The notes beneath the pieces were generated by a model. It was not told the origin of the DNA. It worked only from the letters and a program-made list of their open reading frames with translations, and ran no database searches. This document shows positions 1-64,000 of a DNA stretch of 64,000 bases, one piece after another. The translations under genes were made by a program, and so were the position numbers. The stretch covers positions 496,001-560,000 of the forward strand of contig NZ_MRAV01000014.1 in assembly GCF_002752355.1 (NCBI RefSeq). Reading direction: 5' to 3'. The first letter of the stretch is position 1, and every line of letters starts with the position of its first letter. This DNA is from Leucobacter sp. OLIS6 (lineage in GTDB: Bacteria > Actinomycetota > Actinomycetes > Actinomycetales > Microbacteriaceae).

Positions 1-485
1 TTCGGTTTGACGTAGCCGAAGCGCAACCGCTCGTGCCCGTGGATCGCTGCGGCGACGCCGCTGACGACAGCGAGGTCGAGCGCCGGCCCGGCACCGGGGA
101 CCACGGCGGCCGCTCGGCGCACCGCTTCGACGCGATGCCGGAGGCGGGACGGCATCACCTCCTCGAGCTTCGCGAGAACCGCGATCGAGGTCTCCTCGAC
201 GCCGAGACGGCCGCCCGCGGCTGCGCTGAGGCCCACCGCAACGGCGACGGCTTCGTCATCGTTGAGCAGCAGCGGAGGCATCGTCGCGCCGGCGCTCAGC
301 CGATACCCGCCCGCGACTCCCGGGCGCGCATCCACCGGGTACCCGAGGGAGCGCAGCTTGCCGATGTCGGCGCGCACCGTGCGGGTGCTCACCCCGAGGC
401 GTTCGGCGAGGGCGCTGCTCGTCCAGTCGCGACGCTGTTGGAGCAGCACCAGCAACTCGAGCAATCGCGCCGACGTTCCCAACAT
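1..485 (-). CDS. WYL/YafY-type HTH transcriptional regulator (C-terminus cut by window edge)
   Basis: DNA-binding regulator of the DeoR-like/WYL class. It reads leftwards off the window, so only about 161 N-terminal residues are present. It starts MLGTSARLLELLVLLQQRRD, followed by a helix-turn-helix (SSALAERLGVSTRTVRADI, about residues 24-42) and the wing GYPVDARPGVAGGYRLSAG, which is typical of YafY proteins. The WYL ligand-binding domain would begin near the point where the sequence stops. It is divergent from the epoxide hydrolase at 548, with 62 bp between the two starts. That spacer holds a short inverted repeat which could be its operator, so control of the neighbour is a reasonable inference. 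The effector is unknown. Confidence 0.85.
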   Translation of the reverse strand, partial: MLGTSARLLELLVLLQQRRDWTSSALAERLGVSTRTVRADIGKLRSLGYPVDARPGVAGGYRLSAGATMPPLLLNDDEAVAVAVGLSAAAGGRLGVEETSIAVLAKLEEVMPSRLRHRVEAVRRAAAVVPGAGPALDLAVVSGVAAAIHGHERLRFGYVKP

Positions 486-507
486 GCTTCCGAGTATTTC
501 AGGGATC

Positions 508-526
508 GCGGAACGAAACCTTCCGC
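508..526. promoter_or_regulatory. Inverted repeat, candidate operator of the WYL-type regulator
   Basis: GCGGAA and TTCCGC are separated by 7 nt, in the spacer between two divergent genes. The position suits an operator that controls both transcripts. This rests on symmetry and location only. Confidence 0.35.
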
Positions 527-547
527 ATTGCCCGGGAGAGTGGAGGC

Positions 548-1687
548 ATGAACGCACACACCACCATCACCCCGTTCCGCATCGATATCCCGCAGAACGC
601 CCTCGACGATCTCGACGCACGGCTCTCACGCACGCGATGGGCGGCCACCCCGCCCGGACGCGCCGATCGCGCCGACTTTAGCCGCGGCATCCCGCAGCCC
701 TATCTCCGCGAACTCGTCGAGCACTGGCGCGACGGTTTCGACTGGCGGGCCCAGGAGGCCGCGCTCAACGCCTTCCCGCAGCTGCTGACGGAGATCGACG
801 GGCAGACCTTCCACGCCGTGCACGTCACGTCGTCGAACCCGGATGCGACGCCGCTGCTGCTGTGCCACGGCTGGCCCGGATCGTTCGTCGAGTACCGGCA
901 CCTGCTCCCGCTGCTGACCGAGGACTTCCACGTCGTCGTCCCGTCTCCGCCGGGCTTCGGGTTCTCGACCCCGCTGTCGTCGACCGGCTGGGAGGTCGGT
1001 CGCACCGCGGAGGCGTACGGCGAGATCATGACCCGCCTCGGCTACGACCGCTTCGTGGCCCACGGCAGCGACCTCGGCTCGGGGATCGTCTCGCAACTGG
1101 GCACCGCGCATCCCGAGCGCGTGATCGCCACCCACCTCGCGTGCGAGCAACGCCTGCTCGGCCTGGTCGGGGTGATCTTCCCGATGCCCGACGGGCTCAC
1201 GCCCGAAGAGCAGTCCGAACTGCACCCGCTGAGCGCGGAGGCGGCAGCCGAACGCGGATACCTCGAGATGCAGAACCACAAGCCCGACACCATCGGAGCC
1301 GCCCTCGCGGACTCCCCCCTCGGCCAGCTCGCCTGGATCGCAGAGAAGTTCAAGACCCGCGGCGATCGTCACCCCACGCCGAGCGACTCGGTCGACCGCG
1401 ACGACCTGCTCGCGAACGTGAGCCTCACCTGGTTCACCAACAGCGGTGCATCGAGCGCGCAGTTCTACTACGAGGCGGCGCACTCCGACACGCCGCCCGC
1501 GATGGGCGCACCGGTGCCCGCGGGCTGGGCCGTGTTCGACGCGCACCCGCTCGTGCGCCGGGTCATGGATCCGCTTCAGATGATCGGCCACTGGACGGAG
1601 TTCGCCGAGGGCGGCCACTTCCCCGGCCTGGAGGCGCCCGAACTCCTCGCACGGGACATCCGCGATTTCGTGCGCAGCCTCGCCTGA
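548..1687 (+). CDS. Epoxide hydrolase family alpha/beta hydrolase
   Basis: Hydrolyses epoxides to diols, probably in the cytoplasm (there is no signal peptide). It is 379 aa, the usual size for bacterial epoxide hydrolases carrying the N-terminal EHN domain (about residues 8-110; FRIDIPQ and the W-rich segment). The oxyanion-hole motif HGWPGS lies at 107-112. The nucleophile elbow HGSDLGS at 172-178 has an Asp nucleophile (D175), as expected for epoxide hydrolases rather than a Ser esterase. The catalytic His is H357 in GGHFPG. GGAGG sits 4 nt before the ATG. It is divergent from a WYL-type regulator that may control it. The natural substrate cannot be read from the sequence. Confidence 0.88.
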   Translation: MNAHTTITPFRIDIPQNALDDLDARLSRTRWAATPPGRADRADFSRGIPQPYLRELVEHWRDGFDWRAQEAALNAFPQLLTEIDGQTFHAVHVTSSNPDATPLLLCHGWPGSFVEYRHLLPLLTEDFHVVVPSPPGFGFSTPLSSTGWEVGRTAEAYGEIMTRLGYDRFVAHGSDLGSGIVSQLGTAHPERVIATHLACEQRLLGLVGVIFPMPDGLTPEEQSELHPLSAEAAAERGYLEMQNHKPDTIGAALADSPLGQLAWIAEKFKTRGDRHPTPSDSVDRDDLLANVSLTWFTNSGASSAQFYYEAAHSDTPPAMGAPVPAGWAVFDAHPLVRRVMDPLQMIGHWTEFAEGGHFPGLEAPELLARDIRDFVRSLA

Positions 1688-1785
1688 CCCGCTCGCCGAG
1701 GTGCCCCGTGCTCGGGTTTTCGGTCATCGAAACCGCGGCGCGGGGCGCCTCGTTGCGTATCCGGCGCGCGGGATCGAGCGCCGGG

Positions 1786-2484
1786 CTACTCCACCGCGCG
1801 GCAGGTGTGCCGGACGGGTTGGCCGCGAGGATGATCCGTCGCGAGGCAGACGGTGCCGTCGATGATCCGGCCCGCGGCGGTGGCGCGCGCGTCGACCGTG
1901 TCGTCCGTGCCCCGGTTCAGGGCGTACACGCGGATCACGGGGGCGTCGCCCTGTCGCTGCACGGTCAGCGCGGCCTGGGTGACGCCGTGCGGCATCGTGG
2001 CGCGGACGCGACGATCCACCGCGTTCAGCGTCTCGGGTGAGACGCTTCCCAACGCGAAGGCTCCGTCGCCCGCCGGTACGTCGTCGCGGCCCAGGACGCC
2101 GACGAGCCGGAGCGCCCCGCCCCGCCACTCCCACGACGCTCCGAACGGATGGCTCGCGGTCGGTCCGGTGGTGACGGAGGTGGTGCGTTCGGGCACCTTC
2201 GTGTCGGACGCCGCGGCCTCGACGTGCTCGATCGCGACGGCGAACACGTCGCTGCTCCCGGTCTCGGAGACGACCGCGCGGACCATCGCCGAGTAGTCCT
2301 CCGCGCTGATCGCGTCGCCGTACTCGATCGCGTAGCTGCCCTTCACCTCGTTCGAGATCCGGACGAGCCCGATCACGCCCGCGACGAGCACGATGAGCAC
2401 GAGAACGCCGATGATCACCCCGCGGAGATGCCGGCGGACCCACGACGGGCGAGCGGCAACTTTCTCCTGGCCGTCTACGCTCAT
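1786..2484 (-). CDS. Hypothetical membrane-anchored protein
   Basis: 232 aa if started at MSVDGQEK; an upstream ATG at 2571 would run into the tRNA terminator hairpin, so the shorter form is preferred. A basic cytoplasmic stretch (RPSWVRRHLRG) is followed by one strong transmembrane helix (IIGVLVLIVLVAGVIGLV, about residues 21-38). A roughly 190-residue exported domain follows with no family I recognise. It contains two Cys near the end (TVCLATD, RHTCRAVE) that could form a disulfide. It lies just downstream of the tRNA cluster terminator and probably has its own promoter. The function is unknown. Confidence 0.65.
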   Translation of the reverse strand: MSVDGQEKVAARPSWVRRHLRGVIIGVLVLIVLVAGVIGLVRISNEVKGSYAIEYGDAISAEDYSAMVRAVVSETGSSDVFAVAIEHVEAAASDTKVPERTTSVTTGPTASHPFGASWEWRGGALRLVGVLGRDDVPAGDGAFALGSVSPETLNAVDRRVRATMPHGVTQAALTVQRQGDAPVIRVYALNRGTDDTVDARATAAGRIIDGTVCLATDHPRGQPVRHTCRAVE

Positions 2485-2572
2485 GGCATCAGTATGGTGC
2501 AGCCCGGCGATGCCGCGGCAGGAGACGACCACAGCTCTCATCACCGCACGCCCGGGGAGACGGGGAAACACG

Positions 2573-2600
2573 AAAACCCCCGGCTCTTACCGGGGGTTTT
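2573..2600 (-). terminator. Rho-independent terminator of the tRNA cluster
   Basis: Eleven-base perfect arms (aaaacccccgg / ccgggggtttt) around a 6-nt loop. On the minus strand the hairpin ends in a T run a few bases after tRNA-Val, closing the Gly-Cys-Val transcript. Confidence 0.85.
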
Positions 2601-2605
2601 CTTTG

Positions 2606-2677
2606 TGCGCGATACTGGGATCGAACCAGTGACCTCTTCCGTGTCAGGGAAGCGCGCTACCGCTGCGCCAATCGCGC
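2606..2677 (-). tRNA. tRNA-Val (GAC)
   Basis: 72-nt cloverleaf read on the minus strand: acceptor GCGCGAU/AUCGCGC, D stem GCGC/GCGC, anticodon stem CUUCC/GGAAG with loop CUGACAC (anticodon GAC), and T stem ACUGG/CCAGU with UUCGAUC loop. CCA is not encoded. It is the last gene of a three-tRNA transcript. Confidence 0.95.
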
Positions 2678-2708
2678 CTAAACTTCAGGCTATTCAGTTA
2701 TGCCAGCG

Positions 2709-2779
2709 AGGTGGCGACGGGATTCGAACCCGTGTATACGGCTTTGCAGGCCGCTGCCTCGCCTCTCGGCCACGCCACC
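2709..2779 (-). tRNA. tRNA-Cys (GCA)
   Basis: 71-nt cloverleaf on the minus strand: acceptor GGUGGCG/CGCCACC, anticodon stem GCGGC/GCCGU with loop CUGCAAA (anticodon GCA), and T loop UUCGAAU. The discriminator is U, as usual for tRNA-Cys. CCA is not encoded. It is the middle gene of the cluster. Confidence 0.95.
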
Positions 2780-2784
2780 GTGGT

Positions 2785-2822
2785 TGTGGTTGACACCACA
2801 AGCGGCCGAGTTGCACTCGGCC
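2785..2822 (-). other. Two hairpins in the tRNA-Gly/tRNA-Cys spacer
   Basis: The spacer holds GGCCGAGT/ACTCGGCC (2804-2811 with 2815-2822, 3-nt loop) and TGTGGT/ACCACA (2785-2790 with 2795-2800). Neither is followed by a T run, so they look like processing or spacer structures rather than terminators. Confidence 0.5.
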
Positions 2823-2824
2823 AC

Positions 2825-2900
2825 TGGAGCGGATGACGAGACTCGAACTCGCGACCCTCACCTTGGCAAGGTGATGCGCTACCAACTGCGCTACATCCGC
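2825..2900 (-). tRNA. tRNA-Gly (GCC), CCA encoded
   Basis: 73-nt body plus genomically encoded CCA (2825-2827). Read on the minus strand: acceptor GCGGAUG/CAUCCGC, D stem GCGC/GCGC, anticodon loop UUGCCAA (anticodon GCC), T loop UUCGAGU and discriminator U. It is the first gene of the Gly-Cys-Val transcript. Confidence 0.95.
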
Positions 2901-3078
2901 ACATCGCTTGCTCTGCGTTTCCGCTTCGCCCTTGCGACTCGAATAACTATAGGGAAGTTGCTGGGGCACCGCAAATCAGTCCGGTACAGCCGGGCGTGGC
3001 GCACCTCAGAACGTTGATTTTCCGCGGTTTTCGGCGCGGCGAGCCGTTTCCGCAGCCCGCTCCCGGATACTGGTTCGC

Positions 3079-4095
3079 ATGGCTCGGAGTGCGCGCAAGA
3101 CGGTCGCTCGGGTCGCGTGGGCGTGCATCGCGATCCTGGTGGTCGTCGTCGGCGCGCTCGCGATCGCGAACCAGCAGCTCATCTCCGACGAGATCGAGGC
3201 GCGCAACTTCACGCCGAGCGAGCAGGTCTCCTCGCTCATCGGCCGGCTCGACCTCACTCCCGCGGGCGAGCGCGTGTTCCTGGCGTCGCAACCGACCCTC
3301 GACGCGAGCCAGCACTTCAGCACCCAGTGCTCCGACGTCTCGCACGGCGAGCAGGGGCACGTACTGGGCTGCTACTCGAAGGGCACGATCCACCTCTTCG
3401 GCGTCACCGACAAACGTCTCGACGGCATCGTCGAGGTCACTGCCGCGCACGAGCTGCTGCACGCGGTCTACGCGCGCATGGGCGGGGACGAGCAGGCCCA
3501 GATGTCCAAGAAGCTGCGCGCCTTCTACGACGAACGGATCAAGACCGATCCGGGGTTGAAGGAGCGCATGTCGGTGTACGACGCGCTCTCCCCCAGCGCG
3601 TTCGCGAACGAGCTGCACTCGGTGCTCGGCACCGAGGTCCACACGCTGCCGAAGTGGCTCGAGGATCACTACGCGAAGTGGCTCGGGAAGCGCAGCGCGA
3701 TCGTCGACGACTTCGACCGGTACCACGGCGTCTTCACGCAGCTGCAGGATCGCGCGAAGACGCTCGAGAAACAGATGACGACGCTGCGGACGAGCGTCGA
3801 GCAGCGGCGCGAGGCCTACAACGCGGCCGTCGCGCAGTTCAACACGGACGCGCAGAGCTTCACCAAGCGCAACAACGCGTACGAGTTCGCCGAGGATCCC
3901 GATGAGTTCAACCGGATCCGCGACGGCCTCACCGCACGCCAGCAGCAGCTCACGAAGGACCGTGAGCAGCTCGAGAGCGACATCGCGAACTACGAGACGA
4001 TGCGCACCGAGCTGCAGCAGCTCACCAAGACGAGCGACGAGCTCGATCAGAAGCTCAACAGCGACCTCGCGCCGCCGGCGACGCGCCCCAACTAA
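3079..4095 (+). CDS. Membrane-anchored HExxH protein with C-terminal coiled coil (putative metalloprotease)
   Basis: 338 aa. One N-terminal transmembrane helix (about residues 11-30) acts as an uncleaved anchor, and the rest is predicted to be extracytoplasmic. AAHELLHAVYAR at 122-133 carries HELLH (H124, E125, H128), the zinc signature of gluzincin-type metallopeptidases. It is preceded by two Cys (C84, C98) that may pair. Residues of about 210-330 are heptad-rich coiled coil (RAKTLEKQMTTLRTSVEQRR and RQQQLTKDREQLESDIANYE). I do not recognise the family, so protease activity is inferred from the motif and its topology. A -10-like GATACT at 3065-3070, about 9 nt before the ATG, suggests a leaderless or short-leader mRNA. 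It stands alone between two tRNA loci. Confidence 0.75.
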   Translation: MARSARKTVARVAWACIAILVVVVGALAIANQQLISDEIEARNFTPSEQVSSLIGRLDLTPAGERVFLASQPTLDASQHFSTQCSDVSHGEQGHVLGCYSKGTIHLFGVTDKRLDGIVEVTAAHELLHAVYARMGGDEQAQMSKKLRAFYDERIKTDPGLKERMSVYDALSPSAFANELHSVLGTEVHTLPKWLEDHYAKWLGKRSAIVDDFDRYHGVFTQLQDRAKTLEKQMTTLRTSVEQRREAYNAAVAQFNTDAQSFTKRNNAYEFAEDPDEFNRIRDGLTARQQQLTKDREQLESDIANYETMRTELQQLTKTSDELDQKLNSDLAPPATRPN

Positions 4096-4201
4096 GGCAC
4101 GCGACGCGGCGGAATCGCCCGGGCGGCGACCCGATGTGCATGCCCATTCCGAAAGTGTGTATTATCGATCAGGTTGGCCCGCGGGAGATCGCGAGCGAAA
4201 C

Positions 4202-4277
4202 GGGCGATTGGCGCAGTTGGTAGCGCGCTTCCTTCACACGGAAGAGGTCATCAGTTCGAGTCTGGTATCGCCCACCA
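4202..4277 (+). tRNA. tRNA-Val (CAC), CCA encoded
   Basis: Body 4202-4274 plus encoded CCA. Acceptor GGGCGAU/AUCGCCC, D stem GCGC/GCGC, anticodon stem CUUCC/GGAAG with loop UUCACAC (anticodon CAC), and T loop UUCGAGU. It is a second valine isoacceptor, on the opposite strand from the GAC tRNA 1.5 kb away, with a nearly identical D stem and anticodon stem. Confidence 0.95.
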
Positions 4278-4280
4278 CGA

Positions 4281-4305
4281 GAACCCCCGGCCGAGCCGGG
4301 GGTTC
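4281..4305 (+). terminator. Rho-independent terminator of tRNA-Val (CAC)
   Basis: Perfect 11-bp arms gaacccccggc / gccgggggttc with a 3-nt loop, followed by tttgg. The arms resemble those of the terminator at 2573-2600. Confidence 0.85.
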
Positions 4306-4615
4306 TTTGGGTTTCAGGGATCTGGATCGGCCGGGCCATCGGCAGCAGGAGCTGCGCCAGGCCCGGACCGAGTTCCCGCAGGCGCCGCCCGGGGTCATGT
4401 CCCGGCAAGCGTCCCTCGAATCAGCGCTGTCGGCGGGGGCGCAGCGCGTGCCCGCCGATCCGTGCGAACCTCAGCCGTGCCGCTCATCGATCCCAGCCTC
4501 TTCCCAGATCGACGGGACCAAATGAGAGCATGAACGCGTTGTCCCTCCTGACGCCGCCTTTCGGCGACGTCGGCACGACACGAACGCACTACCCGACGAC
4601 CGAGGAGCACGCACC
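4306..4615. other. Intergenic region without a recognisable gene
   Basis: 310 bp between the tRNA-Val terminator and msrA. Short open frames exist on both strands but none has a ribosome binding site or a protein-like composition. A small GC-rich hairpin lies near 4551-4573 in the leader of msrA. I see no riboswitch or repeat. Confidence 0.6.
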
Positions 4616-5164
4616 ATGACCAGCGGGATCACCGACACCGGATCCATCACCCGCACCCCCGGCACCGAGACGGCCGTGCTGGCCGGCGGTTGCTTCTGGG
4701 GGCTCGACGACCTCATCCGCGCGCAGCCCGGCGTGCTGAGCACGCGCGCCGGCTACACCGGCGGGCAGAACGATCACGCCACCTACCGCGACCACCCCGG
4801 CCACGCGGAGGCCGTCGAGATCGTCTTCGACCCGTCACGGACGAGTTACCGCGACATCCTGGCGTTCTTCTTCCAGATCCACGATCCCTCGACGCTGAAC
4901 CGCCAGGGCAACGACATCGGCACCAGCTACCGCTCGGCGATCTTCCCGCTCACCCCCGAGCAGGAGGCGACCGCGAGGGAGACCATCGCCGACGTCGACG
5001 CCTCCGGACTATGGCCCGGGCCGGCGGTCACGACGATCGAGCCCGCCGCTCCGTTCTGGGAGGCCGAGCCGGAGCATCAGGACTACCTGCAGCGCTACCC
5101 GAACGGATACACCTGCCACTTCCCCCGCGCCGACTGGGTGCTCCCCCGGCGCTCCGAGGCGTAG
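4616..5164 (+). CDS. msrA: Peptide-methionine (S)-S-oxide reductase MsrA
   Basis: Repairs oxidised proteins in the cytoplasm by reducing the S-epimer of methionine sulfoxide with thioredoxin as electron donor. It is 182 aa. The active-site motif GGCFWG lies at 24-29 with catalytic C26. The family hallmarks GYTGG (46-50) and the [12 protein letters not shown] block follow, and the YPNGYTCHF segment near the C-terminus is also conserved. GAGGAG lies about 10 nt upstream of the ATG. It is apparently monocistronic, with the next gene 38 nt downstream. Confidence 0.96.
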
Positions 5165-5202
5165 GCACGGGATCGAGCGGGGTCCGGCCCTAGGCTGGCG
5201 CC

Positions 5203-6099
5203 ATGACCGAGATCCGCTTCGGTGCGCACGCGCCGGCCCTCCGCACCCTGCTGCACCTCAGCGACACGCACCTGCTCGACGGCGCTGCGCTCGGCGGCCG
5301 CTACGACACCGTCGGCAACCTCGAACGCACCGTCGAGCGGGTCCGTGCGATGGAGCCGCGCCCAGACGCCATCGTGGTGACGGGCGACCTCACGGACCTC
5401 GGGGAGCCCGCCGCGTACCGCGAGCTGCGCGGCATGCTCGAGCCGCTGGCCGAGGAGATCGGCGCCGCACTGATCTGGGTGGCGGGGAACCATGACGAGC
5501 GCCCGGCGATGCGCGAGCACCTGCTCGACGAGCCGGGCAGCCAGGCGCCCATCACGGCGGTGCACGACCTGGGCGGCTTGCGCGTCATCGCATTGGACTC
5601 CACCGTTCCGGGCTGGCACCACGGCGAACTCGAGCCCGAGCAGCTCGCCTGGCTGCGGGCCGAACTGGCCGAACCCGCGCCGCTGGGCACGATCCTCGCG
5701 CTGCACCATCCGCCGCTGCCGAGCCACATCCCGTTCTTCGACATCCTGGAGCTGCGCGATCAGCCGGCGTTCGCCGAGGCCATCACGGGCAGCGACGTGC
5801 GCGCGATCCTCGCCGGGCACCTGCACTACTCCACGAGCGGGACCTTCGCGGGGATCCCGGTCAGCGTCGCGTCTGCGACCTGCTACGCCATGGACCTGGC
5901 CCTGCCGGTCGAGCGGGTGAACGGGATGGATGCGGGCCAGTCCTTCCACCTGGTGCACGTGTGGGAGGACACGGTCACGCACGCGGTGGTGCCGGTGGTC
6001 TCGGCCGAGCCGGCAGCGGCGTTCACGCCGCAGTGGTACGCCGAGATGACCCGGCTCAGCCCGGAGGAGCGCCTGGAGCGGTTCAGCCGGAAGCGCTAG
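5203..6099 (+). CDS. Calcineurin-like metallophosphoesterase (CpdA/3',5'-cyclic nucleotide phosphodiesterase type)
   Basis: 298-aa cytoplasmic dinuclear-metal phosphoesterase. All family motifs are present in order: DTH (21-23), GDLTD (61-65), GNHDE (95-99), HHPP (168-171) and AGHLH (204-208). This order and length match class III cyclic-nucleotide phosphodiesterases of the CpdA/Rv0805 group. The substrate (cAMP or another phosphodiester) is inferred from family membership only. It converges with the DUF1990 gene, whose stop codon overlaps its own by a few bases (6096-6099). Confidence 0.87.
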   Translation: MTEIRFGAHAPALRTLLHLSDTHLLDGAALGGRYDTVGNLERTVERVRAMEPRPDAIVVTGDLTDLGEPAAYRELRGMLEPLAEEIGAALIWVAGNHDERPAMREHLLDEPGSQAPITAVHDLGGLRVIALDSTVPGWHHGELEPEQLAWLRAELAEPAPLGTILALHHPPLPSHIPFFDILELRDQPAFAEAITGSDVRAILAGHLHYSTSGTFAGIPVSVASATCYAMDLALPVERVNGMDAGQSFHLVHVWEDTVTHAVVPVVSAEPAAAFTPQWYAEMTRLSPEERLERFSRKR

Positions 6100-6584
6100 T
6101 CGAACGCAGCGAGATACCGACGGGTCATGCGCGCCTGCACGAGGCGACCGAGCGGTCCGCCGAGGCGCGTGAACCAGCGGGCCGGTGCAGAGAAGGCGAC
6201 GATCCGGAACAGGACGTCGCCCGAGGGATCGAGGCGGAGCTCGAACCGCTCCTCACCGCGTTCGGGATGCCCCGGCAGAGTCCCGTAGGCGAACCCGCAG
6301 CGATCGACGCCGCGCTCGACCCAGACGACGCGACAGGGCGCGATGAAGTTCAGAGGCCCGATCCGCAGACGCATGCGCACCTCGGTGCCCACGCGGAACG
6401 GCGCATCGGATGCGCTCACCTCGGCGCCGGCCCGCCGCTGCACGGCGCCCGACAGGAGCTCGTCGCAGCAGCGCTTGAAGTACTCGCGGCCGCGCCCGAT
6501 GACGCGCTCGGCACGCACGTGGTGGTACCCCGCCGGCAGCTCGCCACCGGTGGCACCCACCTCGAGGTACGTGAGATCGGTCAT
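6096..6584 (-). CDS. DUF1990 family protein
   Basis: 162-aa protein of the DUF1990 family (also found in plant and actinobacterial proteins). It starts MTDLTYLEVGATGGELPAGY. The conserved pattern VIGRGREYFKRCCDEL, then RMRLRIGPLNFIAPCRVVWV and FAYGTLPGHPERGEERF, identifies the family. The biochemical role is not established. Its ATG overlaps the stop of the upstream GNAT gene in an ATGA, so the two are translationally coupled. At its 3' end it overlaps the converging phosphodiesterase by 4 nt. Confidence 0.85.
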   Translation of the reverse strand: MTDLTYLEVGATGGELPAGYHHVRAERVIGRGREYFKRCCDELLSGAVQRRAGAEVSASDAPFRVGTEVRMRLRIGPLNFIAPCRVVWVERGVDRCGFAYGTLPGHPERGEERFELRLDPSGDVLFRIVAFSAPARWFTRLGGPLGRLVQARMTRRYLAAFD

Positions 6585-7123
6585 CCGTTCGATTCGCGCT
6601 GCGCGGCCCACTCCGCGCGCAACAACCCCATGCGCACGATGTCCTCGTAGCGGCCGCGCACCCACGCGTGCTCGCGCTGGCGCCCCTCGATCACGAAGCC
6701 GAGCTTCTCGTAGACGCGGATCGCCGCGGCGTTCGACGAGATCACCTCGAGGTGGATGCGGCGCAGGTTGCCGCGGAGGAACGCGAACTCGAGCATCTGC
6801 GTCATGGCCTCGGTGCCGAAACCCCGACCGCGGGCGTGCTGCGCCAGCGCGATCCCGACCTCGCCGTGCCGGGCGACCTCGTCGATGTCGAACACGCCCA
6901 CGGTGCCGACCGCGTCGCCGTCCACGTCGATCACGAAGCTCATGCTGCCGTCCGGGTTCGCCTCGCGCTCCTGGATCCGGGCCTGCCAGGCGTCGCGGCG
7001 CGGCGTAGCGGGCCGCCCCGGGTTGCGTTCCTCCCAGGTGTCGAGATCCGAGGCGATCCCGTACAGCGCGTCCCAATCGGCATCGGTACGGGAACGGAGC
7101 GAAACAACCGGCGGCGTCGACAT
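6581..7123 (-). CDS. GNAT family N-acetyltransferase
   Basis: 180 aa from MSTPPVVSLRSRT; an ATG 30 nt upstream is possible but adds a non-conserved tail. It transfers an acetyl group from acetyl-CoA to an unknown amine. The sequence shows motif A (EVGIALAQHARGRGFGTEAM, with the pyrophosphate-binding RGRGFG) and motif B (AIRVYEKLGFVIEGRQREHA). It resembles RimJ/RimL-like small-molecule or ribosomal-protein acetyltransferases. It forms a two-gene operon with the DUF1990 gene through the ATGA overlap. Confidence 0.87.
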   Translation of the reverse strand: MSTPPVVSLRSRTDADWDALYGIASDLDTWEERNPGRPATPRRDAWQARIQEREANPDGSMSFVIDVDGDAVGTVGVFDIDEVARHGEVGIALAQHARGRGFGTEAMTQMLEFAFLRGNLRRIHLEVISSNAAAIRVYEKLGFVIEGRQREHAWVRGRYEDIVRMGLLRAEWAAQRESNG

Positions 7124-7165
7124 GGGACACACCCTACTCCGGGGTACAGACATCGCCTCGAATCG

Positions 7166-7861
7166 CTACTGCCCCGGCGGCGTCGGGCTCGGAGTCATCT
7201 CCGCGGTCTTCTCCATCCGGAGCACGACGGTGCTCCCGAGCTTCGCCCGCTTCCCCGCACCGGGAGAACTGCCGATGACGGTCCAGTTGACCGGGGCCAG
7301 CACCGTCCCGCTCTTCCCGTCGAACCGGACCGTCAGACCGAGGTCCTCCAACCGCCACTGCGCGGTCTTGCCGTCGAGCCCTGAGAGGTCCGGCAGCTCG
7401 ACCCCGTTCTTCCGCGCGTCCTCCTCGCGTGCCGCACGTTCCGCTTCCTGCCGCTCCTTGAGCCGCGCCTCGTACTGCGCCTTCTCCTCCGCGCCGGTCC
7501 TCGGACTCGGGGTCGAAGTCGCGCTCGGAGCCGGGCTCGCGGTCGCGCTCGGGGGTGCGGCCGTCCTGCTCGCGCCGGTGCCGGTGGGCAGGGCGATCAC
7601 GAACGCCGCGATGAACATGATGGTCATCACGACCGCGGGGATTGCCGCGACCGCGCCGAACGCCAGCCCGCCGATGCCGGCACCCCGCGCACGACCGCCG
7701 CGGACCGACAGGATCCCGAGCACGATCGAACCGGCGCCGAGCCCGAGGCCGAGGAACGGGACCCAGCAGAACACGAAAGCGGCGATGCCCACCAGGAGCG
7801 CGGCGATCCCCGAGATCGGAGCACGGCGGGTCGGCGTCGGATCGGGCTGAGCGGCGGTCAC
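7166..7861 (-). CDS. PASTA-domain membrane protein with DUF4190-like N-terminus
   Basis: 231 aa from a GTG start (VTAAQPDPTPT) chosen because GAGGAGG lies 4-5 nt upstream. Two transmembrane helices (about residues 18-45 and 62-92) flank a Gly-rich loop in the manner of DUF4190-type proteins. A Ser/Pro/Thr-rich exported linker and a short charged coiled-coil stretch (EEKAQYEARLKERQEAERAA) follow. The protein ends in one PASTA-like domain (VELPDLSGLDGKTAQWRLED onward, about residues 152-215). PASTA domains usually bind peptidoglycan or muropeptides, so a cell-wall sensing or localisation role is inferred. It has no kinase domain. Confidence 0.75.
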   Translation of the reverse strand: MTAAQPDPTPTRRAPISGIAALLVGIAAFVFCWVPFLGLGLGAGSIVLGILSVRGGRARGAGIGGLAFGAVAAIPAVVMTIMFIAAFVIALPTGTGASRTAAPPSATASPAPSATSTPSPRTGAEEKAQYEARLKERQEAERAAREEDARKNGVELPDLSGLDGKTAQWRLEDLGLTVRFDGKSGTVLAPVNWTVIGSSPGAGKRAKLGSTVVLRMEKTAEMTPSPTPPGQ

Positions 7862-8058
7862 GTTCCTCCTCTGGTCGAGCGCCCGCAGAGTTCGGCGGGC
7901 GGGCGCCGACGGATGTCGGCCGCGCACGACTCACAGCGTACACAGGGGCCGGCCCCGGCCGGCACGCGCTCGCGCCGCCCGAACCCGAGGCGTAGCCTGG
8001 GCGGGTCGGCGGGATCTCTCCGTCGGCGGACGATCCCGCATCGCACGAAGGAGTCCCG

Positions 8059-8415
8059 ATGATCGGCACCCTGCACAGCACCGTATTCGACTGCCCGGAT
8101 CCCGCGGCGCTCGCGGAGTTCTATCGCGGGATCCTCGGCGGCACGGTCGTGGCCGGCGAGGACGACGGCTGGGTCGATCTCGAGCTGCCGGAGGGCCCGG
8201 CGAAGCTCGCCTTCCAGGATTCCCCCGGGTACGTTCCACCGGTCTGGCCGGGCGACGACGGGGACCAGCAACTGCACCTCGACGTGCTCGTCCCGGATCT
8301 CGAAGCCGCGCACGAGCCCTTGCTCGCCCTCGGGGCGCGATTCCTCGAGGCGCACGACACGTTCCGGGTCTATCTCGATCCCGTCGGGCACCCGTTCTGC
8401 ACCGTCAGCAGCTGA
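8059..8415 (+). CDS. VOC family protein (glyoxalase-like)
   Basis: 118 aa with a single vicinal-oxygen-chelate fold. The N-terminal STVFDCPDPAALAEFYRGIL is the classic opening strand and helix. QLHLDVLVPDLEAAHEPLLA and YLDPVGHPFCTVS form the second half. Candidate metal ligands are H6 and the His of QLHLD. This is the 'glyoxalase-like' actinobacterial subgroup, for which no reaction is assigned. AAGGAG lies 6-7 nt before the ATG. It converges with the MazF-like gene downstream. Confidence 0.85.
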   Translation: MIGTLHSTVFDCPDPAALAEFYRGILGGTVVAGEDDGWVDLELPEGPAKLAFQDSPGYVPPVWPGDDGDQQLHLDVLVPDLEAAHEPLLALGARFLEAHDTFRVYLDPVGHPFCTVSS

Positions 8416-8443
8416 TCGCCCGACGACTGCGGCGGGCGGACGG

Positions 8444-9013
8444 TCAGCGAACGATGCCGAGGTCCCGCGAGAGCTCGGCGACGACGTGCTCGAACCGCGC
8501 GCGATCGAGCACGTGACCTTCGCGGCGCATGCCGGAGTCGGAGATGCGCAGCACGCGCTCGGGCGAGAGGAAGCTCTCGCGCCCCTGGCCGTCCCAGCCG
8601 CCCGTGCCGACGCTGATGAAGCCGCGGTGCTGCTTGGTCGACAGGTAGCAGCCGGCGACCGTCGTGGCGTCGATGCGCGCGATGATGAGCACCGGGCGAT
8701 CCTTGCCGCGTCCGTCGTGCTCGGCGTAGGGCACCCAGGTCCAGATGACCTCGCCGGGATCGGGGGTGCCGTCCACGGCCGGCGCGTAGCTCGGGCGCAG
8801 GCCCCGGATCTCGGCCGCGCCGAGGTCGCGGGTCGCCCCGTCGCCGGTCTGCCCCGGCGAGGCCTCCGGGCGCGCACCCGACGCACCCGCGCGCGGGCCC
8901 GCGGTCGTCCGCTTCCCCGCGGGATCCGAGCGGCTCTGGAGACCGCGGCGGAGCGCTTCGATCAGCGCGTCGAGGATCGCCCGCAGCAGGCCGCCTCCGC
9001 CGCCGGAGCTCAT
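8444..9013 (-). CDS. PemK/MazF-like toxin-family protein
   Basis: 189 aa. The C-terminal half (about residues 86-189) is a PemK/MazF fold: PGEVIWTWVPYAEHDGRGKDRPVLIIARI, then TTVAGCYLSTKQ and the terminal helix RARFEHVVAELS. MazF proteins are sequence-specific mRNA endonucleases. The basic residues after the first strand (GRGKDRPVL) are typical of the family. Unlike classical MazF (about 110 aa) it has an 85-residue extension: a Gly-rich start, an amphipathic helix (LLRAILDALIEALRRGLQSR) and a disordered linker. No antitoxin gene lies next to it. Its ATG overlaps the zapE stop (ATGA), so it is co-translated with the ATPase. Confidence 0.78.
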   Translation of the reverse strand: MSSGGGGGLLRAILDALIEALRRGLQSRSDPAGKRTTAGPRAGASGARPEASPGQTGDGATRDLGAAEIRGLRPSYAPAVDGTPDPGEVIWTWVPYAEHDGRGKDRPVLIIARIDATTVAGCYLSTKQHRGFISVGTGGWDGQGRESFLSPERVLRISDSGMRREGHVLDRARFEHVVAELSRDLGIVR

Positions 9014-10077
9014 GAGGCGATCTCGCCCTGCGTCAGCGCGTTCAGACGGGACATGCAACGGAGATACTTCTTGCGGTACCCGCCGTCGAGCATGCCGCCG
9101 CCGAAGATCGTGGTGAGCGGCGCTCCGGTCGCCCGGATCGGGATCTGGGCGTCGTAGACTCGGTCGATGAACGCGACGAAGCGCAGCGCCGCCGACTGGT
9201 CGGTGAGCTCGTGCACGTCGCGCAGGCCGATGCACTGCACCCCGGTGAGCATGCCGAAGTAGCTGGAGGGGTGCACCGTCGCGAGATGCGCGACGAGGGT
9301 CGAGAAGTCGTCGTCGGTCGTGCGCTCCCCCGCGGCCGCGGCGTCCGCGAGCGCGAAGCGGTACGCCTCGTCGCTCAGGGCGACGGCATCGCCGTCGAGG
9401 TCGCGCTGGCGGTAGTCGGTGCCGTCGATGCGGATCGTGACGAAGTTGTCGGCCATGGCCTGGATCTCGCGCATGAAGTCGGCCGCCGCGAAGCGGCCCT
9501 CGCCGAGCGCGTTCGGCGGAGTATTGGAGGTAGCGACGATGCGCGAACCCGTCTTCACGAGGTCGCCGATCAGCCGCGTCATGAGCATCGTGTCGCCCGG
9601 ATCGTCGAGCTCGAACTCGTCGATGCAGATGAGCCGAGCCCCCTGCAGCACGCCGAGCGCGCCCGAGTATCCGAGCGCTCCGACGAGCGCCGTGTACTCG
9701 ATGAAGGTGCCGAAGTACTTGCGCCCGGCCGTCGCGTGCCAGGTCGCCGCGAGCAGGTGGGTCTTGCCCACGCCGAAACCGCCGTCGAGGTAGACGCCCG
9801 GCTTGGTCGGGGTGTTCGGCCGGGGCTCGGCCGCGGCCTTCTTGCGCCCGAAGCCGAAGAAGCCGCCCCGTGCCATCGGCGTCTCGGGCTCCGAGAACGC
9901 GCGCAGCGTGTCCCGGGCCTCCGCCTGCGAGGGGTACTCCGGATCCGGACGGTACGAGTCGAAGCTCGCCCCGTCGAACTGGCGCGGAGGGACGAGGGTC
10001 GCGACCAGCTCGGCGCCCGAGATGCTCGGGCTGCGGTCGACGAGGTGGGCGGAGCTGTGCTGCGGATCCTGAGACAT
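9010..10077 (-). CDS. zapE: ZapE/AFG1-family P-loop ATPase
   Basis: 355-aa cytoplasmic ATPase of the AFG1/ZapE family. In E. coli ZapE acts on the FtsZ ring; in mitochondria Afg1 is linked to protein quality control. Walker A is GGFGVGKTH (99-107). Walker B is LICIDEFELDD (149-159), the form that is diagnostic for this family. A sensor-1-like IVATSNTPPN follows. It was started at MSQDP; an upstream in-frame ATG adds 13 residues without support. It forms an operon with the downstream MazF-like gene (4-nt overlap) and follows the alpha/beta hydrolase by 10 nt. Confidence 0.9.
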   Translation of the reverse strand: MSQDPQHSSAHLVDRSPSISGAELVATLVPPRQFDGASFDSYRPDPEYPSQAEARDTLRAFSEPETPMARGGFFGFGRKKAAAEPRPNTPTKPGVYLDGGFGVGKTHLLAATWHATAGRKYFGTFIEYTALVGALGYSGALGVLQGARLICIDEFELDDPGDTMLMTRLIGDLVKTGSRIVATSNTPPNALGEGRFAAADFMREIQAMADNFVTIRIDGTDYRQRDLDGDAVALSDEAYRFALADAAAAGERTTDDDFSTLVAHLATVHPSSYFGMLTGVQCIGLRDVHELTDQSAALRFVAFIDRVYDAQIPIRATGAPLTTIFGGGMLDGGYRKKYLRCMSRLNALTQGEIAS

Positions 10078-10087
10078 CGCCGACAGC

Positions 10088-11329
10088 TTACCCGCGCGGG
10101 GCGTCCTCGTCCGCATCCGATGCGGGTGCGGGAGCCGGCAGGCCCCGCAAGAAGCGTTCCGTCGCGGCCTCCCAGGCCTCGGGATCGACGTTCCAGAGCT
10201 TCACATGCTCGCCCACCAGCTGCCGGCGCAGCACGACGAGGTCGCTGTGCCGAGCCGCGAAATCGAGCGCTCCGTCCTCCGGCACGTAGGTGTCGCCCGC
10301 GCTGACGTGGATCAGCGTCGGCACCGCAAGGCCCCGACCGATCTCGGGCGCGCTGAGCGCGGCGAGCCCCGGCGACGCGGGATCGCCACCGCGCACACGG
10401 CCGCCCTCGAGCAGCCGCACGGCGAGCGCCGCGATGGGTCGCGGGATCCCGACGCGTCGCGCCTGGTGCCGCAGCAGCCCGTGCCAGTCGAGCGCGGGCG
10501 AATCGAGCACGAGGCCGTCCACCGCATCGCGGTGCGCTCCCCGAGTCGCCGCCAGCGTGCTCGCCGTGCCGCCCATCGACCACCCGAACAGCGTCACCCG
10601 GGTCGCACCGCGGCGCACGGCCTCGGCGATCGCCGCGTCGACGTCGCGCTGCTCGGCGGAGCCCAGACCGTAGCGGCCGTGCGCACCGCGCGGAGCGCCC
10701 GGATCGTTGCGATAGGAGATGACGAGGCTCGTCAGACCGGCGCGCGCCAGCGGCGGAACACCGCGCAGCGTCTCTGCCGGCAGCGCACCCATGCCGTGCA
10801 CGTGCACCGCCCACCGGCCGGGCACCGGATCGGCCGGGCGCACGATCCAGGCCGTCGCCGGTCCGTCCTCCAGCGGCAGCACGATCCGCTCGACCGAGGC
10901 TCCCTCGCCGATCTCGTCGGCGAGCTCCTCGGGATCCGCGTACCACCACCCGGTCACCCGCCCCGTCGCCCCGCGCCGCACGCGGCCGCGATCGGTCGTG
11001 AGGATCTCGCGCGCAGCAGTCCCGCGGCGCGCCTCGAGCACCGGCCCCACCTTCGCGTGGGTGGCGCCGCCATCGAGGATCAGCGAGTAGCTCCCGGGGA
11101 GTTCCGACCAGCCGCCCCGGATCCGGACCACCGGGCCGTCGACCCCGTAGCGGCGAGACGCCCGGGCAGCGGGCAGGACCGAACGCACCCGAGTGGAGGA
11201 GTCCGGCCGCGCCTCGGGCGTGACCACCCGGCGCGCGACCGCACCGGCAAGCAGCGCGCATCCCGCAGCCGTCGCCGTCGCGATCGCGGCGAAACCGGCG
11301 ACCGCCTGGATCGGTCGAAGCCTGCTCAT
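10088..11329 (-). CDS. Membrane-anchored alpha/beta hydrolase
   Basis: 413 aa from an ATG with GGAGG 5 nt upstream; a GTG two codons earlier overlaps that site and was rejected. The N-terminal hydrophobic segment AVAGFAAIATATAAGCALLA (about 10-29) is a membrane anchor or signal. It includes a Cys but no convincing lipobox. The catalytic domain begins near residue 150: oxyanion motif HGMG (178-181), nucleophile elbow GWSMGG with S251, acid D346 in SAGDTYVP and H375 in VGEHVKLW. This order fits a serine hydrolase of unknown substrate. It is first in a likely operon with zapE and the MazF-like gene. Confidence 0.82.
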   Translation of the reverse strand: MSRLRPIQAVAGFAAIATATAAGCALLAGAVARRVVTPEARPDSSTRVRSVLPAARASRRYGVDGPVVRIRGGWSELPGSYSLILDGGATHAKVGPVLEARRGTAAREILTTDRGRVRRGATGRVTGWWYADPEELADEIGEGASVERIVLPLEDGPATAWIVRPADPVPGRWAVHVHGMGALPAETLRGVPPLARAGLTSLVISYRNDPGAPRGAHGRYGLGSAEQRDVDAAIAEAVRRGATRVTLFGWSMGGTASTLAATRGAHRDAVDGLVLDSPALDWHGLLRHQARRVGIPRPIAALAVRLLEGGRVRGGDPASPGLAALSAPEIGRGLAVPTLIHVSAGDTYVPEDGALDFAARHSDLVVLRRQLVGEHVKLWNVDPEAWEAATERFLRGLPAPAPASDADEDAPRG

Positions 11330-11404
11330 GGGCACCTCCGGGATGTTTCTGCAGCGCGGCGTGGCATCCGCACCATACTCTCAGCAATCCTTAGTGTTCC
11401 AGGT

Positions 11405-12022
11405 GTGAAGTCCGGGAACGAAGTGAATGCCGATGCGTTCGAGCGCGCTGCCGAGCAGCTGCGCCACGCACGGTTCCGCAGCGAACTGCAGGTGCGCGAG
11501 ATCCCGGCCCCCGAACGCATCGCGCCGCGCTCCGTGGCGCTCGCCGCGGGCGTCACCCGAGGCTCGGCGCATCCCGCCGAGGAGAGCGGCGACTCCCCCT
11601 ACGGGGCGGGTCGCCTGATCCTGCTGCACGACCCCGATTCCGCCGCGGAGTGGGGATCGCCGTTCCGTATCATCTGCTTCGCGCAGGCCCCCCTCGAAGT
11701 CGAGATCGGCGTGGATCCGTTCATCGCCGACGTCGCCTGGTCGTGGCTCGTCGACGCCCTCGATTCCCGCGGCGCACAGGTCACGTTCGCGTCCGGGACC
11801 GCGACGAAGACGCTGTCCACCGGTTTCGGCACGCTCGAGGAGCAGGGCGATGCCGCGCAGATCGAGATCCGCGCCTCCTGGACCCCGCTCGGCACCGATT
11901 TCGGCGCGCACGCGGAGGCCTGGTCGGAGCTGCTCTGCCTGCTCGCCGGACTCCCGCACCAGGAGGGCGTCGCCTCCCTCGGCGCGAAGCGTGCCCACCG
12001 CGGCGAAGGCCGGAGGGCGTAA
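11405..12022 (+). CDS. DUF3000 family protein
   Basis: 205 aa from GTG (VKSGNEVNADAFERA); a second in-frame GTG at 11423 is also possible and neither has a strong Shine-Dalgarno. The pattern RHARFRSELQVREIPAPERIAPRSVALAAGV and the block DPFIADVAWSWLVDAL with ASWTPL are the conserved core of DUF3000, an actinobacteria-specific family of unknown function. In most actinobacteria it lies directly ahead of ribonuclease D, as here (3-nt gap), implying cotranscription and perhaps a linked role. Confidence 0.87.
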   Translation: MKSGNEVNADAFERAAEQLRHARFRSELQVREIPAPERIAPRSVALAAGVTRGSAHPAEESGDSPYGAGRLILLHDPDSAAEWGSPFRIICFAQAPLEVEIGVDPFIADVAWSWLVDALDSRGAQVTFASGTATKTLSTGFGTLEEQGDAAQIEIRASWTPLGTDFGAHAEAWSELLCLLAGLPHQEGVASLGAKRAHRGEGRRA

Positions 12023-12025
12023 CCC

Positions 12026-13237
12026 GTGCTCCAGCAAGCGGACCTCCACTCCACCTGGACCATGGTCGCCGACGACGCCGGGCTGCGCGCCGCGGCGGAG
12101 TCGCTCGCGGCCGGTCACGGCCCGGTCGGCGTCGACGCCGAGCGCGCCTCCGGCTTCCGCTACGGCGGCGAGGCCTACCTCGTCCAGGCGTACCGCGAGG
12201 ACTCGGGCACGTTCCTCTTCGACCCCACCGGGATCTCCTCGTTCTCCCCGCTCGCGCAGGCGCTCGACGGGCTCGAGTGGATCCTGCACGCCGCGAGCCA
12301 GGACATCCCCTGCCTCGACGAGCTCGGACTGCACCCGCCGCGACTCTTCGACACGGAGCTCGCCGCACGGCTCCTCGGCTTCGAGCGCGTGGGACTCGGC
12401 GCGCTCGTCGAGTCGCAGCTCGGCATCTCGCTGCAGAAGGCGCACTCGGCGGCCGACTGGTCGACCCGTCCGCTACCCGAATCGTGGCTCGAGTACGCGG
12501 CGCTCGACGTCGCCCTGCTGCCCGATCTGCGGGAGTCGATCGCGCACGAGCTCGATGCCCAGCACAAGCGGGAGTTCGCGGAAGAGGAGTTCGAGGCGGT
12601 CCGTCAGCGCGCGCCGAAGCCGCCGGTCGAGGAACCGTGGCGCAAGGTCTCGGGCGGCCACCGCCTGCGCTCTCCGCGCGAGCTCGCGATCGTCCGCGAA
12701 CTCTGGCTCGCGCGCGACGAGCTCGCCCGCGAACGCGACACCGCCCCCGGCCGCCTGCTGCCGGACTCCTCGATCGTCGCCGCGGCCGGCGCCATGCCGC
12801 GATCCCGCGGCGACCTGGCTCGACTCAAGACCTTCGCGGGTCGGGCGAGCCGGACCGAGCTGGATCGCTGGTGGGACGCGGCCCTGCGCGGCAAGACCAC
12901 CGACCAGCTGCCGAAGCCGCGACCACGCGATCCCGACGCGATGCCGCACCACCGCGGCTGGGCCCAGCGCCATCCCGAAGCCGCCGCGCGCCTGTCGATC
13001 GCTCGCGAGGCGCTCGCCGCGGAGGCCGAGGAGCGCAGCATCCCCCTCGAGAACCTGCTGACCCCCGAGCTGCTCCGCCGCGTCTCCTGGGCGCCGCCGA
13101 AGCCGGCGAAGGGCGCCTCGTCCGCGAGCGCCGAGCAGATCTCCGATCGGCTCGAGGAGCTCGGCGCACGACACTGGCAGGCTGTCATTACTGCACCAAT
13201 CATCGCCATCGCTTTTGTAGAGGCCAAACAAAGCTGA
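12026..13237 (+). CDS. rnd: Ribonuclease D-like 3'-5' exonuclease with HRDC domain
   Basis: 403 aa from GTG with cGGAGGg upstream. It probably trims stable-RNA 3' ends in the cytoplasm. The DEDDy exonuclease domain (1-175) shows D37/E39 in VGVDAER, D93 in AASQDIPCLDE, and Y157/D161 in LEYAALD. The HRDC helical domain (about 210-290; RSPRELAIVRELWLARDELA) follows, and the helical C-terminal extension is typical of actinobacterial members. It is the second gene after DUF3000. Confidence 0.92.
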   Translation: MLQQADLHSTWTMVADDAGLRAAAESLAAGHGPVGVDAERASGFRYGGEAYLVQAYREDSGTFLFDPTGISSFSPLAQALDGLEWILHAASQDIPCLDELGLHPPRLFDTELAARLLGFERVGLGALVESQLGISLQKAHSAADWSTRPLPESWLEYAALDVALLPDLRESIAHELDAQHKREFAEEEFEAVRQRAPKPPVEEPWRKVSGGHRLRSPRELAIVRELWLARDELARERDTAPGRLLPDSSIVAAAGAMPRSRGDLARLKTFAGRASRTELDRWWDAALRGKTTDQLPKPRPRDPDAMPHHRGWAQRHPEAAARLSIAREALAAEAEERSIPLENLLTPELLRRVSWAPPKPAKGASSASAEQISDRLEELGARHWQAVITAPIIAIAFVEAKQS

Positions 13238-13348
13238 CGCCGCGGGCGCCACGCGTTTCCTGCGGGTTCCGCACGGCGGCTCGTCCCCCGTGCCGCGGAC
13301 TTCCTAGGATGGTGAGTGATCACATCACACCCATTTGATGGAGGCAGA

Positions 13349-14551
13349 GTGGCCGCAATGAGAGACGTTGTTTTCGTCGACGGAGTCCGCACCCCGTTCG
13401 GGCGCGCGGGCGAGAAGGGCATGTACTGGGGCACACGGGCCGATGACCTCGCGGTCAAGGCCCTGCAGGGCCTGATCGCGCGAAACCCGAACCTCCCCCT
13501 CGACCGCATCGACGACGTAGGGATCGCCGCGACCACGCAGCAGGGCGACCAGGGGCTCACCCTCGGGCGCACCGTGTCGATGCTCGCCGGGATCCCGGTG
13601 ACGGTGCCCGGCTTCGCGCTCGACCGCATGTGCGCCGGCGCGCTCACCGTCGCCTCGTTCATGGGCGCGGCGATCGGCTCGGGCCAGTACGACCTGGCGA
13701 TCGCCGGCGGCGTGGAGCACATGGGCCGGCACCCGATCGGTCTCGACGCCGATCCGAACCCGCGCTTCGTCTCGGAGCGCCTCGTCAGCCCCGACGCGCT
13801 GAACATGGGCGTCACGGCCGAGCGCCTGCACGACCGGTTCCCCGCGCTCACCAAAGAGCGCGCGGATCGCTTCGGCATGCTGAGCCAGCACAAGGTGCAG
13901 GCCGCCTACGACCGCGGCGACATCCAGCCCGACCTGATCCCCGTCGCGCTGCGCAGCGCAGCCGGCTGGGGCCTCGCGACGGAGGACGAGGGCCGCCGTC
14001 CCGAGACCACCATGGAGGGCCTCGCCACGCTCAAGACGCCGTTCCGTCCGCACGGACGCGTGACGGCGGGCAACGCCTCCCCGCTCACGGACGGCGCGAC
14101 CGTCTCGCTGCTCGCGGGCGCCGACACCTCGAAGGAGCTCGGCCTCCCCGCCAAGATGCGGCTCGTCGGCTTCGGCTTCGCGGGCGTGCAGCCCGAGGTC
14201 ATGGGGCTCGGCCCCGTGCCCTCGACCGAGAAGGCGCTGAAGCGCGCGGGCCTCACCATCGACGACATCGGTCTGTTCGAGCTGAACGAGGCCTTCGCCG
14301 TGCAGGTGCTCTCGTTCACCGATCACTTCGGCATCGCCGACGACGATCCCCGCGTCAACCCCTGGGGCGGCGCGATCGCGCTCGGCCACCCGCTCGCCGC
14401 GTCCGGCGTGCGCCTCATGATCCAGCTCGCCCGCCAGTTCGAGCAGCGCCCCGATGTGCGCTACGGCGTCACCGCGATGTGCGTCGGCCTCGGCCAGGGC
14501 GGCACCGCGATCTGGGAGAACCCGAACTACGACGGCAAGAAGGGCAAGTAG
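13349..14551 (+). CDS. fadA: Acetyl-CoA acyltransferase (3-ketoacyl-CoA thiolase)
   Basis: Last step of fatty-acid beta-oxidation: cleaves 3-ketoacyl-CoA with CoA to acetyl-CoA and a shortened acyl-CoA. It is 400 aa from GTG, chosen because TGGAGG lies 4-5 nt upstream; an ATG three codons later is too far from it. The catalytic nucleophile is C95 in DRMCAGALT, H347 is in ALGHPLAASG, and the proton-shuttle C378 is in AMCVGLGQGG. Its stop is 6 nt before fadB, so the two subunits are cotranscribed. The spacer upstream holds GTGATCAC (13316-13323) next to a -10-like TAGGAT, which could be a regulator site. Confidence 0.95.
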   Translation: MAAMRDVVFVDGVRTPFGRAGEKGMYWGTRADDLAVKALQGLIARNPNLPLDRIDDVGIAATTQQGDQGLTLGRTVSMLAGIPVTVPGFALDRMCAGALTVASFMGAAIGSGQYDLAIAGGVEHMGRHPIGLDADPNPRFVSERLVSPDALNMGVTAERLHDRFPALTKERADRFGMLSQHKVQAAYDRGDIQPDLIPVALRSAAGWGLATEDEGRRPETTMEGLATLKTPFRPHGRVTAGNASPLTDGATVSLLAGADTSKELGLPAKMRLVGFGFAGVQPEVMGLGPVPSTEKALKRAGLTIDDIGLFELNEAFAVQVLSFTDHFGIADDDPRVNPWGGAIALGHPLAASGVRLMIQLARQFEQRPDVRYGVTAMCVGLGQGGTAIWENPNYDGKKGK

Positions 14552-14557
14552 CCGAAG

Positions 14558-16693
14558 ATGACCGATTACCGCTCCATCGACTTCTCCCCGCTCCTCGAAG
14601 CCTCGGCCGACGAGGTCGTCACCGAGTCGTTCGTGCGCGACGTGGCGCTGCCCTCGGGCGGCACCCTCGCGCTCATCACGCTCGACAACGGACGCGACCA
14701 CACCCGGCCCAACACGCTCGGGCCGCTGACCCTGGACGCGCTGAACACCGTGCTCGACGGGCTCGCGGCTCGCGCCGCGGCCGGCGAGATCCAGGCCGTC
14801 GGCGTGACCGGCAAGCCGTTCATCTTCGCGGCGGGGGCCGACCTCTCAAAGGTCTCCACCCTCGCGACCGAGCAGAACGCGCGGCTCATGGCGCAGTTCG
14901 GGCACTTCGTGCTCGGCAAGCTCGGCCAGCTCGGCGTCCCCTCCTTCGCCTTCGTGAACGGCCTCGCCCTCGGCGGTGCCATGGAGATCGCCCTCAACTG
15001 CGACTACCGCTCTGTCGATTCGTCGGCCGCGGCGCTCGCGTTCCCCGAGGTCTTCCTCGGCATCATCCCCGGCTGGGGCGGCGCGACCATCGTGCCCAAC
15101 CTCGTCGGCATCGAGAAGGCGATCGAGATCATCGTCTCGAACCCGCTCAAGAACAACCGCATGATGAAGCCGAAGGACGCGCTCGAGGCGGGGCTCTTCG
15201 ACCGCATGTTCGGTCCCGCGAGCTTCCTCGAGCAGTCGATCCTCTGGGCCGACGCGGTGCTCACCGGCGCCGAGAAGGTCGAGCGGCCGAATGAGCCGGG
15301 CAAGCTCGAGCGCCTCACCAAGTGGCCCGCGGCGATCAAGATCGCCCGCGACACGCTCAAGGCCCGCATCGGCACTGCGGCGAAGTCGCCCTACATCGCG
15401 CTCGATCTGCTCAGCGCGGCGAAGGACAACGACCGGGTGCGCGGATTCGAGCGTGAGGACGAGGCACTGGCGCAGCTCATCTCGGGCGACCAGTTCCACG
15501 CGTCCATCTACGCCTTCGACCTCGTGCAGAAGCGCGCAAAGCGGCCCGCTGGGGCTCCGCCGAAGGAGCTCGCCAAGAAGGTGCAGAAGGTCGGCGTCAT
15601 CGGCGCGGGCCTCATGGCCGGCCAGTTCGCCCTGCTCTTCGCCCGCAAGCTGCGCGTGCCCGTCGTCATCACCGATCTCGACCAGTCCCGCGTCGACAAG
15701 GGCCTCGCCTACATCAACGGTGAGATCGACAAGCTCGAGCAGAAGGGCCGCCTGGGTGCCGACGACGCGAACCAGGTGCGCGCGCTCGTCAGCGGCACGA
15801 CCGACAAGTCCCTCTTCGCGGACTGCGACTGGGTCATCGAGGCCGTGTTCGAGGAGCTCTCGGTGAAGCAGCAGGTGTTCGCCGAGATCGAGCCGATCAT
15901 CGCCGAGACCGCGGTCATCGCGACCAACACCTCGTCGCTCTCGGTCGAGGAGATCGGCGCGAACCTCGCGCACCCGGAGCGCCTGGTCGGCTTCCACTTC
16001 TTCAACCCGGTCGCGGTCATGCCGCTGGTCGAGGTCGTGAAGGTGCCGTCGACCGACGAGGAGACCCTCGCCACCGCGATGGCGGTCGCGAAGAAGCTCG
16101 GCAAGAGCGCGGTCATCACCGCGGACCGCCCCGGCTTCGTGGTGAACCGCCTGCTGGCCAAGGTCATGGGCGAGGCCGCCCGCGCGCTCGACGAGGGTAC
16201 TCCGCTGCCCGTGGTCGAACGGGCGCTCGCACCGATCGGTCTGCCGATGGGCCCGTTCGAGCTCATCGATCTGGTCGGCTGGAAGGTCGCGGCGCACGTG
16301 CAGGACACGATGGTGGCGGCGTTCCCCGAGCGCTTCTACGCATCGCCGAACCTGCACGCGATGGCCGAGATCGAGGATCCGCTCGTCAAGAACAAGTTCG
16401 GCAAGGTCGAGGACCTCTCCCGCGCGGCGAAGAAGCAGCTCAGCTTCGGCAAGACCGCCGTCTCCGAGGAGGAGATCCTCCGCCGGGTCGAGAACGAGCT
16501 CGCAGGCGAGATCAAGATCATGCTCGACGAGCAGGTCGTGCACGCCGCTGAAGACATCGACCTGTGCCTGATCCTGGGTGCCGGCTGGCCGTTCCAGGCC
16601 GGCGGGGCGACGCCCTACCTCGATCGGGTGGGTGCGAGCGAGCGCGTCTTCGGCGCGACGTTCCACGACCCGCTGGTCGCCGGCGCGCGCTGA
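14558..16693 (+). CDS. fadB: 3-hydroxyacyl-CoA dehydrogenase/enoyl-CoA hydratase fusion (FadB/FadJ type)
   Basis: Multifunctional alpha subunit of the beta-oxidation complex, 711 aa, the usual size. The N-terminal crotonase domain (about 1-240) hydrates enoyl-CoA, with oxyanion segments IFAAGADLSKV and GLALGGAMEIAL. Its active-site helix segment is FPEVFLGIIPGWGGA. The NAD-binding domain begins at about residue 345 with VGVIGAGLMAG. The catalytic His is in LVGFHFFNPVAVMPLVEVV, and GFVVNRLLAKVMGEA starts the C-terminal domain. It partners fadA, 6 nt upstream. It converges with dxs across a repeat-rich spacer. Confidence 0.95.
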   Translation: MTDYRSIDFSPLLEASADEVVTESFVRDVALPSGGTLALITLDNGRDHTRPNTLGPLTLDALNTVLDGLAARAAAGEIQAVGVTGKPFIFAAGADLSKVSTLATEQNARLMAQFGHFVLGKLGQLGVPSFAFVNGLALGGAMEIALNCDYRSVDSSAAALAFPEVFLGIIPGWGGATIVPNLVGIEKAIEIIVSNPLKNNRMMKPKDALEAGLFDRMFGPASFLEQSILWADAVLTGAEKVERPNEPGKLERLTKWPAAIKIARDTLKARIGTAAKSPYIALDLLSAAKDNDRVRGFEREDEALAQLISGDQFHASIYAFDLVQKRAKRPAGAPPKELAKKVQKVGVIGAGLMAGQFALLFARKLRVPVVITDLDQSRVDKGLAYINGEIDKLEQKGRLGADDANQVRALVSGTTDKSLFADCDWVIEAVFEELSVKQQVFAEIEPIIAETAVIATNTSSLSVEEIGANLAHPERLVGFHFFNPVAVMPLVEVVKVPSTDEETLATAMAVAKKLGKSAVITADRPGFVVNRLLAKVMGEAARALDEGTPLPVVERALAPIGLPMGPFELIDLVGWKVAAHVQDTMVAAFPERFYASPNLHAMAEIEDPLVKNKFGKVEDLSRAAKKQLSFGKTAVSEEEILRRVENELAGEIKIMLDEQVVHAAEDIDLCLILGAGWPFQAGGATPYLDRVGASERVFGATFHDPLVAGAR

Positions 16694-16717
16694 GCCGTCC
16701 GCAGTCCGACTGACCCC

Positions 16718-16824
16718 GTCATCCTGCGCGAGCCTGCGAGTCGCAGGATCTCTACCCCGGTAGGGATCCTGCGACTCCTTCGTCGCGCAGGATGACCAGA
16801 CCTTCGTCGCGCAGGATGACGGGA
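16718..16824. repeat. Nested inverted repeat plus 24-bp tandem repeat between fadB and dxs
   Basis: Outer perfect 14-bp arms (gtcatcctgcgcga at 16718-16731 with its complement at 16783-16796) enclose inner perfect 13-bp arms (gagtcgcaggatc at 16738-16750 with 16765-16777). A small central hairpin lies inside these. The right half, 16777-16800, is then repeated in tandem at 16801-16824 with only the last bases differing. It sits between convergent genes. It can act as a bidirectional terminator, but the repetition also looks like a REP-type intergenic element. Confidence 0.8.
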
Positions 16825-16835
16825 CCGAAGCGCAC

Positions 16836-18752
16836 CTACTCCGGGCGCGCGACCGGGATCCGGTTCCCGCGGACCTGCTCGGCGACGTCGGCCGCGATCC
16901 GTTCGGCCGTGAGACCTGCCGCTGCGAGCAGTTCACCGCGGGACGCGTGCGGCGGGAACTCGTCCGGGGTGCCGAGCTCGCTCACCGCGGTGTCGACGCC
17001 GGCATCGCGCAGCGCCTGCCGGATCCGCGTACCGACGCCCCCGACGCGGATCCCGTCCTCGATGCTGACGAGCAGGCGATGCCCGCGCGCGTACTCGACC
17101 ACTGATTCGGCGACCGGCACCACCCAGCGCGGATCGACCACCGTCGTCGAGATTCCCTGAGCGGCGAGCAGCTCCGCCGCTTCGACGGCGACTCGCGCCA
17201 TGGGGCCGACGCCCACGAGCAGCACGTCGCGCGTGCCGTCCCCGCGTACAGGGTCCTCGCGCAGCAGGTCGGTGCCGTCCTCGGTGCGGTGCAGGGCCGG
17301 CAGCGCGTCGCCGACCGCGCCCTTCGGGTAGCGGATCACGGTCGGGCCGTCGTCGACGGCGACGGCCTCCGTCAGCAGCTCGCTGAGACGCTCTTCGTCG
17401 CGCGGCGCCGAGATGCGGATGCCCGGCACCACTTGGAGGGTCGCGAGGTCCCAGACCCCGTTGTGGCTCGCACCGTCGGGTCCGGTGATGCCCGCGCGGT
17501 CGAGCACGAAGGTCACCCCCGCCCGGTGCAGCGCGACGTCCATCAGCAGCTGGTCGAAGGCGCGGTTCATGAAGGTGGCGTAGATCGCGACGACGGGGTG
17601 CATGCCGCCGTAGGCCAGCCCCGCGGCGCTCGTCACCGCGTGCTGCTCGGCGATGCCGACGTCGATGACCCGCTCCGGGAACGCCTCGGCCAGCGCGTCG
17701 AGGCCCGTCGGCTTGAGCATGGCCGCCGTGATCCCGATGATCCGATCGTTCTCGCGCGCGAGCTGCAGGATCCGCTGCCGGAACACGCCCGTCCAGCTGC
17801 GGCCGGACGAGACCTCGAGCGGCTCGCCGCTGCCCGGGTCGATCTGCCCGACCGAGTGGAACTGATCGGCGACGTCGTTCTCGGCCGGGGCGTAGCCGCG
17901 CCCCTTCTCGGTGATCACATGCACGAGGGTCGGACGCCCGTACCCCTTCGCCTGCCGCATCGCCTCTTCGAGCGCGGGCAGGTCGTGCCCGTCGACGGGG
18001 CCGACGTACTTGATGTCGAGGTTGCTGTAGAGATCCTGGTTGCCCGAGGCACGGCTGACGAAGCCGCGCATCGCGCCGCGCGTCGCCCGGTAGACCGTGC
18101 GGCCTGGCGCGCCGAAACGCCCGAACAGCCGCTCGCTGCCCTCCTGCAGATCCCGGTAGCCGCCGGTGACACGCACGGAGTTGAGGAACCGGGCCATGCC
18201 GCCGATGGTCGGCGCGTAGGAGCGCCCGTTGTCGTTCATCACGATGACGAGGTTGCGGGAGTTGTCGTCGGTGATGTTGTTGAGCGCCTCCCACGTCATG
18301 CCGCCCGTGAGCGCCCCGTCGCCGACGACGGCGATCACGAAGCGGTCCGACTGCCCGGTTCGCGCGAAGGCGCGGGAGATGCCGTCGGCCCAGCTCAGCG
18401 AGCTCGACGCGTGCGAGCTCTCGACGATGTCGTGCTCGGATTCGCCGCGCTGCGGATAGCCGGCTAGGCCGTCGCTGCTGCGCAGCCGCGAGAAGTCCTT
18501 CCGACCCGTCAGCAGCTTGTGCACGTAGCTCTGGTGGCCCGTGTCGAAGACGATGGGATCCTTCGGCGATTCGAAGGTGCGGTGCAGCGCGATGGTGAGC
18601 TCGACGACGCCGAGGTTCGGCCCCAGGTGGCCACCCGTCTTCGAGACCTCGGCGATGAGGAACTCGCGGATCTCGGCGGCGAGCTGCTTGCACTCCTCGA
18701 GGCTCAGCCCGGCCAGATCGCCGGGGCCGTCGATTCGATCCAGGATCGCCAC
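16836..18752 (-). CDS. dxs: 1-deoxy-D-xylulose-5-phosphate synthase
   Basis: First step of the MEP isoprenoid pathway: condenses pyruvate and glyceraldehyde 3-phosphate using thiamine diphosphate. It is 638 aa, the standard length. The sequence shows GHLGPNLGVVELTIALH at the start. The ThDP/Mg motif is GDGALTGGMTWEALNN (about 148-163), with NDNGRSYAPTIGG shortly after. The transketolase pyrimidine-binding domain carries DVGIAEQHAVTSAAGLAYGG. The hallmark RAGITGPDGASHNGVWDL and the C-terminal transketolase domain complete it. It lies downstream of acnA in the same orientation but behind a terminator. Confidence 0.97.
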   Translation of the reverse strand: MAILDRIDGPGDLAGLSLEECKQLAAEIREFLIAEVSKTGGHLGPNLGVVELTIALHRTFESPKDPIVFDTGHQSYVHKLLTGRKDFSRLRSSDGLAGYPQRGESEHDIVESSHASSSLSWADGISRAFARTGQSDRFVIAVVGDGALTGGMTWEALNNITDDNSRNLVIVMNDNGRSYAPTIGGMARFLNSVRVTGGYRDLQEGSERLFGRFGAPGRTVYRATRGAMRGFVSRASGNQDLYSNLDIKYVGPVDGHDLPALEEAMRQAKGYGRPTLVHVITEKGRGYAPAENDVADQFHSVGQIDPGSGEPLEVSSGRSWTGVFRQRILQLARENDRIIGITAAMLKPTGLDALAEAFPERVIDVGIAEQHAVTSAAGLAYGGMHPVVAIYATFMNRAFDQLLMDVALHRAGVTFVLDRAGITGPDGASHNGVWDLATLQVVPGIRISAPRDEERLSELLTEAVAVDDGPTVIRYPKGAVGDALPALHRTEDGTDLLREDPVRGDGTRDVLLVGVGPMARVAVEAAELLAAQGISTTVVDPRWVVPVAESVVEYARGHRLLVSIEDGIRVGGVGTRIRQALRDAGVDTAVSELGTPDEFPPHASRGELLAAAGLTAERIAADVAEQVRGNRIPVARPE

Positions 18753-18814
18753 CCGTCACGCCTCCGATCCGCTCGGCGCGCGGCCGATGCATCCCATCAG
18801 TCTACTGAACGCCG

Positions 18815-18846
18815 CGAGGGGCCCCGGCATGCGCCGGAGCCCCTCG
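18815..18846 (-). terminator. Hairpin terminator after acnA
   Basis: Arms cgaggggc-cccggc and gccgg-agcccctcg around a short atgc loop, 17 bp past the acnA stop and before dxs. The stem is strong but the following T run is poor, so some read-through into dxs is possible. Confidence 0.7.
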
Positions 18847-18862
18847 TGGTGACGTGCGATCC

Positions 18863-21535
<2,673 letters not shown>

Positions 21536-21639
21536 GGCCGCTCTCCTTCGTGAGTCAGGGTGCTGCTGCCACCAGTCTGCACCCCTTCGGAGCGGTTCGC
21601 ATCTCGAGAGGCGCAGCCGGCGTGAACGTCAGCGATTTG

Positions 21640-21653
21640 TCTTGACGTCGAGA
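21640..21653. promoter_or_regulatory. Near-palindrome upstream of acnA, candidate operator
   Basis: tcttgacgtcgaga pairs with itself at 6 of 7 positions, centred on GACGTC, in the 149-bp spacer upstream of acnA. MarR/UrtR-type regulators of central metabolism in actinobacteria (for example TamR of Streptomyces, which controls aconitase) bind related TTGA-rich palindromes. The link is inferred. The site would repress from near the promoter. Confidence 0.4.
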
Positions 21654-21684
21654 TAATTCTAGCTGAGTTTGCTGGGCGGAACCG

Positions 21685-22488
21685 TCATTGGCCGGACGCG
21701 TTCGGCGTGTCGATCGCGGACGATTCATCCGATGATTGGGTCGCGCGGGTGACCCGGCTCAGCACGAGCCAGGAGAACAGGACGACCAGAGCGAACAGCG
21801 GGGTCCCCATGACCAGCCGCGCGGCGCCGAGAGCCTCGACCTGGGCGCTCGCATAGAGCGGGAGCTGCACGGCCAGGCGCAGCACGAACATCGCGAGCCA
21901 CAGCAGCGTGCAGAGCGTCGCCGCGCGCCGCAGTGCGCGCTGCTTGCGCCAGCCCGTCAGATCCCCGGTCAGCGCACCCGCGGCGAAGCCGAGCAGCGGC
22001 CACCCGACGAGCAGCGAGATCGCGAGCCCGACGGACCACGCGCCGTTGATCCAGAAGCCCGGGAGGAAGAAGTCCTGCCCCCGGCCCGAGATGAGCGTCA
22101 CGACCACGCAGATGGCGACGCCGATGGCGCCCGAGAACGCCGCGGTGAGCGGCTCCTTGCGCAGCAGACGGACCACGATCGCGATCACCGCGAGCAGCGC
22201 CGGGGCGATCGCCGAGAGGCGCGGATCCCGCGTCCAGACGAAGATCGCGAGGAACAGCACCCCCGGCAGCAGCGCCTCCGCGACCCCGCGCCAGCCGCCG
22301 ATCGCCGCGAGCACACCGCTCGCCGAGACCGCCTCGCCGCTGAGCCCGGCCTCGACCGTGCGTCCCAGCGCGCCGCCGACCCGCAGACGCCCCGGACCGG
22401 ACTCGGTCGCGTCCGGAGCCCCGGTCGCGTCCGGCACCTCGGCCGCGTCCGGAGCGTCGGCGCGTTCTCGGGGATCGCGCTCGGTCAC
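21685..22488 (-). CDS. DUF3159 family membrane protein
   Basis: 267 aa. A disordered acidic N-terminus contains three imperfect copies of a PDA(A/T)-type repeat (DAPDAAEVPDATGAPDATES). Five to six transmembrane helices follow from about residue 60 (including LLPGVLFLAIFVW, IAPALLAVIAIVVRLL, IGVAICVVVTLIS and ATLCTLLWLAMFVLRLAV). GGWRGVAEALLPGVLF and RDPRLSAIAPA are the conserved opening of DUF3159, an actinobacterial family of unknown function. Its ATG overlaps the stop of the DUF3710 gene (ATGA), and these two families are commonly adjacent. Confidence 0.87.
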   Translation of the reverse strand: MTERDPRERADAPDAAEVPDATGAPDATESGPGRLRVGGALGRTVEAGLSGEAVSASGVLAAIGGWRGVAEALLPGVLFLAIFVWTRDPRLSAIAPALLAVIAIVVRLLRKEPLTAAFSGAIGVAICVVVTLISGRGQDFFLPGFWINGAWSVGLAISLLVGWPLLGFAAGALTGDLTGWRKQRALRRAATLCTLLWLAMFVLRLAVQLPLYASAQVEALGAARLVMGTPLFALVVLFSWLVLSRVTRATQSSDESSAIDTPNASGQ

Positions 22489-23150
22489 GCCTGCTGCACC
22501 CCGGCCTCGCCCTGGGCGAGTCCCGCGGGCACCTTGAGCTCGAGCAGCTCGCTCGGAGGCATCGGATCGTCGCCGCGCACCACCACGAGCTCGCGGAACA
22601 GCTCGACGATCTGCGCCTTCGCGTCGGCATCGGCCGCAGCGCGACCCATGATCACACCGCGCAGCAGCCAGCGGGGACCGTCGACGCCGACGAACCGGGC
22701 CAGCCGGACCTCCTGCTCGTTCGTGCCCGCGCTGCGGACGAGGAGCTCGGGGCCGAGGTCGCCGTCCTCGTGCGCGACCTCAGCACCCTGAGAGCCGAGC
22801 TGCTGAGCGATCTCGGTACGCACCTCGTGCCACAGGCCGGTCGTCTTCGGAGCGGAGAACGCCTGCACCTGCAGGAGCGAATCCGCGTACTCGAGCGACA
22901 CCGCGACGACGCGCTGCGCGCGTTCGTCGACCTCGAGCCGGAGCTGCAGGCCCTCGCGCGGAGCGACCTTGATGCCGCCGAGATCCACGTAGGGGCGCAT
23001 GGCCGGCACTTCGCTGGCGTCGTAGGGCCCCGCGGTCTCACGGTCGACCGGCGCCGACTTCGCGTCGTCGACCTCCGGTGCCGCCGCCTCGTGGAGCTCC
23101 AGCTCGTCGGCGTTCCGGTTCGACTCGTTCTGGGGAGTCTCGTCGCTCAT
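22485..23150 (-). CDS. DUF3710 family protein
   Basis: 221 aa from MSDETPQNESNRNADELEL. After an acidic, poorly conserved N-terminus, the core RPYVDLGGIKVAPREGLQLRLEV identifies DUF3710. The block VQAFSAPKTTGLWHEVRTEIA and RWLLRGVIMGRAA support this. DUF3710 is an actinobacterial family with no known activity. It is soluble and cytoplasmic by composition. It overlaps the downstream DUF3159 gene by 4 nt and follows dut by 70 nt, so dut-DUF3710-DUF3159 is likely an operon. Confidence 0.87.
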   Translation of the reverse strand: MSDETPQNESNRNADELELHEAAAPEVDDAKSAPVDRETAGPYDASEVPAMRPYVDLGGIKVAPREGLQLRLEVDERAQRVVAVSLEYADSLLQVQAFSAPKTTGLWHEVRTEIAQQLGSQGAEVAHEDGDLGPELLVRSAGTNEQEVRLARFVGVDGPRWLLRGVIMGRAAADADAKAQIVELFRELVVVRGDDPMPPSELLELKVPAGLAQGEAGVQQA

Positions 23151-23220
23151 GGTGTCTCTGGTCTTTCTGTTGGGGAAGAACGTTCGGCACGCCGCACGGG
23201 ACGCGCCGGATCGGGAACCG

Positions 23221-23661
23221 TCAGGCGTCGCGCACGCCGGTCGAGCCGAAGCCGCCGGCACCGCGCGAAGTCTCGGGGAGCTCGTCGACCGCGACGAACT
23301 CCGCACGGACCACCGGCATCACGACGAGCTGGGCGATCCGATCGCCCGACTCGACCTGGAACGCCGAACTGCGGTCGGTGTTGAGCAGGGCCACCTTGAT
23401 CTCGCCGCGGTAGCCGGCATCGACCGTGCCGGGCGCGTTGACGACGGTGACCCCGTGCTTGGCCGCGAGTCCGCTGCGCGGCATCACGAACGCCGCGAAG
23501 CCCTCCGGCAGAGCGATCGAGACGCCCGTGCCCACGAGCCGACGCTCCCCGGGAGCCAGCAGCACCGACTCGGTGCTGCGCAGGTCGGCACCCGCGTCGC
23601 CGGGCATCGCATAGCTCGGAATCTGCTCGGCACGGATGGGAATCTCAAGGGGATCGATCAC
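23221..23661 (-). CDS. dut: Deoxyuridine 5'-triphosphate nucleotidohydrolase (dUTPase)
   Basis: Hydrolyses dUTP to dUMP and pyrophosphate, keeping uracil out of DNA and feeding dTMP synthesis. It is 146 aa from GTG (VIDPLEIPIRAEQ), the normal trimeric dUTPase length. All five motifs are present: PGDAGADL, PRSGLAAKHGV, NAPGTVDAGYRGEIKV (with catalytic Asp and substrate-selecting Tyr), GDRIAQLVV and the P-loop-like RGAGGFGSTG. It is divergent from the DUF3093 gene with a 42-bp spacer. Confidence 0.95.
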   Translation of the reverse strand: MIDPLEIPIRAEQIPSYAMPGDAGADLRSTESVLLAPGERRLVGTGVSIALPEGFAAFVMPRSGLAAKHGVTVVNAPGTVDAGYRGEIKVALLNTDRSSAFQVESGDRIAQLVVMPVVRAEFVAVDELPETSRGAGGFGSTGVRDA

Positions 23662-23703
23662 ACCGGACAGGCTACCGGATCCGGAACCGCGATAATGGAG
23701 AGC

Positions 23704-24156
23704 ATGACGCAGACGCAGGCCACCCCCAGCTACCACGAACGACTCTGGCCCACGCCGGCGCTCCTGGGGGTCCTCCTGCTGCTGATCCCGGCGGTGACGC
23801 TCGTCGTCACCCCCATCGACAAGACGCTCGCGCTGCCGGTCGCGATCCTGCTCTACCTGATCATCGCCGGCACCCTCGTGCTGCTGAGCCCCACCATCAC
23901 GGTCCGGGACGGCATGCTCACCGCGGGCCGCGCACGCATCCCCGTCGAGTTCCTCGGCGACGTCGAATCGCTCGGCGCGGACGCGCTGCGCACCGCCATC
24001 GGGCCCGGTCTCGACGCGCGTACCCACCTCGTCATCCGCGGTTGGATCCACCGCGGCGTGCGCATCGCGATCACCGACCCCCAGGATCCGGCACCCTCGT
24101 GGATCCTGACCACCCGCCACCCCGAACGACTCGCGAAGGCGCTCGGCAAGTCCTGA
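23704..24156 (+). CDS. DUF3093 family membrane protein
   Basis: 150 aa from MTQTQATPSYHERLW, chosen over an ATG three codons earlier because GGAG lies just upstream. Two adjacent transmembrane helices (about 18-35 and 42-60) are followed by a cytoplasmic domain. YHERLWP at the start and the segments VRDGMLTAGRARIPVEFLG, RGWIHRGVRIAITDPQDP and TTRHPERLAKAL define DUF3093. In actinobacteria it commonly sits beside dut, as here. The function is unknown. Confidence 0.87.
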   Translation: MTQTQATPSYHERLWPTPALLGVLLLLIPAVTLVVTPIDKTLALPVAILLYLIIAGTLVLLSPTITVRDGMLTAGRARIPVEFLGDVESLGADALRTAIGPGLDARTHLVIRGWIHRGVRIAITDPQDPAPSWILTTRHPERLAKALGKS

Positions 24157-24172
24157 GCCCCGCGCGAACGCA

Positions 24173-24213
24173 AGAGAGCGCCGCTCCCGTCGATGACGGG
24201 AGCGGCGCTCTCT
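24173..24213 (+). terminator. Strong bidirectional-looking terminator hairpin
   Basis: Perfect 19-bp arms (24173-24191 with 24195-24213) and a 3-nt loop follow the DUF3093 stop by 16 bp. A weak T tract follows. It probably serves the plus-strand gene and, in the other direction, the converging DUF4193 gene. Confidence 0.8.
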
Positions 24214-24222
24214 GTTCGTTCG

Positions 24223-24339
24223 GCTGGCGCGTCTATCGTGCGCACTCCGCCACCCCACGCTGCGCTCTGCGGGCCAGCGCGATGCGCTGCCGCGGAGTCC
24301 ACCCGATAGCCGCTGGCGCGTCTATCGTGCGCACTCCGC
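24223..24339. repeat. 28-bp direct repeat duplicating the 3' end of the DUF4193 gene
   Basis: The 28 bp at 24312-24339 contain the last five codons (to the C94-Ala-Arg end) and stop of the DUF4193 gene, and are repeated exactly at 24223-24250. The 61 bp between contain a degenerate inverted copy of the same segment around 24292-24311. This looks like a local duplication event in the gene's 3' flank. Confidence 0.85.
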
Positions 24340-24612
24340 GCAGATCGGACCGAGGTCGGTCTCGTGGTCCATCTGCGAGCGGTGGCGCACCAGGAAGCAG
24401 TTCACGCAGGTGAACTCGTCGTCCTGCTGAGGAAGCACGACCACGTCGAGCTCGACATCGGAGAGATCGGACCCGCCCAGATCGAAGCTGGGGTTGTCGG
24501 CGTCCTCGGAGTCGATACCCGACGCGCCCTTTGCCGGGCCGCGTTCCTTCAGAGCCTCGATCGAATCGGACTCTTCTTCGGACTTGCGCGGTGCGTCGTA
24601 ATCGGTGGCCAT
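24322..24612 (-). CDS. DUF4193 family zinc-ribbon-like protein
   Basis: 96-aa acidic actinobacterial protein of unknown function. It starts MATDYDAPRKSEEE. Its conserved centre DVVVLPQQDDEFTCVNCFLVRHRSQ is followed by a C-terminal CAECAR. The four cysteines C69, C72, C91 and C94 form a CxxC...CxxC zinc site. AGGAGAGA lies directly before the ATG. It is divergent from sepH, a common actinobacterial arrangement. Confidence 0.9.
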   Translation of the reverse strand: MATDYDAPRKSEEESDSIEALKERGPAKGASGIDSEDADNPSFDLGGSDLSDVELDVVVLPQQDDEFTCVNCFLVRHRSQMDHETDLGPICAECAR

Positions 24613-24865
24613 TCTCTCCTGCTACTCCCGTCGGTTGCGCGACGTGTCATCCATTCGGCGGCGATAGTCTGCCCCACACGGCGAAGGAACGCAAACCGCG
24701 GCCCCCGTGAGTTCGCTGGAAGCTGATCCGGAACCGCTCCAGGGCCCTCCGAGGCCGCCGCTTCCCATCGACTCGCCCGCGAATTTCGCACCCGCCCGCG
24801 TCAATCCGCGCATCCCGGCCCGGAGCATGCCACTCTGGTGGGCGAATCAGCGGGAGGAAGAACCG

Positions 24866-26038
24866 ATGGAAGAACTGCGCCTCGTCCGACGCGACGAGCA
24901 GTCGCTCGTCGTCGCGTCCGAGAGCGGCGAAGAGTTTCGCCTGGTCGTCGACGACACCGTGCTCGCCGAGCTCCGTCACCTCGGACGCAAGGCCCGCACC
25001 GGCCCCCGCGTCAACCCCCGCGAGATCCAGTCGCTGATCCGTGCGGGCAAGTCCCGTTCCGAGGTCGCCGAGACCGTCGGCGTCGAAGAGGAGGTCATCG
25101 AGCGCTACGAGGAGCCCGTCCTCGCCGAGCGCCGCTACATCCTCGAGCGGGCCCAGGCGGTTCCCGTGCGCACCGACCCGGTGCGCGTCGGCCAAGACGA
25201 GTCCGGCGACGAGCCCGAACGCTTCGGCGCGGTCATCGGCGAGCGCCTCATCGCGCTGAGCGCGGAGATCCCCGAGTGGAGCTCCTGGCGCGACGAAGAA
25301 GCCGGCTGGATGATCGCCCTCGAGTTCATCTCGCACGACGTCGAGCACCGCGCGGTGTGGTCGTTCGAGCACCGCAAGCAGATCCTCGCCCCGCTCACCC
25401 CCGACGCCGTGTCGCTCTCGAAGCAGGGAGACGTGGGCGACCGCCTGATCCCGAAGCTCCGCGCGGTCGATTCCGGCGAGGCCGGGACCACCGGACGCTT
25501 CGACGCGGAGGCTTTCGCCGGCGAGCAGGTCACGGCACCGGAGACGCCCGCCGAGCCCGAACAGCCCGTCGAGGCCGAGAAGGCCCCGCTGGACCCGGAG
25601 GCGGAGTACGAGCGCCGCCGCGGCATCGACCAGCGCGCCATCAACACCCCTCAGCCGGAGCTGACCGACCTCGGGCAGACCGCCGACCTGCTCGATGCCC
25701 TGCGCCGCCGCCGGGGCGAGCGCGACCAGGCCCTGCGCGAGAGCGCCCAGCAGGCCGCGGACACCGCGGAGGACGCGGCCCCGGCTCCCGCGCCCGAGCC
25801 CGAGGCTCCCCGCGACGCAGCACCAACGGAACGCCTCGCGACGGTACGCGGGCTGGCTCCGGTGACCGATCCCGAGCGCTCCGCTCCCGCTGAGGCTCCG
25901 AAGGCCCCGGAGGCGAGCCCGTCGGAGACCGCATCCACCGACGACCAGGGTCGCCAGGGATCGCGCAAGCGCCGCGCGTCGATCCCGAGCTGGGACGACA
26001 TCCTGTTCGGCACCCGCAGCGAGGACGATCCGGTCTAA
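24866..26038 (+). CDS. sepH: Septation protein SepH (DUF3071)
   Basis: 390 aa. In Streptomyces and mycobacteria SepH binds FtsZ and promotes its assembly at division septa. The N-terminal DUF3071 domain (about 1-165) begins MEELRLVRRDEQSLVV. It includes the helix-turn-helix-like stretch NPREIQSLIRAGKSRSEVAETVGVEEEVIERYE and the conserved VIGERLIALSAEI...WSSWRDEEAGW. The long C-terminal part is Ala/Pro/Glu-rich and probably disordered, ending in a conserved-looking RASIPSWDDILFG tail. GGGAGGAAG lies 6 nt upstream of the ATG, which decides against an in-frame ATG at 24707. Confidence 0.9.
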   Translation: MEELRLVRRDEQSLVVASESGEEFRLVVDDTVLAELRHLGRKARTGPRVNPREIQSLIRAGKSRSEVAETVGVEEEVIERYEEPVLAERRYILERAQAVPVRTDPVRVGQDESGDEPERFGAVIGERLIALSAEIPEWSSWRDEEAGWMIALEFISHDVEHRAVWSFEHRKQILAPLTPDAVSLSKQGDVGDRLIPKLRAVDSGEAGTTGRFDAEAFAGEQVTAPETPAEPEQPVEAEKAPLDPEAEYERRRGIDQRAINTPQPELTDLGQTADLLDALRRRRGERDQALRESAQQAADTAEDAAPAPAPEPEAPRDAAPTERLATVRGLAPVTDPERSAPAEAPKAPEASPSETASTDDQGRQGSRKRRASIPSWDDILFGTRSEDDPV

Positions 26039-26057
26039 CTGCCGCGGCCGTTCCGCG

Positions 26058-26086
26058 CGACGCTCCCGCTCCGCCGAGGAGCGTCG
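26058..26086. terminator. Weak hairpin between convergent sepH and phosphodiesterase genes
   Basis: cgacgctc and gagcgtcg arms 13 nt apart, midway between the two converging stops. There is no T run, so termination is inferred from position. Confidence 0.35.
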
Positions 26087-26099
26087 GCTCCCCGCCGGT

Positions 26100-27335
26100 T
26101 CACCGCACCCGGTCGGCGGCGACGCGCGCGACCGCGCTCGCGAATCCGCTGCCCGCGAGCGCACCGCCGAGCCGCAGCGGGATCCCCCGCTCCTCCGCGC
26201 TCAGGCTGCCGTGCTGGCCGACCATGGCGAGCGCGCGCGGATCATCGCCGCGCAGCGTGAACGCCACCTGCTTGCGCGCCGCGACCAGCACCTCGCCGAG
26301 CCTCGGCACGACATCGGCGGCGGTCTCGCCGAACCAACCGCCGGCGATCGCCGCGTCGCGCGTGCCGACCCAGGCCAGCTTGCCGAGCCGGGATTCGACC
26401 TCGTGCGCGACGGCCTCGGGATCGGCGCCGTCCTCGAGATACAGGGAGCGGAACCGCGGTTCGCCGCCGATCTGCGCGACTCCGGGGATCGGTTCCTCGT
26501 CGAGCACGAGCTGCCCGTGCTGCGGCACGTCGACCATGCCGTGGTCGGCGGTGAGCACGACGCCGACGCCGCCGGGGAGCCCGCGCAGGAACCCGTCGAG
26601 CGCGGCGTCGAACTGCTCGAGACGCGCCAGCCAGGCGTCGCTCCCCCAGCCTTGCTCGTGGCCGGCCTTGTCGAGCTCGTCGATGTAGAGGTAGGCGAGC
26701 ACCGGGTCCGGCCCGCGCACCGCCTGGGATGCGAGTGCGAAGCGGTCCTCGATGCGCTGACCGCCGAGGTACTCGGCGTGCGACAGGATCGCGCGCGTGA
26801 GACCGCCGCCTTCGTGCGCGGGCCGGCCGATCGCGAGCGGTCGCGCGCCCATCCGGCCGGCGAGCCCGAACAGCGGTTCGGCGCGCTGCCAGGAACGGAT
26901 CGGATCGATGCCGTCCCAATCGCGGAGCGTCGTGACCAGCCCGAGCTCGGGGTGCCGGATCCGGTAGCCGATGAGCCCGTGGCTCCCGGGCAGGCGCCCC
27001 GTGGTGAGCGTGGTGAGCGCGGCGCCCGTGGTCGACGGCGCGACCGTCTCGATCCGCCGGCCGGGCATCGACAGGATCGTGCGCGCGTGCCCCGCTCGCT
27101 CCTGCAGGTTGGCGTGGCCGAGTCCGTCGACCACGATCAGCACCAGCGAGCGCAGCTCCGGAAGGTCCGGCATCGGGCCGGGATCCTCGGCGGGCCCGGG
27201 GGGCCCGGCGAAGGCGAGATCGAGTGCGTCGGCGGCCGTGGATCCCAGCGCGGGGGCCAGACAGGCCAGCCCGGTTGGGAGAATCGCGGCCAGCCTCGCA
27301 CCGTTGTCGGTGGGCGTCGGTAGCATGACCACCAT
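26100..27335 (-). CDS. Alkaline phosphatase-superfamily phosphodiesterase/nucleotide pyrophosphatase
   Basis: 411 aa, cytoplasmic (no signal). Type I phosphodiesterase (NPP) fold with a two-zinc site: LIVVDGLGHANLQ (first Asp), PSTTGAALTTLTTG (nucleophile Thr), YIDELDKAGHEQGW, and LTADHGMVDVPQHG. Actinobacterial homologues are annotated as 'alkaline phosphatase family protein' and usually lie between sepH and the topoisomerase A-subunit gene, as here. The start could be 27335 or 27326 (MVVMLPTP). It is divergent from parC with about 70 bp between starts. Confidence 0.87.
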   Translation of the reverse strand: MVVMLPTPTDNGARLAAILPTGLACLAPALGSTAADALDLAFAGPPGPAEDPGPMPDLPELRSLVLIVVDGLGHANLQERAGHARTILSMPGRRIETVAPSTTGAALTTLTTGRLPGSHGLIGYRIRHPELGLVTTLRDWDGIDPIRSWQRAEPLFGLAGRMGARPLAIGRPAHEGGGLTRAILSHAEYLGGQRIEDRFALASQAVRGPDPVLAYLYIDELDKAGHEQGWGSDAWLARLEQFDAALDGFLRGLPGGVGVVLTADHGMVDVPQHGQLVLDEEPIPGVAQIGGEPRFRSLYLEDGADPEAVAHEVESRLGKLAWVGTRDAAIAGGWFGETAADVVPRLGEVLVAARKQVAFTLRGDDPRALAMVGQHGSLSAEERGIPLRLGGALAGSGFASAVARVAADRVR

Positions 27336-27407
27336 CGTATCCGTGCGATGCGCGCCCAGCCTGCAGCTGCGCGACGCCCATCGCGCGCCCCGAAGACCGA
27401 AAGGCAC

Positions 27408-29870
27408 GTGATCGGCCCCGTGAGCGACACGACCCCAGCAGACGCGGCATCCGGCGTCGAACGGATCGAGGACATCGACATCTCGAACGAGATGGAGGCC
27501 TCGTTCCTCGAGTACGCCTACTCGGTGATCTACTCGCGCGCGCTCCCCGACGCACGCGACGGCATGAAGCCCGTGCAGCGCCGCATTCTTTTCATGATGA
27601 CCGACATGGGGCTCCGCCCCGAGAAGGGCCACGTCAAGTCGGCTCGCGTGGTCGGCGAGGTCATGGGCAAGCTGCACCCCCACGGCGATTCCTCCATCTA
27701 CGACGCGCTCGTGCGCATGGCGCAGAACTTCGCGATGCGCCTGCCGCTGGTGGACGGCCACGGCAACTTCGGCTCGCTCGACGACGGTCCGGCCGCCTCC
27801 CGGTACACGGAGGCCCGGCTCGCCGGCGCCGCCCTCGCCATGACCGAGTCGCTCGACGAGGACGTGGTCGACTTCGTCCCGAACTACGACAACCAGATCA
27901 TGCAACCGGAGGTCCTGCCCGCCGCGGTACCGAATCTGCTGGTCAACGGCGCGAGCGGCATCGCCGTCGGCATGGCGACGAACCTCGCCCCGCACAACCT
28001 CCTCGAGGTCGTCGAAGGCGCGAAGCACCTGCTGTTCAACCCGTCCGCGACCGTCGACGAGCTCATGGAGTTCGTACCGGGTCCCGACCTACCGGGCGGC
28101 GGTATCATCGTCGGTCTCGACGGGGTCAAGGACGCCTACCGCACGGGCCGCGGCGCGTTCCGCACCCGGGCGAAGGTCTCGGTGGAGCAGCTCACGGCTC
28201 GCCGCACCGGCCTCATCGTGACGGAGCTCCCCTACCTCGTCGGGCCCGAGCGCGTCATCGAGAAGATCAAGCAGGGCGTGGAGTCCAAGAAGCTCTCGGG
28301 AATCTCCGACGTGCAGGACTTCACCGACCGCAAGAACGGCCTGCGCCTCGTCATCACGCTCAAGACCGGGTTCTCCCCCGAGGCCGTACTCGAGCAGCTC
28401 TACCGCTACACGCCGCTCGAGGACTCGTTCAGCATCAACTCGGTCGCCCTCGTCGGCGGGCAGCCGCAGACCCTCGGGCTGCGCGAGATGCTGCGCGTGT
28501 TCCTCGACCACCGCGTCTCGGTCGTCAAGCGCCGCTCCGAGTTCCGTCTGCGCAAGCGGCGCGAGCGCCTCCACCTCGTCGAGGGTTTGCTCATCGCGAT
28601 CCTCGACATCGACGAGGTCATCCAGCTCATCCGCACCAGCGACGATGCCGAGACCGCACGCGGGCGCCTCATGCAGGTCTTCGATCTGTCCGAAGCGCAG
28701 GCGGAGTACATCCTCGAGCTGCGCCTGCGCCGCCTGACCAAGTTCTCGCGCGTCGAGCTCGAGGCCGAGCGCGACCAGCTCCAGTCCGAGATCGAGCAGC
28801 TGCTCGAGATCCTGAGCAGCCCCGAGCGCCTGCACGCCGTCGTGGCGAACGAGATGGACGCCGCGGCCGAAGCCTACGGCACCCCCCGTCGCACGGTCCT
28901 CACCGGAGCCGTCGCCCGGCCGACGCGAGCCGCAGCGGGCGCCGCGGCGCTCCAGGTCGCCGACACCCCCTGCACGGTCCTGCTCTCGGTCACCGGCCGC
29001 GCCCTGCGCGTCGACCGCGACCCCGAGGCCCTCGACACGGTGCGCAGCACGTCGCGCGCCACCAAGCACGGTGCGGTGCTCGTACGCGTCGATTCGACCG
29101 TGCGCGGCGAGCTCGGCGCGGTGCTCAGCGACGGCACGCTGCACCGGTTTACGCCGGTCGACCTGCCGCTCGTCCCCGCCGCCTCCGTCGCGTTCTCGGC
29201 CGGGGTCAAGCTGACGGACTACATCGGCGTCACCGACAAGAAGCTCCGCGTCGTCGGCGTCGTGCCGCTCGACACCGAGCTGCCCATCGGGCTCTTCACC
29301 GCGCAGGGCACCGTGAAGCGCGTCGTCCTCACCGAGCTTCCCGCCAAGCCCGATTTCGAGGTCATCGGGCTCAAGGCGGGCGACGAGCTCGTGTCGGCGT
29401 TCCCGGCCCCCGACGACTCCGAGTTCGCCGTCGTGGCATCCGACGCGCAGCTCCTGCGCTTCCCCGCCTCATCGGTGCGCCCGCAGGGCCGCCCGGCCGG
29501 CGGCATGGCCGGCATCCGCCTCGGCGCCGACGCCAAGGTCGTGTTCGCCGGCGCGGTCGAGCCCGGGGCCGATGCGCGGGTCGTCACGATCGCCGACAGC
29601 TCGCTGACCCTTCCGGGCACCGACGTGGGCACCGCCAAGATCTCCGAGTGGGCCGAATTCCCGGCGAAGGGACGCGGCACCGGCGGTGTCCGCGCACAGC
29701 GCTTCCTCAAGTGGGAGGACCAGATCGCCTGCGCCTGGGTCGGCACGGGCGAACCCCGGGCGCTGGCTGCCGACGGAGCAGCGCGCAAGCTGCCCGACGC
29801 CCTCGGCAAACGCGACGGATCAGGCCTCCCGCTCGACGGCGCGGCCGCGTTCGTCGGTACCGCCCCCTAG
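27408..29870 (+). CDS. parC: DNA topoisomerase IV subunit A (second type IIA topoisomerase A subunit)
   Basis: Breaks and rejoins both DNA strands together with the B subunit at 30960. It is 820 aa from GTG with GAAAGG upstream; a GTG at 27420 is an alternative. The winged-helix active-site Tyr is Y133 in [10 protein letters not shown]. The quinolone-determining stretch [15 protein letters not shown] keeps the Ser and Asp of sensitive enzymes. A coiled-coil tower ([19 protein letters not shown]) and a C-terminal beta-pinwheel follow. I see no full GyrA box, which favours a topoisomerase IV-like role over gyrase. Confidence 0.88.
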
Positions 29871-29877
29871 GCAGGCG

Positions 29878-30771
29878 TCAGGCAAGCCCGATCAGCGCGA
29901 TCCCGGCGACCACCACGCCGGCCGCGCCGATGCGCAGCACCGCGCGGTCCTGCTTGAACCGCCAGACGCTGTAGAGACTGACCAGGATCACGCTCACCTC
30001 CCGCATCGGGGCGATGAGCGCGATCGGTGCGATCTTCGTCGCGGTGAGCACGAGGATGTACGACAGCGGAGAGAGCACCCCGAACGCCAGCAGGCGGCCC
30101 CACTGGGTCCGGATCACCGAACCGAGGGACGGCCTCTCGCGTCGGCCGAGCAGCAGCATCACGCTGAAGCCGAGCACCTCGGTCACGGTGAAACCGACGA
30201 AGTAGGCGACGGCGGGCAGCCCGGCCCGGTTCATCGAGATCGCATCCCACACGGTGTAGCCCGCGATCGCCACACCCGTGAGCACGCCCCAGAAGATCTC
30301 GGGCGGGATCCCGCGCCGCCGAGTCGGGCCGCTGCGCAGCGCGGTTCGCGGACGGCCGATCATCCCGACCCCGATCACTCCGAGCACCACCACCAGCGCA
30401 CCGACGAGCGCGAGCGGGCCGGGACGCTCCCCCAGCACGAGCAGCGCGAAGACGCCCGTCAGCACGGGGCCGCTGCCTCGGGCGGTCGCGTACACGGTCG
30501 TCAGGTCCCCCGCCGCGTATCCGCGCTGCAGCGCGAGCATGTAGCCGATATGGAGCACCCCCGATACGGCTGCGCCGACGAGGAAGGCCCAGGGATCCGC
30601 GCCCTGCAGGCCGCCCGTGAACGGGATGACGAACGCCCAGAGACCGCTCGCGATGACCGCGCCCCACCAGAGGAACGGGAGGCCGGAGCCGCTGGATCCG
30701 TGCGAGACGATGTTCCAGGCGGCGTGGCACACGGCAGCCGAGAGGACGAGAGCGATGGCGAAAGCGGACAC
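29878..30771 (-). CDS. EamA/DMT-family transporter
   Basis: 297-aa inner-membrane transporter with about ten transmembrane helices in two EamA halves (about 1-130 and 150-297; for example FAIALVLSAAVCHAAWNIVS and PLALVGALVVVLGVIGVGMIG). DMT proteins export metabolites or drugs, and the substrate here is unknown. The GTG start was chosen because GGAGG lies 8 nt upstream. Directly ahead lies a ykkC-class riboswitch whose downstream sequence can pair with the region around that ribosome binding site, so the gene is probably ligand-regulated. It sits between parC and parE, which are often neighbours in related genomes. Confidence 0.87.
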   Translation of the reverse strand: MSAFAIALVLSAAVCHAAWNIVSHGSSGSGLPFLWWGAVIASGLWAFVIPFTGGLQGADPWAFLVGAAVSGVLHIGYMLALQRGYAAGDLTTVYATARGSGPVLTGVFALLVLGERPGPLALVGALVVVLGVIGVGMIGRPRTALRSGPTRRRGIPPEIFWGVLTGVAIAGYTVWDAISMNRAGLPAVAYFVGFTVTEVLGFSVMLLLGRRERPSLGSVIRTQWGRLLAFGVLSPLSYILVLTATKIAPIALIAPMREVSVILVSLYSVWRFKQDRAVLRIGAAGVVVAGIALIGLA

Positions 30772-30773
30772 GT

Positions 30774-30817
30774 AGGAACCCTCCACCCGGCGCGCTGATG
30801 CGTCGGGTTCGGTTCCT
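30774..30817 (-). promoter_or_regulatory. Possible expression platform sequestering the EamA ribosome binding site
   Basis: On the minus-strand RNA, AGGAACC (30817-30811) can pair with GGUUCCU (30780-30774). The latter lies between the GGAGG (30784-30780) and the GTG start. The same AGGAACC could instead pair with the aptamer's own GGUUCC (about 30903-30898). This suggests a translational switch, inferred from complementarity alone. Confidence 0.4.
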
Positions 30818-30913
30818 CCAGGCTTTTGTCCGTTCAGATGACGCCGGGATGCGGATCCCGGCGTGGCACCGCTCGGACCAGGCAGGCGCATGGCCCCGGA
30901 ACCCTAGGTGCTA
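30812..30913 (-). ncRNA. ykkC-class riboswitch (guanidine-I or related ykkC subtype) in the EamA leader
   Basis: On the minus strand the leader contains the ykkC consensus blocks in order. CUAGGGUUCCG is at 30907-30897, CUGGUCCGAG at 30881-30872, and GGACAAAAGCCUGGAGG ends the aptamer from 30831. Between the second and third blocks is a perfect 10-bp hairpin (30841-30850 with 30855-30864), the variable P2-type stem. ykkC RNAs sense guanidine (subtype 1) or ppGpp, PRPP or nucleoside diphosphates (subtype 2). I cannot tell which from the sequence by eye. The aptamer starts about 140 nt upstream of the EamA transporter start. Confidence 0.8.
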
Positions 30914-30959
30914 TCGGGTTCAGCCTAGCAGCGGGCTCGCGTCCGGGCCCGCCCCCGGA

Positions 30960-33053
30960 TCAGGCGTCGATGCGCTCGCGATCGAGGTCGTCGGCGTTCT
31001 CGACGAGGAACTCCTTGCGCGGTGCGACGTCGTTGCCCATGAGCAGCTCGAACACCTGCGCCGCGGAGTGCGCGTCCTCGACGCGCACGCGCCGCAGCGT
31101 GCGGTGCGCGCGGTCCATGGTCGTCTCCGCCAGCTGATCCGCGTCCATCTCGCCCAGACCCTTGTAGCGCTGGATCGGCTCCTGGTACTTCTTGCCTCGA
31201 CGGCGAAGATCGGAGAGCAGGGTCTGCAGCTCCTTCTCGCTGTAGGTGTAGATCACGTCGTTCGGCTTGCGCCCGGCGTTCTGCACCACGACGCGGTGCA
31301 GCGGCGGCACGGCGGCGTAGACGCGCCCGGCTTCGAGCATCGGACGCATGTAACGGAAGAAGAGCGTGAGCAGCAGGGTGCGGATGTGCGCGCCGTCGAC
31401 GTCGGCGTCGCTCATGAGGATCACCTTGCCGTACCGCGCGGAGTCGATATCGAAGTCGCGACCGGAGCCGGCCCCGATGACCTTGATGATCGAGCCGCAC
31501 TCCACGTTGTTGAGCATCTCGGCCACCGAGGCCTTCTGCACGTTGAGGATCTTGCCGCGGATGGGCAGCAGCGCCTGGTACTCGCTGTCGCGGGCCGGGC
31601 GCGCGGTGCCCAGCGCGCTGTCGCCCTCCACGATGAAGAGCTCGGTGTCGGCGACGTCGCGGGAGCGGCAATCGATGAGCTTGGCCGGGAGCGAGGAGCT
31701 CTCGAGCGTGGACTTGCGTCGCGCGGTGTCCCGCTGGGCCCGCAGCGAGATGCGGGACTTCATCTCGGAGACCATCTTCTCGAGCAGGGTGGCGGTCTCG
31801 GCCTTGTCCTGCCTGCGCGTGGATGCGAAACGTTCTTCCAGGCCCTTGGTCATGGCGCGCGTGACGATCTGGCGCACGGCCGCCGTGCCGAGCACCTCCT
31901 TGGTCTGCCCTTCGAACTGGGGCTCGGGCACCCGGACCGTCACCACGGCGGTGAGGCCGGTGAGGATGTCGTCCTTCTCCGGTTTGTCGGACCCGGCCTT
32001 GAGCTTGCGGGCGTTCTGCTCGATCTGCTTGCGGAAGAAGCGCACGAGGCCCTGCTCGAACCCGGACAGGTGCGTACCGCCCTTGGGGGTCGAGATGATG
32101 TTCACGAAGGTCTGGATCTCGGTGTCGTAGCCCGTTCCCCAGCGCAGCGCGACGTCGACGTCGCAGGTGCGCTCCACCTCGCGCGAGACCAGCGCACCGC
32201 TCGCCTCGTCCATGACCGGCACCGTCTCGGTGAACGTACCGGAGTCCGTGACCCGCCAGGTCTCGGTCAGCGCCGCATCGACCGCCAGGAAGTCGACGAA
32301 CTCGGAGATGCCGCCGTCGTAGGCGAAGCGGTGCACCTGCGGCGCACCCGATTCGTCGAGGCCCTCGGGGCGCTCGTCGCGGATCTCGATGCCGAGTCCC
32401 GGGACCAGGAACGCGGTCTGCCGGGCCCGTGCCACGAGCGCGTCGGACTCGAAGCGCGCTTCCTTCAGGAAGATCTGCGGATCGGCCCAGTAGCGCACTC
32501 GGGTGCCGGTCACGCCCTTCTTCACCTTGCCGACGACGCGCAGCTCGGAGGCATCTTCGAACGGGGTGAACGGGCTCGTCGGGCTGTCGCCGTCGAAGAC
32601 GCCGGGCTCACCGTGGCGGAAGGACATCGCCCAGGTCTTGCCGTCGCGGTCGACCTCGACGTCGAGGCGGGAGGACAGCGCATTGACGACGGAGGCGCCG
32701 ACGCCGTGCAGGCCGCCGGAGCTCGCGTAGCCGCCGCCGCCGAACTTTCCACCGGCGTGCAGCTTGGTGTAGACCAGCTCGACGCCGGTGAGCCCGCTGC
32801 GGGGCTCGACGTCGACGGGGACGCCGCGGCCGCGGTCGTTCACCGTCACGCTGCCGTCGGCGTGCAGCACGACCTCGATCTCGGAGCCGTGACCGGCGAG
32901 AGCCTCGTCGACGGAGTTGTCGATGATCTCCCAGAGGCAGTGCATGAGCCCGCGCGAATCGGTCGTGCCGATGTACATGCCCGGCCGTTTGCGAACGGCC
33001 TCGAGCCCTTCGAGCACGGTGAGATGGCGGGCGGAATAGCTCGACTCGGCCAC
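30960..33053 (-). CDS. parE: DNA topoisomerase IV subunit B (second type IIA topoisomerase B subunit)
   Basis: 697 aa, partner of the A subunit at 27408. The GHKL ATPase domain shows EIIDNSVDEALAGHG, DRGRGVPVD and GGLHGVGASVVNALS. The transducer segment carries GGTHLSGFEQG. The TOPRIM domain has FIVEGDSALGTA and LMSDADVDGAHIRTLLL, and the C-terminal block ends IQRYKGLGEMDADQL. It lacks the long insert seen in proteobacterial GyrB, as expected for actinobacterial enzymes. It lies near the primary sigma gene, a conserved actinobacterial neighbourhood. Upstream, 223 bp separate it from the divergent DUF7455 gene. Confidence 0.9.
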   Translation of the reverse strand: MAESSYSARHLTVLEGLEAVRKRPGMYIGTTDSRGLMHCLWEIIDNSVDEALAGHGSEIEVVLHADGSVTVNDRGRGVPVDVEPRSGLTGVELVYTKLHAGGKFGGGGYASSGGLHGVGASVVNALSSRLDVEVDRDGKTWAMSFRHGEPGVFDGDSPTSPFTPFEDASELRVVGKVKKGVTGTRVRYWADPQIFLKEARFESDALVARARQTAFLVPGLGIEIRDERPEGLDESGAPQVHRFAYDGGISEFVDFLAVDAALTETWRVTDSGTFTETVPVMDEASGALVSREVERTCDVDVALRWGTGYDTEIQTFVNIISTPKGGTHLSGFEQGLVRFFRKQIEQNARKLKAGSDKPEKDDILTGLTAVVTVRVPEPQFEGQTKEVLGTAAVRQIVTRAMTKGLEERFASTRRQDKAETATLLEKMVSEMKSRISLRAQRDTARRKSTLESSSLPAKLIDCRSRDVADTELFIVEGDSALGTARPARDSEYQALLPIRGKILNVQKASVAEMLNNVECGSIIKVIGAGSGRDFDIDSARYGKVILMSDADVDGAHIRTLLLTLFFRYMRPMLEAGRVYAAVPPLHRVVVQNAGRKPNDVIYTYSEKELQTLLSDLRRRGKKYQEPIQRYKGLGEMDADQLAETTMDRAHRTLRRVRVEDAHSAAQVFELLMGNDVAPRKEFLVENADDLDRERIDA

Positions 33054-33276
33054 GGTTGCGGCACCTCTTTCTCTGGGGACGGATCTACTGTAGGCGAGAC
33101 CTCCGACACCGGGGCGCCGATCCCCCGGCGCGTGCCGAAAACGAGCCGTTGAACGGCTGCTGAACGCCGCAGCGGCCCCCGTAAGCTACGCGGTCAGCGA
33201 AACGGTCGCCGAATCGGGCCGATTCCCGGGGTTCGCGTGCTTTGATGGGAGCACCAAACACGTACGGGAGGTAGCC
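33054..33276. other. Divergent promoter region of parE and the DUF7455 gene
   Basis: No gene seen. It contains an imperfect inverted repeat around gccgttgaacggc (about 33146-33158) and presumably both promoters. Confidence 0.4.
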
Positions 33277-33498
33277 ATGACGACACTCGAGCAGGATCGC
33301 ACCGAGGCCCAGGCCCGGGCGGATCGTCCCCTCGACGCGCTCGACCGCTGCGACAGCTGCGGCGCCCAGGCGTACGTGCGCGCGATGCTGAACGGCAGCG
33401 AGCTGCTGTTCTGCGCGCATCACGCCCGCAAGCACGAGGAGAAGCTCCGCCCGATCGCCGAGGTCTGGCACGACGAGACCGCGCGCCTGAACGCGTAG
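33277..33498 (+). CDS. Small DUF7455-type zinc-binding protein
   Basis: 73-aa actinobacterial protein usually found between the primary sigma factor and a topoisomerase subunit gene, as here. It has a treble-clef-like metal site, CDSCGAQAYV (C25, C28) and FCAHHARKH (C46, H48/H49). The rest is charged. GGGAGGT lies 5-6 nt before the ATG. The function is unknown; the metal site and location suggest a link to transcription or DNA metabolism, which is inference. Confidence 0.85.
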   Translation: MTTLEQDRTEAQARADRPLDALDRCDSCGAQAYVRAMLNGSELLFCAHHARKHEEKLRPIAEVWHDETARLNA

Positions 33499-33542
33499 CG
33501 GTTCGCACGGACCGCCATCCGCGAGGATCGGCGGGACAACGG

Positions 33543-33570
33543 AAAAGCCCCGGCCGGAGCCGGGGCTTTT
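33543..33570. terminator. Bidirectional terminator between DUF7455 and the sigma factor gene
   Basis: Perfect 12-bp arms aaaagccccggc / gccggggctttt with a 4-nt loop and T runs on both strands. It serves the convergent genes on either side. Confidence 0.9.
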
Positions 33571-33585
33571 CTCGTGTCTGGCTGC

Positions 33586-34893
33586 CTACTCGAGGTAGTC
33601 GCGCAGCTGCTGCGACCGCGAGGGGTGGCGCAGCTTCGCCATGGTCTTCGACTCGATCTGACGGATGCGCTCGCGCGTCACGCCGAAGGTGTCGCCGATC
33701 TGGTCGAGGGTCTTCGGCATGCCGTCGCCCAGGCCGAAGCGCATGCGGATCACCCCGGCTTCGCGCTCCGAGAGCGAATCGAGCAGCTGCTCGAGCTGCT
33801 GCTGCAGCATCGTGAAGCCGACCGCGTCGGCCGGAACGACCGCCTCGGTGTCCTCGATGAGGTCGCCGAACTCGCTGTCGCCGTCCTCGCCGAGCGGGGT
33901 GTGCAGCGAGATGGGCTCGCGACCGTACTTCTGCACCTCGACGACCTTCTCGGGGGTCATGTCGAGCTCGCGGCTCAGCTCCTCGGGAGTGGGCTCGCGG
34001 CCCAGATCCTGCAGCATCTGGCGCTGCACGCGGGCGAGCTTGTTGATGACCTCGACCATGTGCACCGGGATGCGGATGGTGCGCGCCTGGTCGGCCATGG
34101 CTCGCGTGATCGCCTGACGGATCCACCAGGTGGCGTAGGTCGAGAACTTGAAGCCCTTGGTGTAATCGAACTTCTCGACCGCGCGGATCAGGCCGAGGTT
34201 GCCCTCCTGGATCAGATCCAGGAACTGCATGCCGCGACCGGTGTAGCGCTTCGCGAGCGAGACGACGAGACGGAGGTTGGCGCCGAGCAGGTGGCTCTTC
34301 GCGCGCTGACCGTCGCGTGCCACCCACTTCAGCTCGCGCTCGAGCTTCTTGGGCAGGCCCTTCTCGGTCGCCAGCTTCTCTTCGGCGAACAGGCCCGCCT
34401 CGATGCGCATCGCGAGCTCGACCTCTTCGGCCGCGTTCAGCAGTGCGACCTTGCCGATCTGCTTCAGGTAGTCCTTGACCGGATCGGCGGTGGCGCCGGG
34501 GATCGCGGTGGTGACCGTCGGCACGTCCTCCTCGTCGGAGTCCTTGATCCGGATCGCGCCGGTCGGCAGCTGCACGGCCGGGACGACCGGGATCGCCGCG
34601 GTGTCGGTGGAGACGACCTCGTCGGTATCGGGGGCGAGAGCGGCCTCCGCGACGGGATCCGGCTCCTTCGGGGCGCGCTTGCGCGTCGCCGGCTTCTTCG
34701 CTGCGGGCTTCTTCGCAGCAGCGGTCTTGGCAGCGGCCGTCGACTTCTCGGCGGGAGCCTTCGTCGCGGCGGCCTTCTTGGTCGCGCTCGTCTTCGTGGT
34801 CGCGGCCTTCTTGGCAGCGCTCTTCGGCGCTTCCGTCTCGGTCGCGTCCTCAGCCGAAGTAGCACGAGTCTTGGTGGTGGGTGCAGTGGCCAC
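33586..34893 (-). CDS. sigA: Primary RNA polymerase sigma factor (SigA/HrdB/RpoD type)
   Basis: 435 aa from GTG with AGAGAGGCGG upstream. Housekeeping sigma-70 that directs RNA polymerase to -10/-35 promoters. The N-terminal 120 residues are a Lys/Ala/Thr/Pro-rich low-complexity tail. Region 1.2 starts at [16 protein letters not shown]. Region 2 contains [39 protein letters not shown] and [17 protein letters not shown]. Regions 3 and 4 follow, ending with the -35-binding helix [20 protein letters not shown]. These are the unmodified group-1 signatures. A candidate promoter lies at about 34950-34980. Confidence 0.96.
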
Positions 34894-35119
34894 GCAGCCG
34901 CCTCTCTGTGTCGAGATCCTCCGTGTGCGAGTCGTGCGTTCTTCGCAAAACATGCACACAGCGTGAAAACCCATGTCAAGCCCGGCGTATTCCCGCGCAC
35001 GCGCGAGAGCCGGATTGAATGGGCTGTGCTGCAATTATTGCACGCGCGAGAGCACGTTCCTGACCATTCCGCTCGAGTTCAGCGCCCAGCGAAATCGTGC
35101 CGCGGTGCCGGGCTCCGTC
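34894..35119. promoter_or_regulatory. Upstream region of sigA with candidate promoter
   Basis: On the minus strand a perfect -35 TTGACA (34979-34974) is followed 17-18 bp later by TGTGCATGTT, a plausible extended -10 although the hexamer is poor. Further upstream is the palindrome TGCAATTATTGCA (35030-35042), unusually AT-rich for this genome. No gene is seen in the interval. Confidence 0.5.
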
Positions 35120-36076
35120 CTAGACGAGGCCGGGACCTCCCGGAGCGCCTCCGCCCGCGGTGCCACCGGCGCCGGGATCCCGCTGCTCGCGCAGGAACCG
35201 CTCCAGCTCGCTCGCGAGCTGGTCCGCGGTCGGGAGGGATCCGTCCTCGCTCACGAGCGGCGAGCGGGTGGTCTGATCCTCCATGTACTCGTCGTAGCGC
35301 ACCTCGAGGTTCCGCACCATCTCGGTCGATTCCTCGTTCTCGGCGATCTGCGTGTCGACCTGGACGTTGAACGCGCGGGCGGCCTCACGGACCTCATCCG
35401 TCGGCAGGATCAGTCCGCTGGCGGCCATGATCCCGTCGAGCGCGGCCAGCAGCACGTCGGGATTCTCGGTGTTCGCAAGGTAGTGCGGCACCAGGAAGGC
35501 GAATCCGACGACGTCCTCGCCGAGCGAGTGCAGTCGATATTCGAGCACGTGGCCGGCCGAAGCGGCGAGCTTCGTCGTCGGCTTCCACACGGATCGCGCC
35601 TCGATCAGGTCGTCCCGGCTGCCGCTCACGGTCGCCCGGATCGGGCGGGTGTGGGGCACGGGCATGGGGATCGCGTGCGTCCAGACCGTGGTGGAGACCT
35701 CGAACTCGTGCACCAGCAGGAGCACGGCGTCGATGAACTGCTCCCAGCGGAAGTCGGGCTCGTAGCCGCTGAGCAGCAGGAACGGGGCGCCGAGCTCGTC
35801 GTGCGCGAGCGCGAGCGACAGTTCTTCGGGCGCGTAGTCGACCAGGTGGTCCTCGACGAAGGTGATGACCGGCCGGCGCGCGCGATAGTCGAGCAGCATG
35901 TCCGCGTCGAAGCGCACGATCTCCTGCGGCTCGGTGCGCTCCCAGAGGTACTCCTCGAGCTGCGCGACCACGCCTCCCGCGTCGCTGATGCCGCGCAGGG
36001 CGACCAGGAGCGGAAGGCCCTTGGGAACGGTCGCGCGGCGCTCTGCGTACTCTGCGGAGAAGATCGAATCGGTCAC
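35120..36076 (-). CDS. PAC2 family protein
   Basis: 318 aa, related to eukaryotic proteasome-assembly chaperone 2 and common in proteasome-bearing and other actinobacteria. The conserved core runs LVALRGISDAGGVVAQLEEYLWE, VEDHLVDYAPEELSLALAHDELG, PFLLLSGYEPDFRWEQFIDAVLLLV and VPHYLANTENPDVLLAAL. The C-terminal 40 residues are Gly/Pro-rich. The molecular function in bacteria is not settled. It is divergent from lpd with 175 bp between starts. Confidence 0.9.
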   Translation of the reverse strand: MTDSIFSAEYAERRATVPKGLPLLVALRGISDAGGVVAQLEEYLWERTEPQEIVRFDADMLLDYRARRPVITFVEDHLVDYAPEELSLALAHDELGAPFLLLSGYEPDFRWEQFIDAVLLLVHEFEVSTTVWTHAIPMPVPHTRPIRATVSGSRDDLIEARSVWKPTTKLAASAGHVLEYRLHSLGEDVVGFAFLVPHYLANTENPDVLLAALDGIMAASGLILPTDEVREAARAFNVQVDTQIAENEESTEMVRNLEVRYDEYMEDQTTRSPLVSEDGSLPTADQLASELERFLREQRDPGAGGTAGGGAPGGPGLV

Positions 36077-36251
36077 GCCTCCATCCTACGGAGCGGGGCT
36101 CCGCGACGGGCGGGCCGAGCGCATGCCGAGAGCGAACGTCCCCGGCCGTCACCGAATGGCCTGGTGGGCACAGAGGAGTAGTAGGCTGGGAAGCCGTGGA
36201 CCGATCACGCGTCGGCCCGCTCTTTCGAATGCGACCCGAGGGAGATCCCAC

Positions 36252-37625
36252 TTGGCCGATCAGCAGTTTGACATCGTCGTTCTCGGCGGCGGCAGCGCCG
36301 GGTACGCTGCAGCCATCCGAGCGAGACAGCTCGGCTTCACCGCCGCAGTCATCGAGAAGGACAAGCTGGGCGGCACCTGCCTCCATCGCGGCTGCGTCCC
36401 GACCAAGGCACTGCTGCACTCCGCCGAGATCGCCGATGTGGCGCGCGAGGGCGAGGCGTACGGCGTGCTCTCGAGCGTCGCGGGCATCGACATGGCCGGC
36501 GTGACGAAGTTCCGCACCAACCTGGTCGCCGGCAAGCACAAGGGCCTGCAGGGGCTGCTCAAGGCCAACGGCATCACCGTCATCGAGGGCGAGGGCCGTC
36601 TGGTCGCCGCGAACACCGTGCAGGTGGGCGCCGACCGCATCATCGGCAAGAACGTCGTGCTCGCGACCGGCTCCTACTCGCGGAGCCTCCCCGGCCTCGA
36701 GATCTCGGGCCGCGTGATCACCAGCGAGCAGGCGCTCGAGCTCACCGACGTCCCGAAGCGCGTCGTCATCCTCGGCGGCGGCGTGATCGGTGTCGAGTTC
36801 GCGAGCGTCTGGCGCTCGTTCGGTGCCGACGTCACCATCGTCGAGGGCCTGCCCCACCTGGTTCCCAACGAGGAGGAGTCGGTCTCGAAGCAGCTCGAGC
36901 GCGCATTCCGCAAGCGCGGTATCGACTTCAAGCTCGGTGTCCGCTTCCAGGGGGTCACCCAGGACGCGAACGGCGTCACCGTCACTCTCGAGGACGGCAC
37001 GACCCTTCCCGCCGACTACCTGCTGGTCGCGGTCGGTCGCGGTCCCGTCACGCAGGGCATCGGCTACGAGGAGGTCGGCATCTCGATGGATCGCGGCTTC
37101 GTCCTGACCGACGAGCGCCTCGCGACGAACGTCCCCGGCGTCTACGCCGTCGGCGACATCGTGCCCGGCCTGCAGCTCGCGCACCGCGGCTACCAGCAAG
37201 GCATCTTCGTCGCGGAGGAGATCGCGGGTCTCAACCCCGTCGTCGTGCAGGACGTCAATATCCCCAAGGTCACCTACTGCGATCCCGAGATCGCATCGGT
37301 CGGTCTCACCGAGGCGAAGGCCAAGGAGCAGTACGGCGACGACAACGTCACCGCATACGAGTACAACCTGGCTGGGAACGCCAAGAGCTCGATCCTCGGC
37401 ACCGCCGGCACCGTCAAGGCGGTCCGGGTGAACGACGGCCCGGTGGTCGGCGTGCACATGATCGGCGCCCGCGTCGGCGAGCTCGTCGGCGAGGCCCAGC
37501 TGATCGTGAACTGGGAGGCCTACCCCGAGGATGTCGCTCCCTTCATCCACGGCCACCCCACGCAGAACGAGACCATCGGCGAGACCATGCTGAAGCTCGC
37601 CGGCAAGCCGCTGCACGCCATCTGA
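36252..37625 (+). CDS. lpd: Dihydrolipoyl dehydrogenase (E3)
   Basis: Reoxidises dihydrolipoamide on E2 subunits of 2-oxoacid dehydrogenases, passing electrons through FAD to NAD+. It is 457 aa from a TTG start (LADQQFDIVVLGGG) with GAGGGAG 7 nt upstream; no nearby ATG or GTG fits. The FAD-binding motif is GGGSAGYAA. The redox disulfide is GGTCLHRGCVP (C43, C48), and NAD binding is VVILGGGVIGVEF. The C-terminal active-site pair is in HGHPTQNE (H435, E440). It is first in an operon with sucB, 39 nt downstream. Confidence 0.95.
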   Translation: MADQQFDIVVLGGGSAGYAAAIRARQLGFTAAVIEKDKLGGTCLHRGCVPTKALLHSAEIADVAREGEAYGVLSSVAGIDMAGVTKFRTNLVAGKHKGLQGLLKANGITVIEGEGRLVAANTVQVGADRIIGKNVVLATGSYSRSLPGLEISGRVITSEQALELTDVPKRVVILGGGVIGVEFASVWRSFGADVTIVEGLPHLVPNEEESVSKQLERAFRKRGIDFKLGVRFQGVTQDANGVTVTLEDGTTLPADYLLVAVGRGPVTQGIGYEEVGISMDRGFVLTDERLATNVPGVYAVGDIVPGLQLAHRGYQQGIFVAEEIAGLNPVVVQDVNIPKVTYCDPEIASVGLTEAKAKEQYGDDNVTAYEYNLAGNAKSSILGTAGTVKAVRVNDGPVVGVHMIGARVGELVGEAQLIVNWEAYPEDVAPFIHGHPTQNETIGETMLKLAGKPLHAI

Positions 37626-37664
37626 GCGCGGCACGAGATTTACGAACGAAACGGAGAAAACGTC

Positions 37665-39395
37665 ATGAGTGAATCGGTCGTCCTCCCCGCACTGGGCGAG
37701 AGCGTCACCGAGGGGACGGTGACCCGCTGGCTGAAGAACGTCGGGGATACCGTCGCAGTCGACGAGCCGCTGCTGGAGGTGTCCACCGACAAGGTCGACA
37801 CCGAGGTCCCCTCCCCCATCGCGGGGGTGCTCGAGGAGATCCTCGTGCAGGAGGACGAGACGGCCGAGGTCGGCGCGGTGCTCGCACGCATCGGAGACGG
37901 CAGCGGTTCCGCTGCGGCTCCGGCCGCCCCGGCCGCCGAGCCGGTCGCGACTCCGGCAGCCCCCGAGCCCGTGGCGGCGCCCGCCGCTCCGGCGGAGCCG
38001 GTGGCCGCCCCCGAGCACGTCGCGGCTCCGTCGGCGCCCGCCGCGCCCGCCGACGGCCAGGAGGTCGTGCTCCCCTCGCTCGGCGAGAGCATCACCGAGG
38101 GCACCGTGACCCGCTGGCTCAAGAGCGTCGGTGATTCGGTCGAGGTCGACGAGCCGCTGCTCGAGGTATCCACCGACAAGGTCGACACCGAGGTTCCGTC
38201 GCCCGTGGCCGGCGTGCTGCAGGCGATCCTGGTCCAGGAGGACGAGACCGTGGAGGTCGGCGGCGCACTCGCGCGCGTCGGCTCCGGGGCCGCGGCTCCG
38301 GCCGCTCCCGCCGCCGCACCGGCGCCCGCAGAGGCACCGGCACCCGCCGCCGCCCCGGCACCCGCCGCCGCACCGGCACCCGCAGAGGCACCGGCACCCG
38401 CAGAGGCACCGGCTCCTGCCGCAGCACCGGCAGCCCCCGCAGCAGCAGCTCCCGCTCCGGCGGCCGCCCCGACGGTGGATCCCGCCGCGGCCGGCTACGT
38501 CACCCCCATCGTCCGCAAGCTCGCGCATCAGCACGGTGTCGACCTCGCGACGATCGCGGGCACCGGTGTGGGCGGACGCATCCGCAAGGAGGACGTGCTC
38601 GCCGCTGCGAAGCCCGCTGCCGCGGCACCCGCCGCGCAGGCCGCCCCCGCGGTTCAGGCTCCGGTCGCCGAGGTGTCCCCGCTGCGCGGCACCACGCAGA
38701 AGATGAGCCGCCTGCGCAAGGTGATCGCCGATCGCGCGGTCGCTTCGCTGCAGTCGACGGCTCAGCTGACCACCGTGGTCGAGGTGGATGTGACCCGCGT
38801 GGCGCAGCTGCGCCAGGCCAAGAAGGACGAGTTCCTCGCCAAGACCGGCGCGAAGCTCTCCTTCCTGCCGTTCTTCGCTCTGGCCGCGGCCGAGGCGCTG
38901 CGCACCTACCCGATCGTCAACTCGACGGTCGACGGTGACAGCATCGTCTACCCCGACCACGAGAACATCAGCATCGCGGTCGATACCGAGCGCGGCCTGC
39001 TGACCCCGGTCGTGCGCGACGCCGGCGAGAAGAACATCGCTCAGCTCGCTCTCGACATCGCCGATCTTGCTGCGCGTACCCGCGACAACAAGCTGACGCC
39101 GGACGAGCTCTCGGGCGGCACCTTCACGCTGACCAACACCGGTTCGCGCGGGGCGCTCTTCGACACCCCGCTCGTGTTCCTGCCCCAGTCGGCGATCCTC
39201 GGCACCGGCGCGGTCGTCAAGAAGCCCGCTGTGGTCTCGGGTCCCGAGGGCGACGCGATCGCGATCCGCTCGACGGTCTACCTGGCGCTGTCGTACGATC
39301 ACCGCACCATCGATGGTGCGGACGCCGCCCGCTTCCTCACCCAGATGAAGCAGCGTCTCGAGGCAGCCGACTTCGTGGGCAACCTCGGGATCTGA
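37665..39395 (+). CDS. sucB: Dihydrolipoamide acyl/succinyltransferase (E2 of 2-oxoacid dehydrogenase complex)
   Basis: 576-aa E2 core enzyme. It carries acyl groups on lipoyl-lysines and transfers them to CoA. Two lipoyl domains carry [12 protein letters not shown] with modified lysines K43 and K172. Long Ala/Pro linkers (about 82-128 and 207-272) act as swinging arms. The E3/E1-binding domain is [20 protein letters not shown] onward. The catalytic domain ends with [12 protein letters not shown] (H546, D550). It follows lpd directly. In actinobacteria this E2 type serves the pyruvate complex and the OdhA-containing complex, so the name sucB is conventional. Confidence 0.95.
38281..38470. repeat. 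Ala-Pro-encoding tandem repeat in the sucB linker
   Basis: Repeats of a GCACCGGCACCCGC-type unit, some carrying an inserted AGAG(GAG), encode an (A/E)APAP pattern between the second lipoyl domain and the subunit-binding domain. Such tracts vary in length between strains by slippage. Confidence 0.7.
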
Positions 39396-39568
39396 TCCCC
39401 CATCGCGCGATCCGCTCCGGCGGATCCCACCGCGATGACCGGCTTCGGGCCGCGGCACTCCTCGGAGGCCGCGGCCCGAAGTCGCTTCGGTGCGGTGCCG
39501 CGCCGTCCGCGTCGCCCGAACCATCCATCCCTGTACTGCCCGAACCCGGGCCATCGCCTTCTCCGGAG

Positions 39569-40108
39569 TCATGGCCTCGCGCTTCCGAGCGGCGCCGGCG
39601 GGCGGATACTGATCCGTTCCGAGAGCGCGCTCTCGACCGCTTCGCGTGCCATCGCCCGGCTCCAGTCCGAGGTACGGGTCGACTCCCGCAATGCAGTCAC
39701 CGCGTCGGACACCGCCTCGGCGAGGTATTCGGCACACCCCGGCGGACTCCACTGCTCGATGAAGCTGCGCAGCGACTGCTCCGGAATGCCGATCAGGGAG
39801 CAAAAGGCTCCGTGCCCGGCCCGTTCGTGCTGCAGGCCCGCCCGGACCGCGCGACGGCGCGCCCGCGCTCCTCGTGGAGGAAGCCGCCGGCACTCGCTCC
39901 CGACGAACGCCAGGTCGCCCGGCCCGATGGGCCCGAGGCACCACCCCATGGCCCGGGACTCGATCGCCACCGCGCAGAGGCGGAGCACCCGCCAAGCCGC
40001 CTCTGCCGCGCGAACCGGCGGACCGGAAGCACGCCCACGGCCGCCAAGGCGGCGGAGCACCCGTTCGGGGAATACCGAGAACGACGAGTGGGACGACGGA
40101 CGATCCAT
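39569..40108 (-). CDS. Hypothetical protein (orphan)
   Basis: 179 aa. I do not recognise a family. An AGGAGGAGG ribosome binding site 6 nt upstream of the ATG, the good codon usage and the absence of a better frame support it as a real gene. It is soluble, basic at the N-terminus, with several Trp and Cys (AWRVLRLCAVAIESRAMGW and SPPGCAEYLAEAVSDAV), and predicted mostly helical in the second half. It converges with sucB and is divergent from the DUF4191 gene. It may be lineage-specific. Confidence 0.6.
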   Translation of the reverse strand: MDRPSSHSSFSVFPERVLRRLGGRGRASGPPVRAAEAAWRVLRLCAVAIESRAMGWCLGPIGPGDLAFVGSECRRLPPRGARARRRAVRAGLQHERAGHGAFCSLIGIPEQSLRSFIEQWSPPGCAEYLAEAVSDAVTALRESTRTSDWSRAMAREAVESALSERISIRPPAPLGSARP

Positions 40109-40290
40109 GAGCGTGCCTCCTCCTGAGGAATCCGGAACGGCGCGGCCGGTGGAGAACGCTCATCTTGCCTTGCATCGCGATGCGCCGAAGCGCTTCGCAC
40201 CGTGCCCGGATCGCCCAGGGCGTAACTCGTCCGGGAATGCACGCTGTGAGGGGTGAATCGGACACGCCCGCGCACGGTATCCTGGGAGGT

Positions 40291-40992
40291 ATGGCCAAAG
40301 AGCAGAAAACTCCAGCGAAGAAGGAGCCCGGTCGCATCCGGCAGATGGTGCAGATCTATCGCACCACCAAGGTGCAGGATCGCAACCTGCCCTACATCAT
40401 GCTGCTCTGTTTCATCGCGCCGATCCTCGTCGCGGTGCTGCTCGCGTTCCTCCTGAACAACAGCATCTTCGGCTGGATCATGTGGCCGCTCACCGGCATC
40501 CTGGTCGGCCTCCTGATCGCGATGATCGTTCTCGGCCGCCGCGCCGAAGCGGTCGCCTACCGTCAGATCGAGGGCAAGCCCGGCGCGGTCGGAGCGGTCG
40601 TGCAGGGCGCACTGCGCCGCTCATGGCGCGGGTCCGAGGTGCCGATCGCGATCACCCGCAACCAGGACGCGATCTACCGCGTCATCGGCCGCGGCGGCGT
40701 CGTGCTCATCGCCGAGGGCTCCGCTCAGCGCACCAAGCGCCTCCTCATCGACGAGGAGCGCAAGGTGAAGCGCGTGCTGCCCAACGTCAAGATCACCCAG
40801 CTCTACGTCGGCACCGACGAGGGCGGCATCCCCGTGTCGAAGCTGAACCGGTCGCTCGCCAAGATCAAGCCGACCCTGCGCCGCAACGAGGTGCAGGCCG
40901 TGTTCAACCGTCTCTCCTCGCTGCAGGGCACTCCCGTCGGCATCCCGAAGGGCATCGATCCGAACAAGGTGCGCGCGCAGCGTCCGCGCTGA
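40291..40992 (+). CDS. DUF4191 family membrane protein
   Basis: 233 aa from MAKEQKTPAKKEPG, with GGGAGGT directly upstream. Two transmembrane helices (about 31-53 and 55-77) are followed by a basic cytoplasmic domain. The start RIRQMVQIYRTTKVQDRNLPY and the block RRAEAVAYRQIEGKPGAVGAV with VQGALRRSWRGSEVPIAITR are diagnostic for DUF4191. The family is confined to actinobacteria and normally sits between E2 (sucB) and the RDD/glnA genes. The function is unknown. Confidence 0.9.
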   Translation: MAKEQKTPAKKEPGRIRQMVQIYRTTKVQDRNLPYIMLLCFIAPILVAVLLAFLLNNSIFGWIMWPLTGILVGLLIAMIVLGRRAEAVAYRQIEGKPGAVGAVVQGALRRSWRGSEVPIAITRNQDAIYRVIGRGGVVLIAEGSAQRTKRLLIDEERKVKRVLPNVKITQLYVGTDEGGIPVSKLNRSLAKIKPTLRRNEVQAVFNRLSSLQGTPVGIPKGIDPNKVRAQRPR

Positions 40993-41291
40993 TCCACCGC
41001 TTCTCGCGTGGCGGCTCCGACTTCGGTCGGGGCCGCCATTCGCGTATTCGGGGAGTTTCCATCCGCCGCCGCGGTCGGCCCACGTGGCACGGCGTTCCGC
41101 TCGGACGCGTTTCGGAGATCTGCCAGATTTCGGACAGCGCAGCCGGCTCCGCGTCCGAAATCTGGCAGATCTCCGACCCGGTGCGCGCCGCTCCGACCCC
41201 CGGTCGAGGAACTCGCGCGGTCCGACGCCGAATCTCCACCCGGAGCAGGCAGCGAAAATCGCCAGGTCCGACAGGCCGACCCGATCCGGAC
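40993..41291. other. Intergenic region with two hairpins between DUF4191 and RDD genes
   Basis: 299 bp between convergent genes. The first structure is ggcggctccgac-ttcg-gtcggggccgcc at about 41010-41038, a likely terminator of the DUF4191 gene without a clear T run. The second is the long perfect inverted repeat reported separately at 41114-41174. A further GC-rich partial repeat lies near 41255-41280. No gene is seen. Confidence 0.6.
41114..41174. repeat. Perfect 21-bp inverted repeat
   Basis: The arms at 41114-41134 and 41154-41174 are exact reverse complements (each has agatctgccagattt at its core) with a 19-nt loop. It lies between convergent genes. It could be a bidirectional terminator or a mobile intergenic repeat. 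The motif gcgtccgaaatc on its right arm recurs near 50674. Confidence 0.85.
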
Positions 41292-41723
41292 TTACGCCCG
41301 GATGAGCACCGTTCCGGCGATCTTGTCGTGGAAGCCGCGCTGGTCCGAATCCCACACGAGCACGGGGATGACGAGGAGCAGCAGGACCGTGCGCACGACC
41401 GGGCGCCATGCGCCGATCCACCCGCCCGTCAGCGGCACGACGCGGAGCCCCATGATCCGATGCCCGATCGACCCGCCGATGGTGGGGATGAACAGGATCT
41501 GCATGAGCCCGAAGATGCCGAGCGTGATGAACGAGGTCGCGGGCCCCTGCGGGAAGAGCAGCGAGATCAACGTCGCGATAGCCCAGTCGATAGCGATCGC
41601 GGCGAAGCGCCGACCGATGCGTCCGACGGAGCGCTGCCCCTCGGCGGGAAGGCCGAGTCGCTCGCCCGGCCACTTGCTCGGTTCGAGGTCGCCGAAACGT
41701 TGCGGGGCGGTGGGAGCGGGCAT
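41292..41723 (-). CDS. RDD family membrane protein
   Basis: 143 aa with three to four transmembrane segments. The family's conserved residues are visible in GRRFAAIAIDWAIATL (Arg and Asp of the first helix), GGSIGHRIMGLRVV and the C-terminal DSDQRGFHDKIAGT. RDD proteins are small membrane proteins, sometimes linked to ion exchange, but the role here is unknown. It is divergent from glnA, next to the GlnR-type box. Confidence 0.9.
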   Translation of the reverse strand: MPAPTAPQRFGDLEPSKWPGERLGLPAEGQRSVGRIGRRFAAIAIDWAIATLISLLFPQGPATSFITLGIFGLMQILFIPTIGGSIGHRIMGLRVVPLTGGWIGAWRPVVRTVLLLLVIPVLVWDSDQRGFHDKIAGTVLIRA

Positions 41724-41751
41724 GGGATCCAGTCTATCGAGCCGCCGAACC

Positions 41752-41789
41752 GTAACACGCAGGAAACATTGGACACATGTTTCGGAAAC
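41752..41789 (+). promoter_or_regulatory. GlnR-type operator upstream of glnA
   Basis: GTAAC-n6-GAAAC (41752-41767), then after 6 nt CACAT-n6-GAAAC (41774-41789). All half-sites are spaced by 11 bp, matching the actinobacterial GlnR consensus gTnAC-n6-GaAAC repeated in tandem. Only the third half-site is degenerate. It lies about 100 bp ahead of the glnA start. Confidence 0.65.
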
Positions 41790-41887
41790 GATGCTCTTCT
41801 AAGGTGGTAGGCAGCACGGTGCAGAACGCGCGTGCGAAGCGCGGACCGACCGCACGGCGTCGGCCCGCCACGACTCTGAGGAGCAGC

Positions 41888-43312
41888 ATGTTTCAGACCC
41901 CGCAGGAAGTCATCGACTTCATTCGAGACACGGACGTCAAATTCCTGGATATCCGGTTCACCGACCTCCCCGGGGTGCAGCAGCACTTCAACATCCCCGC
42001 GGCGACCGTGGATCTCGACTTCTTCGAGGTCGGCCAGATGTTCGACGGTTCCTCGATCCGCGGGTTCGCCGGCATCGCCGAGTCCGATCTGCAGCTGATC
42101 CCCGACGTCACCACCGCCTACATCGATCAGTTCCGCGCCGAGCGTACGCTGATCATGCTGTTCGACATCTTCAACCCGCGCACGGGCGAGATCTACTCGA
42201 AGGATCCCCGCCAGGTCGCGAAGAAGGCCGAGCGCTACCTCGCCTCGACCGGCATCGCCGACACCGCGTTCTTCGCACCCGAGGCCGAGTTCTACATCCT
42301 CGACTCGGTGCGCTACGAGACCACCCCGCAGCGCACCTTCTACGAGATCGACTCGGAGGAGGCGCACTGGAACTCCGGTCGCAAGATCGAGGGCGGCAAC
42401 CTCGGCAACACGACCGCACTCAAGGGCGGCTACTTCCCCGTCTCGCCGGTCGACAAGCAGGCCGACCTGCGCGACGACATCTCGCTGCGCCTCATCGACG
42501 CCGGCCTGCAGCTCGAGCGTTCGCACCACGAGGTGGGCGCGCCCGGTCAGGCCGAGATCAACTACCGCTTCAACACGCTCGTCGCCGCTGCCGACGACGT
42601 GCTGAAGTTCAAGTACATCGTGAAGAACACGGCCGAGCTCTGGGGCAAGACCGCGACCTTCATGCCGAAGCCCGTCTTCGGCGACAACGGTTCGGGCATG
42701 CACACCCACATGTCGCTCTGGAACGGCGGCGAGCCGCTGTTCTACGACGAAGCCGGCTACGCGGGGCTCTCGGACGTCGCCCGTTGGTACATCGGCGGTA
42801 TCCTGCACCACGCGCCGTCGCTGCTCGCGTTCACGAACCCGACGATCAACAGCTACCGTCGTCTGGTCAAGGGCTACGAGGCTCCGATCAACCTCGCCTA
42901 CTCGGCGGGCAACCGCTCGGCAGCCGTGCGCATCCCGCTGACCGGTTCGAACCCGAAGGCGAAGCGCATCGAGTTCCGCGCTCCCGACGCCTCGGGCAAC
43001 CCCTACCTCGCGTTCGCCGCGCAGCTCATGGCGGGCCTCGACGGGATCCGCAACCGCATCGAGCCGCTCGCGCCGATCGACAAGGATCTCTACGAGCTGC
43101 CCCCGGAGGAGGCCAAGAACATCCCCCAGGTGCCGACCTCGCTCGAGGCCGCACTCGAGGCGCTCGAGGCCGACCACGCCTACCTGCTCGAGGGCGGCGT
43201 GTTCACCGAGGAGCTGATCCAGACCTGGATCGACCTCAAGCACGACCTCGAGATCCGTCCGATGTCGGTGCGCCCCCACCCGTACGAGTTCGAGCTCTAC
43301 TACGGCGTCTGA
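41888..43312 (+). CDS. glnA: Glutamine synthetase type I (GlnA1)
   Basis: Main ammonium-assimilating enzyme: glutamate + NH3 + ATP to glutamine. It is 474 aa from MFQTPQEV, with GAGGAG 4 nt upstream, the standard GSI dodecamer subunit. Signatures are [17 protein letters not shown] (N-terminal), [12 protein letters not shown], the ATP-binding [18 protein letters not shown] and SRR-containing loop [14 protein letters not shown]. The adenylylation Tyr is Y402 in [10 protein letters not shown], the target of GlnE. The GlnR-type box upstream suggests nitrogen control. The second glutamine synthetase and GlnE are encoded 5-6 kb downstream on the other strand. Confidence 0.97.
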
Positions 43313-43323
43313 TCCAACGCGCT

Positions 43324-43357
43324 GAAGGGTCGGGCCGATATTCGGCTCGGCCCTTCT
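43324..43357 (+). terminator. Terminator of glnA
   Basis: gaagggtcgggccga pairs with tcggctcggcccttc with one mismatch around a 4-nt loop, followed by ttcc. It begins 11 bp after the glnA stop. Confidence 0.8.
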
Positions 43358-43411
43358 TCCGTTCCCGGCGGGCGGTTTTCCGCGCCGCGGGCGGCATCGA
43401 GCCGCGGCCTC

Positions 43412-43825
43412 CTACTTCACGGTGATGGTGATCCTCGAGGAGTCCCGTCGGGCCGGATCCTCGGGGATCTCTCCACGGAAACGGTATTCGAACCCGACGG
43501 TCGTCGTCCCCTTCGCACGAGCGACGAAACGATAGGCGAACTCGTGCGGTGCGCCGATGGGCTCCTTCGGGTCGCTGCGCGTCGTCTTCCTCTCATCGAG
43601 CGCGAGCACCTTCGGATCCGGCCCCTCGGTGATCTCCCACTGATCGCCGACCGAGGAGTTGATCGTCCCGAACTCGACGACGAGGATCTCGCCGACCGGC
43701 ACCGTGACGGAATGGGTGTGGTAACCGATGATGACCTCCCGGGCGACCGGCGCACACCCAGCGGAGAGACCTGCGAACAGGATCACGGCGCCGATGGCCA
43801 GAATCGAGCGCGCGACGGTTCTCAT
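43412..43825 (-). CDS. Lipoprotein with chagasin (I42)-like protease-inhibitor domain
   Basis: 137 aa. A signal peptide ends in the lipobox LSAGC (lipidated C24), so the protein is anchored on the outer face of the membrane. The mature part resembles chagasin-type cysteine-protease inhibitors. TINSSVGDQWEI corresponds to the NPTTG-x-W loop, GAPHEFAYRFVARAKGTTTV to the GxG loop and following strand, and FEYRFRGE to the RPW-like strand. The inhibitor motifs are degenerate, so inhibitory activity is uncertain while the fold assignment is fairly good. It converges with glnA. Confidence 0.65.
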   Translation of the reverse strand: MRTVARSILAIGAVILFAGLSAGCAPVAREVIIGYHTHSVTVPVGEILVVEFGTINSSVGDQWEITEGPDPKVLALDERKTTRSDPKEPIGAPHEFAYRFVARAKGTTTVGFEYRFRGEIPEDPARRDSSRITITVK

Positions 43826-43991
43826 GCCGGAACCCTATCCGCTGCGCCCGGATCGGTCACGCAACGCCGCGCGTCGGATTGGTTGTCGGTTCGCGCTTCC
43901 TTGCGTTCGCCCGTCCGCCTCTGATGGGATGGGCCCCGACACCGTCGGTCGACCCGATCGCGCGAGTGCTCCGATCCGGCTGGAGGCAACC

Positions 43992-44459
43992 ATGGGACTG
44001 TTCGACCGAGCGAAGAAGGCGGCAGGAGCCGCAGGAGCCGCGGGCGGCGACTGGGCCGCGCAGGCGCAGGCCGCGCAGCAGCTGGCCTCCGAGCAGCTCC
44101 GGCAGGCGGGCTACACCGACGGCAGCATGCCGACGATGGCGAACGCCGCCGAGGTCGGCGCGCAGATGCAGGCCGACCACGACGTGCTGAACGCATACGG
44201 ACAGGACCTGAACCGGATCCTGCAGATCGGCGCGCCCGGCACCTGCGTGATCGTCTCGGCGGTCGACACCGGGGATCGCACAGCCGGGCAGCCCTGGTTC
44301 CAGATGGAGTACGACGTCACTCTTCCCGGCCAGGCCGCTTACCGGGTGTCGAAGATCGAGATGGTGCCCGATGTCGCCCTCGCGAACTACGCGGTCGGTT
44401 CGGTGCACGAGGTCCGAGTGGATCCCGCGGATCCGCAGAAGATCGCGCTGGCGAGCTGA
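43992..44459 (+). CDS. Conserved hypothetical protein (paralogue of the next gene)
   Basis: 155 aa from MGLFDRAKKAAGAAG with GGAGG 6 nt upstream. An Ala/Gln-rich helical N-terminus (about 1-45) is followed by a beta-rich domain. Its features are GTCVIVSAVDTGDRTAGQPWFQMEYDV, then YRVSKIEMVPD and HEVRVDPADPQKIAL. The second half has the same plan as the downstream protein (strand, YDV/VELDV, YR, terminal DP). I do not recognise a family. It is cytoplasmic by composition. It forms a two-gene operon with the next gene (34-bp gap) and lies between glnA and glnE. Confidence 0.7.
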   Translation: MGLFDRAKKAAGAAGAAGGDWAAQAQAAQQLASEQLRQAGYTDGSMPTMANAAEVGAQMQADHDVLNAYGQDLNRILQIGAPGTCVIVSAVDTGDRTAGQPWFQMEYDVTLPGQAAYRVSKIEMVPDVALANYAVGSVHEVRVDPADPQKIALAS

Positions 44460-44493
44460 TGCGGTCGCGCCCGGTGCGCCCGGTGGGAGCGCC

Positions 44494-44916
44494 ATGGGTG
44501 TCCTGAACGACGTCTGGCGCCTGATCAAGGCGGGCGGACGCGAGCGCGCACGTACCGACTACGCGGAGGCGCTGCGGCAGTCCGCCGACCTCGCCGAGGC
44601 GATGGCCGGTGCGGACCCCGCAGCACCCGCGGGCACCCACGGCACCGCTACGGCGAACCCTTTCGCCAACATCGAGTTCATGCGCCAGGCGATCCCCGTG
44701 GCGGGCACCGTCGTCGCGCTCGCACCCACCGGGCAGGTGCTCGGCGACGTCCCGATCTACGCGGTCGAACTCGACGTGCTCCGCGACGGCGCCCCCGTGT
44801 ACCGCACCACCTATCGGACCGTGATCGCGGCGGGCGCGCTGCACAACTGGCAGCCGGGCAAGGTGCTGCCGTTCCGGGTCTCGCCGACGGATCCGCACGC
44901 GCTGATGCTCGGCTGA
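44494..44916 (+). CDS. Conserved hypothetical protein (paralogue of the previous gene)
   Basis: 140 aa from MGVLNDVWRLIKAGGRERAR, with GGGAG upstream. The helical N-terminus (RTDYAEALRQSADLAEAMAG) and beta-rich second half (AIPVAGTVVALAPTGQVLGD, YAVELDVLRDG, YRTTYRTVI, RVSPTDP) parallel its neighbour. This points to tandem duplication and divergence. No family or activity is recognised. It converges with glnE 32 bp away. Confidence 0.68.
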   Translation: MGVLNDVWRLIKAGGRERARTDYAEALRQSADLAEAMAGADPAAPAGTHGTATANPFANIEFMRQAIPVAGTVVALAPTGQVLGDVPIYAVELDVLRDGAPVYRTTYRTVIAAGALHNWQPGKVLPFRVSPTDPHALMLG

Positions 44917-44948
44917 GCCACGGCCGGTCCCGAGTTACCGGGCACGGC

Positions 44949-47900
44949 TTACGGCCGGAACATCGAGACGCCCGGGCCGTCCTCGTAGCCGAAGAACTCC
45001 CGCTCGAACACGGCGCGGGCGCGGCGAGCGGCGCCGAACCAGCGCTCCTCGATCTCGCCCGTGCTCCCGCTCGGCAGTCCGAGCACGCCGGCGATGCCCT
45101 CGAGGTCGGTGCGGTCGTTCGGCAGGCTGTCGGATCTGCGTCCCGACCAGAGCGTCAGCGCGGAACGCAGCGTGCTCGCCAGCGTCCACGATTCCATGAG
45201 CGATTCCTCGGACTCGCCGTCGATGAGTTCGGCCTCGACGGCGGCGTGCAGGGCTTCGCGTGTCGACACCGTGCGGAACGCGGGGATGCTCGCGCCGTGC
45301 TCGAGCTGCAGCAGCTGCACGAGCCACTCGACGTCGCTGAGACCTCCCGGTCCGAGCTTGAGGTGCCGCCGGGGATCGGCGCCGCGCGGCAGCCGTTCCG
45401 CCTCGACTCGCGCCTTGAGCCGTCGCACCTCGCGTACCTCGTTCTCGCCGAACTGTTCGGGGAATCGGATCTCGTCGGCCAGCGCGAGGAAGTCGCGGCC
45501 GAGCTCGACGTCGCCTGCGACGGCGCGCGCACGCAGCAGCGCCTGGGCTTCCCACGTGAGCGACCAGCGTTCGTAGTACGCCCGATACGCGTCGAGGCTG
45601 CGCACGAGCGGGCCGTTCTTGCCCTCGGGACGCAGATCGAAGTCGAGGTCGACCGGGAAACGCGGATCCGACACGAGCCGTCGCAGCTCCGTCACGAGGC
45701 GCAGCGCCTCGCGCGTCGCGGCGTCCGGGGCCGTGCCCGGCAGCGCCCGGTGCACGGCGACGAGGTCGATGTCGGAGGCGAATCCGAGCTCCCTCCCGCC
45801 GTAGCGCCCCATGCCGATGAGGGCGAGCTCGATCCCGGTCTCCGGCGCGCTCTCGCGCAGGGCGAGCAACAGTGCGTCGAGCAGGGCGCCGTGCGCGGCG
45901 TCGAGCCCGCCGGCCACCTCCTCGTCGTCGATCACGCCGACGAGTCGCCCGAGCGCGAGCCGCAGGATCTCGCGCCGGTGCGCGGCACGCAGCGCGACCG
46001 CGGCGTCGTCGACCGTCGCCCGGCGCGACGCCATCGCCCGCATCTCGGCACGGAGCGTGCCGAAGGAGGTCGGCATCATCAGCTCGTCGCGCTCCAACCA
46101 GGCGACGGCCTCGGGGATCGATTCCAGCAGCTCGGCGGCGAAGCGCGAGGTGGACAGCACGTGCGTGAGCCGCTCGGCGGCCTCCGACCCGTCGCGCAAC
46201 AGCCGCAGGTACCAGGGCGTGTCGCGGTTCGCCTCGCTCACCCGCCGGAACGCGAGCAGCCCGGCATCGGGGTCGGTGCCCGAGGAGAGCCACTGCAACA
46301 GCACCGGCAGCAGGTTGCGCTGGATCCGCGCGCGGCGGGACCCGCCCGAGGTGAGAGCCGTCAGGTGCCGCATCGCGCCGTCGGGATCGCGGAAGCCGAT
46401 GCCGACGAGCCGTGCCCGCGCCTCGTCGCCGCCCAGCACGAACTCGGCGTCGGGCAGCGCGGCGACCGCGCTGAGCAGCGGAGCGTAGAAGATCTTCAGG
46501 TGCAGCTCGCGCACCTCGTGCTTGATCGACTCCCACCGGCGCCGCAGGTCCTCGGCGGTCGCGGCGAGCCCCGAGGCCCGCGCGAGCACCCGCAGCCCGT
46601 CGGGATCGCGCGGCATCAGCGCCGTGCGCCGCAGCTCCCGCAGCTGCAACCGGTGCTCGAGCAACCGCAGCCGCGCGTAGTCCGCCTCGAGGCGCTCCCC
46701 GTCTTCGCGGGCGACGTATCCGCCGGCGACCAGCGCGTCGAGGGACTCGAGCGTGCCGCGGAGCCGCAATCGTTCGTCGTACTGCCCGTGCACGAGCTGC
46801 AGCAGCTGCACGCTGAACTCGATGTCGCGCAGCCCGCCCGGACCGAGCTTGAGCTGGTGGTGGATGTCCTCCTCGGCGATGTGCTCGGTCACGCGCCTGC
46901 GCATCCGCTGCACGGAGCCGACGAAGTCCTCGCGCGACCCGCTCGCCCAGACCATCGGCCGGGTGCGCTCGACGAACTCCTCGCCGAGCGCGAGGTCGCC
47001 GGCCACTGCCCGCGCCTTCAGCAGCGCCTGGAACTCCCAGGCCTTGGCCCAGCGCTCGTAGTAGCTGAGCATCGATGCGAGGCTGCGCACCAGCGCGCCC
47101 TGGCGCCCCTCGGGCCGCAGGTTCGCATCGACCTGCCAGAGCGGGGGTTCGTGCGCGGGATCGTGGATCGCGCGCATGAGCTCGCCCGCGAGCCGGGTGG
47201 TCACGCGGATGAGCGCGTCCCCGTCGAGCACGTCGTCGTCGGTGCTGCCGACGACGAACACGACGTCGACGTCGGAGACGACGTTCAGTTCGCGGGCGCC
47301 GCACTTGCCCATCGCGACCACGGCGAGGCGAGCGGACGCGACACGTTCGACGGGAACCGCGGGTCCGCCCTCGCCGTCGAGCAGTCGACGCCGGGCGACC
47401 GCGAGACCGGCCTCGAGCGCGGCCGCGGCCAGGTCGGAGAGCGCGGCCGCGACCTCCGCGAACGGTCCGGGCTCCCCCGCCGCCGAACCGCGTTCGAGGT
47501 CCGCGACCATCAGCTCGGCGAGCAGTTCGCGGTAGCGCGTCCGGAGCGCGTTCCAGGCGGACTCGTCGGACGACGACGCGATGGGTACCCGCTGGTCTTC
47601 GGAGGCGGCCGGATCCTCGGAGACGGCCCCGGGGGCCGGATCCGAAGCTCCGACCGCGGCGAGCAGTTCGCGCCGCGCCTCCGCAGCATCGGGCATCCGC
47701 CCGCCGTCCCGCAGCAGGCGCGCGAGGTCGCGGGGGTTCCGCACGAAGAACTCCGCGAGCGCGGGCGAGGCGCCCGCGAGCCGGCACAGCCGCGCCCACT
47801 CGCTCGCGCGGAAACCCGCGCAGAGCTCGGGATGCCGCTCGGCGAGCTCGCTCAGCCGCGCGAGCGCGGTGTCGGGATCGGCCGCCCCGGCGAAGGCGTC

Positions 47901-48068
47901 GAGCAGCGTCTCGGCATCGATCGGCGCGACGTCCGCGTTCGCGGTGCCGCCCGCTTGCTCGGCGAGCAGGGCCGCGAGACCGTCGATGCGGTCACGAGCC
48001 TCGCTCAGCTCTTGGAACCCGGCGCGCGCGACGCGGCCGAGCGTGGAAGGACGGGATCCCGGAGCCAT
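44949..48068 (-). CDS. glnE: Bifunctional glutamine synthetase adenylyltransferase/deadenylyltransferase GlnE
   Basis: 1039 aa. Adds and removes AMP on the conserved Tyr of GlnA1, switching it off or on with nitrogen status. Two nucleotidyltransferase domains are visible. The N-terminal one has MGKCGARELNVVSDVDVVFV and the C-terminal one has GMGRYGGRELGFASDIDLVAV, each with paired metal-binding Asp. Each is followed by a PII-uridylyltransferase-like helical domain (LKLGPGGLRDIEFSVQLLQL and LKLGPGGLSDVEWLVQLLQL). It lies 7 nt downstream of glnA2 on the same strand, so the two are cotranscribed. Confidence 0.96.
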   Translation of the reverse strand: MAPGSRPSTLGRVARAGFQELSEARDRIDGLAALLAEQAGGTANADVAPIDAETLLDAFAGAADPDTALARLSELAERHPELCAGFRASEWARLCRLAGASPALAEFFVRNPRDLARLLRDGGRMPDAAEARRELLAAVGASDPAPGAVSEDPAASEDQRVPIASSSDESAWNALRTRYRELLAELMVADLERGSAAGEPGPFAEVAAALSDLAAAALEAGLAVARRRLLDGEGGPAVPVERVASARLAVVAMGKCGARELNVVSDVDVVFVVGSTDDDVLDGDALIRVTTRLAGELMRAIHDPAHEPPLWQVDANLRPEGRQGALVRSLASMLSYYERWAKAWEFQALLKARAVAGDLALGEEFVERTRPMVWASGSREDFVGSVQRMRRRVTEHIAEEDIHHQLKLGPGGLRDIEFSVQLLQLVHGQYDERLRLRGTLESLDALVAGGYVAREDGERLEADYARLRLLEHRLQLRELRRTALMPRDPDGLRVLARASGLAATAEDLRRRWESIKHEVRELHLKIFYAPLLSAVAALPDAEFVLGGDEARARLVGIGFRDPDGAMRHLTALTSGGSRRARIQRNLLPVLLQWLSSGTDPDAGLLAFRRVSEANRDTPWYLRLLRDGSEAAERLTHVLSTSRFAAELLESIPEAVAWLERDELMMPTSFGTLRAEMRAMASRRATVDDAAVALRAAHRREILRLALGRLVGVIDDEEVAGGLDAAHGALLDALLLALRESAPETGIELALIGMGRYGGRELGFASDIDLVAVHRALPGTAPDAATREALRLVTELRRLVSDPRFPVDLDFDLRPEGKNGPLVRSLDAYRAYYERWSLTWEAQALLRARAVAGDVELGRDFLALADEIRFPEQFGENEVREVRRLKARVEAERLPRGADPRRHLKLGPGGLSDVEWLVQLLQLEHGASIPAFRTVSTREALHAAVEAELIDGESEESLMESWTLASTLRSALTLWSGRRSDSLPNDRTDLEGIAGVLGLPSGSTGEIEERWFGAARRARAVFEREFFGYEDGPGVSMFRP

Positions 48069-48075
48069 CGGCCGA

Positions 48076-49413
48076 TCAGATCGTGCCGAGCATCGAGGAC
48101 AGCTCGAACGGCGTCACCTGGCTGCGGTACTCGTCGACCTCCCGACGCTTCTCGCGGATCAGATAGGCGAACACCTGCTCGCCCAGCGCCTCTGCGACGA
48201 GCTCGGAGCGCTCCATCACCGCGAGCGCGTGATCCAGGCTGGTGGGCAGCGGATCGAAGCCGAGCGCGCGACGCTCGCCATCGCTCAGCGCCCACAGGTT
48301 CTCCTCCGCCTCGGGCGGGAGCTCGTATTCCTCTTCGATGCCCTTGAGGCCGGCGGCCAGCAGCACCGAGAAGGCGAGGTACGGATTGGCCGCACTGTCG
48401 AGCGCGCGGTACTCGACGCGTGCGCTGCCGCCCTTGCTCGGCTTGTAACTCGGCACGCGCACGAGCGCGGAGCGGTTGTTGTGGCCCCAGCTCACGAAGG
48501 ACGGAGCCTCGTCGCCGCCCCACAGCCGCTTGTACGAGTTGATGTACTGGTTGGTGATGGCGGTGATCTCGGGCGCGTGCCGAAGCAGGCCCGCGACGAA
48601 GCGGCGGCCCGTCTGCGAGAGCTGGTACTTCGCCGCCGGATCGTAGAACGCGTTGGCGTCGCCCTCGAACAGCGAGAGGTGCGTGTGCATGCCCGATCCC
48701 GGCTGCCCGGCGAGCGGCTTCGGCATGAAGGTGGCGTGCACGCCCTGCGCGATCGCGACCTCCTTCACGACCGTGCGGAAGGTCATGATGTTGTCGGCCA
48801 TGGTGAGCGCGTCGGCGTAGCGCAGGTCGATCTCGTTCTGCCCGGGACCCGCCTCGTGGTGGCTGAACTCGACCGAGATGCCGAGATCTTCGAGCATGTT
48901 GACGCTGTCGCGTCGGAAGTCGTGCGCGGTGCCCCCGGGGACGTTGTCGAAGTAGCCCGCCCGGTCGACGGGCACGGGGCCCTCGGCGCCGAACTCCTTG
49001 GACTTCAGCAGGTAGAACTCGATCTCGGGGTGCGTGTAGAACGTGAAGCCGCGCTCCGCAGCGCGAGCGAGGCCGCGCTTCAGCACGTTGCGCGGGTCGG
49101 CGACGGCCGGCTCGCCGTTGGGCGTGCGGATGTCGCAGAACATGCGCGCCGTCGGGTCGGTCTCGCTGCGCCACGGCAGCAACTGGAACGTCGAGGGATC
49201 CGGGACCGCGAGCAGGTCCGACTCGTAGGCGCGGGTCAGGCCCTCGATCGCGGACCCGTCGAAGCCGATGCCCTCGCCGAAGGCGCCCTCGACCTCGGCG
49301 GGCGCGAGCGCCACCGACTTGAGCGTCCCCGCGACGTCGGTGAACCAGAGGCGCACGAACTTGACGCCGCGCTCCTCGATGGTGCGGAGGACGAAATCCC
49401 GCTGCTTGCTCAC
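48076..49413 (-). CDS. glnA2: Glutamine synthetase family protein GlnA2
   Basis: 445-aa type I glutamine synthetase-like protein. The fold signatures are present: GFDGSAIEGLTRAYESDLL, HPEIEFYLL, KPLAGQPGSGMHTHLSLF and INSYKRLWGGDEAPS. The adenylylation Tyr of GlnA1 is replaced by Trp (W374 in ENLWALSDGERR), so GlnE should not modify it. GlnA2 of mycobacteria and related bacteria is a non-essential isoenzyme. Some GlnA-like actinobacterial proteins instead gamma-glutamylate polyamines, so the substrate needs testing. It is first in an operon with glnE. Confidence 0.92.
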   Translation of the reverse strand: MSKQRDFVLRTIEERGVKFVRLWFTDVAGTLKSVALAPAEVEGAFGEGIGFDGSAIEGLTRAYESDLLAVPDPSTFQLLPWRSETDPTARMFCDIRTPNGEPAVADPRNVLKRGLARAAERGFTFYTHPEIEFYLLKSKEFGAEGPVPVDRAGYFDNVPGGTAHDFRRDSVNMLEDLGISVEFSHHEAGPGQNEIDLRYADALTMADNIMTFRTVVKEVAIAQGVHATFMPKPLAGQPGSGMHTHLSLFEGDANAFYDPAAKYQLSQTGRRFVAGLLRHAPEITAITNQYINSYKRLWGGDEAPSFVSWGHNNRSALVRVPSYKPSKGGSARVEYRALDSAANPYLAFSVLLAAGLKGIEEEYELPPEAEENLWALSDGERRALGFDPLPTSLDHALAVMERSELVAEALGEQVFAYLIREKRREVDEYRSQVTPFELSSMLGTI

Positions 49414-49495
49414 GCCGGCTCCGATCGGGTCGATGATCCTCCCCGCGCTGCGCGAGGACTGCTCTCAGACTACCGGCGCGGAGCCTTCGCGCGAC

Positions 49496-49699
49496 TCAGT
49501 CGTCCTGCGCGTCTTCCTCGGCCCACTTCTTGGCGCGCTCCGCGACGATCTCGGGGCCGCGAGCGGCTTCCTCGCGCGTCGCGAACGGACCGATGCGGTC
49601 GACCGAGAGCGACTGCGGCCCGTCCTCGACTTCGCCGGTGCGCGTGTTGTACCAGTACGTCTCCTGGGGATCGTCGATCCCCCAATCCCGCTTGCTCAT
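49496..49699 (-). CDS. Small SPOR-like protein
   Basis: 67 aa: MSKRDWGIDDPQETYWYNTR, then QSLSVDRIGPFATREEAARG and an acidic tail. Microbacteriaceae carry closely similar small proteins annotated as SPOR-domain proteins beside map. The segment IGPFATREEAARGPEIVAERAKKW fits a SPOR-type strand-helix, but the short length makes the peptidoglycan-binding role uncertain. Only 18 bp separate its start from that of the divergent map, so the promoters overlap. Confidence 0.75.
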   Translation of the reverse strand: MSKRDWGIDDPQETYWYNTRTGEVEDGPQSLSVDRIGPFATREEAARGPEIVAERAKKWAEEDAQDD

Positions 49700-49717
49700 G
49701 TTCCATAGACTAGACGC

Positions 49718-50590
49718 ATGCCGTTCGATTCCGCAGGTCACCTGGTCCCCGGTCACGTCAGCCCCGTGCGGGCCGTCCCCAAGCAGATCCAGCGACCGCC
49801 GTACGTCGGACTCGACGCGCCGCCGCCCTACACGGGCGACAACACCTACTCCGAGGAGGAGATCGCGAAGATCCGCGCCGCGGGCCGCATCGCGTCGCGA
49901 TCCATCGACGCCGCCGCCGCGGCGATCCGGCCGGGCGTCACCACCGAGGAGCTCGACCGCATCGCGCACGAGTACGTCGTCTCGCACGGCGCCTACCCCT
50001 CGACGCTCGGCTACCGCGGGTTCCCGAAGTCGAGCTGCACCTCGGTCAACGAGGTCATCTGCCACGGGATCCCCGACGACACGGTGCTGCGCGAGGGCGA
50101 CCTCGTCAACATCGACGTCACCGCCTACCTCGACGGCTACCACGGCGACCTCAACCGCACGTTCCGCGTCGGCGAGGTCTCGGAGGAGGCCGACCTGCTG
50201 ATCCAGCGCACCGAGCAGGCGCTCATGCGTGGGATCAAGGCGGTCGCGCCCGGCCGCGAGGTGAACGTGATCGGCCGCGTTATCGAGACCTACGCGAAGC
50301 GCTTCGGCTACGGCGTCGTGCGCGACTTCACCGGGCACGGCGTCGGCGCCGCCTTCCATACGGGGCTCATCATCCCCCACTACGATTCGGCGCCCCGGTT
50401 CGACGACGTGATCGTGCCCGGCATGGTGTTCACGATCGAGCCGATGCTGACGCTCGGCACCCACGAGTGGGACCAGTGGGAGGACGGCTGGACCGTGACC
50501 ACGCGCGACCGCTCGCTGACCGCGCAGTTCGAGCACACGCTCGTGGTGCGCGAGCAGGGCGTCGAGATCCTCACGCTGTCCGACGACTGA
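49718..50590 (+). CDS. map: Methionine aminopeptidase type I
   Basis: Removes the initiator Met from nascent proteins. It is 290 aa, including the N-terminal extension with a PxxP-like linker ([20 protein letters not shown]) seen in actinobacterial type 1b/1c enzymes. Metal ligands lie in [19 protein letters not shown] (two Asp), [17 protein letters not shown] (His), FTIEPML (Glu) and FEHTLVV (Glu). TAGACT sits about 9 nt before the ATG and there is no Shine-Dalgarno, so the transcript is probably leaderless. Confidence 0.95.
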
Positions 50591-50730
50591 GGCGCGGCGC
50601 GCTTCGCGGCTTCACGATCTCGGAGCGCTGCGCGCTTTCGGAGATTCGCGCACTTTCGGGGATCCGGGTGGAACAGCGTCCGAAATCATGAGGGTCTCCG
50701 CATCGGGTGCGCAGCGCGATCCCGTTGGGG
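50591..50730. other. Spacer between map and rnpB with degenerate repeats
   Basis: Contains two loose copies of a tttcggagat-like segment (about 50635-50645 and a variant near 50652) and gcgtccgaaatc at about 50675. The last motif is shared with the inverted repeat at 41114-41174. No gene is seen. Confidence 0.45.
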
Positions 50731-51111
50731 AGAATGGGCCGGATCATACGCCGGGTTCTGTCCCGCCGGCCGAAACCGGCGGTGACGGTCATCTCTCTCG
50801 AAGTGCCGTTGCCGACACCCTCTAGCGGCCTACCCGCAGACTCGGCGAGGAGCTTCAACGCCTGCTGTCTGGCCTTGCTGCGAACGAGGTTTACCTGGCC
50901 GCCCGTGTCACCACGGACGCCGGTGGTCTCTTACACCACCGTTTCACCCGTGCCGCCCCGGCGAACCGGAGCGGTCGGTCTGCTTTCTGTTGCACTTTCT
51001 CGCGGGTTACCCCGGGTGGGCGTTACCCACCGTTCTCCTCTGTGCAGCCCGGACGTTCCTCGGCGCGCCCGCCGAAGCGAACGCGACGCGACCGTCTCAC
51101 CGACCCATTCT
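50731..51111 (-). ncRNA. rnpB: RNase P RNA, bacterial type A
   Basis: Catalytic RNA of ribonuclease P, which matures tRNA 5' ends. On the minus strand the 5' end AGAATGGG (51111-51104) pairs with the 3' end CCCATTCT (50738-50731) as helix P1. The universal P4 strand reads GAGGAACGTCCGGGCTGC (near 51062-51045). The 3' conserved block ACAGAACCCGGC precedes the closing stem. It is about 381 nt long, normal for actinobacteria. The GAGGAACGTCC carries a C where most bacteria have A. Confidence 0.93.
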
Positions 51112-51122
51112 CGGTGAACAGT

Positions 51123-51755
51123 CTACTGAACTTCGGCGATACCGGCGATGCCGCGACGATCCCCCAGCCCGTAGTAGTGCCGGAAGTTGTAGATCAGGGG
51201 CCGCCAACGCTCGGGGTTCACGTGCGAGGACCCAGGAACCGTGAGTTCGTCCGCGACGTGCACCGCGCACACCCGTGCGTGCACGCTGGCGACCCCGTCC
51301 GGCTCCTCATGGATCCCGGTGACCCGAGCTTCGAGGTGGACCGGGAGCTCGGCGACCCGATCCGGCGCGACGATGCCCGACCGCAACGGATGCCATCCCA
51401 CCATGCTGAACTTGTCCGCGACGAAGCGGGTTCCCTCGCGCTTGCTCTCGGGAATCGGGTCGGCGCCGGTCGTCCGCCCGAGCAGCTCGACGGGCTCCCA
51501 GCGGCCCTCGTCGACGAGGTTCAGCACCAGTTCGGGTGCCCGCCGCAGATTGACGATGCTGTGCCCTGTCGCCCCCAGACCGATCACCAGAAGATCGTCG
51601 AGCGCCCAGTAGGAGGAGATCGGTGCGAGGTTCGATGTGCCATCCGCGTTCACCGTGGACAGCACGCCGACCGGAGTCCCGAAGTAGAGCACGGACGGGG
51701 TGATGGTGCGGTGGACGCTGGAGGGTTCGGCTGCGGCTGGCGTTGTTTCGAGCAT
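51123..51755 (-). CDS. Flavin reductase family protein
   Basis: 210 aa with the flavin-reductase-like FMN-binding split barrel: PVGVLSTVNADGTSNLAPISSYWALDDLLVIGLG near the N-terminus, then LRRAPELVLNLV and the helical segment after it. Such proteins reduce FMN or FAD or act as small oxidoreductases; the partner is unknown. It was started at MLETTPAAAEPSSVH. It is divergent from an ArsR-like regulator at 51821, which probably controls it. Confidence 0.85.
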   Translation of the reverse strand: MLETTPAAAEPSSVHRTITPSVLYFGTPVGVLSTVNADGTSNLAPISSYWALDDLLVIGLGATGHSIVNLRRAPELVLNLVDEGRWEPVELLGRTTGADPIPESKREGTRFVADKFSMVGWHPLRSGIVAPDRVAELPVHLEARVTGIHEEPDGVASVHARVCAVHVADELTVPGSSHVNPERWRPLIYNFRHYYGLGDRRGIAGIAEVQ

Positions 51756-51780
51756 GCGGAACAGTGTGACCGCGGAACGT

Positions 51781-51796
51781 TTCGGTGCGCGCCGAA
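51781..51796. promoter_or_regulatory. Palindrome between flavin reductase and ArsR-type regulator, candidate operator
   Basis: ttcggtgcgcgccgaa pairs with itself at 7 of 8 positions. Two direct copies of gcggaac (51757-51763 and 51773-51779) lie beside it. It sits in the 65-bp spacer of a divergent regulator/target pair. Confidence 0.4.
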
Positions 51797-51820
51797 GCAT
51801 CGATCGGGAAGAATTGCTCC

Positions 51821-52510
51821 ATGGACGCACGCGAGAACGGGGCCGCACTGGCCAGAGCAGCCTCGGTGATCTCGGACACCAGCAGAGCCACCATACTGCT
51901 CATCCTGCTCGACGGTCGCGCCTGGACCGCGACCGAGCTCGCCGCGCAGGCCGGGATCGCCCGATCGACCGCGTCCGAGCACCTGCACGTGCTGGTCGAC
52001 AGCGGGCTGGTCGTGGAGCGCCGGGCCGGGCGCCACCGCTACCTGAGCCTTGCCGACGCGCGAGCGGCGGCGCTGGTCGAGAGCCTCTCGCTGTCGACGG
52101 TCGCACCTCCACCGAAGCCGTCGCTCCGCGCGATCGCTGCGGATCGCGCGCTTCGGGAGGCGCGCAGCTGCTACGACCATCTCGCGGGCGCCGCAGGTGT
52201 GGCGATGCTGGGCGCCTTGGAGGCACGGGAGCTGATCGGTCCGGGCCCAGGGCTCACCTCCGCCGGTGAACGGTGGTGCGCTGAGCTCGGCCTCGATTTC
52301 GAGTCCGCCGCACGCTCGCGCCGCCCGTTCGTCCGGCGCTGCCTGGACTGGACCGAACGCCGCGACCACCTGGCCGGGGGCCTCGGCGCAGCCCTGTTCG
52401 AGCGATTCCTCGAACTCGGTTGGCTGGCCCGCGGTCCGGTGCCGCGAGCGGTACGCGTCACCGGTCCAGGCCGGGCCGAGCTGCAGGCGCGGCTCGGCCT
52501 CTTCGAGTGA
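51821..52510 (+). CDS. ArsR-type winged-helix transcriptional regulator
   Basis: 229 aa from MDARENGAALARAASV, with GGAAG upstream; an in-frame ATG at 51785 would overlap the putative operator. The HTH domain is about residues 20-90: RATILLILLDGRAWTATELA, IARSTASEHLHVLVDSGLV and the wing VERRAGRHRYLSLAD. The C-terminal 130 residues include two Cys near HLAG (SCYDHLAG, RRCLDWTERRDHLAGGLG) and contain no ArsR-family CVC box, so metal sensing is not evident. It is divergent from the flavin reductase. Confidence 0.87.
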   Translation: MDARENGAALARAASVISDTSRATILLILLDGRAWTATELAAQAGIARSTASEHLHVLVDSGLVVERRAGRHRYLSLADARAAALVESLSLSTVAPPPKPSLRAIAADRALREARSCYDHLAGAAGVAMLGALEARELIGPGPGLTSAGERWCAELGLDFESAARSRRPFVRRCLDWTERRDHLAGGLGAALFERFLELGWLARGPVPRAVRVTGPGRAELQARLGLFE

Positions 52511-52517
52511 GCGGAGC

Positions 52518-53246
52518 CTAAGCCTCGTCGACGCGCACGAGGATCGCGCCGCTGCCGGGGCAGAAGACGATCTCGTCGGGTGCGGTCTCGCGGATCGTCA
52601 TGAGCTCGGCCGGCGCGAGCGCCATGTTGGATCCCTCGGAGACGTTGCCCCGGAGGCGGGCCGCACCGATGCCGTTGCGGGAGCGGGTCTCCTCGTAGAG
52701 ACCGAGCAGGTCGCGCTGGATCTCGGCGGCCACACCGGCTCGCTCCTCAGCGGCGGCGGAGGCCTCGCGGGCGATGGCGGCCTCGGCCTCGCCGATCGCG
52801 GCCTCGAGAGCCGCGCGACGGCCGTCGACCCCGCTCAGCGCGGCGGCCGCCTCGTCGAAGCGCGCCTTCGTCTGCTCCGCGACCTCCATCAGCTCGAGCT
52901 CGCGCTCCTCGAGCTCACCGGTGCGGCGTGCCAGGGTGTCGAGCTCGTTCTGCAGGGCCTGCGCCTCTTTGGGCGAGGTGCTCGCGGCGATCAGCTGCTC
53001 GTCGCGCGCCTTGCGGTCCCGCACCATCTGGGTGTCGGACTCGAGCCGATCGATTTCGGCCTGCTGGCCGTCGAGCTCGCGCTGGAGCCCCATGAAGCGC
53101 TCCTTCGCGGCCGCCAGCTCGCCCTGCAGCGACGCCAGCTCGGCGCGCTGCGGGATCTGCTCGCGTTTGCGCCGCAGCCGAGCCGCGGTCGTGTCGAGCT
53201 CTTGCAGGTCGAGCAGCAGTCGCTGCTGGCGGGGACTGGCCTTCAT
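52518..53246 (-). CDS. Coiled-coil protein related to zf-RING_7/C4-type zinc-ribbon family, cysteines mostly lost
   Basis: 242 aa. Residues of about 10-175 are a continuous coiled coil (LLDLQELDTTAARLRRKREQ, LASLQGELAAAKERFMGLQ and similar). The C-terminal part (ARLRGNVSEGSNMALAPAEL, then DEIVFCPGSGAILVRV) matches the family's zinc ribbon. Of the usual four Cys only the one in FCPGSG remains, so zinc binding is unlikely. In actinobacteria it is normally next to the Nif3-like gene, as here (11-bp gap). The function is unknown. Confidence 0.85.
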   Translation of the reverse strand: MKASPRQQRLLLDLQELDTTAARLRRKREQIPQRAELASLQGELAAAKERFMGLQRELDGQQAEIDRLESDTQMVRDRKARDEQLIAASTSPKEAQALQNELDTLARRTGELEERELELMEVAEQTKARFDEAAAALSGVDGRRAALEAAIGEAEAAIAREASAAAEERAGVAAEIQRDLLGLYEETRSRNGIGAARLRGNVSEGSNMALAPAELMTIRETAPDEIVFCPGSGAILVRVDEA

Positions 53247-53257
53247 AGCACCCAAGA

Positions 53258-54127
53258 CTAGCGCCCGGAACCCGCGCCGAGCGCGCGTCCGTCGTTCGCG
53301 CCGACCGAGAAGACCCACGGATCGGTGCGTCGCGCACTCACGCGGAACTCGACGCCGGGCAGTTCGGCCGCGAGTCGTTCGGCGGCTCCCTCGAGCCAGA
53401 GCGATTCGCTCGCCCAGTGGGCCACGTCGACGAGCGCCGGGCCGCCCGCGACCGCGGACTGCTCGAGCGACTCCTGCGCGGGGTGATGCCGCAGGTCCGA
53501 GGTGAGGTAGACATCGGCTCCGCGCACGAGCGGGTGGTCGAGCAGGCTGTCGCCGGCGCCACCGAGCAGCGCGACGCGACGAACCGGACGCTCCGGGTCC
53601 CCCGCGACGCGAACACCGCTGACCGTGGCCGGCATGATCCCGGCGACCCGATCGGCGAACGCGCGGAGCGGTTCGGGTGCGGGCAGCTCCCCCACCCGGC
53701 CGATCCCGGCGCTCGGATCGCTCGCCATCGGCACGATGGGCTGCGCATCCTCCAGGCCGAGCCGGCGCGCGATCACGTCGGAGACACCGCCCTCGGGCTG
53801 GTCGGCATTGGTGTGCGCCGCGAGCAGCGCGCACTCGCCGCGGATCAGTCGCGCGAGCAGCGAGCCCTTGGCCGTGTCCTCGGCGATCGAGTTGATCCCG
53901 CGCAGCAGCAGCGGGTGGTGCGTGAGCAGCGCGTCGGCGTCCCAGTCGAGCGCCTCCTCGACCGTGACGTCGACGGCGTCGACCGCGAGCAGTACCCGGC
54001 GCAACGGGGACGCGGCATGGCCGGTGACGAGGCCGACGCGGTCCCAGCTCTCGGCGGTGGCCTCGGGCCAGAAGCGCTCGGCCGTGCGGCGCAGATCGCC
54101 GAGGGTGTGCGGTGCGTCCTGCATCAT
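53258..54127 (-). CDS. Nif3-like dinuclear metal-center protein (GTP cyclohydrolase I type 2/NIF3 family)
   Basis: 289 aa from MMQDAPHTLG with GGAGG 5 nt upstream. Family metal ligands are seen in DALLTHHPLLLRGINS (two His), AHTNADQ (Asp) and VDVAHWASESLWL (His, Glu). The N-terminal WDRVGLVTG is conserved. The activity is unresolved. It begins 2 nt after the metI stop, so it is carried on the methionine-transporter transcript. Confidence 0.9.
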   Translation of the reverse strand: MMQDAPHTLGDLRRTAERFWPEATAESWDRVGLVTGHAASPLRRVLLAVDAVDVTVEEALDWDADALLTHHPLLLRGINSIAEDTAKGSLLARLIRGECALLAAHTNADQPEGGVSDVIARRLGLEDAQPIVPMASDPSAGIGRVGELPAPEPLRAFADRVAGIMPATVSGVRVAGDPERPVRRVALLGGAGDSLLDHPLVRGADVYLTSDLRHHPAQESLEQSAVAGGPALVDVAHWASESLWLEGAAERLAAELPGVEFRVSARRTDPWVFSVGANDGRALGAGSGR

Positions 54128-54129
54128 GA

Positions 54130-54795
54130 CTACCTCCGGAGCAGCTTGCGGGCGATGCCGTTGCCGAGCAGCTGCACGAGCTGCACGATCAAGATGATGA
54201 TCAGCACCGCCGACCAGGTGACCCACGGGTTGAACTGCCGGTAGCCGTACTGGAGCGCCAGGTTGCCGAGGCCGCCGCCCGCGATCATGCCGGCCATGGC
54301 CGTCATGTCGACCACCGCGATGAAGGCGAAGGTGTAACCGAGGATCACGGGACCGGCGCCCTCGGGAATCAGCACGGTGAGGATCGTGCGGAACGGCCCG
54401 GCGCCCATGGCGCGGGAGGCTTCGATCACACCGGGCGGCACCGTGAGCAGGTTCTGCTCGACGAGCCGGGCGATCCCGAAGGTCGCCGCGAAGGAGAGCG
54501 CGAACATGAAGGCGGGATCGCCGATGCCCGTGCCGACGACGAAGCGCGCGAGGGGCTGCAGCGCGAAGGCGAGCAGGATGAACGGGATCGGGCGGAAGAA
54601 GTTCACGAGGAAGTTGAGCACCACGAACACCGGCCGGCTCTCGAGCAGACCGCCCCGGCGGGTGACGGTGAGCGCGATGCCGATCACGAGCCCGAGCACG
54701 CCGCCGATGGCCAGGGCGACGACGACGTACAGCAGCGTCTGCAGCGTCGCCGCGATGAACGAGCCGTCGTTGATGAGTTGGATCAGTCCGTCCAT
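54130..54795 (-). CDS. metI: Methionine ABC transporter permease MetI
   Basis: 221-aa integral membrane subunit with about five transmembrane helices, forming the MetN2I2 channel for L/D-methionine. The cytoplasmic coupling loop is EASRAMGAGPFRTILTVLIPEGAGPVI, the EAA-type motif that contacts MetN. YTFAFIAVVDMTAMAGMIAGGGLGNLAL is a conserved family block. Its ATG shares one base with the metN stop (TGATG). Confidence 0.93.
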   Translation of the reverse strand: MDGLIQLINDGSFIAATLQTLLYVVVALAIGGVLGLVIGIALTVTRRGGLLESRPVFVVLNFLVNFFRPIPFILLAFALQPLARFVVGTGIGDPAFMFALSFAATFGIARLVEQNLLTVPPGVIEASRAMGAGPFRTILTVLIPEGAGPVILGYTFAFIAVVDMTAMAGMIAGGGLGNLALQYGYRQFNPWVTWSAVLIIILIVQLVQLLGNGIARKLLRR

Positions 54796-55823
54796 CAGCG
54801 GAGCACCTCCAGTTCGGCCTGCTGCCCGAGCGCGGCGACCGCGTGCTCGACCTGCAGGTCGTTGCCGATGAGTTCGAGGGTGAGGCGGCCGAAGCTGCGG
54901 CCGCCGACGTCCGTGATGCCGCCGTGGATGATGCTCACGCCGACGCCGCGATCGGCGAGGGTCTGGAACACGACGGGCTGGTCGACCCCGCCGTCTTTGA
55001 GCGTGAGGGTGACGAGCGTGCCGCGGTGGCGCTCGCGCAGCTCGGCGAGGTGCTCGGGGTTCGGCTCGGTCGGCAGCGCGGTCGAGACGAAGCGGCGCGT
55101 GGTCTCGGTCTTCGGGCTCGAGAAGACCTCGAACACCCCGCCCTGCTCGACGGCGCGGCCGCCGTCCATGACGGTGACGCGGTGCGCGAGCTCGCGCACG
55201 ACGTCCATCTCGTGCGTGATGAGCAGGATCGTGACGCCGAGCTCCTGGTTGATGCGGCGGAGCAGTGCGAGCACCTCCTGCGAGGTCTCGGGGTCGAGCG
55301 CGCTCGTGGCCTCGTCGGCCAGAATCACGCCCGGATTGGTGGCGAGGGCGCGTGCGATGCCGACGCGCTGCTTCTGCCCGCCCGAGAGCTGCTCGACGTA
55401 GGCGTTCGCCCGGTCGCCGAGGCCGACGAAGTCGAGCAGCTCGGCGACGCGGGCGCGGCGCTCCTCGGCTGGGACGCCCGCGACGACGAGCGGGTACTCG
55501 ACGTTCTTCGCGACGGTGCGCGAGTGGAACAGGTTGAACTGCTGGAAGATCATGCCGATGCGCTCGCGCACCCCGCGGAGCGCCCGCTCGGGCAGCGCGG
55601 TGATCTCGTCGTCGCCGACCAGGATCACGCCGCTGGTGGCGCGCTCGAGTCCGTTCACGAGCCGGAGCAGTGTGCTCTTGCCCGCGCCGGAATAGCCGAT
55701 GACGGCGTGGATCTCGCCGGAGGCGACGTCGATCGAGACGTCGTCGACGGCGACGATGGGGTCGCTCGCCTTGCCTCGGCCGGGGTACTGCTTGCCGACC
55801 CCGATCAGTTGGACACGGGTCAT
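54795..55823 (-). CDS. metN: Methionine ABC transporter ATP-binding protein MetN
   Basis: 342-aa ATPase that powers methionine import. Walker A is GYSGAGKSTLL, the signature is LSGGQKQRVGIARAL, and Walker B is VILADEATSALD. The C-terminal ACT-like NIL domain (about 265-342; VTLTLKDGGVDQPVVFQTLA onward) senses methionine and inhibits transport. Preceding it is a 127-bp spacer with a stable hairpin that separates it from metQ. Confidence 0.95.
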   Translation of the reverse strand: MTRVQLIGVGKQYPGRGKASDPIVAVDDVSIDVASGEIHAVIGYSGAGKSTLLRLVNGLERATSGVILVGDDEITALPERALRGVRERIGMIFQQFNLFHSRTVAKNVEYPLVVAGVPAEERRARVAELLDFVGLGDRANAYVEQLSGGQKQRVGIARALATNPGVILADEATSALDPETSQEVLALLRRINQELGVTILLITHEMDVVRELAHRVTVMDGGRAVEQGGVFEVFSSPKTETTRRFVSTALPTEPNPEHLAELRERHRGTLVTLTLKDGGVDQPVVFQTLADRGVGVSIIHGGITDVGGRSFGRLTLELIGNDLQVEHAVAALGQQAELEVLR

Positions 55824-55863
55824 CGTTCCCTCACTTCTGAGTGGATGGTGGTGCCGGAAACGC

Positions 55864-55932
55864 CGATCGAGCGAGCGCGGCGCATCGGAAACACGAGATC
55901 CTCGGTTCCGACTCGTCGCGCTCGCTCGATCG
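55864..55932 (-). other. Intergenic hairpin between metQ and metN
   Basis: Perfect 16-bp arms cgatcgagcgagcgcg (55864-55879) and its complement (55917-55932) around a 37-nt loop. There is no T run on the minus strand, so it is a candidate RNA-processing or partial-termination site that lets metQ be made in excess of metNI. Confidence 0.6.
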
Positions 55933-55950
55933 TTCGAACGGCGGGAGCGC

Positions 55951-56865
55951 TTACTTGTGCTCCTTCACCTGCTTCTCGGCGTCCTTCAGAATATCCTGCA
56001 GCTCCGACACGGGGGTCTTCAGCAGGATGGCGCTGCCGCCCGAGTTCTCGAGCACACCCTTCTGCACGGCCTCGTCGCTCTGGTAGAGATCGATGAGCTT
56101 CTTGAAGGTCGGGTTGTCGGCGTCCTTCTTCTTCGCGGCGAAGATGTTGATGAAGTACTTCGCGCCGGCGTCCTTGGGATCGTCCTGGTAGAGGGCGTCG
56201 GAGAACTTCAGGCCGGCCTTGGTGACGAAGTCGTTGTTGACGACCGCTCCGTCGACGTCGGCGAGCGAGGTCGCGGTGAACGACGCGTCCATCTCCTTGA
56301 CCTTCACCTTCGAGGCGCCCTCGTCGATGTCCTTCGGGGTCGAGAACAGCGTGCCGCCGTCCTTGAGCTTCAGCAGGCCGGCCGACTGCAGCACGTTCAG
56401 GCCGCGGGCTCGGTTCGTCGGATCCGAGGGGATCGCGACGGTGCCGCCCTTGGGGATCTCGTCGAGCTTCTTGTGCTTGGTCGAGAACACCGCGAGGGGG
56501 TAGATCGCCGTCGAGCCCACCGGCACGAGGTCGTCGTTGTTCTGCACGTTGTAGTCCGCGAGGTAGACGATGTGCTGGAACTGGTTCAGGTCGAGCTCAC
56601 CGGCGCTGAGCGCGGGGTTCGGCTGGTTGTAGTCGGTGAAGTCCTTCAGCTCGACCTCGATGCCCTCCTTCTTGGCGGCATCGACGAAGGTCTTCCAGTA
56701 CGGGTCGCTCGCGCCCACCACGCCGATCTTGACGTGCTTCGCATCCGACGACCCGGAGTCCGCGGAGTCGTTCGAGGTCGCGCAGCCGGCGAGCGCGGTG
56801 GTGGCCACGAGCGCCAGAGCGGTGATCGAAGCGGCGATGATGCCGCGCTTCTTGCTGAGTGCCAT
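55951..56865 (-). CDS. metQ: Methionine-binding lipoprotein MetQ (NlpA family)
   Basis: 304 aa from MALSKKRGIIAASI with GAGGAAC upstream. A signal peptide ends in the lipobox LAGC (C28). The mature protein is an extracytoplasmic substrate-binding protein. HVKIGVVGASDPYWKTFVDA, then FTDYNQPNPALSAGELDLNQ and FQHIVYLADY, match NlpA-type methionine receptors; AIPSDPTNRARGLNVLQSAGLL is the binding-loop block. It is first gene of the metQ-metN-metI-nif3-coiled-coil transcript. The 230 bp upstream showed no recognisable SAM riboswitch. Confidence 0.94.
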   Translation of the reverse strand: MALSKKRGIIAASITALALVATTALAGCATSNDSADSGSSDAKHVKIGVVGASDPYWKTFVDAAKKEGIEVELKDFTDYNQPNPALSAGELDLNQFQHIVYLADYNVQNNDDLVPVGSTAIYPLAVFSTKHKKLDEIPKGGTVAIPSDPTNRARGLNVLQSAGLLKLKDGGTLFSTPKDIDEGASKVKVKEMDASFTATSLADVDGAVVNNDFVTKAGLKFSDALYQDDPKDAGAKYFINIFAAKKKDADNPTFKKLIDLYQSDEAVQKGVLENSGGSAILLKTPVSELQDILKDAEKQVKEHK

Positions 56866-57095
56866 GGGTTCCTCGTTTCGTGACGATCTGGCTCGGTCCC
56901 CATGAGTCTGGGCGATGCCGCCGGGCCGACGCGAACTGCGTGACGTTTCATGACGGAGACGAGGATCCTGCGAAATCGGAGCGCCGCGGACGCGCGGCGG
57001 GCACGCACATGGGATACTGAGGTACGACGCCTCAGACGGCGCCGGCGGGCAGGCCGGGAGTCCTCGACATTCCACGGAAGGAACCCACCGTTCAC
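56866..57095. promoter_or_regulatory. Divergent promoter region of metQ and gap
   Basis: 230 bp with no gene. A -10-like GATACT lies at 57013-57018 on the plus strand, suiting gap. I looked for SAM-II and SAM-IV riboswitch cores on the metQ side and did not find them. Confidence 0.4.
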
Positions 57096-58535
57096 ATGAT
57101 CCAGCGCGCGGATGCACACCTCGAAGCTTGGAAGGCCAAGCAGGAGCTCGCCGAGCGGATGATCCCGCTCATCGGACAGCTGTATCGGGATCACGACGTG
57201 GTCATGTCGGTGCACGGGCGCAGCCTGGTGGGCCGCTCCCCGATCGACATCATCCGGGCGCACAGCTTCGCGCGCAAGATCGACGACGTCGAGCTGCCGC
57301 TCGACGAGTCGTCGGCGGTCGTCGAAGCACTGGCGAAGATCCAGCCCGGCCCCGTCTCGGTCGACCTCGCGCTGCTCGCCAACGGCTTCCGCACGTCGGG
57401 CCAGAGCGATCTCGAGGCCTACCTGCGCGCCGAGCTGGCTCCCGCGCTCGAGGCCGAGCGCGGCAACGGCACCGACGTCGTGCTCTACGGCTTCGGCCGC
57501 ATCGGCCGCCTGCTCGCCCGCATCATCATCGATCACTCCGGCAGCGGCAACGGCCTGAACCTGCGCGCGATCGTCGTGCGCAAGGGCTCCGAGAACGATC
57601 TCGCGAAGCGCGCCAACCTGCTCAAGCGCGATTCGGTGCACGGCCCCTTCAACGGCACCATCAAGGTGCTCGAGGACGAGGACGCGATCCTCGCCAACGG
57701 CGTGCGCATCCAGGTCATCTACTCGAACGACCCCGCGAGCGTCGACTACACGCAGTACGGCATCGAGGACGCGATCCTCGTCGACAACACGGGCCGCTGG
57801 CGCGATGCCGAGGGCCTGGGGCAGCACCTGCAGAACCAGGGCATCTCGCGCGTGCTGCTCACCGCTCCCGGCAAGGGCGACATGCTCAACGTCGTGTACG
57901 GCGTGAACAGCTCCAAGATCACCGACGAGCACACCATCCTCAGTGCCGCCTCCTGCACCACGAACGCCATCACGCCGGTGCTCAAGGTCATGAACGACCA
58001 CTTCGGGGTCAAGCGCGGGCACGTCGAGACCGTGCACTCGTACACGAACGATCAGAACCTGATCGACAACTTCCACAAGGGCGATCGTCGCGGCCGCTCG
58101 GCCGCGCTCAACATGGTGCTGACCGAGACCGGTGCGGCGAAGGCCGTGTCGAAGGCGCTCCCCGAGTTCGAGGGCAAGCTCACCGGCAACGCGATCCGCG
58201 TTCCCACCCCCGATGTCTCGATGGCCGTGCTCAACCTGCAGCTCGAGCGCGAGACCACCCGCGAGGAGCTCAACTCGATCCTCGAGCAGGTGTCGCTCAC
58301 GGGCGCGCTGCGCACGCAGATCGACTACGTCGAGTCCGCCGAGATCGTCTCGACCGACTTCGTCGGCTCGAACCGCGCTGGCATCGTCGACGGCCTCGCG
58401 ACCATCGTGACCGGCGACAGCGCCGTGGTCTACGTCTGGTACGACAACGAGTACGGCTACAGCTGCCAGGTGGTCCGCATCATCGAGCAGCTCGCCGGCA
58501 GCCACCCGGCTCACCTCCCGGCGCTGCAGGCCTAG
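57096..58535 (+). CDS. gap: Glyceraldehyde-3-phosphate dehydrogenase with N-terminal extension (GapB/GapX type)
   Basis: 479 aa, about 140 longer than glycolytic Gap. The N-terminal 125 residues (MIQRADAHLEAWKAKQELAE...) form a helical extension known from corynebacterial GapB-type enzymes, which favour gluconeogenesis. The NAD(P) motif is VVLYGFGRIGRLLAR and the active-site Cys is C287 in ASCTTNAITPV. The active-site His lies in VETVHSYTNDQNLID, and VWYDNEYGYSCQVVRI closes the fold. Physiological direction and cofactor are inferred from similarity. A universal stress protein gene follows 45 nt downstream. Confidence 0.93.
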   Translation: MIQRADAHLEAWKAKQELAERMIPLIGQLYRDHDVVMSVHGRSLVGRSPIDIIRAHSFARKIDDVELPLDESSAVVEALAKIQPGPVSVDLALLANGFRTSGQSDLEAYLRAELAPALEAERGNGTDVVLYGFGRIGRLLARIIIDHSGSGNGLNLRAIVVRKGSENDLAKRANLLKRDSVHGPFNGTIKVLEDEDAILANGVRIQVIYSNDPASVDYTQYGIEDAILVDNTGRWRDAEGLGQHLQNQGISRVLLTAPGKGDMLNVVYGVNSSKITDEHTILSAASCTTNAITPVLKVMNDHFGVKRGHVETVHSYTNDQNLIDNFHKGDRRGRSAALNMVLTETGAAKAVSKALPEFEGKLTGNAIRVPTPDVSMAVLNLQLERETTREELNSILEQVSLTGALRTQIDYVESAEIVSTDFVGSNRAGIVDGLATIVTGDSAVVYVWYDNEYGYSCQVVRIIEQLAGSHPAHLPALQA

Positions 58536-58580
58536 CAGCCCGGCCCGGTCCCACCCGCCTCAGCCCCCGAAAGGAGCACC

Positions 58581-59441
58581 ATGTCCGAGAAATTCATCAT
58601 CGGAGTAGACGGTTCCGAGCAGAGTCGAGCAGCGCTCGATTGGGGGTTGAGGCGGGCCGGCGAACGCGGCGCGTCGGTGGAGTTGATGTACGTCACCGAC
58701 GACACCTTCCTCTCCGAGAGCGTCGCCTTCGTCTCCGAGGCGCAGAAGGCCTCCGACGAGATGCTGGCCGCGGAGTGCGCCTACGCGAAGCGCAGCGGCT
58801 TCGCGGGCTCGGTCACCGGCACCGCTGTGGTCGGGCACCCCGTCACCGAGCTCGAGCAGGCCTCGAAGCGCGCGGATCTCCTCGTGCTGGGCGCCCACTC
58901 CGGCAGCCGTTTCGCCGGCACCTTCTTCGGCACCCGCGCCGTCAAGGTCGCAGCGGTCGCGCACTGCCCGGTCGCCGTGATCCCGAAACCGCGCACCGCC
59001 GAGGAGGGCGAGCGCGTCCCCGGCATCGTGGTCGGCGTCGACGGTTCCGAGCCCTCGAAGCGCGCGATCGCCGTCGCAGCGGCCGAGGCGTCGCGGGCGG
59101 GCGTGCCGCTCATCGCGGTCTACGCCTGGATGCCGCCCCTCACTCCCGGTCTCGAGTATCTCTGGAGCGAAGACCTCATCGCCGCTCAGCGTTCGGCTGC
59201 CGAGGAGGCCATCGCGATCGGCACCGCGGGCCTCGCGGACCGCTACCCCGATCTCGAGGTGCAGCGCAAGCTCGTGCAGGCTCCCCCGGTGACCGCCCTG
59301 GTCGAGGCCGCGGCGGGCGCCGATCTGCTCGTGGTCGGCAGCCGCGGGCACGGCGGATTCTCGCGCCTGCTGCTCGGTTCGGTCAGCCACGGCGTGCTGC
59401 AGGAGCTGCCCTGCCCGACCCTCGTGACCCGCGCCGAGTGA
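58581..59441 (+). CDS. Universal stress protein, two tandem Usp domains
   Basis: 286-aa cytoplasmic protein with two Usp folds. The first (about 1-137) begins KFIIGVDGSEQSRAALDWGL and ends with the nucleotide-binding loop LVLGAHSGSRFAGTFFGTRA. The second (about 147-286) begins IVVGVDGSEPSKRAIAVA and ends VVGSRGHGGFSRLLLGSVSH. Both loops keep the GxxGxxxG(S/T)-type pattern for ATP binding. GAAAGGAG lies just upstream. Its stop overlaps the GTG start of the next gene. Confidence 0.93.
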   Translation: MSEKFIIGVDGSEQSRAALDWGLRRAGERGASVELMYVTDDTFLSESVAFVSEAQKASDEMLAAECAYAKRSGFAGSVTGTAVVGHPVTELEQASKRADLLVLGAHSGSRFAGTFFGTRAVKVAAVAHCPVAVIPKPRTAEEGERVPGIVVGVDGSEPSKRAIAVAAAEASRAGVPLIAVYAWMPPLTPGLEYLWSEDLIAAQRSAAEEAIAIGTAGLADRYPDLEVQRKLVQAPPVTALVEAAAGADLLVVGSRGHGGFSRLLLGSVSHGVLQELPCPTLVTRAE

Positions 59442-60421
59442 CCACCGGTTCCTCGGAGCCCTCGGCTCAGCCGACCGGCCGCGTGGTCGTCGGCGGAGCC
59501 GGGGGTTTCATGGGCGTTGTGCTCGTGCAGCGCCTGCGCGAGTCCGGCCGGCAGGTCATCACGGTCGGCCGCCGCGGGGCCGACCTGCGCTGGGACGACG
59601 ATGCGGGCCTCGCACGTGCGGTCGACGGCGCGTCGATGGTCGTCGGTCTCGCCGGAAAGAGCGTCAACTGCCGCTATACCCCCGCGAACCGCGCTGAGAT
59701 CCTGCGCTCGCGCGTCGGCACCACCGCCGCGCTGGGGCGCGCGATCCGCGCCTCGGACGCACCTCCCAGGCTCTGGATCAACGCGTCCACGGCGACCATC
59801 TACCGGCACGCCGAGGACCGCCCGATGACGGAGCGCACGGGCGAGCTCGGAGAGGGCTTCTCGGTCGGCATCGCCCGCGCGTGGGAGCGCGAGTTCTTCT
59901 CGGGCAAGCTGCCCGGCACCCGCCGAGTGGCGCTGCGCACGGCGATCGTGCTCGGTCACGGCGGAGTGCTCGGTCCCATCGGCGCGCTCGCCCGCCTGGG
60001 CCTCGGCGGGGCGCAGTGGGATGGCCGCTGGCCGATCTCCGGGCGTCGCAGCCGGGCGGGCACCGCGCACCGCTTCGGCGCGCGCCGGGGCGCGCAGCGT
60101 TTCAGCTGGATCCACGTCGAGGACGTCGCGCGCATCGTCGGGTTCCTCGAATCCCACCCGGAACTCGACGGACCGATCAACGTCGCCTCGCCGAACCCCT
60201 CGACCAACCGGGAGCTGCAGGCGGCCGTGCGCCGCGTGCTGGGGATCCCGTTCGGCGTGCCGATGCCGCGGTGGGTGCTCGAGATCGGGGCCGCCGCGAT
60301 CCGCACCGAGACCGAGCTCGTGCTGAAGAGCCGCTGGGTGCTGCCCGAGCGGCTGCAGGAGGCGGGATTCCGCTTCGCCTACCCGCGGCTCGAACCGGCG
60401 CTGCGCGAATCCTTCGCCTGA
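59438..60421 (+). CDS. NAD-dependent epimerase/sugar-nucleotide epimerase-like protein (SDR39U1/DUF1731)
   Basis: 327 aa from a GTG overlapping the previous stop (GTGA). Rossmann start VVVGGAGGFMGVVLVQRL, then GLAGKSVNCRYTPANRAEIL, the family block containing the conserved CRY(T/N)xxN. INASTATIYRH includes the SDR Tyr. The C-terminal DUF1731 domain is GIPFGVPMPRWVLEIGAAAI with the end EAGFRFAYPRLEPAL. The oxidoreductase reaction is unknown. It is translationally coupled to the stress protein. Confidence 0.88.
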   Translation: MTTGSSEPSAQPTGRVVVGGAGGFMGVVLVQRLRESGRQVITVGRRGADLRWDDDAGLARAVDGASMVVGLAGKSVNCRYTPANRAEILRSRVGTTAALGRAIRASDAPPRLWINASTATIYRHAEDRPMTERTGELGEGFSVGIARAWEREFFSGKLPGTRRVALRTAIVLGHGGVLGPIGALARLGLGGAQWDGRWPISGRRSRAGTAHRFGARRGAQRFSWIHVEDVARIVGFLESHPELDGPINVASPNPSTNRELQAAVRRVLGIPFGVPMPRWVLEIGAAAIRTETELVLKSRWVLPERLQEAGFRFAYPRLEPALRESFA

Positions 60422-60474
60422 CCCGCTGCGCGACTCGCGTACGGAAAATCGCGCCGACCCACTAGGGTTTTGCC

Positions 60475-61818
60475 ATGCCCAGTGACATCGAGGTCGCGGC
60501 GCGCGATGGCGCGGCCGAACGCCTCTCGCGCATGATCCAGCTGCCCACCGTCTCGGCCGAGCACGAGACGCGCGGCGATGCCCCCTTCGAGGCCTTCGTC
60601 GATCTGCTGCGCGAGCTCTACCCGCTCGTGCACGAGCGCCTCGAGCTGGACCGTGTCGGACCCCTCGGCCTGCTCTACCGCTGGCGCGGCGCGGGGCACG
60701 AGCGCGAGCCGCTCGTACTCATGGCGCACTTCGACGTGGTGCCGGTCGACGAGAGCGACGACTGGACGCATCCGCCGTTCGCCGGCATCGTCGCCGACGG
60801 CTTCGTCTTCGGGCGCGGCGCGCTCGACGACAAGGGGCCGCTGCTGGTGGTGCTGGAGGCGGTCGAGAACCTGCTCGCCGCGGGATTCGTGCCGGCCCGC
60901 GAGGTGTACCTCTCGTTCGGCGGGAACGAGGAGACCTTCGGCGACGCGGCGGAGGCGATCGCGCAGGCCCTGCGGCAGCGGGGCATCGTTCCCTGGATGG
61001 TGATCGACGAGGGCGGCGCCGTGGTCGACGCACCGCTGCCCTTCGTCCGAGGGACCGCCGCCATGGTCGGTGTCGGCGAGAAGGGCATCGCGACCCTGCG
61101 GCTCAGCGCCCGCGGCGATGGCGGTCACGCGTCCACCCCGCCGACCCGCACCGCGGTCGGCAGGGTCGCGCGGGCGGTCGACCGGCTCGGCCCGACGACA
61201 TTCCGCCCGCGCACGCCCGCCGGGATCTCGCGCATGCTGCAGCTCTTCTCCGAGCGCGCGAATCGTCCCGCCGGTCTCCTGCTCCGCGCGCTGGCGGCGA
61301 TGCCGCCGGTCACCGCGCGGCTCTTCGCGCGGCTCGGCGGCGAGCCCGCGGCACTCGTGCGCACCACGATCGCCGCGACCATGCAGTCGGGCGGCACCGC
61401 TGCGAACGTGCTGCCGTCGCAGGCGACCGCGACCCTGAACCTGCGCATCGCACTGGGCGAGAGCGTGGCCTCGGCGATGCGCCGGGTGACGCGCCGGATC
61501 GGGGACCGGGAGGTGCGGGTCGAGCTGCTCGAGGGCAGCGAGCCCTCGGCCGAGTCGCGCACCGATAACGCGCAGTTCGCGCTCATCGCCCGTTCGGTCG
61601 GCGCGTCCCACCCCGAAGCGGCGACGGTCCCCTACGTGATGATGGCCGCGACCGACTCACGGTATTTCCATCGCTTCTGTCCGGCGGTCTACCGTTTCGC
61701 GCCGCTCGCCATGTCGGCCGAGCTCCGCGCCACGATCCACGGCGTCGACGAGCGGGTCGCGGTGACCGAGCTGGAACGCGGCGAGCGCTTCCACCGAGCC
61801 CTTCTGATGGGGCTGTGA
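60475..61818 (+). CDS. M20/M25/M40 family metallopeptidase
   Basis: 447-aa cytoplasmic di-zinc hydrolase similar to PM20D1/carboxypeptidase S. Ligands are visible in LMAHFDVVPVDE (His, Asp), GRGALDDKGPLLVVLEA (bridging Asp), SFGGNEETFGD (catalytic and metal Glu), MVIDEGG and the C-terminal FHRFCPAVYRFAP. The dimerisation domain contains RGDGGHASTPP with its His. It removes an N-acyl or peptide amino acid; the substrate is unknown. Its stop overlaps the start of the MFS gene (GTGA). Confidence 0.9.
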   Translation: MPSDIEVAARDGAAERLSRMIQLPTVSAEHETRGDAPFEAFVDLLRELYPLVHERLELDRVGPLGLLYRWRGAGHEREPLVLMAHFDVVPVDESDDWTHPPFAGIVADGFVFGRGALDDKGPLLVVLEAVENLLAAGFVPAREVYLSFGGNEETFGDAAEAIAQALRQRGIVPWMVIDEGGAVVDAPLPFVRGTAAMVGVGEKGIATLRLSARGDGGHASTPPTRTAVGRVARAVDRLGPTTFRPRTPAGISRMLQLFSERANRPAGLLLRALAAMPPVTARLFARLGGEPAALVRTTIAATMQSGGTAANVLPSQATATLNLRIALGESVASAMRRVTRRIGDREVRVELLEGSEPSAESRTDNAQFALIARSVGASHPEAATVPYVMMAATDSRYFHRFCPAVYRFAPLAMSAELRATIHGVDERVAVTELERGERFHRALLMGL

Positions 61819-63269
61819 CCGTGTCGCGCGTCACGCTCCGCAGCGTCGCCGGCATCGTCGGGCTGCTGGCCTTCGTGGAGTTCACGAGCGGGATCCTGCA
61901 GGGCTACTACACGCCGATGCTCACCGACATCGCGCGCCACCTCCATGTGCGCGATGCCGACGTGAACTGGCTCGAGGGGTCGCAGCTGATGCTGTCCGCG
62001 CTCATCGTGCCCGCGCTCGCGAAGCTCGGCGACATGGTCGGGCACAAGCGGATCCTGCTGATCTCGACCGCGGTGACCGCTGCGGCGAGCGCGGTGCTGC
62101 CGTTCACCGACAGCTTCGGGGTGTTCCTTGCGGCGTGGGCGCTGCAGGGCTTCTACGTGGTCTGGCTCCCGCTCGAGATCGCGATCATCTGGTCGCGGAC
62201 CCGGGGCACCGATGGGCGTTCGGTCCTGACCACGCGCGCAGCGGGCATCCTGGTGGCGGCGCTCGAGCTGGGCGCGATCCTGGGTGCGCTGGGCGGCGGG
62301 GCGCTCATCGATGTGCTGCCTCTGCCGGTCGTGCTCGCGGTCCCGGCGGTGTGCGTGGTGATCTGCTTCTTCGTCGTCAGGTTCGGGGTGTCCGACGTCG
62401 GGGTCCCGAACCGGGGCGAGTTCGACTGGGTCGGTGCGTCGCTCGTCTCGCTCGCGCTGCTGGCGCTGACCGGCGGTTTCAGTCTGCTCCGTCTGCAGGG
62501 TGCGGGCGAGCCGCTGCCCTGGGTCGCGCTGGGGCTCGGTCTCCTGCTCGTCGTTCCCTTCGCCCTGTGGGAGCTGCGCCATCCGGATCCGCTGATCGAT
62601 GTGCGCATGTTCCGGTCGCCGGCGCTGCTGCCGATTTTCCTGACCGCAGGTCTCTTCGGGATGAGCGTGCTGGGGGCGCAGGCTCCGCTGTCGACCTTCG
62701 CGCGCACCGATCCCGAGCGCTACGGCTATGGTCTCGGTGCGTCGGGGTTCGGGGCGTCCCTGCTGATCGGCTTCTACCTGATCGCGATGATCACGGGCGC
62801 GCTGCTGTTCCCGAAGCTGGCGCGCCGGATCACGCCGCGGCTGGCGCTCGTGGTCGCGTCGACCTGCATCGGCGTGGGGTATCTGCTCTTCCTGCCCTTC
62901 CACGACGGGTACGGCCAGGTGGTCGCGAACATGGTGGTGGCGGGGCTCGGGTCCGGGGCGCTCGTCGCCGCGCTTCCGGCGGCTGCGGCGTCTGCTGCGC
63001 CCGAGACGCAGACGGGCGTCGCGACGGGTCTCACCAATTCGGTGAAGACCGTCGGCGGCGCGCTGGCCTCCTGCGTGTTCGGGATCGCGCTGCTGCACGG
63101 AGCCACGGGGGCCGCGGCCGACGAGACGGCTACGGCGGGGTCGCTGTCCGGGTACGTGATCGTCTGGATCGTGTGCGGGGCGAGCGCGCTCTGCTCGGCG
63201 GTGCTGCTGTGCTTCGTCCCGCGTACCGCGTTCCAGGATCGCGAGTCGATCGCCGTCGCGAGCGGGTAG
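61815..63269 (+). CDS. MFS transporter (DHA2-like)
   Basis: 484 aa from GTG, with about 12-14 transmembrane helices. The first helices contain IVGLLAFVEFTSGILQGYYTPM and the loop VNWLEGSQLMLSALIVPALAKLGDMVGHKRILLISTA, the family motif-A equivalent (GDMVGHKR). A second half begins near residue 270. It probably exports a drug or metabolite; the pairing with an M20 hydrolase hints at peptide or acyl-amino-acid handling, which is inference. Confidence 0.9.
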   Translation: MTVSRVTLRSVAGIVGLLAFVEFTSGILQGYYTPMLTDIARHLHVRDADVNWLEGSQLMLSALIVPALAKLGDMVGHKRILLISTAVTAAASAVLPFTDSFGVFLAAWALQGFYVVWLPLEIAIIWSRTRGTDGRSVLTTRAAGILVAALELGAILGALGGGALIDVLPLPVVLAVPAVCVVICFFVVRFGVSDVGVPNRGEFDWVGASLVSLALLALTGGFSLLRLQGAGEPLPWVALGLGLLLVVPFALWELRHPDPLIDVRMFRSPALLPIFLTAGLFGMSVLGAQAPLSTFARTDPERYGYGLGASGFGASLLIGFYLIAMITGALLFPKLARRITPRLALVVASTCIGVGYLLFLPFHDGYGQVVANMVVAGLGSGALVAALPAAAASAAPETQTGVATGLTNSVKTVGGALASCVFGIALLHGATGAAADETATAGSLSGYVIVWIVCGASALCSAVLLCFVPRTAFQDRESIAVASG

Positions 63270-63293
63270 CGGCGCCGTTCCGACGACGGGCGA

Positions 63294-64000
63294 CTAGACG
63301 AACGCTCCCCCGGGACGTGCGAGGTCGGCGATGCCGCGCAGCACGGCCTGCGACACGATCCCACTCGATGCGGGCCGTTCGGGCAGCGGAGCGTTCGCGG
63401 CGGCGAAGCGGTACTCCCCTGCGGCGCCCGAGGCTTCGATCAGGTGCTCGGTGCGCGGGGCGCGGGGGTCCGCGACCAGCCGCACCTCGGTCTGCTCCCA
63501 GAGCCCGGTCGCGGCGGCGAGCGCGACGGCGACGTTGAGCGAGCTCGGGAACCGTTCGATCGCGTCCCGCACGGTGCCGGTGAGGATCCGGGTCGGTTCC
63601 GCGAGGCCGAGCAGAGAGGCTCGCTCGGCCTCGGTCATCCAGGGCTGGACGAGGGCTTCGGGGCGCTTGGTGGTGGTGAGCGAGGCCCGGGCGAGTCCGC
63701 CGTCGCGCGTCGCTGCGCGCAGCAGGTCGAGGCCGCCGATCGCTCCGGTGGAGAGGCGGCAGATGCCGGGGCCGTCGAGCAGCCGCGCGCGGTCCAGCGG
63801 GTCGGCGAGGGCGCCGATCGAGACGAGCAGCAGGTCGCGTCCCGCGGAGACGACCCGCGGACCGAGTTCGCGGGCGGCGGGGACTCCCGCGCACTCGACG
63901 ACCAGGTCGCTGGAGGCGACGGCGTCGTCGAGGTCGAGTTCGGTGATCCCCCGCGCGGTCGCGGCTCCCGGGGTGCGCACGACCGCGCCGACCAGGACGG
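63294..64000 (-). CDS. Aspartate dehydrogenase domain protein (NadX-like), N-terminus beyond window edge
   Basis: 235 codons are visible and the 5' end lies beyond 64000; the open frame continues as VLVGAVVRTPGAATARG. The end of the NAD-binding Rossmann domain (DLVVECAGVPAARELGPRVVSAGRDLLLVSIGALAD) is followed by the DUF108 catalytic domain (STGAIGGLDLLRAATRDGGL, LTTTKRPEAL, FPSSLNVAVALAAATGL). L-aspartate dehydrogenase makes iminoaspartate for NAD synthesis or oxaloacetate. An internal GTG at 63980 is not the true start. Confidence 0.82.
   Translation of the reverse strand, partial: VLVGAVVRTPGAATARGITELDLDDAVASSDLVVECAGVPAARELGPRVVSAGRDLLLVSIGALADPLDRARLLDGPGICRLSTGAIGGLDLLRAATRDGGLARASLTTTKRPEALVQPWMTEAERASLLGLAEPTRILTGTVRDAIERFPSSLNVAVALAAATGLWEQTEVRLVADPRAPRTEHLIEASGAAGEYRFAAANAPLPERPASSGIVSQAVLRGIADLARPGGAFV

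Follow-up and report, generated by a model that had tools for sequence, protein, structure and literature searches.

A ykkC subtype 2d riboswitch candidate with a predicted translational platform precedes an EamA-type transporter gene in Leucobacter

Within the ykkC superfamily a single base sorts guanidine gene contexts from the others: subtypes 2a and 2b have a pyrimidine (C49) in place of A46 of the guanidine-I aptamer, as stated in the accessible part of PMC6031431. According to the same part of that source, the guanidine, PRPP and ppGpp classes behave as ON switches, and the ligands are contacted at their pyrophosphate end or ribose by G6, G104 and G105. Subtype 2d is associated with EamA (phn_DUF6) and TauE genes in the available portions of PMC7266159 and PMC5912903; the latter describes it as resembling guanidine-I most, while the former, a 2020 review, lists it as the ykkC class with a ligand yet to be determined. 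No later answer on the 2d ligand was found in the literature covered, which included the accessible parts of PMC10043782 and PMC12186494 and a minority of subscription papers. The connection between ykkC RNAs and EamA genes, which had been put forward as new when the present DNA was read from its letters alone, is thus already in print for 2d in the sections seen of PMC7266159 and PMC5912903.

We analysed a 64,000-nt stretch of DNA from Leucobacter sp. OLIS6 (the window), in which an EamA gene lies between its neighbours in the arrangement parC(+)/EamA(-)/parE(-), a setting that had been read correctly before. We propose, with a probability of roughly 0.86, that translation of this single EamA-type (DMT) transporter gene is controlled by a ykkC subtype 2d riboswitch transcribed from a promoter of its own. 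By sequence comparison, the RNA appears to be a further member of a known ligand-orphan ykkC class, to which mechanistic detail can be added. The features of the locus are collected in Table 1.

Table 1. Features of the putative riboswitch and its gene; positions are those of the window.
Feature	Position	Strand	Basis or remark
Extended -10-like box TGCTAGGCT; TAnnnT at 30927-30922	30922..30930	-	predicted transcription start ~30915
Putative ykkC subtype 2d aptamer (P1, P1a, P1b, P2, P3)	30811..30918	-	RF00442 match, R1, covariation
P1 5' arm GCACC	30907..30911	-	pairs with 30870-30866; 3/5 pairs changed on both sides
CCGAGC, last base C30871 at the position of guanidine-I A46 / PRPP C49	30871..30876	-	RF00442 alignment
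P1 3' arm GGTGC	30866..30870	-	covariation count, letters checked
P2 5' arm CGCCGGGA	30856..30863	-	6/8 P2 pairs changed on both sides
P2 3' arm TCCCGGCG	30842..30849	-	covariation count, letters checked
TCATC after P2, 74-78 of PRPP numbering (our alignment); guanidine-I has CACGG	30837..30841	-	
GGAACC, aptamer 3' end and predicted first platform strand	30811..30816	-	6-bp match in 103/115 loci
Shine-Dalgarno GGAGGG, 7 bases before GTG	30779..30784	-	
GGTTCC, predicted second platform strand; overlaps last two G of Shine-Dalgarno	30775..30780	-	
EamA/DMT transporter gene, 297 aa, GTG start 30771-30769, related to phn_DUF6 (TIGR03340)	29878..30771	-	PF00892, E 2.4e-13

A cmscan search of 701 bases gave a match to RF00442 (Guanidine-I) on the minus strand at 30918-30813, covering model positions 1-107 with 55 bits and an E value of 5.3e-9. 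The curated gathering score of this family is 63 bits, and the aptamer is absent from a standard Rfam scan because it falls below it; at gathering thresholds the scan of the window returned RNase P and four tRNAs only. RF00442 was significant by E value, though under its gathering score, and no other Rfam family gave a significant match. The ykkC blocks follow each other on the minus strand as had been described, namely CCUAGGGUUCCG, CUGGUCCGAG, an 8-bp perfect hairpin, GGACAAAAGCC and GGAGG. The features of the superfamily were found as P1/P1a/P1b, P2, and a P3 with CUAGGG, CUGGUCCGAG and GGAnAAAAGCC. The span proposed by the sequence-only reading (30774-30913) takes in nearly the whole aptamer but stops short of its start, at 30918-30915, and of the -10-like box. 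Our own covariance model R1 scored the window aptamer at 126.4 bits, the window being one of its training sequences; R1 was scored on 88 loci for which a match was known or anticipated, with near-identical strains omitted.

Comparison within the genus showed conservation of both the RNA and its position. Nineteen Leucobacter sequences, that of the window among them, were aligned: 12 of 24 base pairs show changes in both partners, and paired cells make up 95.6%, vs. a mean of 84.2% after shuffling and at most 45.2% with slid partners; 48 of the 113 aligned window positions were unchanged in all sequences. With RF00442 at E up to 1, matches were obtained in 21 of 54 Leucobacter genomes, none of which reached the gathering score. 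The aptamer lay directly before the same EamA gene in 19 of the 54, and the two remaining weak matches (L020, L021), located away from the gene, were discarded. A second model of our own, R2, recovered the same 19 genomes. The EamA gene itself (E 1e-40 or better) was detected in 27 of the 54 genomes, and the aptamer occurred in 19 of the 27 genomes with the gene vs. none of the 27 without it (Fisher p 1.2e-8, kinship uncorrected), eight genomes thus having the gene without the aptamer. The distance from the RF00442 match to the start codon behind it was 37-43 bases in all 19 loci (41 in the window). Judged by the RF00442 E value, the covariation and this pairing with the gene, the minus-strand element is a ykkC-class riboswitch candidate rather than a chance resemblance, as the sequence-only reading had supposed.

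Of 80 loci encoding EamA relatives in a named genome collection, 71 have the aptamer immediately ahead of the gene according to R1; inspection of the leaders of the other nine revealed no whole aptamer. In three Leucobacter loci (L023, L024, L046) the EamA gene stands directly after parE and the aptamer is absent, and in a Microbacterium locus (L074) it is missing except for an apparent remnant of the 5' half. These four are perhaps cases of natural loss of control. An RF00442 scan at the family level, run like that of the genus with strict filters that lose some weak matches, gave the gathering score in none of 299 genomes. R1 matches in the phylum (15/396 genomes) and the order (9/248) are a mixture of 2d and guanidine-I RNAs, unusable as 2d counts.

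As RF00442 was the sole Rfam family matched significantly, we considered whether the window RNA is a divergent but ordinary guanidine-I (subtype 1) riboswitch, with EamA exporting guanidinium. The whole P1-P3 architecture is the same (aligned model 1 to 107), SMR exporters, from the same superfamily as EamA, are controlled by guanidine riboswitches in the accessible parts of PMC7266159 and PMC5912903, and the likeness of 2d to guanidine-I in PMC5912903 points the same way. Yet the window has C in place of A46, lacks CACGG, carries GGAGGA instead of GGGAGA, scores below the gathering threshold, and is followed by other genes. The marker is C throughout the 88 sequences of a model-based rather than pattern-based alignment, to which the window belongs, and the gathering score was reached in none of the genus and family genomes scanned. 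We regard a guanidine-I identity as very improbable.

The scores of the two models also speak against it. R2 was run on 198 genomes of a single genus that belongs to the same class as Leucobacter. The 58 matches, found in 55 of these genomes, fall into a high group of 24 (97.2-108.7 bits) and a low group of 34 (40.6-61.6 bits), with none between. The 24 high matches precede TauE (16) or EamA (8), one per genome. Seven of the 34 low matches were read (L195-L200 and L137); six of these, L195-L200, have GAGAG together with CACGG and lie before the same symporter by eye, assigned to SSF by a Pfam run on L195. Three genomes contain one high and one low match together, their low ones being outside the set read. 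With RF00442 the order was reversed: four guanidine-I loci reached 77.8-87.6 bits, while three actinobacterial 2d loci scored 54.1-61.9 bits. The pair of models separates actinobacterial 2d members from true guanidine-I RNAs. It does not separate alphaproteobacterial or third-group relatives (see below) from guanidine-I, as R2 gives them 39-58 bits: alphaproteobacterial L156 scored 48.2 bits with RF00442 and 49.5 with R2, and third-group L139 and L201 scored 45.7-46.9 bits with RF00442 and 49.8-57.5 with R2. In 393 genomes of the class, 14 were matched at E 1e-9 or better. The new class-level loci L226-L228 have EamA or TauE downstream, and intermediate scores were found for L227 (81.5 bits, TauE) and L228 (70.4 bits, EamA by eye).

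A separate guanidine switch in the same genome likewise argues against a guanidine-I identity. We detected one guanidine-III (RF01763) match in the window's genome, at 43 bits vs. a cut-off of 36 (L222, 1501-1569), directly before two SMR genes whose best NCBIfam model is SugE, below cut-off for both. Guanidine-III is, like the window RNA, found in the leader of a DMT-superfamily exporter but belongs to another Rfam family and has another fold. As the match exceeds its cut-off, it is likely the guanidine sensor of this genome, and guanidine sensing and export are therefore probably served elsewhere than by the window RNA. At another locus (L137, 1729-1794) a guanidine-III match of 68.8 bits and a guanidine-I riboswitch occupy opposite strands, some 120 bases apart. 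Judged by its sequence, the window RNA is not a guanidine sensor.

The assignment to subtype 2d fits the marker and the genes. The marker base is the pyrimidine of subtype 2, a rule that the accessible part of PMC6031431 states for 2a and 2b, and an EamA/phn_DUF6-type gene follows, with a TIGR03340 match under cut-off; the assignment is judged from marker, genes, and secondary descriptions rather than from the published 2d consensus. In the accessible descriptions (PMC7266159, PMC5912903), the 2d candidate likewise has the common ykkC core, a pyrimidine at the marker, and EamA (phn_DUF6) or TauE downstream; the covarying translational platform, the spacing of the -10-like box, and the reading of the pocket are added here. 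Guanidine, ppGpp, PRPP, and nucleoside diphosphates, the ligands that had been listed for this element, are those of subtypes 1 and 2a-2c, whereas marker and genes point to 2d.

For the transporter, the best NCBIfam model was TIGR03340 (phn_DUF6), with E 5.2e-31 and 108 bits vs. a cut-off of 288. Its AlphaFold model (pLDDT 91.9) resembles DMT folds (triose-phosphate translocator, LicB, 5i20), which does not tell the substrate. Residues H16, N20, H74, R98, D176, R257, and E258 are invariant in 17 sequences from two phyla, a pattern that would suit an anionic or zwitterionic substrate but says no more than that. For wider comparison we used 115 non-redundant loci, window included, with an aptamer end GGANNN; the underlying pattern demanded the marker C and missed L178 and L193, 2d loci found by the models, so that the 115 are not all and the marker was counted in the 88 model-aligned sequences instead. 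Downstream of these loci are 100 EamA and 15 TauE genes. The window's genome has four TauE-family matches at three places and an R2 match only at the window RNA. The surroundings of 16 loci, L158 and L159 included, were compared over some 5.5 kb to either side, and no partner gene for the transporter was found; the clusters common to more than three of them were the transporter (TauE 10, EamA 6) and an SDR-like enzyme cluster (7 loci). A rhodanese upstream of TauE was dropped as a sulfur clue, being present at two loci only (L159, L217).

To read the pocket, we aligned short stretches to the PRPP aptamer, whose end numbering was fixed by primers in PMC6031431 (accessible part). The 88 sequences keep G48, C49, C75, A76, C78 (87/88), and GGAGGA with A101 (87/88), which by our alignment are shared with the PRPP (2b) and ppGpp (2a) aptamers as far as PMC6031431 was accessible; position 77 is U. 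The pocket of the window RNA reads nearer to 2a/2b here, in contrast to the guanidine-I likeness given in the accessible part of PMC5912903. These shared bases and the common 3' end favour the idea that the RNA belongs to a solved anion subtype, i.e., a ppGpp (2a), PRPP (2b), or NDP (2c) switch. However, G6, G104, and G105 are not conserved in the 88 sequences, no P0 was seen in the window, the window is one base shorter at G95-G97, and the downstream genes of the 115 loci encode transporters, not the amino-acid, purine, or NUDIX/HAD functions given in the available part of PMC7266159. With neither the amino-acid or purine genes nor the three G bases of 2a/2b found, membership in 2a-2c is scarcely credible, and we retain the 2d assignment.

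Under the 2d assignment, retention of the phosphate-contacting bases of the PRPP/ppGpp aptamers suggests a small anion rather than guanidinium as the ligand. Subtype 2d may possibly be a switch for a phosphonate, sulfonate, or sulfite-like compound, keeping a one-phosphate half-site (G48, C49, C78) and having lost the pyrophosphate half (G6, G104, G105), with EamA and TauE as alternative exporters of that compound; this prediction is tentative, and we rate it low because the alignment covers short stretches. The presence of two unrelated transporters, TauE and EamA, behind the same RNA in one genus (16 and 8 loci) points to a shared compound and so narrows the candidates. Pfam names TauE proteins sulfite exporters, phn_DUF6 is named after phosphonate use, and two invariant arginines occur in the EamA relatives together with D176 and E258; as clues to the ligand, these names and residues are suggestive only.

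The 3' tail of the aptamer has a counterpart close to the start codon. A perfect 6-bp match to the tail (G-U allowed) was present downstream in the leader in 103 of the 115 loci, with seven different tails, vs. a mean of 52 and a maximum of 67 when tails were permuted among loci (1000 trials) and a mean of 6 and a maximum of 15 when the regions were shuffled. Without G-U pairs the match held in only 43/115 loci, and related species inflate these counts. The poorly fitting tails comprise 11 loci with five of six bases and L017 with four. Relative to the start codon that our script selected, the best match is 0-6 bases upstream in 107 loci and elsewhere in eight. The combinations include AACC/GGUU, ACCC/GGGU, AUCC/GGAU, AGCC/GGCU, ACCU/AGGU, and AUCU/AGGU, and such a number of different matching combinations speaks for selection on the pairing despite the counts inflated by kinship. 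In the window the platform helix is predicted to be 7 bp long (AGGAACC/GGUUCCU), with an inner hairpin, at -25.5 kcal/mol (z -1.4), and it recurs in the predicted minimum-free-energy fold of the entire leader (z -2.7). In that fold CGGACA of the P3 5' side (30832-30827) also pairs with UGUCCG (30772-30765), touching the GTG start.

From the covarying match between the aptamer tail and the bases adjacent to the start codon, we infer a translational ON switch, the direction known for the guanidine, PRPP, and ppGpp classes. Without ligand, GGAACC (30816-30811) would pair with GGUUCC (30780-30775) by the start codon and mask part of the Shine-Dalgarno sequence (OFF). Ligand binding would fold P3 and the 3'-end part of the aptamer and retain the GGAACC strand there, which would free the ribosome site and allow the exporter to be made (ON). 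As the first platform strand lies within the conserved GGAGGA end, the ligand-stabilised aptamer and the masked start should exclude each other. The ligand is probably also the substrate of the EamA transporter, which we suppose to export rather than import it. The sequence-only reading had already seen a downstream complementarity that could mask the ribosome site. The AGGAACC/GGUUCCU match is real, with six bases covarying across genera, but the helix would cover no more than the two Gs of the Shine-Dalgarno sequence nearest the GTG; the GGAGG of the third block is the aptamer's own 3' end, and its last bases supply the masking strand. Least probable of all is a conserved leader without a small ligand, such as a thermosensor or a protein-bound leader tuning translation, since ykkC aptamers that bind ligands have the same invariant P1a/P3 core and the 19 sequences agree fully at 48 of 113 positions, even though the class is ligand-orphan and the OFF hairpin alone is predicted to be stable, if only at z -1.4 vs. 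shuffles.

Upstream of the aptamer, TAnnnT was found at one of three adjacent offsets in all 115 loci (68, 46, and 1, respectively) vs. 0.21 loci on average and 2 at most for three random neighbouring offsets at the same loci. The offsets (-12 to -10) were noted after looking and then counted against this control of their own; a TAnnnT within -24 to -12 occurred at 1/115 loci. This spacing would place the start of the transcript at the conserved GAYAG, with the box as a putative promoter.

Relatives were also seen beyond the main set. A third ykkC group in another class of the phylum (L139 at 1501-1611, L141, L201, L202, and L203) has the C marker, C at position 77, and a different P3 strand (GCACCUCA..GGACARAAGCCUCGAG; also GCCUCGAG). 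A different EamA family follows in L139 (Pfam, TIGR00950-like) and, by eye, in L141 and L201; by sequence the group may be a further variant, perhaps of a further ligand class. Among 16 records of plasmid relatives of EamA, R2 found the RNA before the gene in L154, L155, L156, L165, L167, L168, L169, and L171, and gave no match at the MurR/RpiR-linked loci L149-L152 or at L153, L157, L166, and L170. The alphaproteobacterial plasmid RNAs (L154, 4839-4953; L155, 4805-4916; L156, 4810-4917) have the same kind of RNA-transporter pairing outside Actinobacteria; in their three leaders the C marker, a possible P0 (UCGAC/GUCGA), and a similar pairing of the 3' tail with the Shine-Dalgarno sequence were recognised by eye.

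The Rfam cut-off leaves the Leucobacter members of this class unlisted (0/54 genomes above it). With more than 100 members of 2d, a mapped platform, and a single-gene context suited to reporters, the search for the ligand of this class becomes directly testable.
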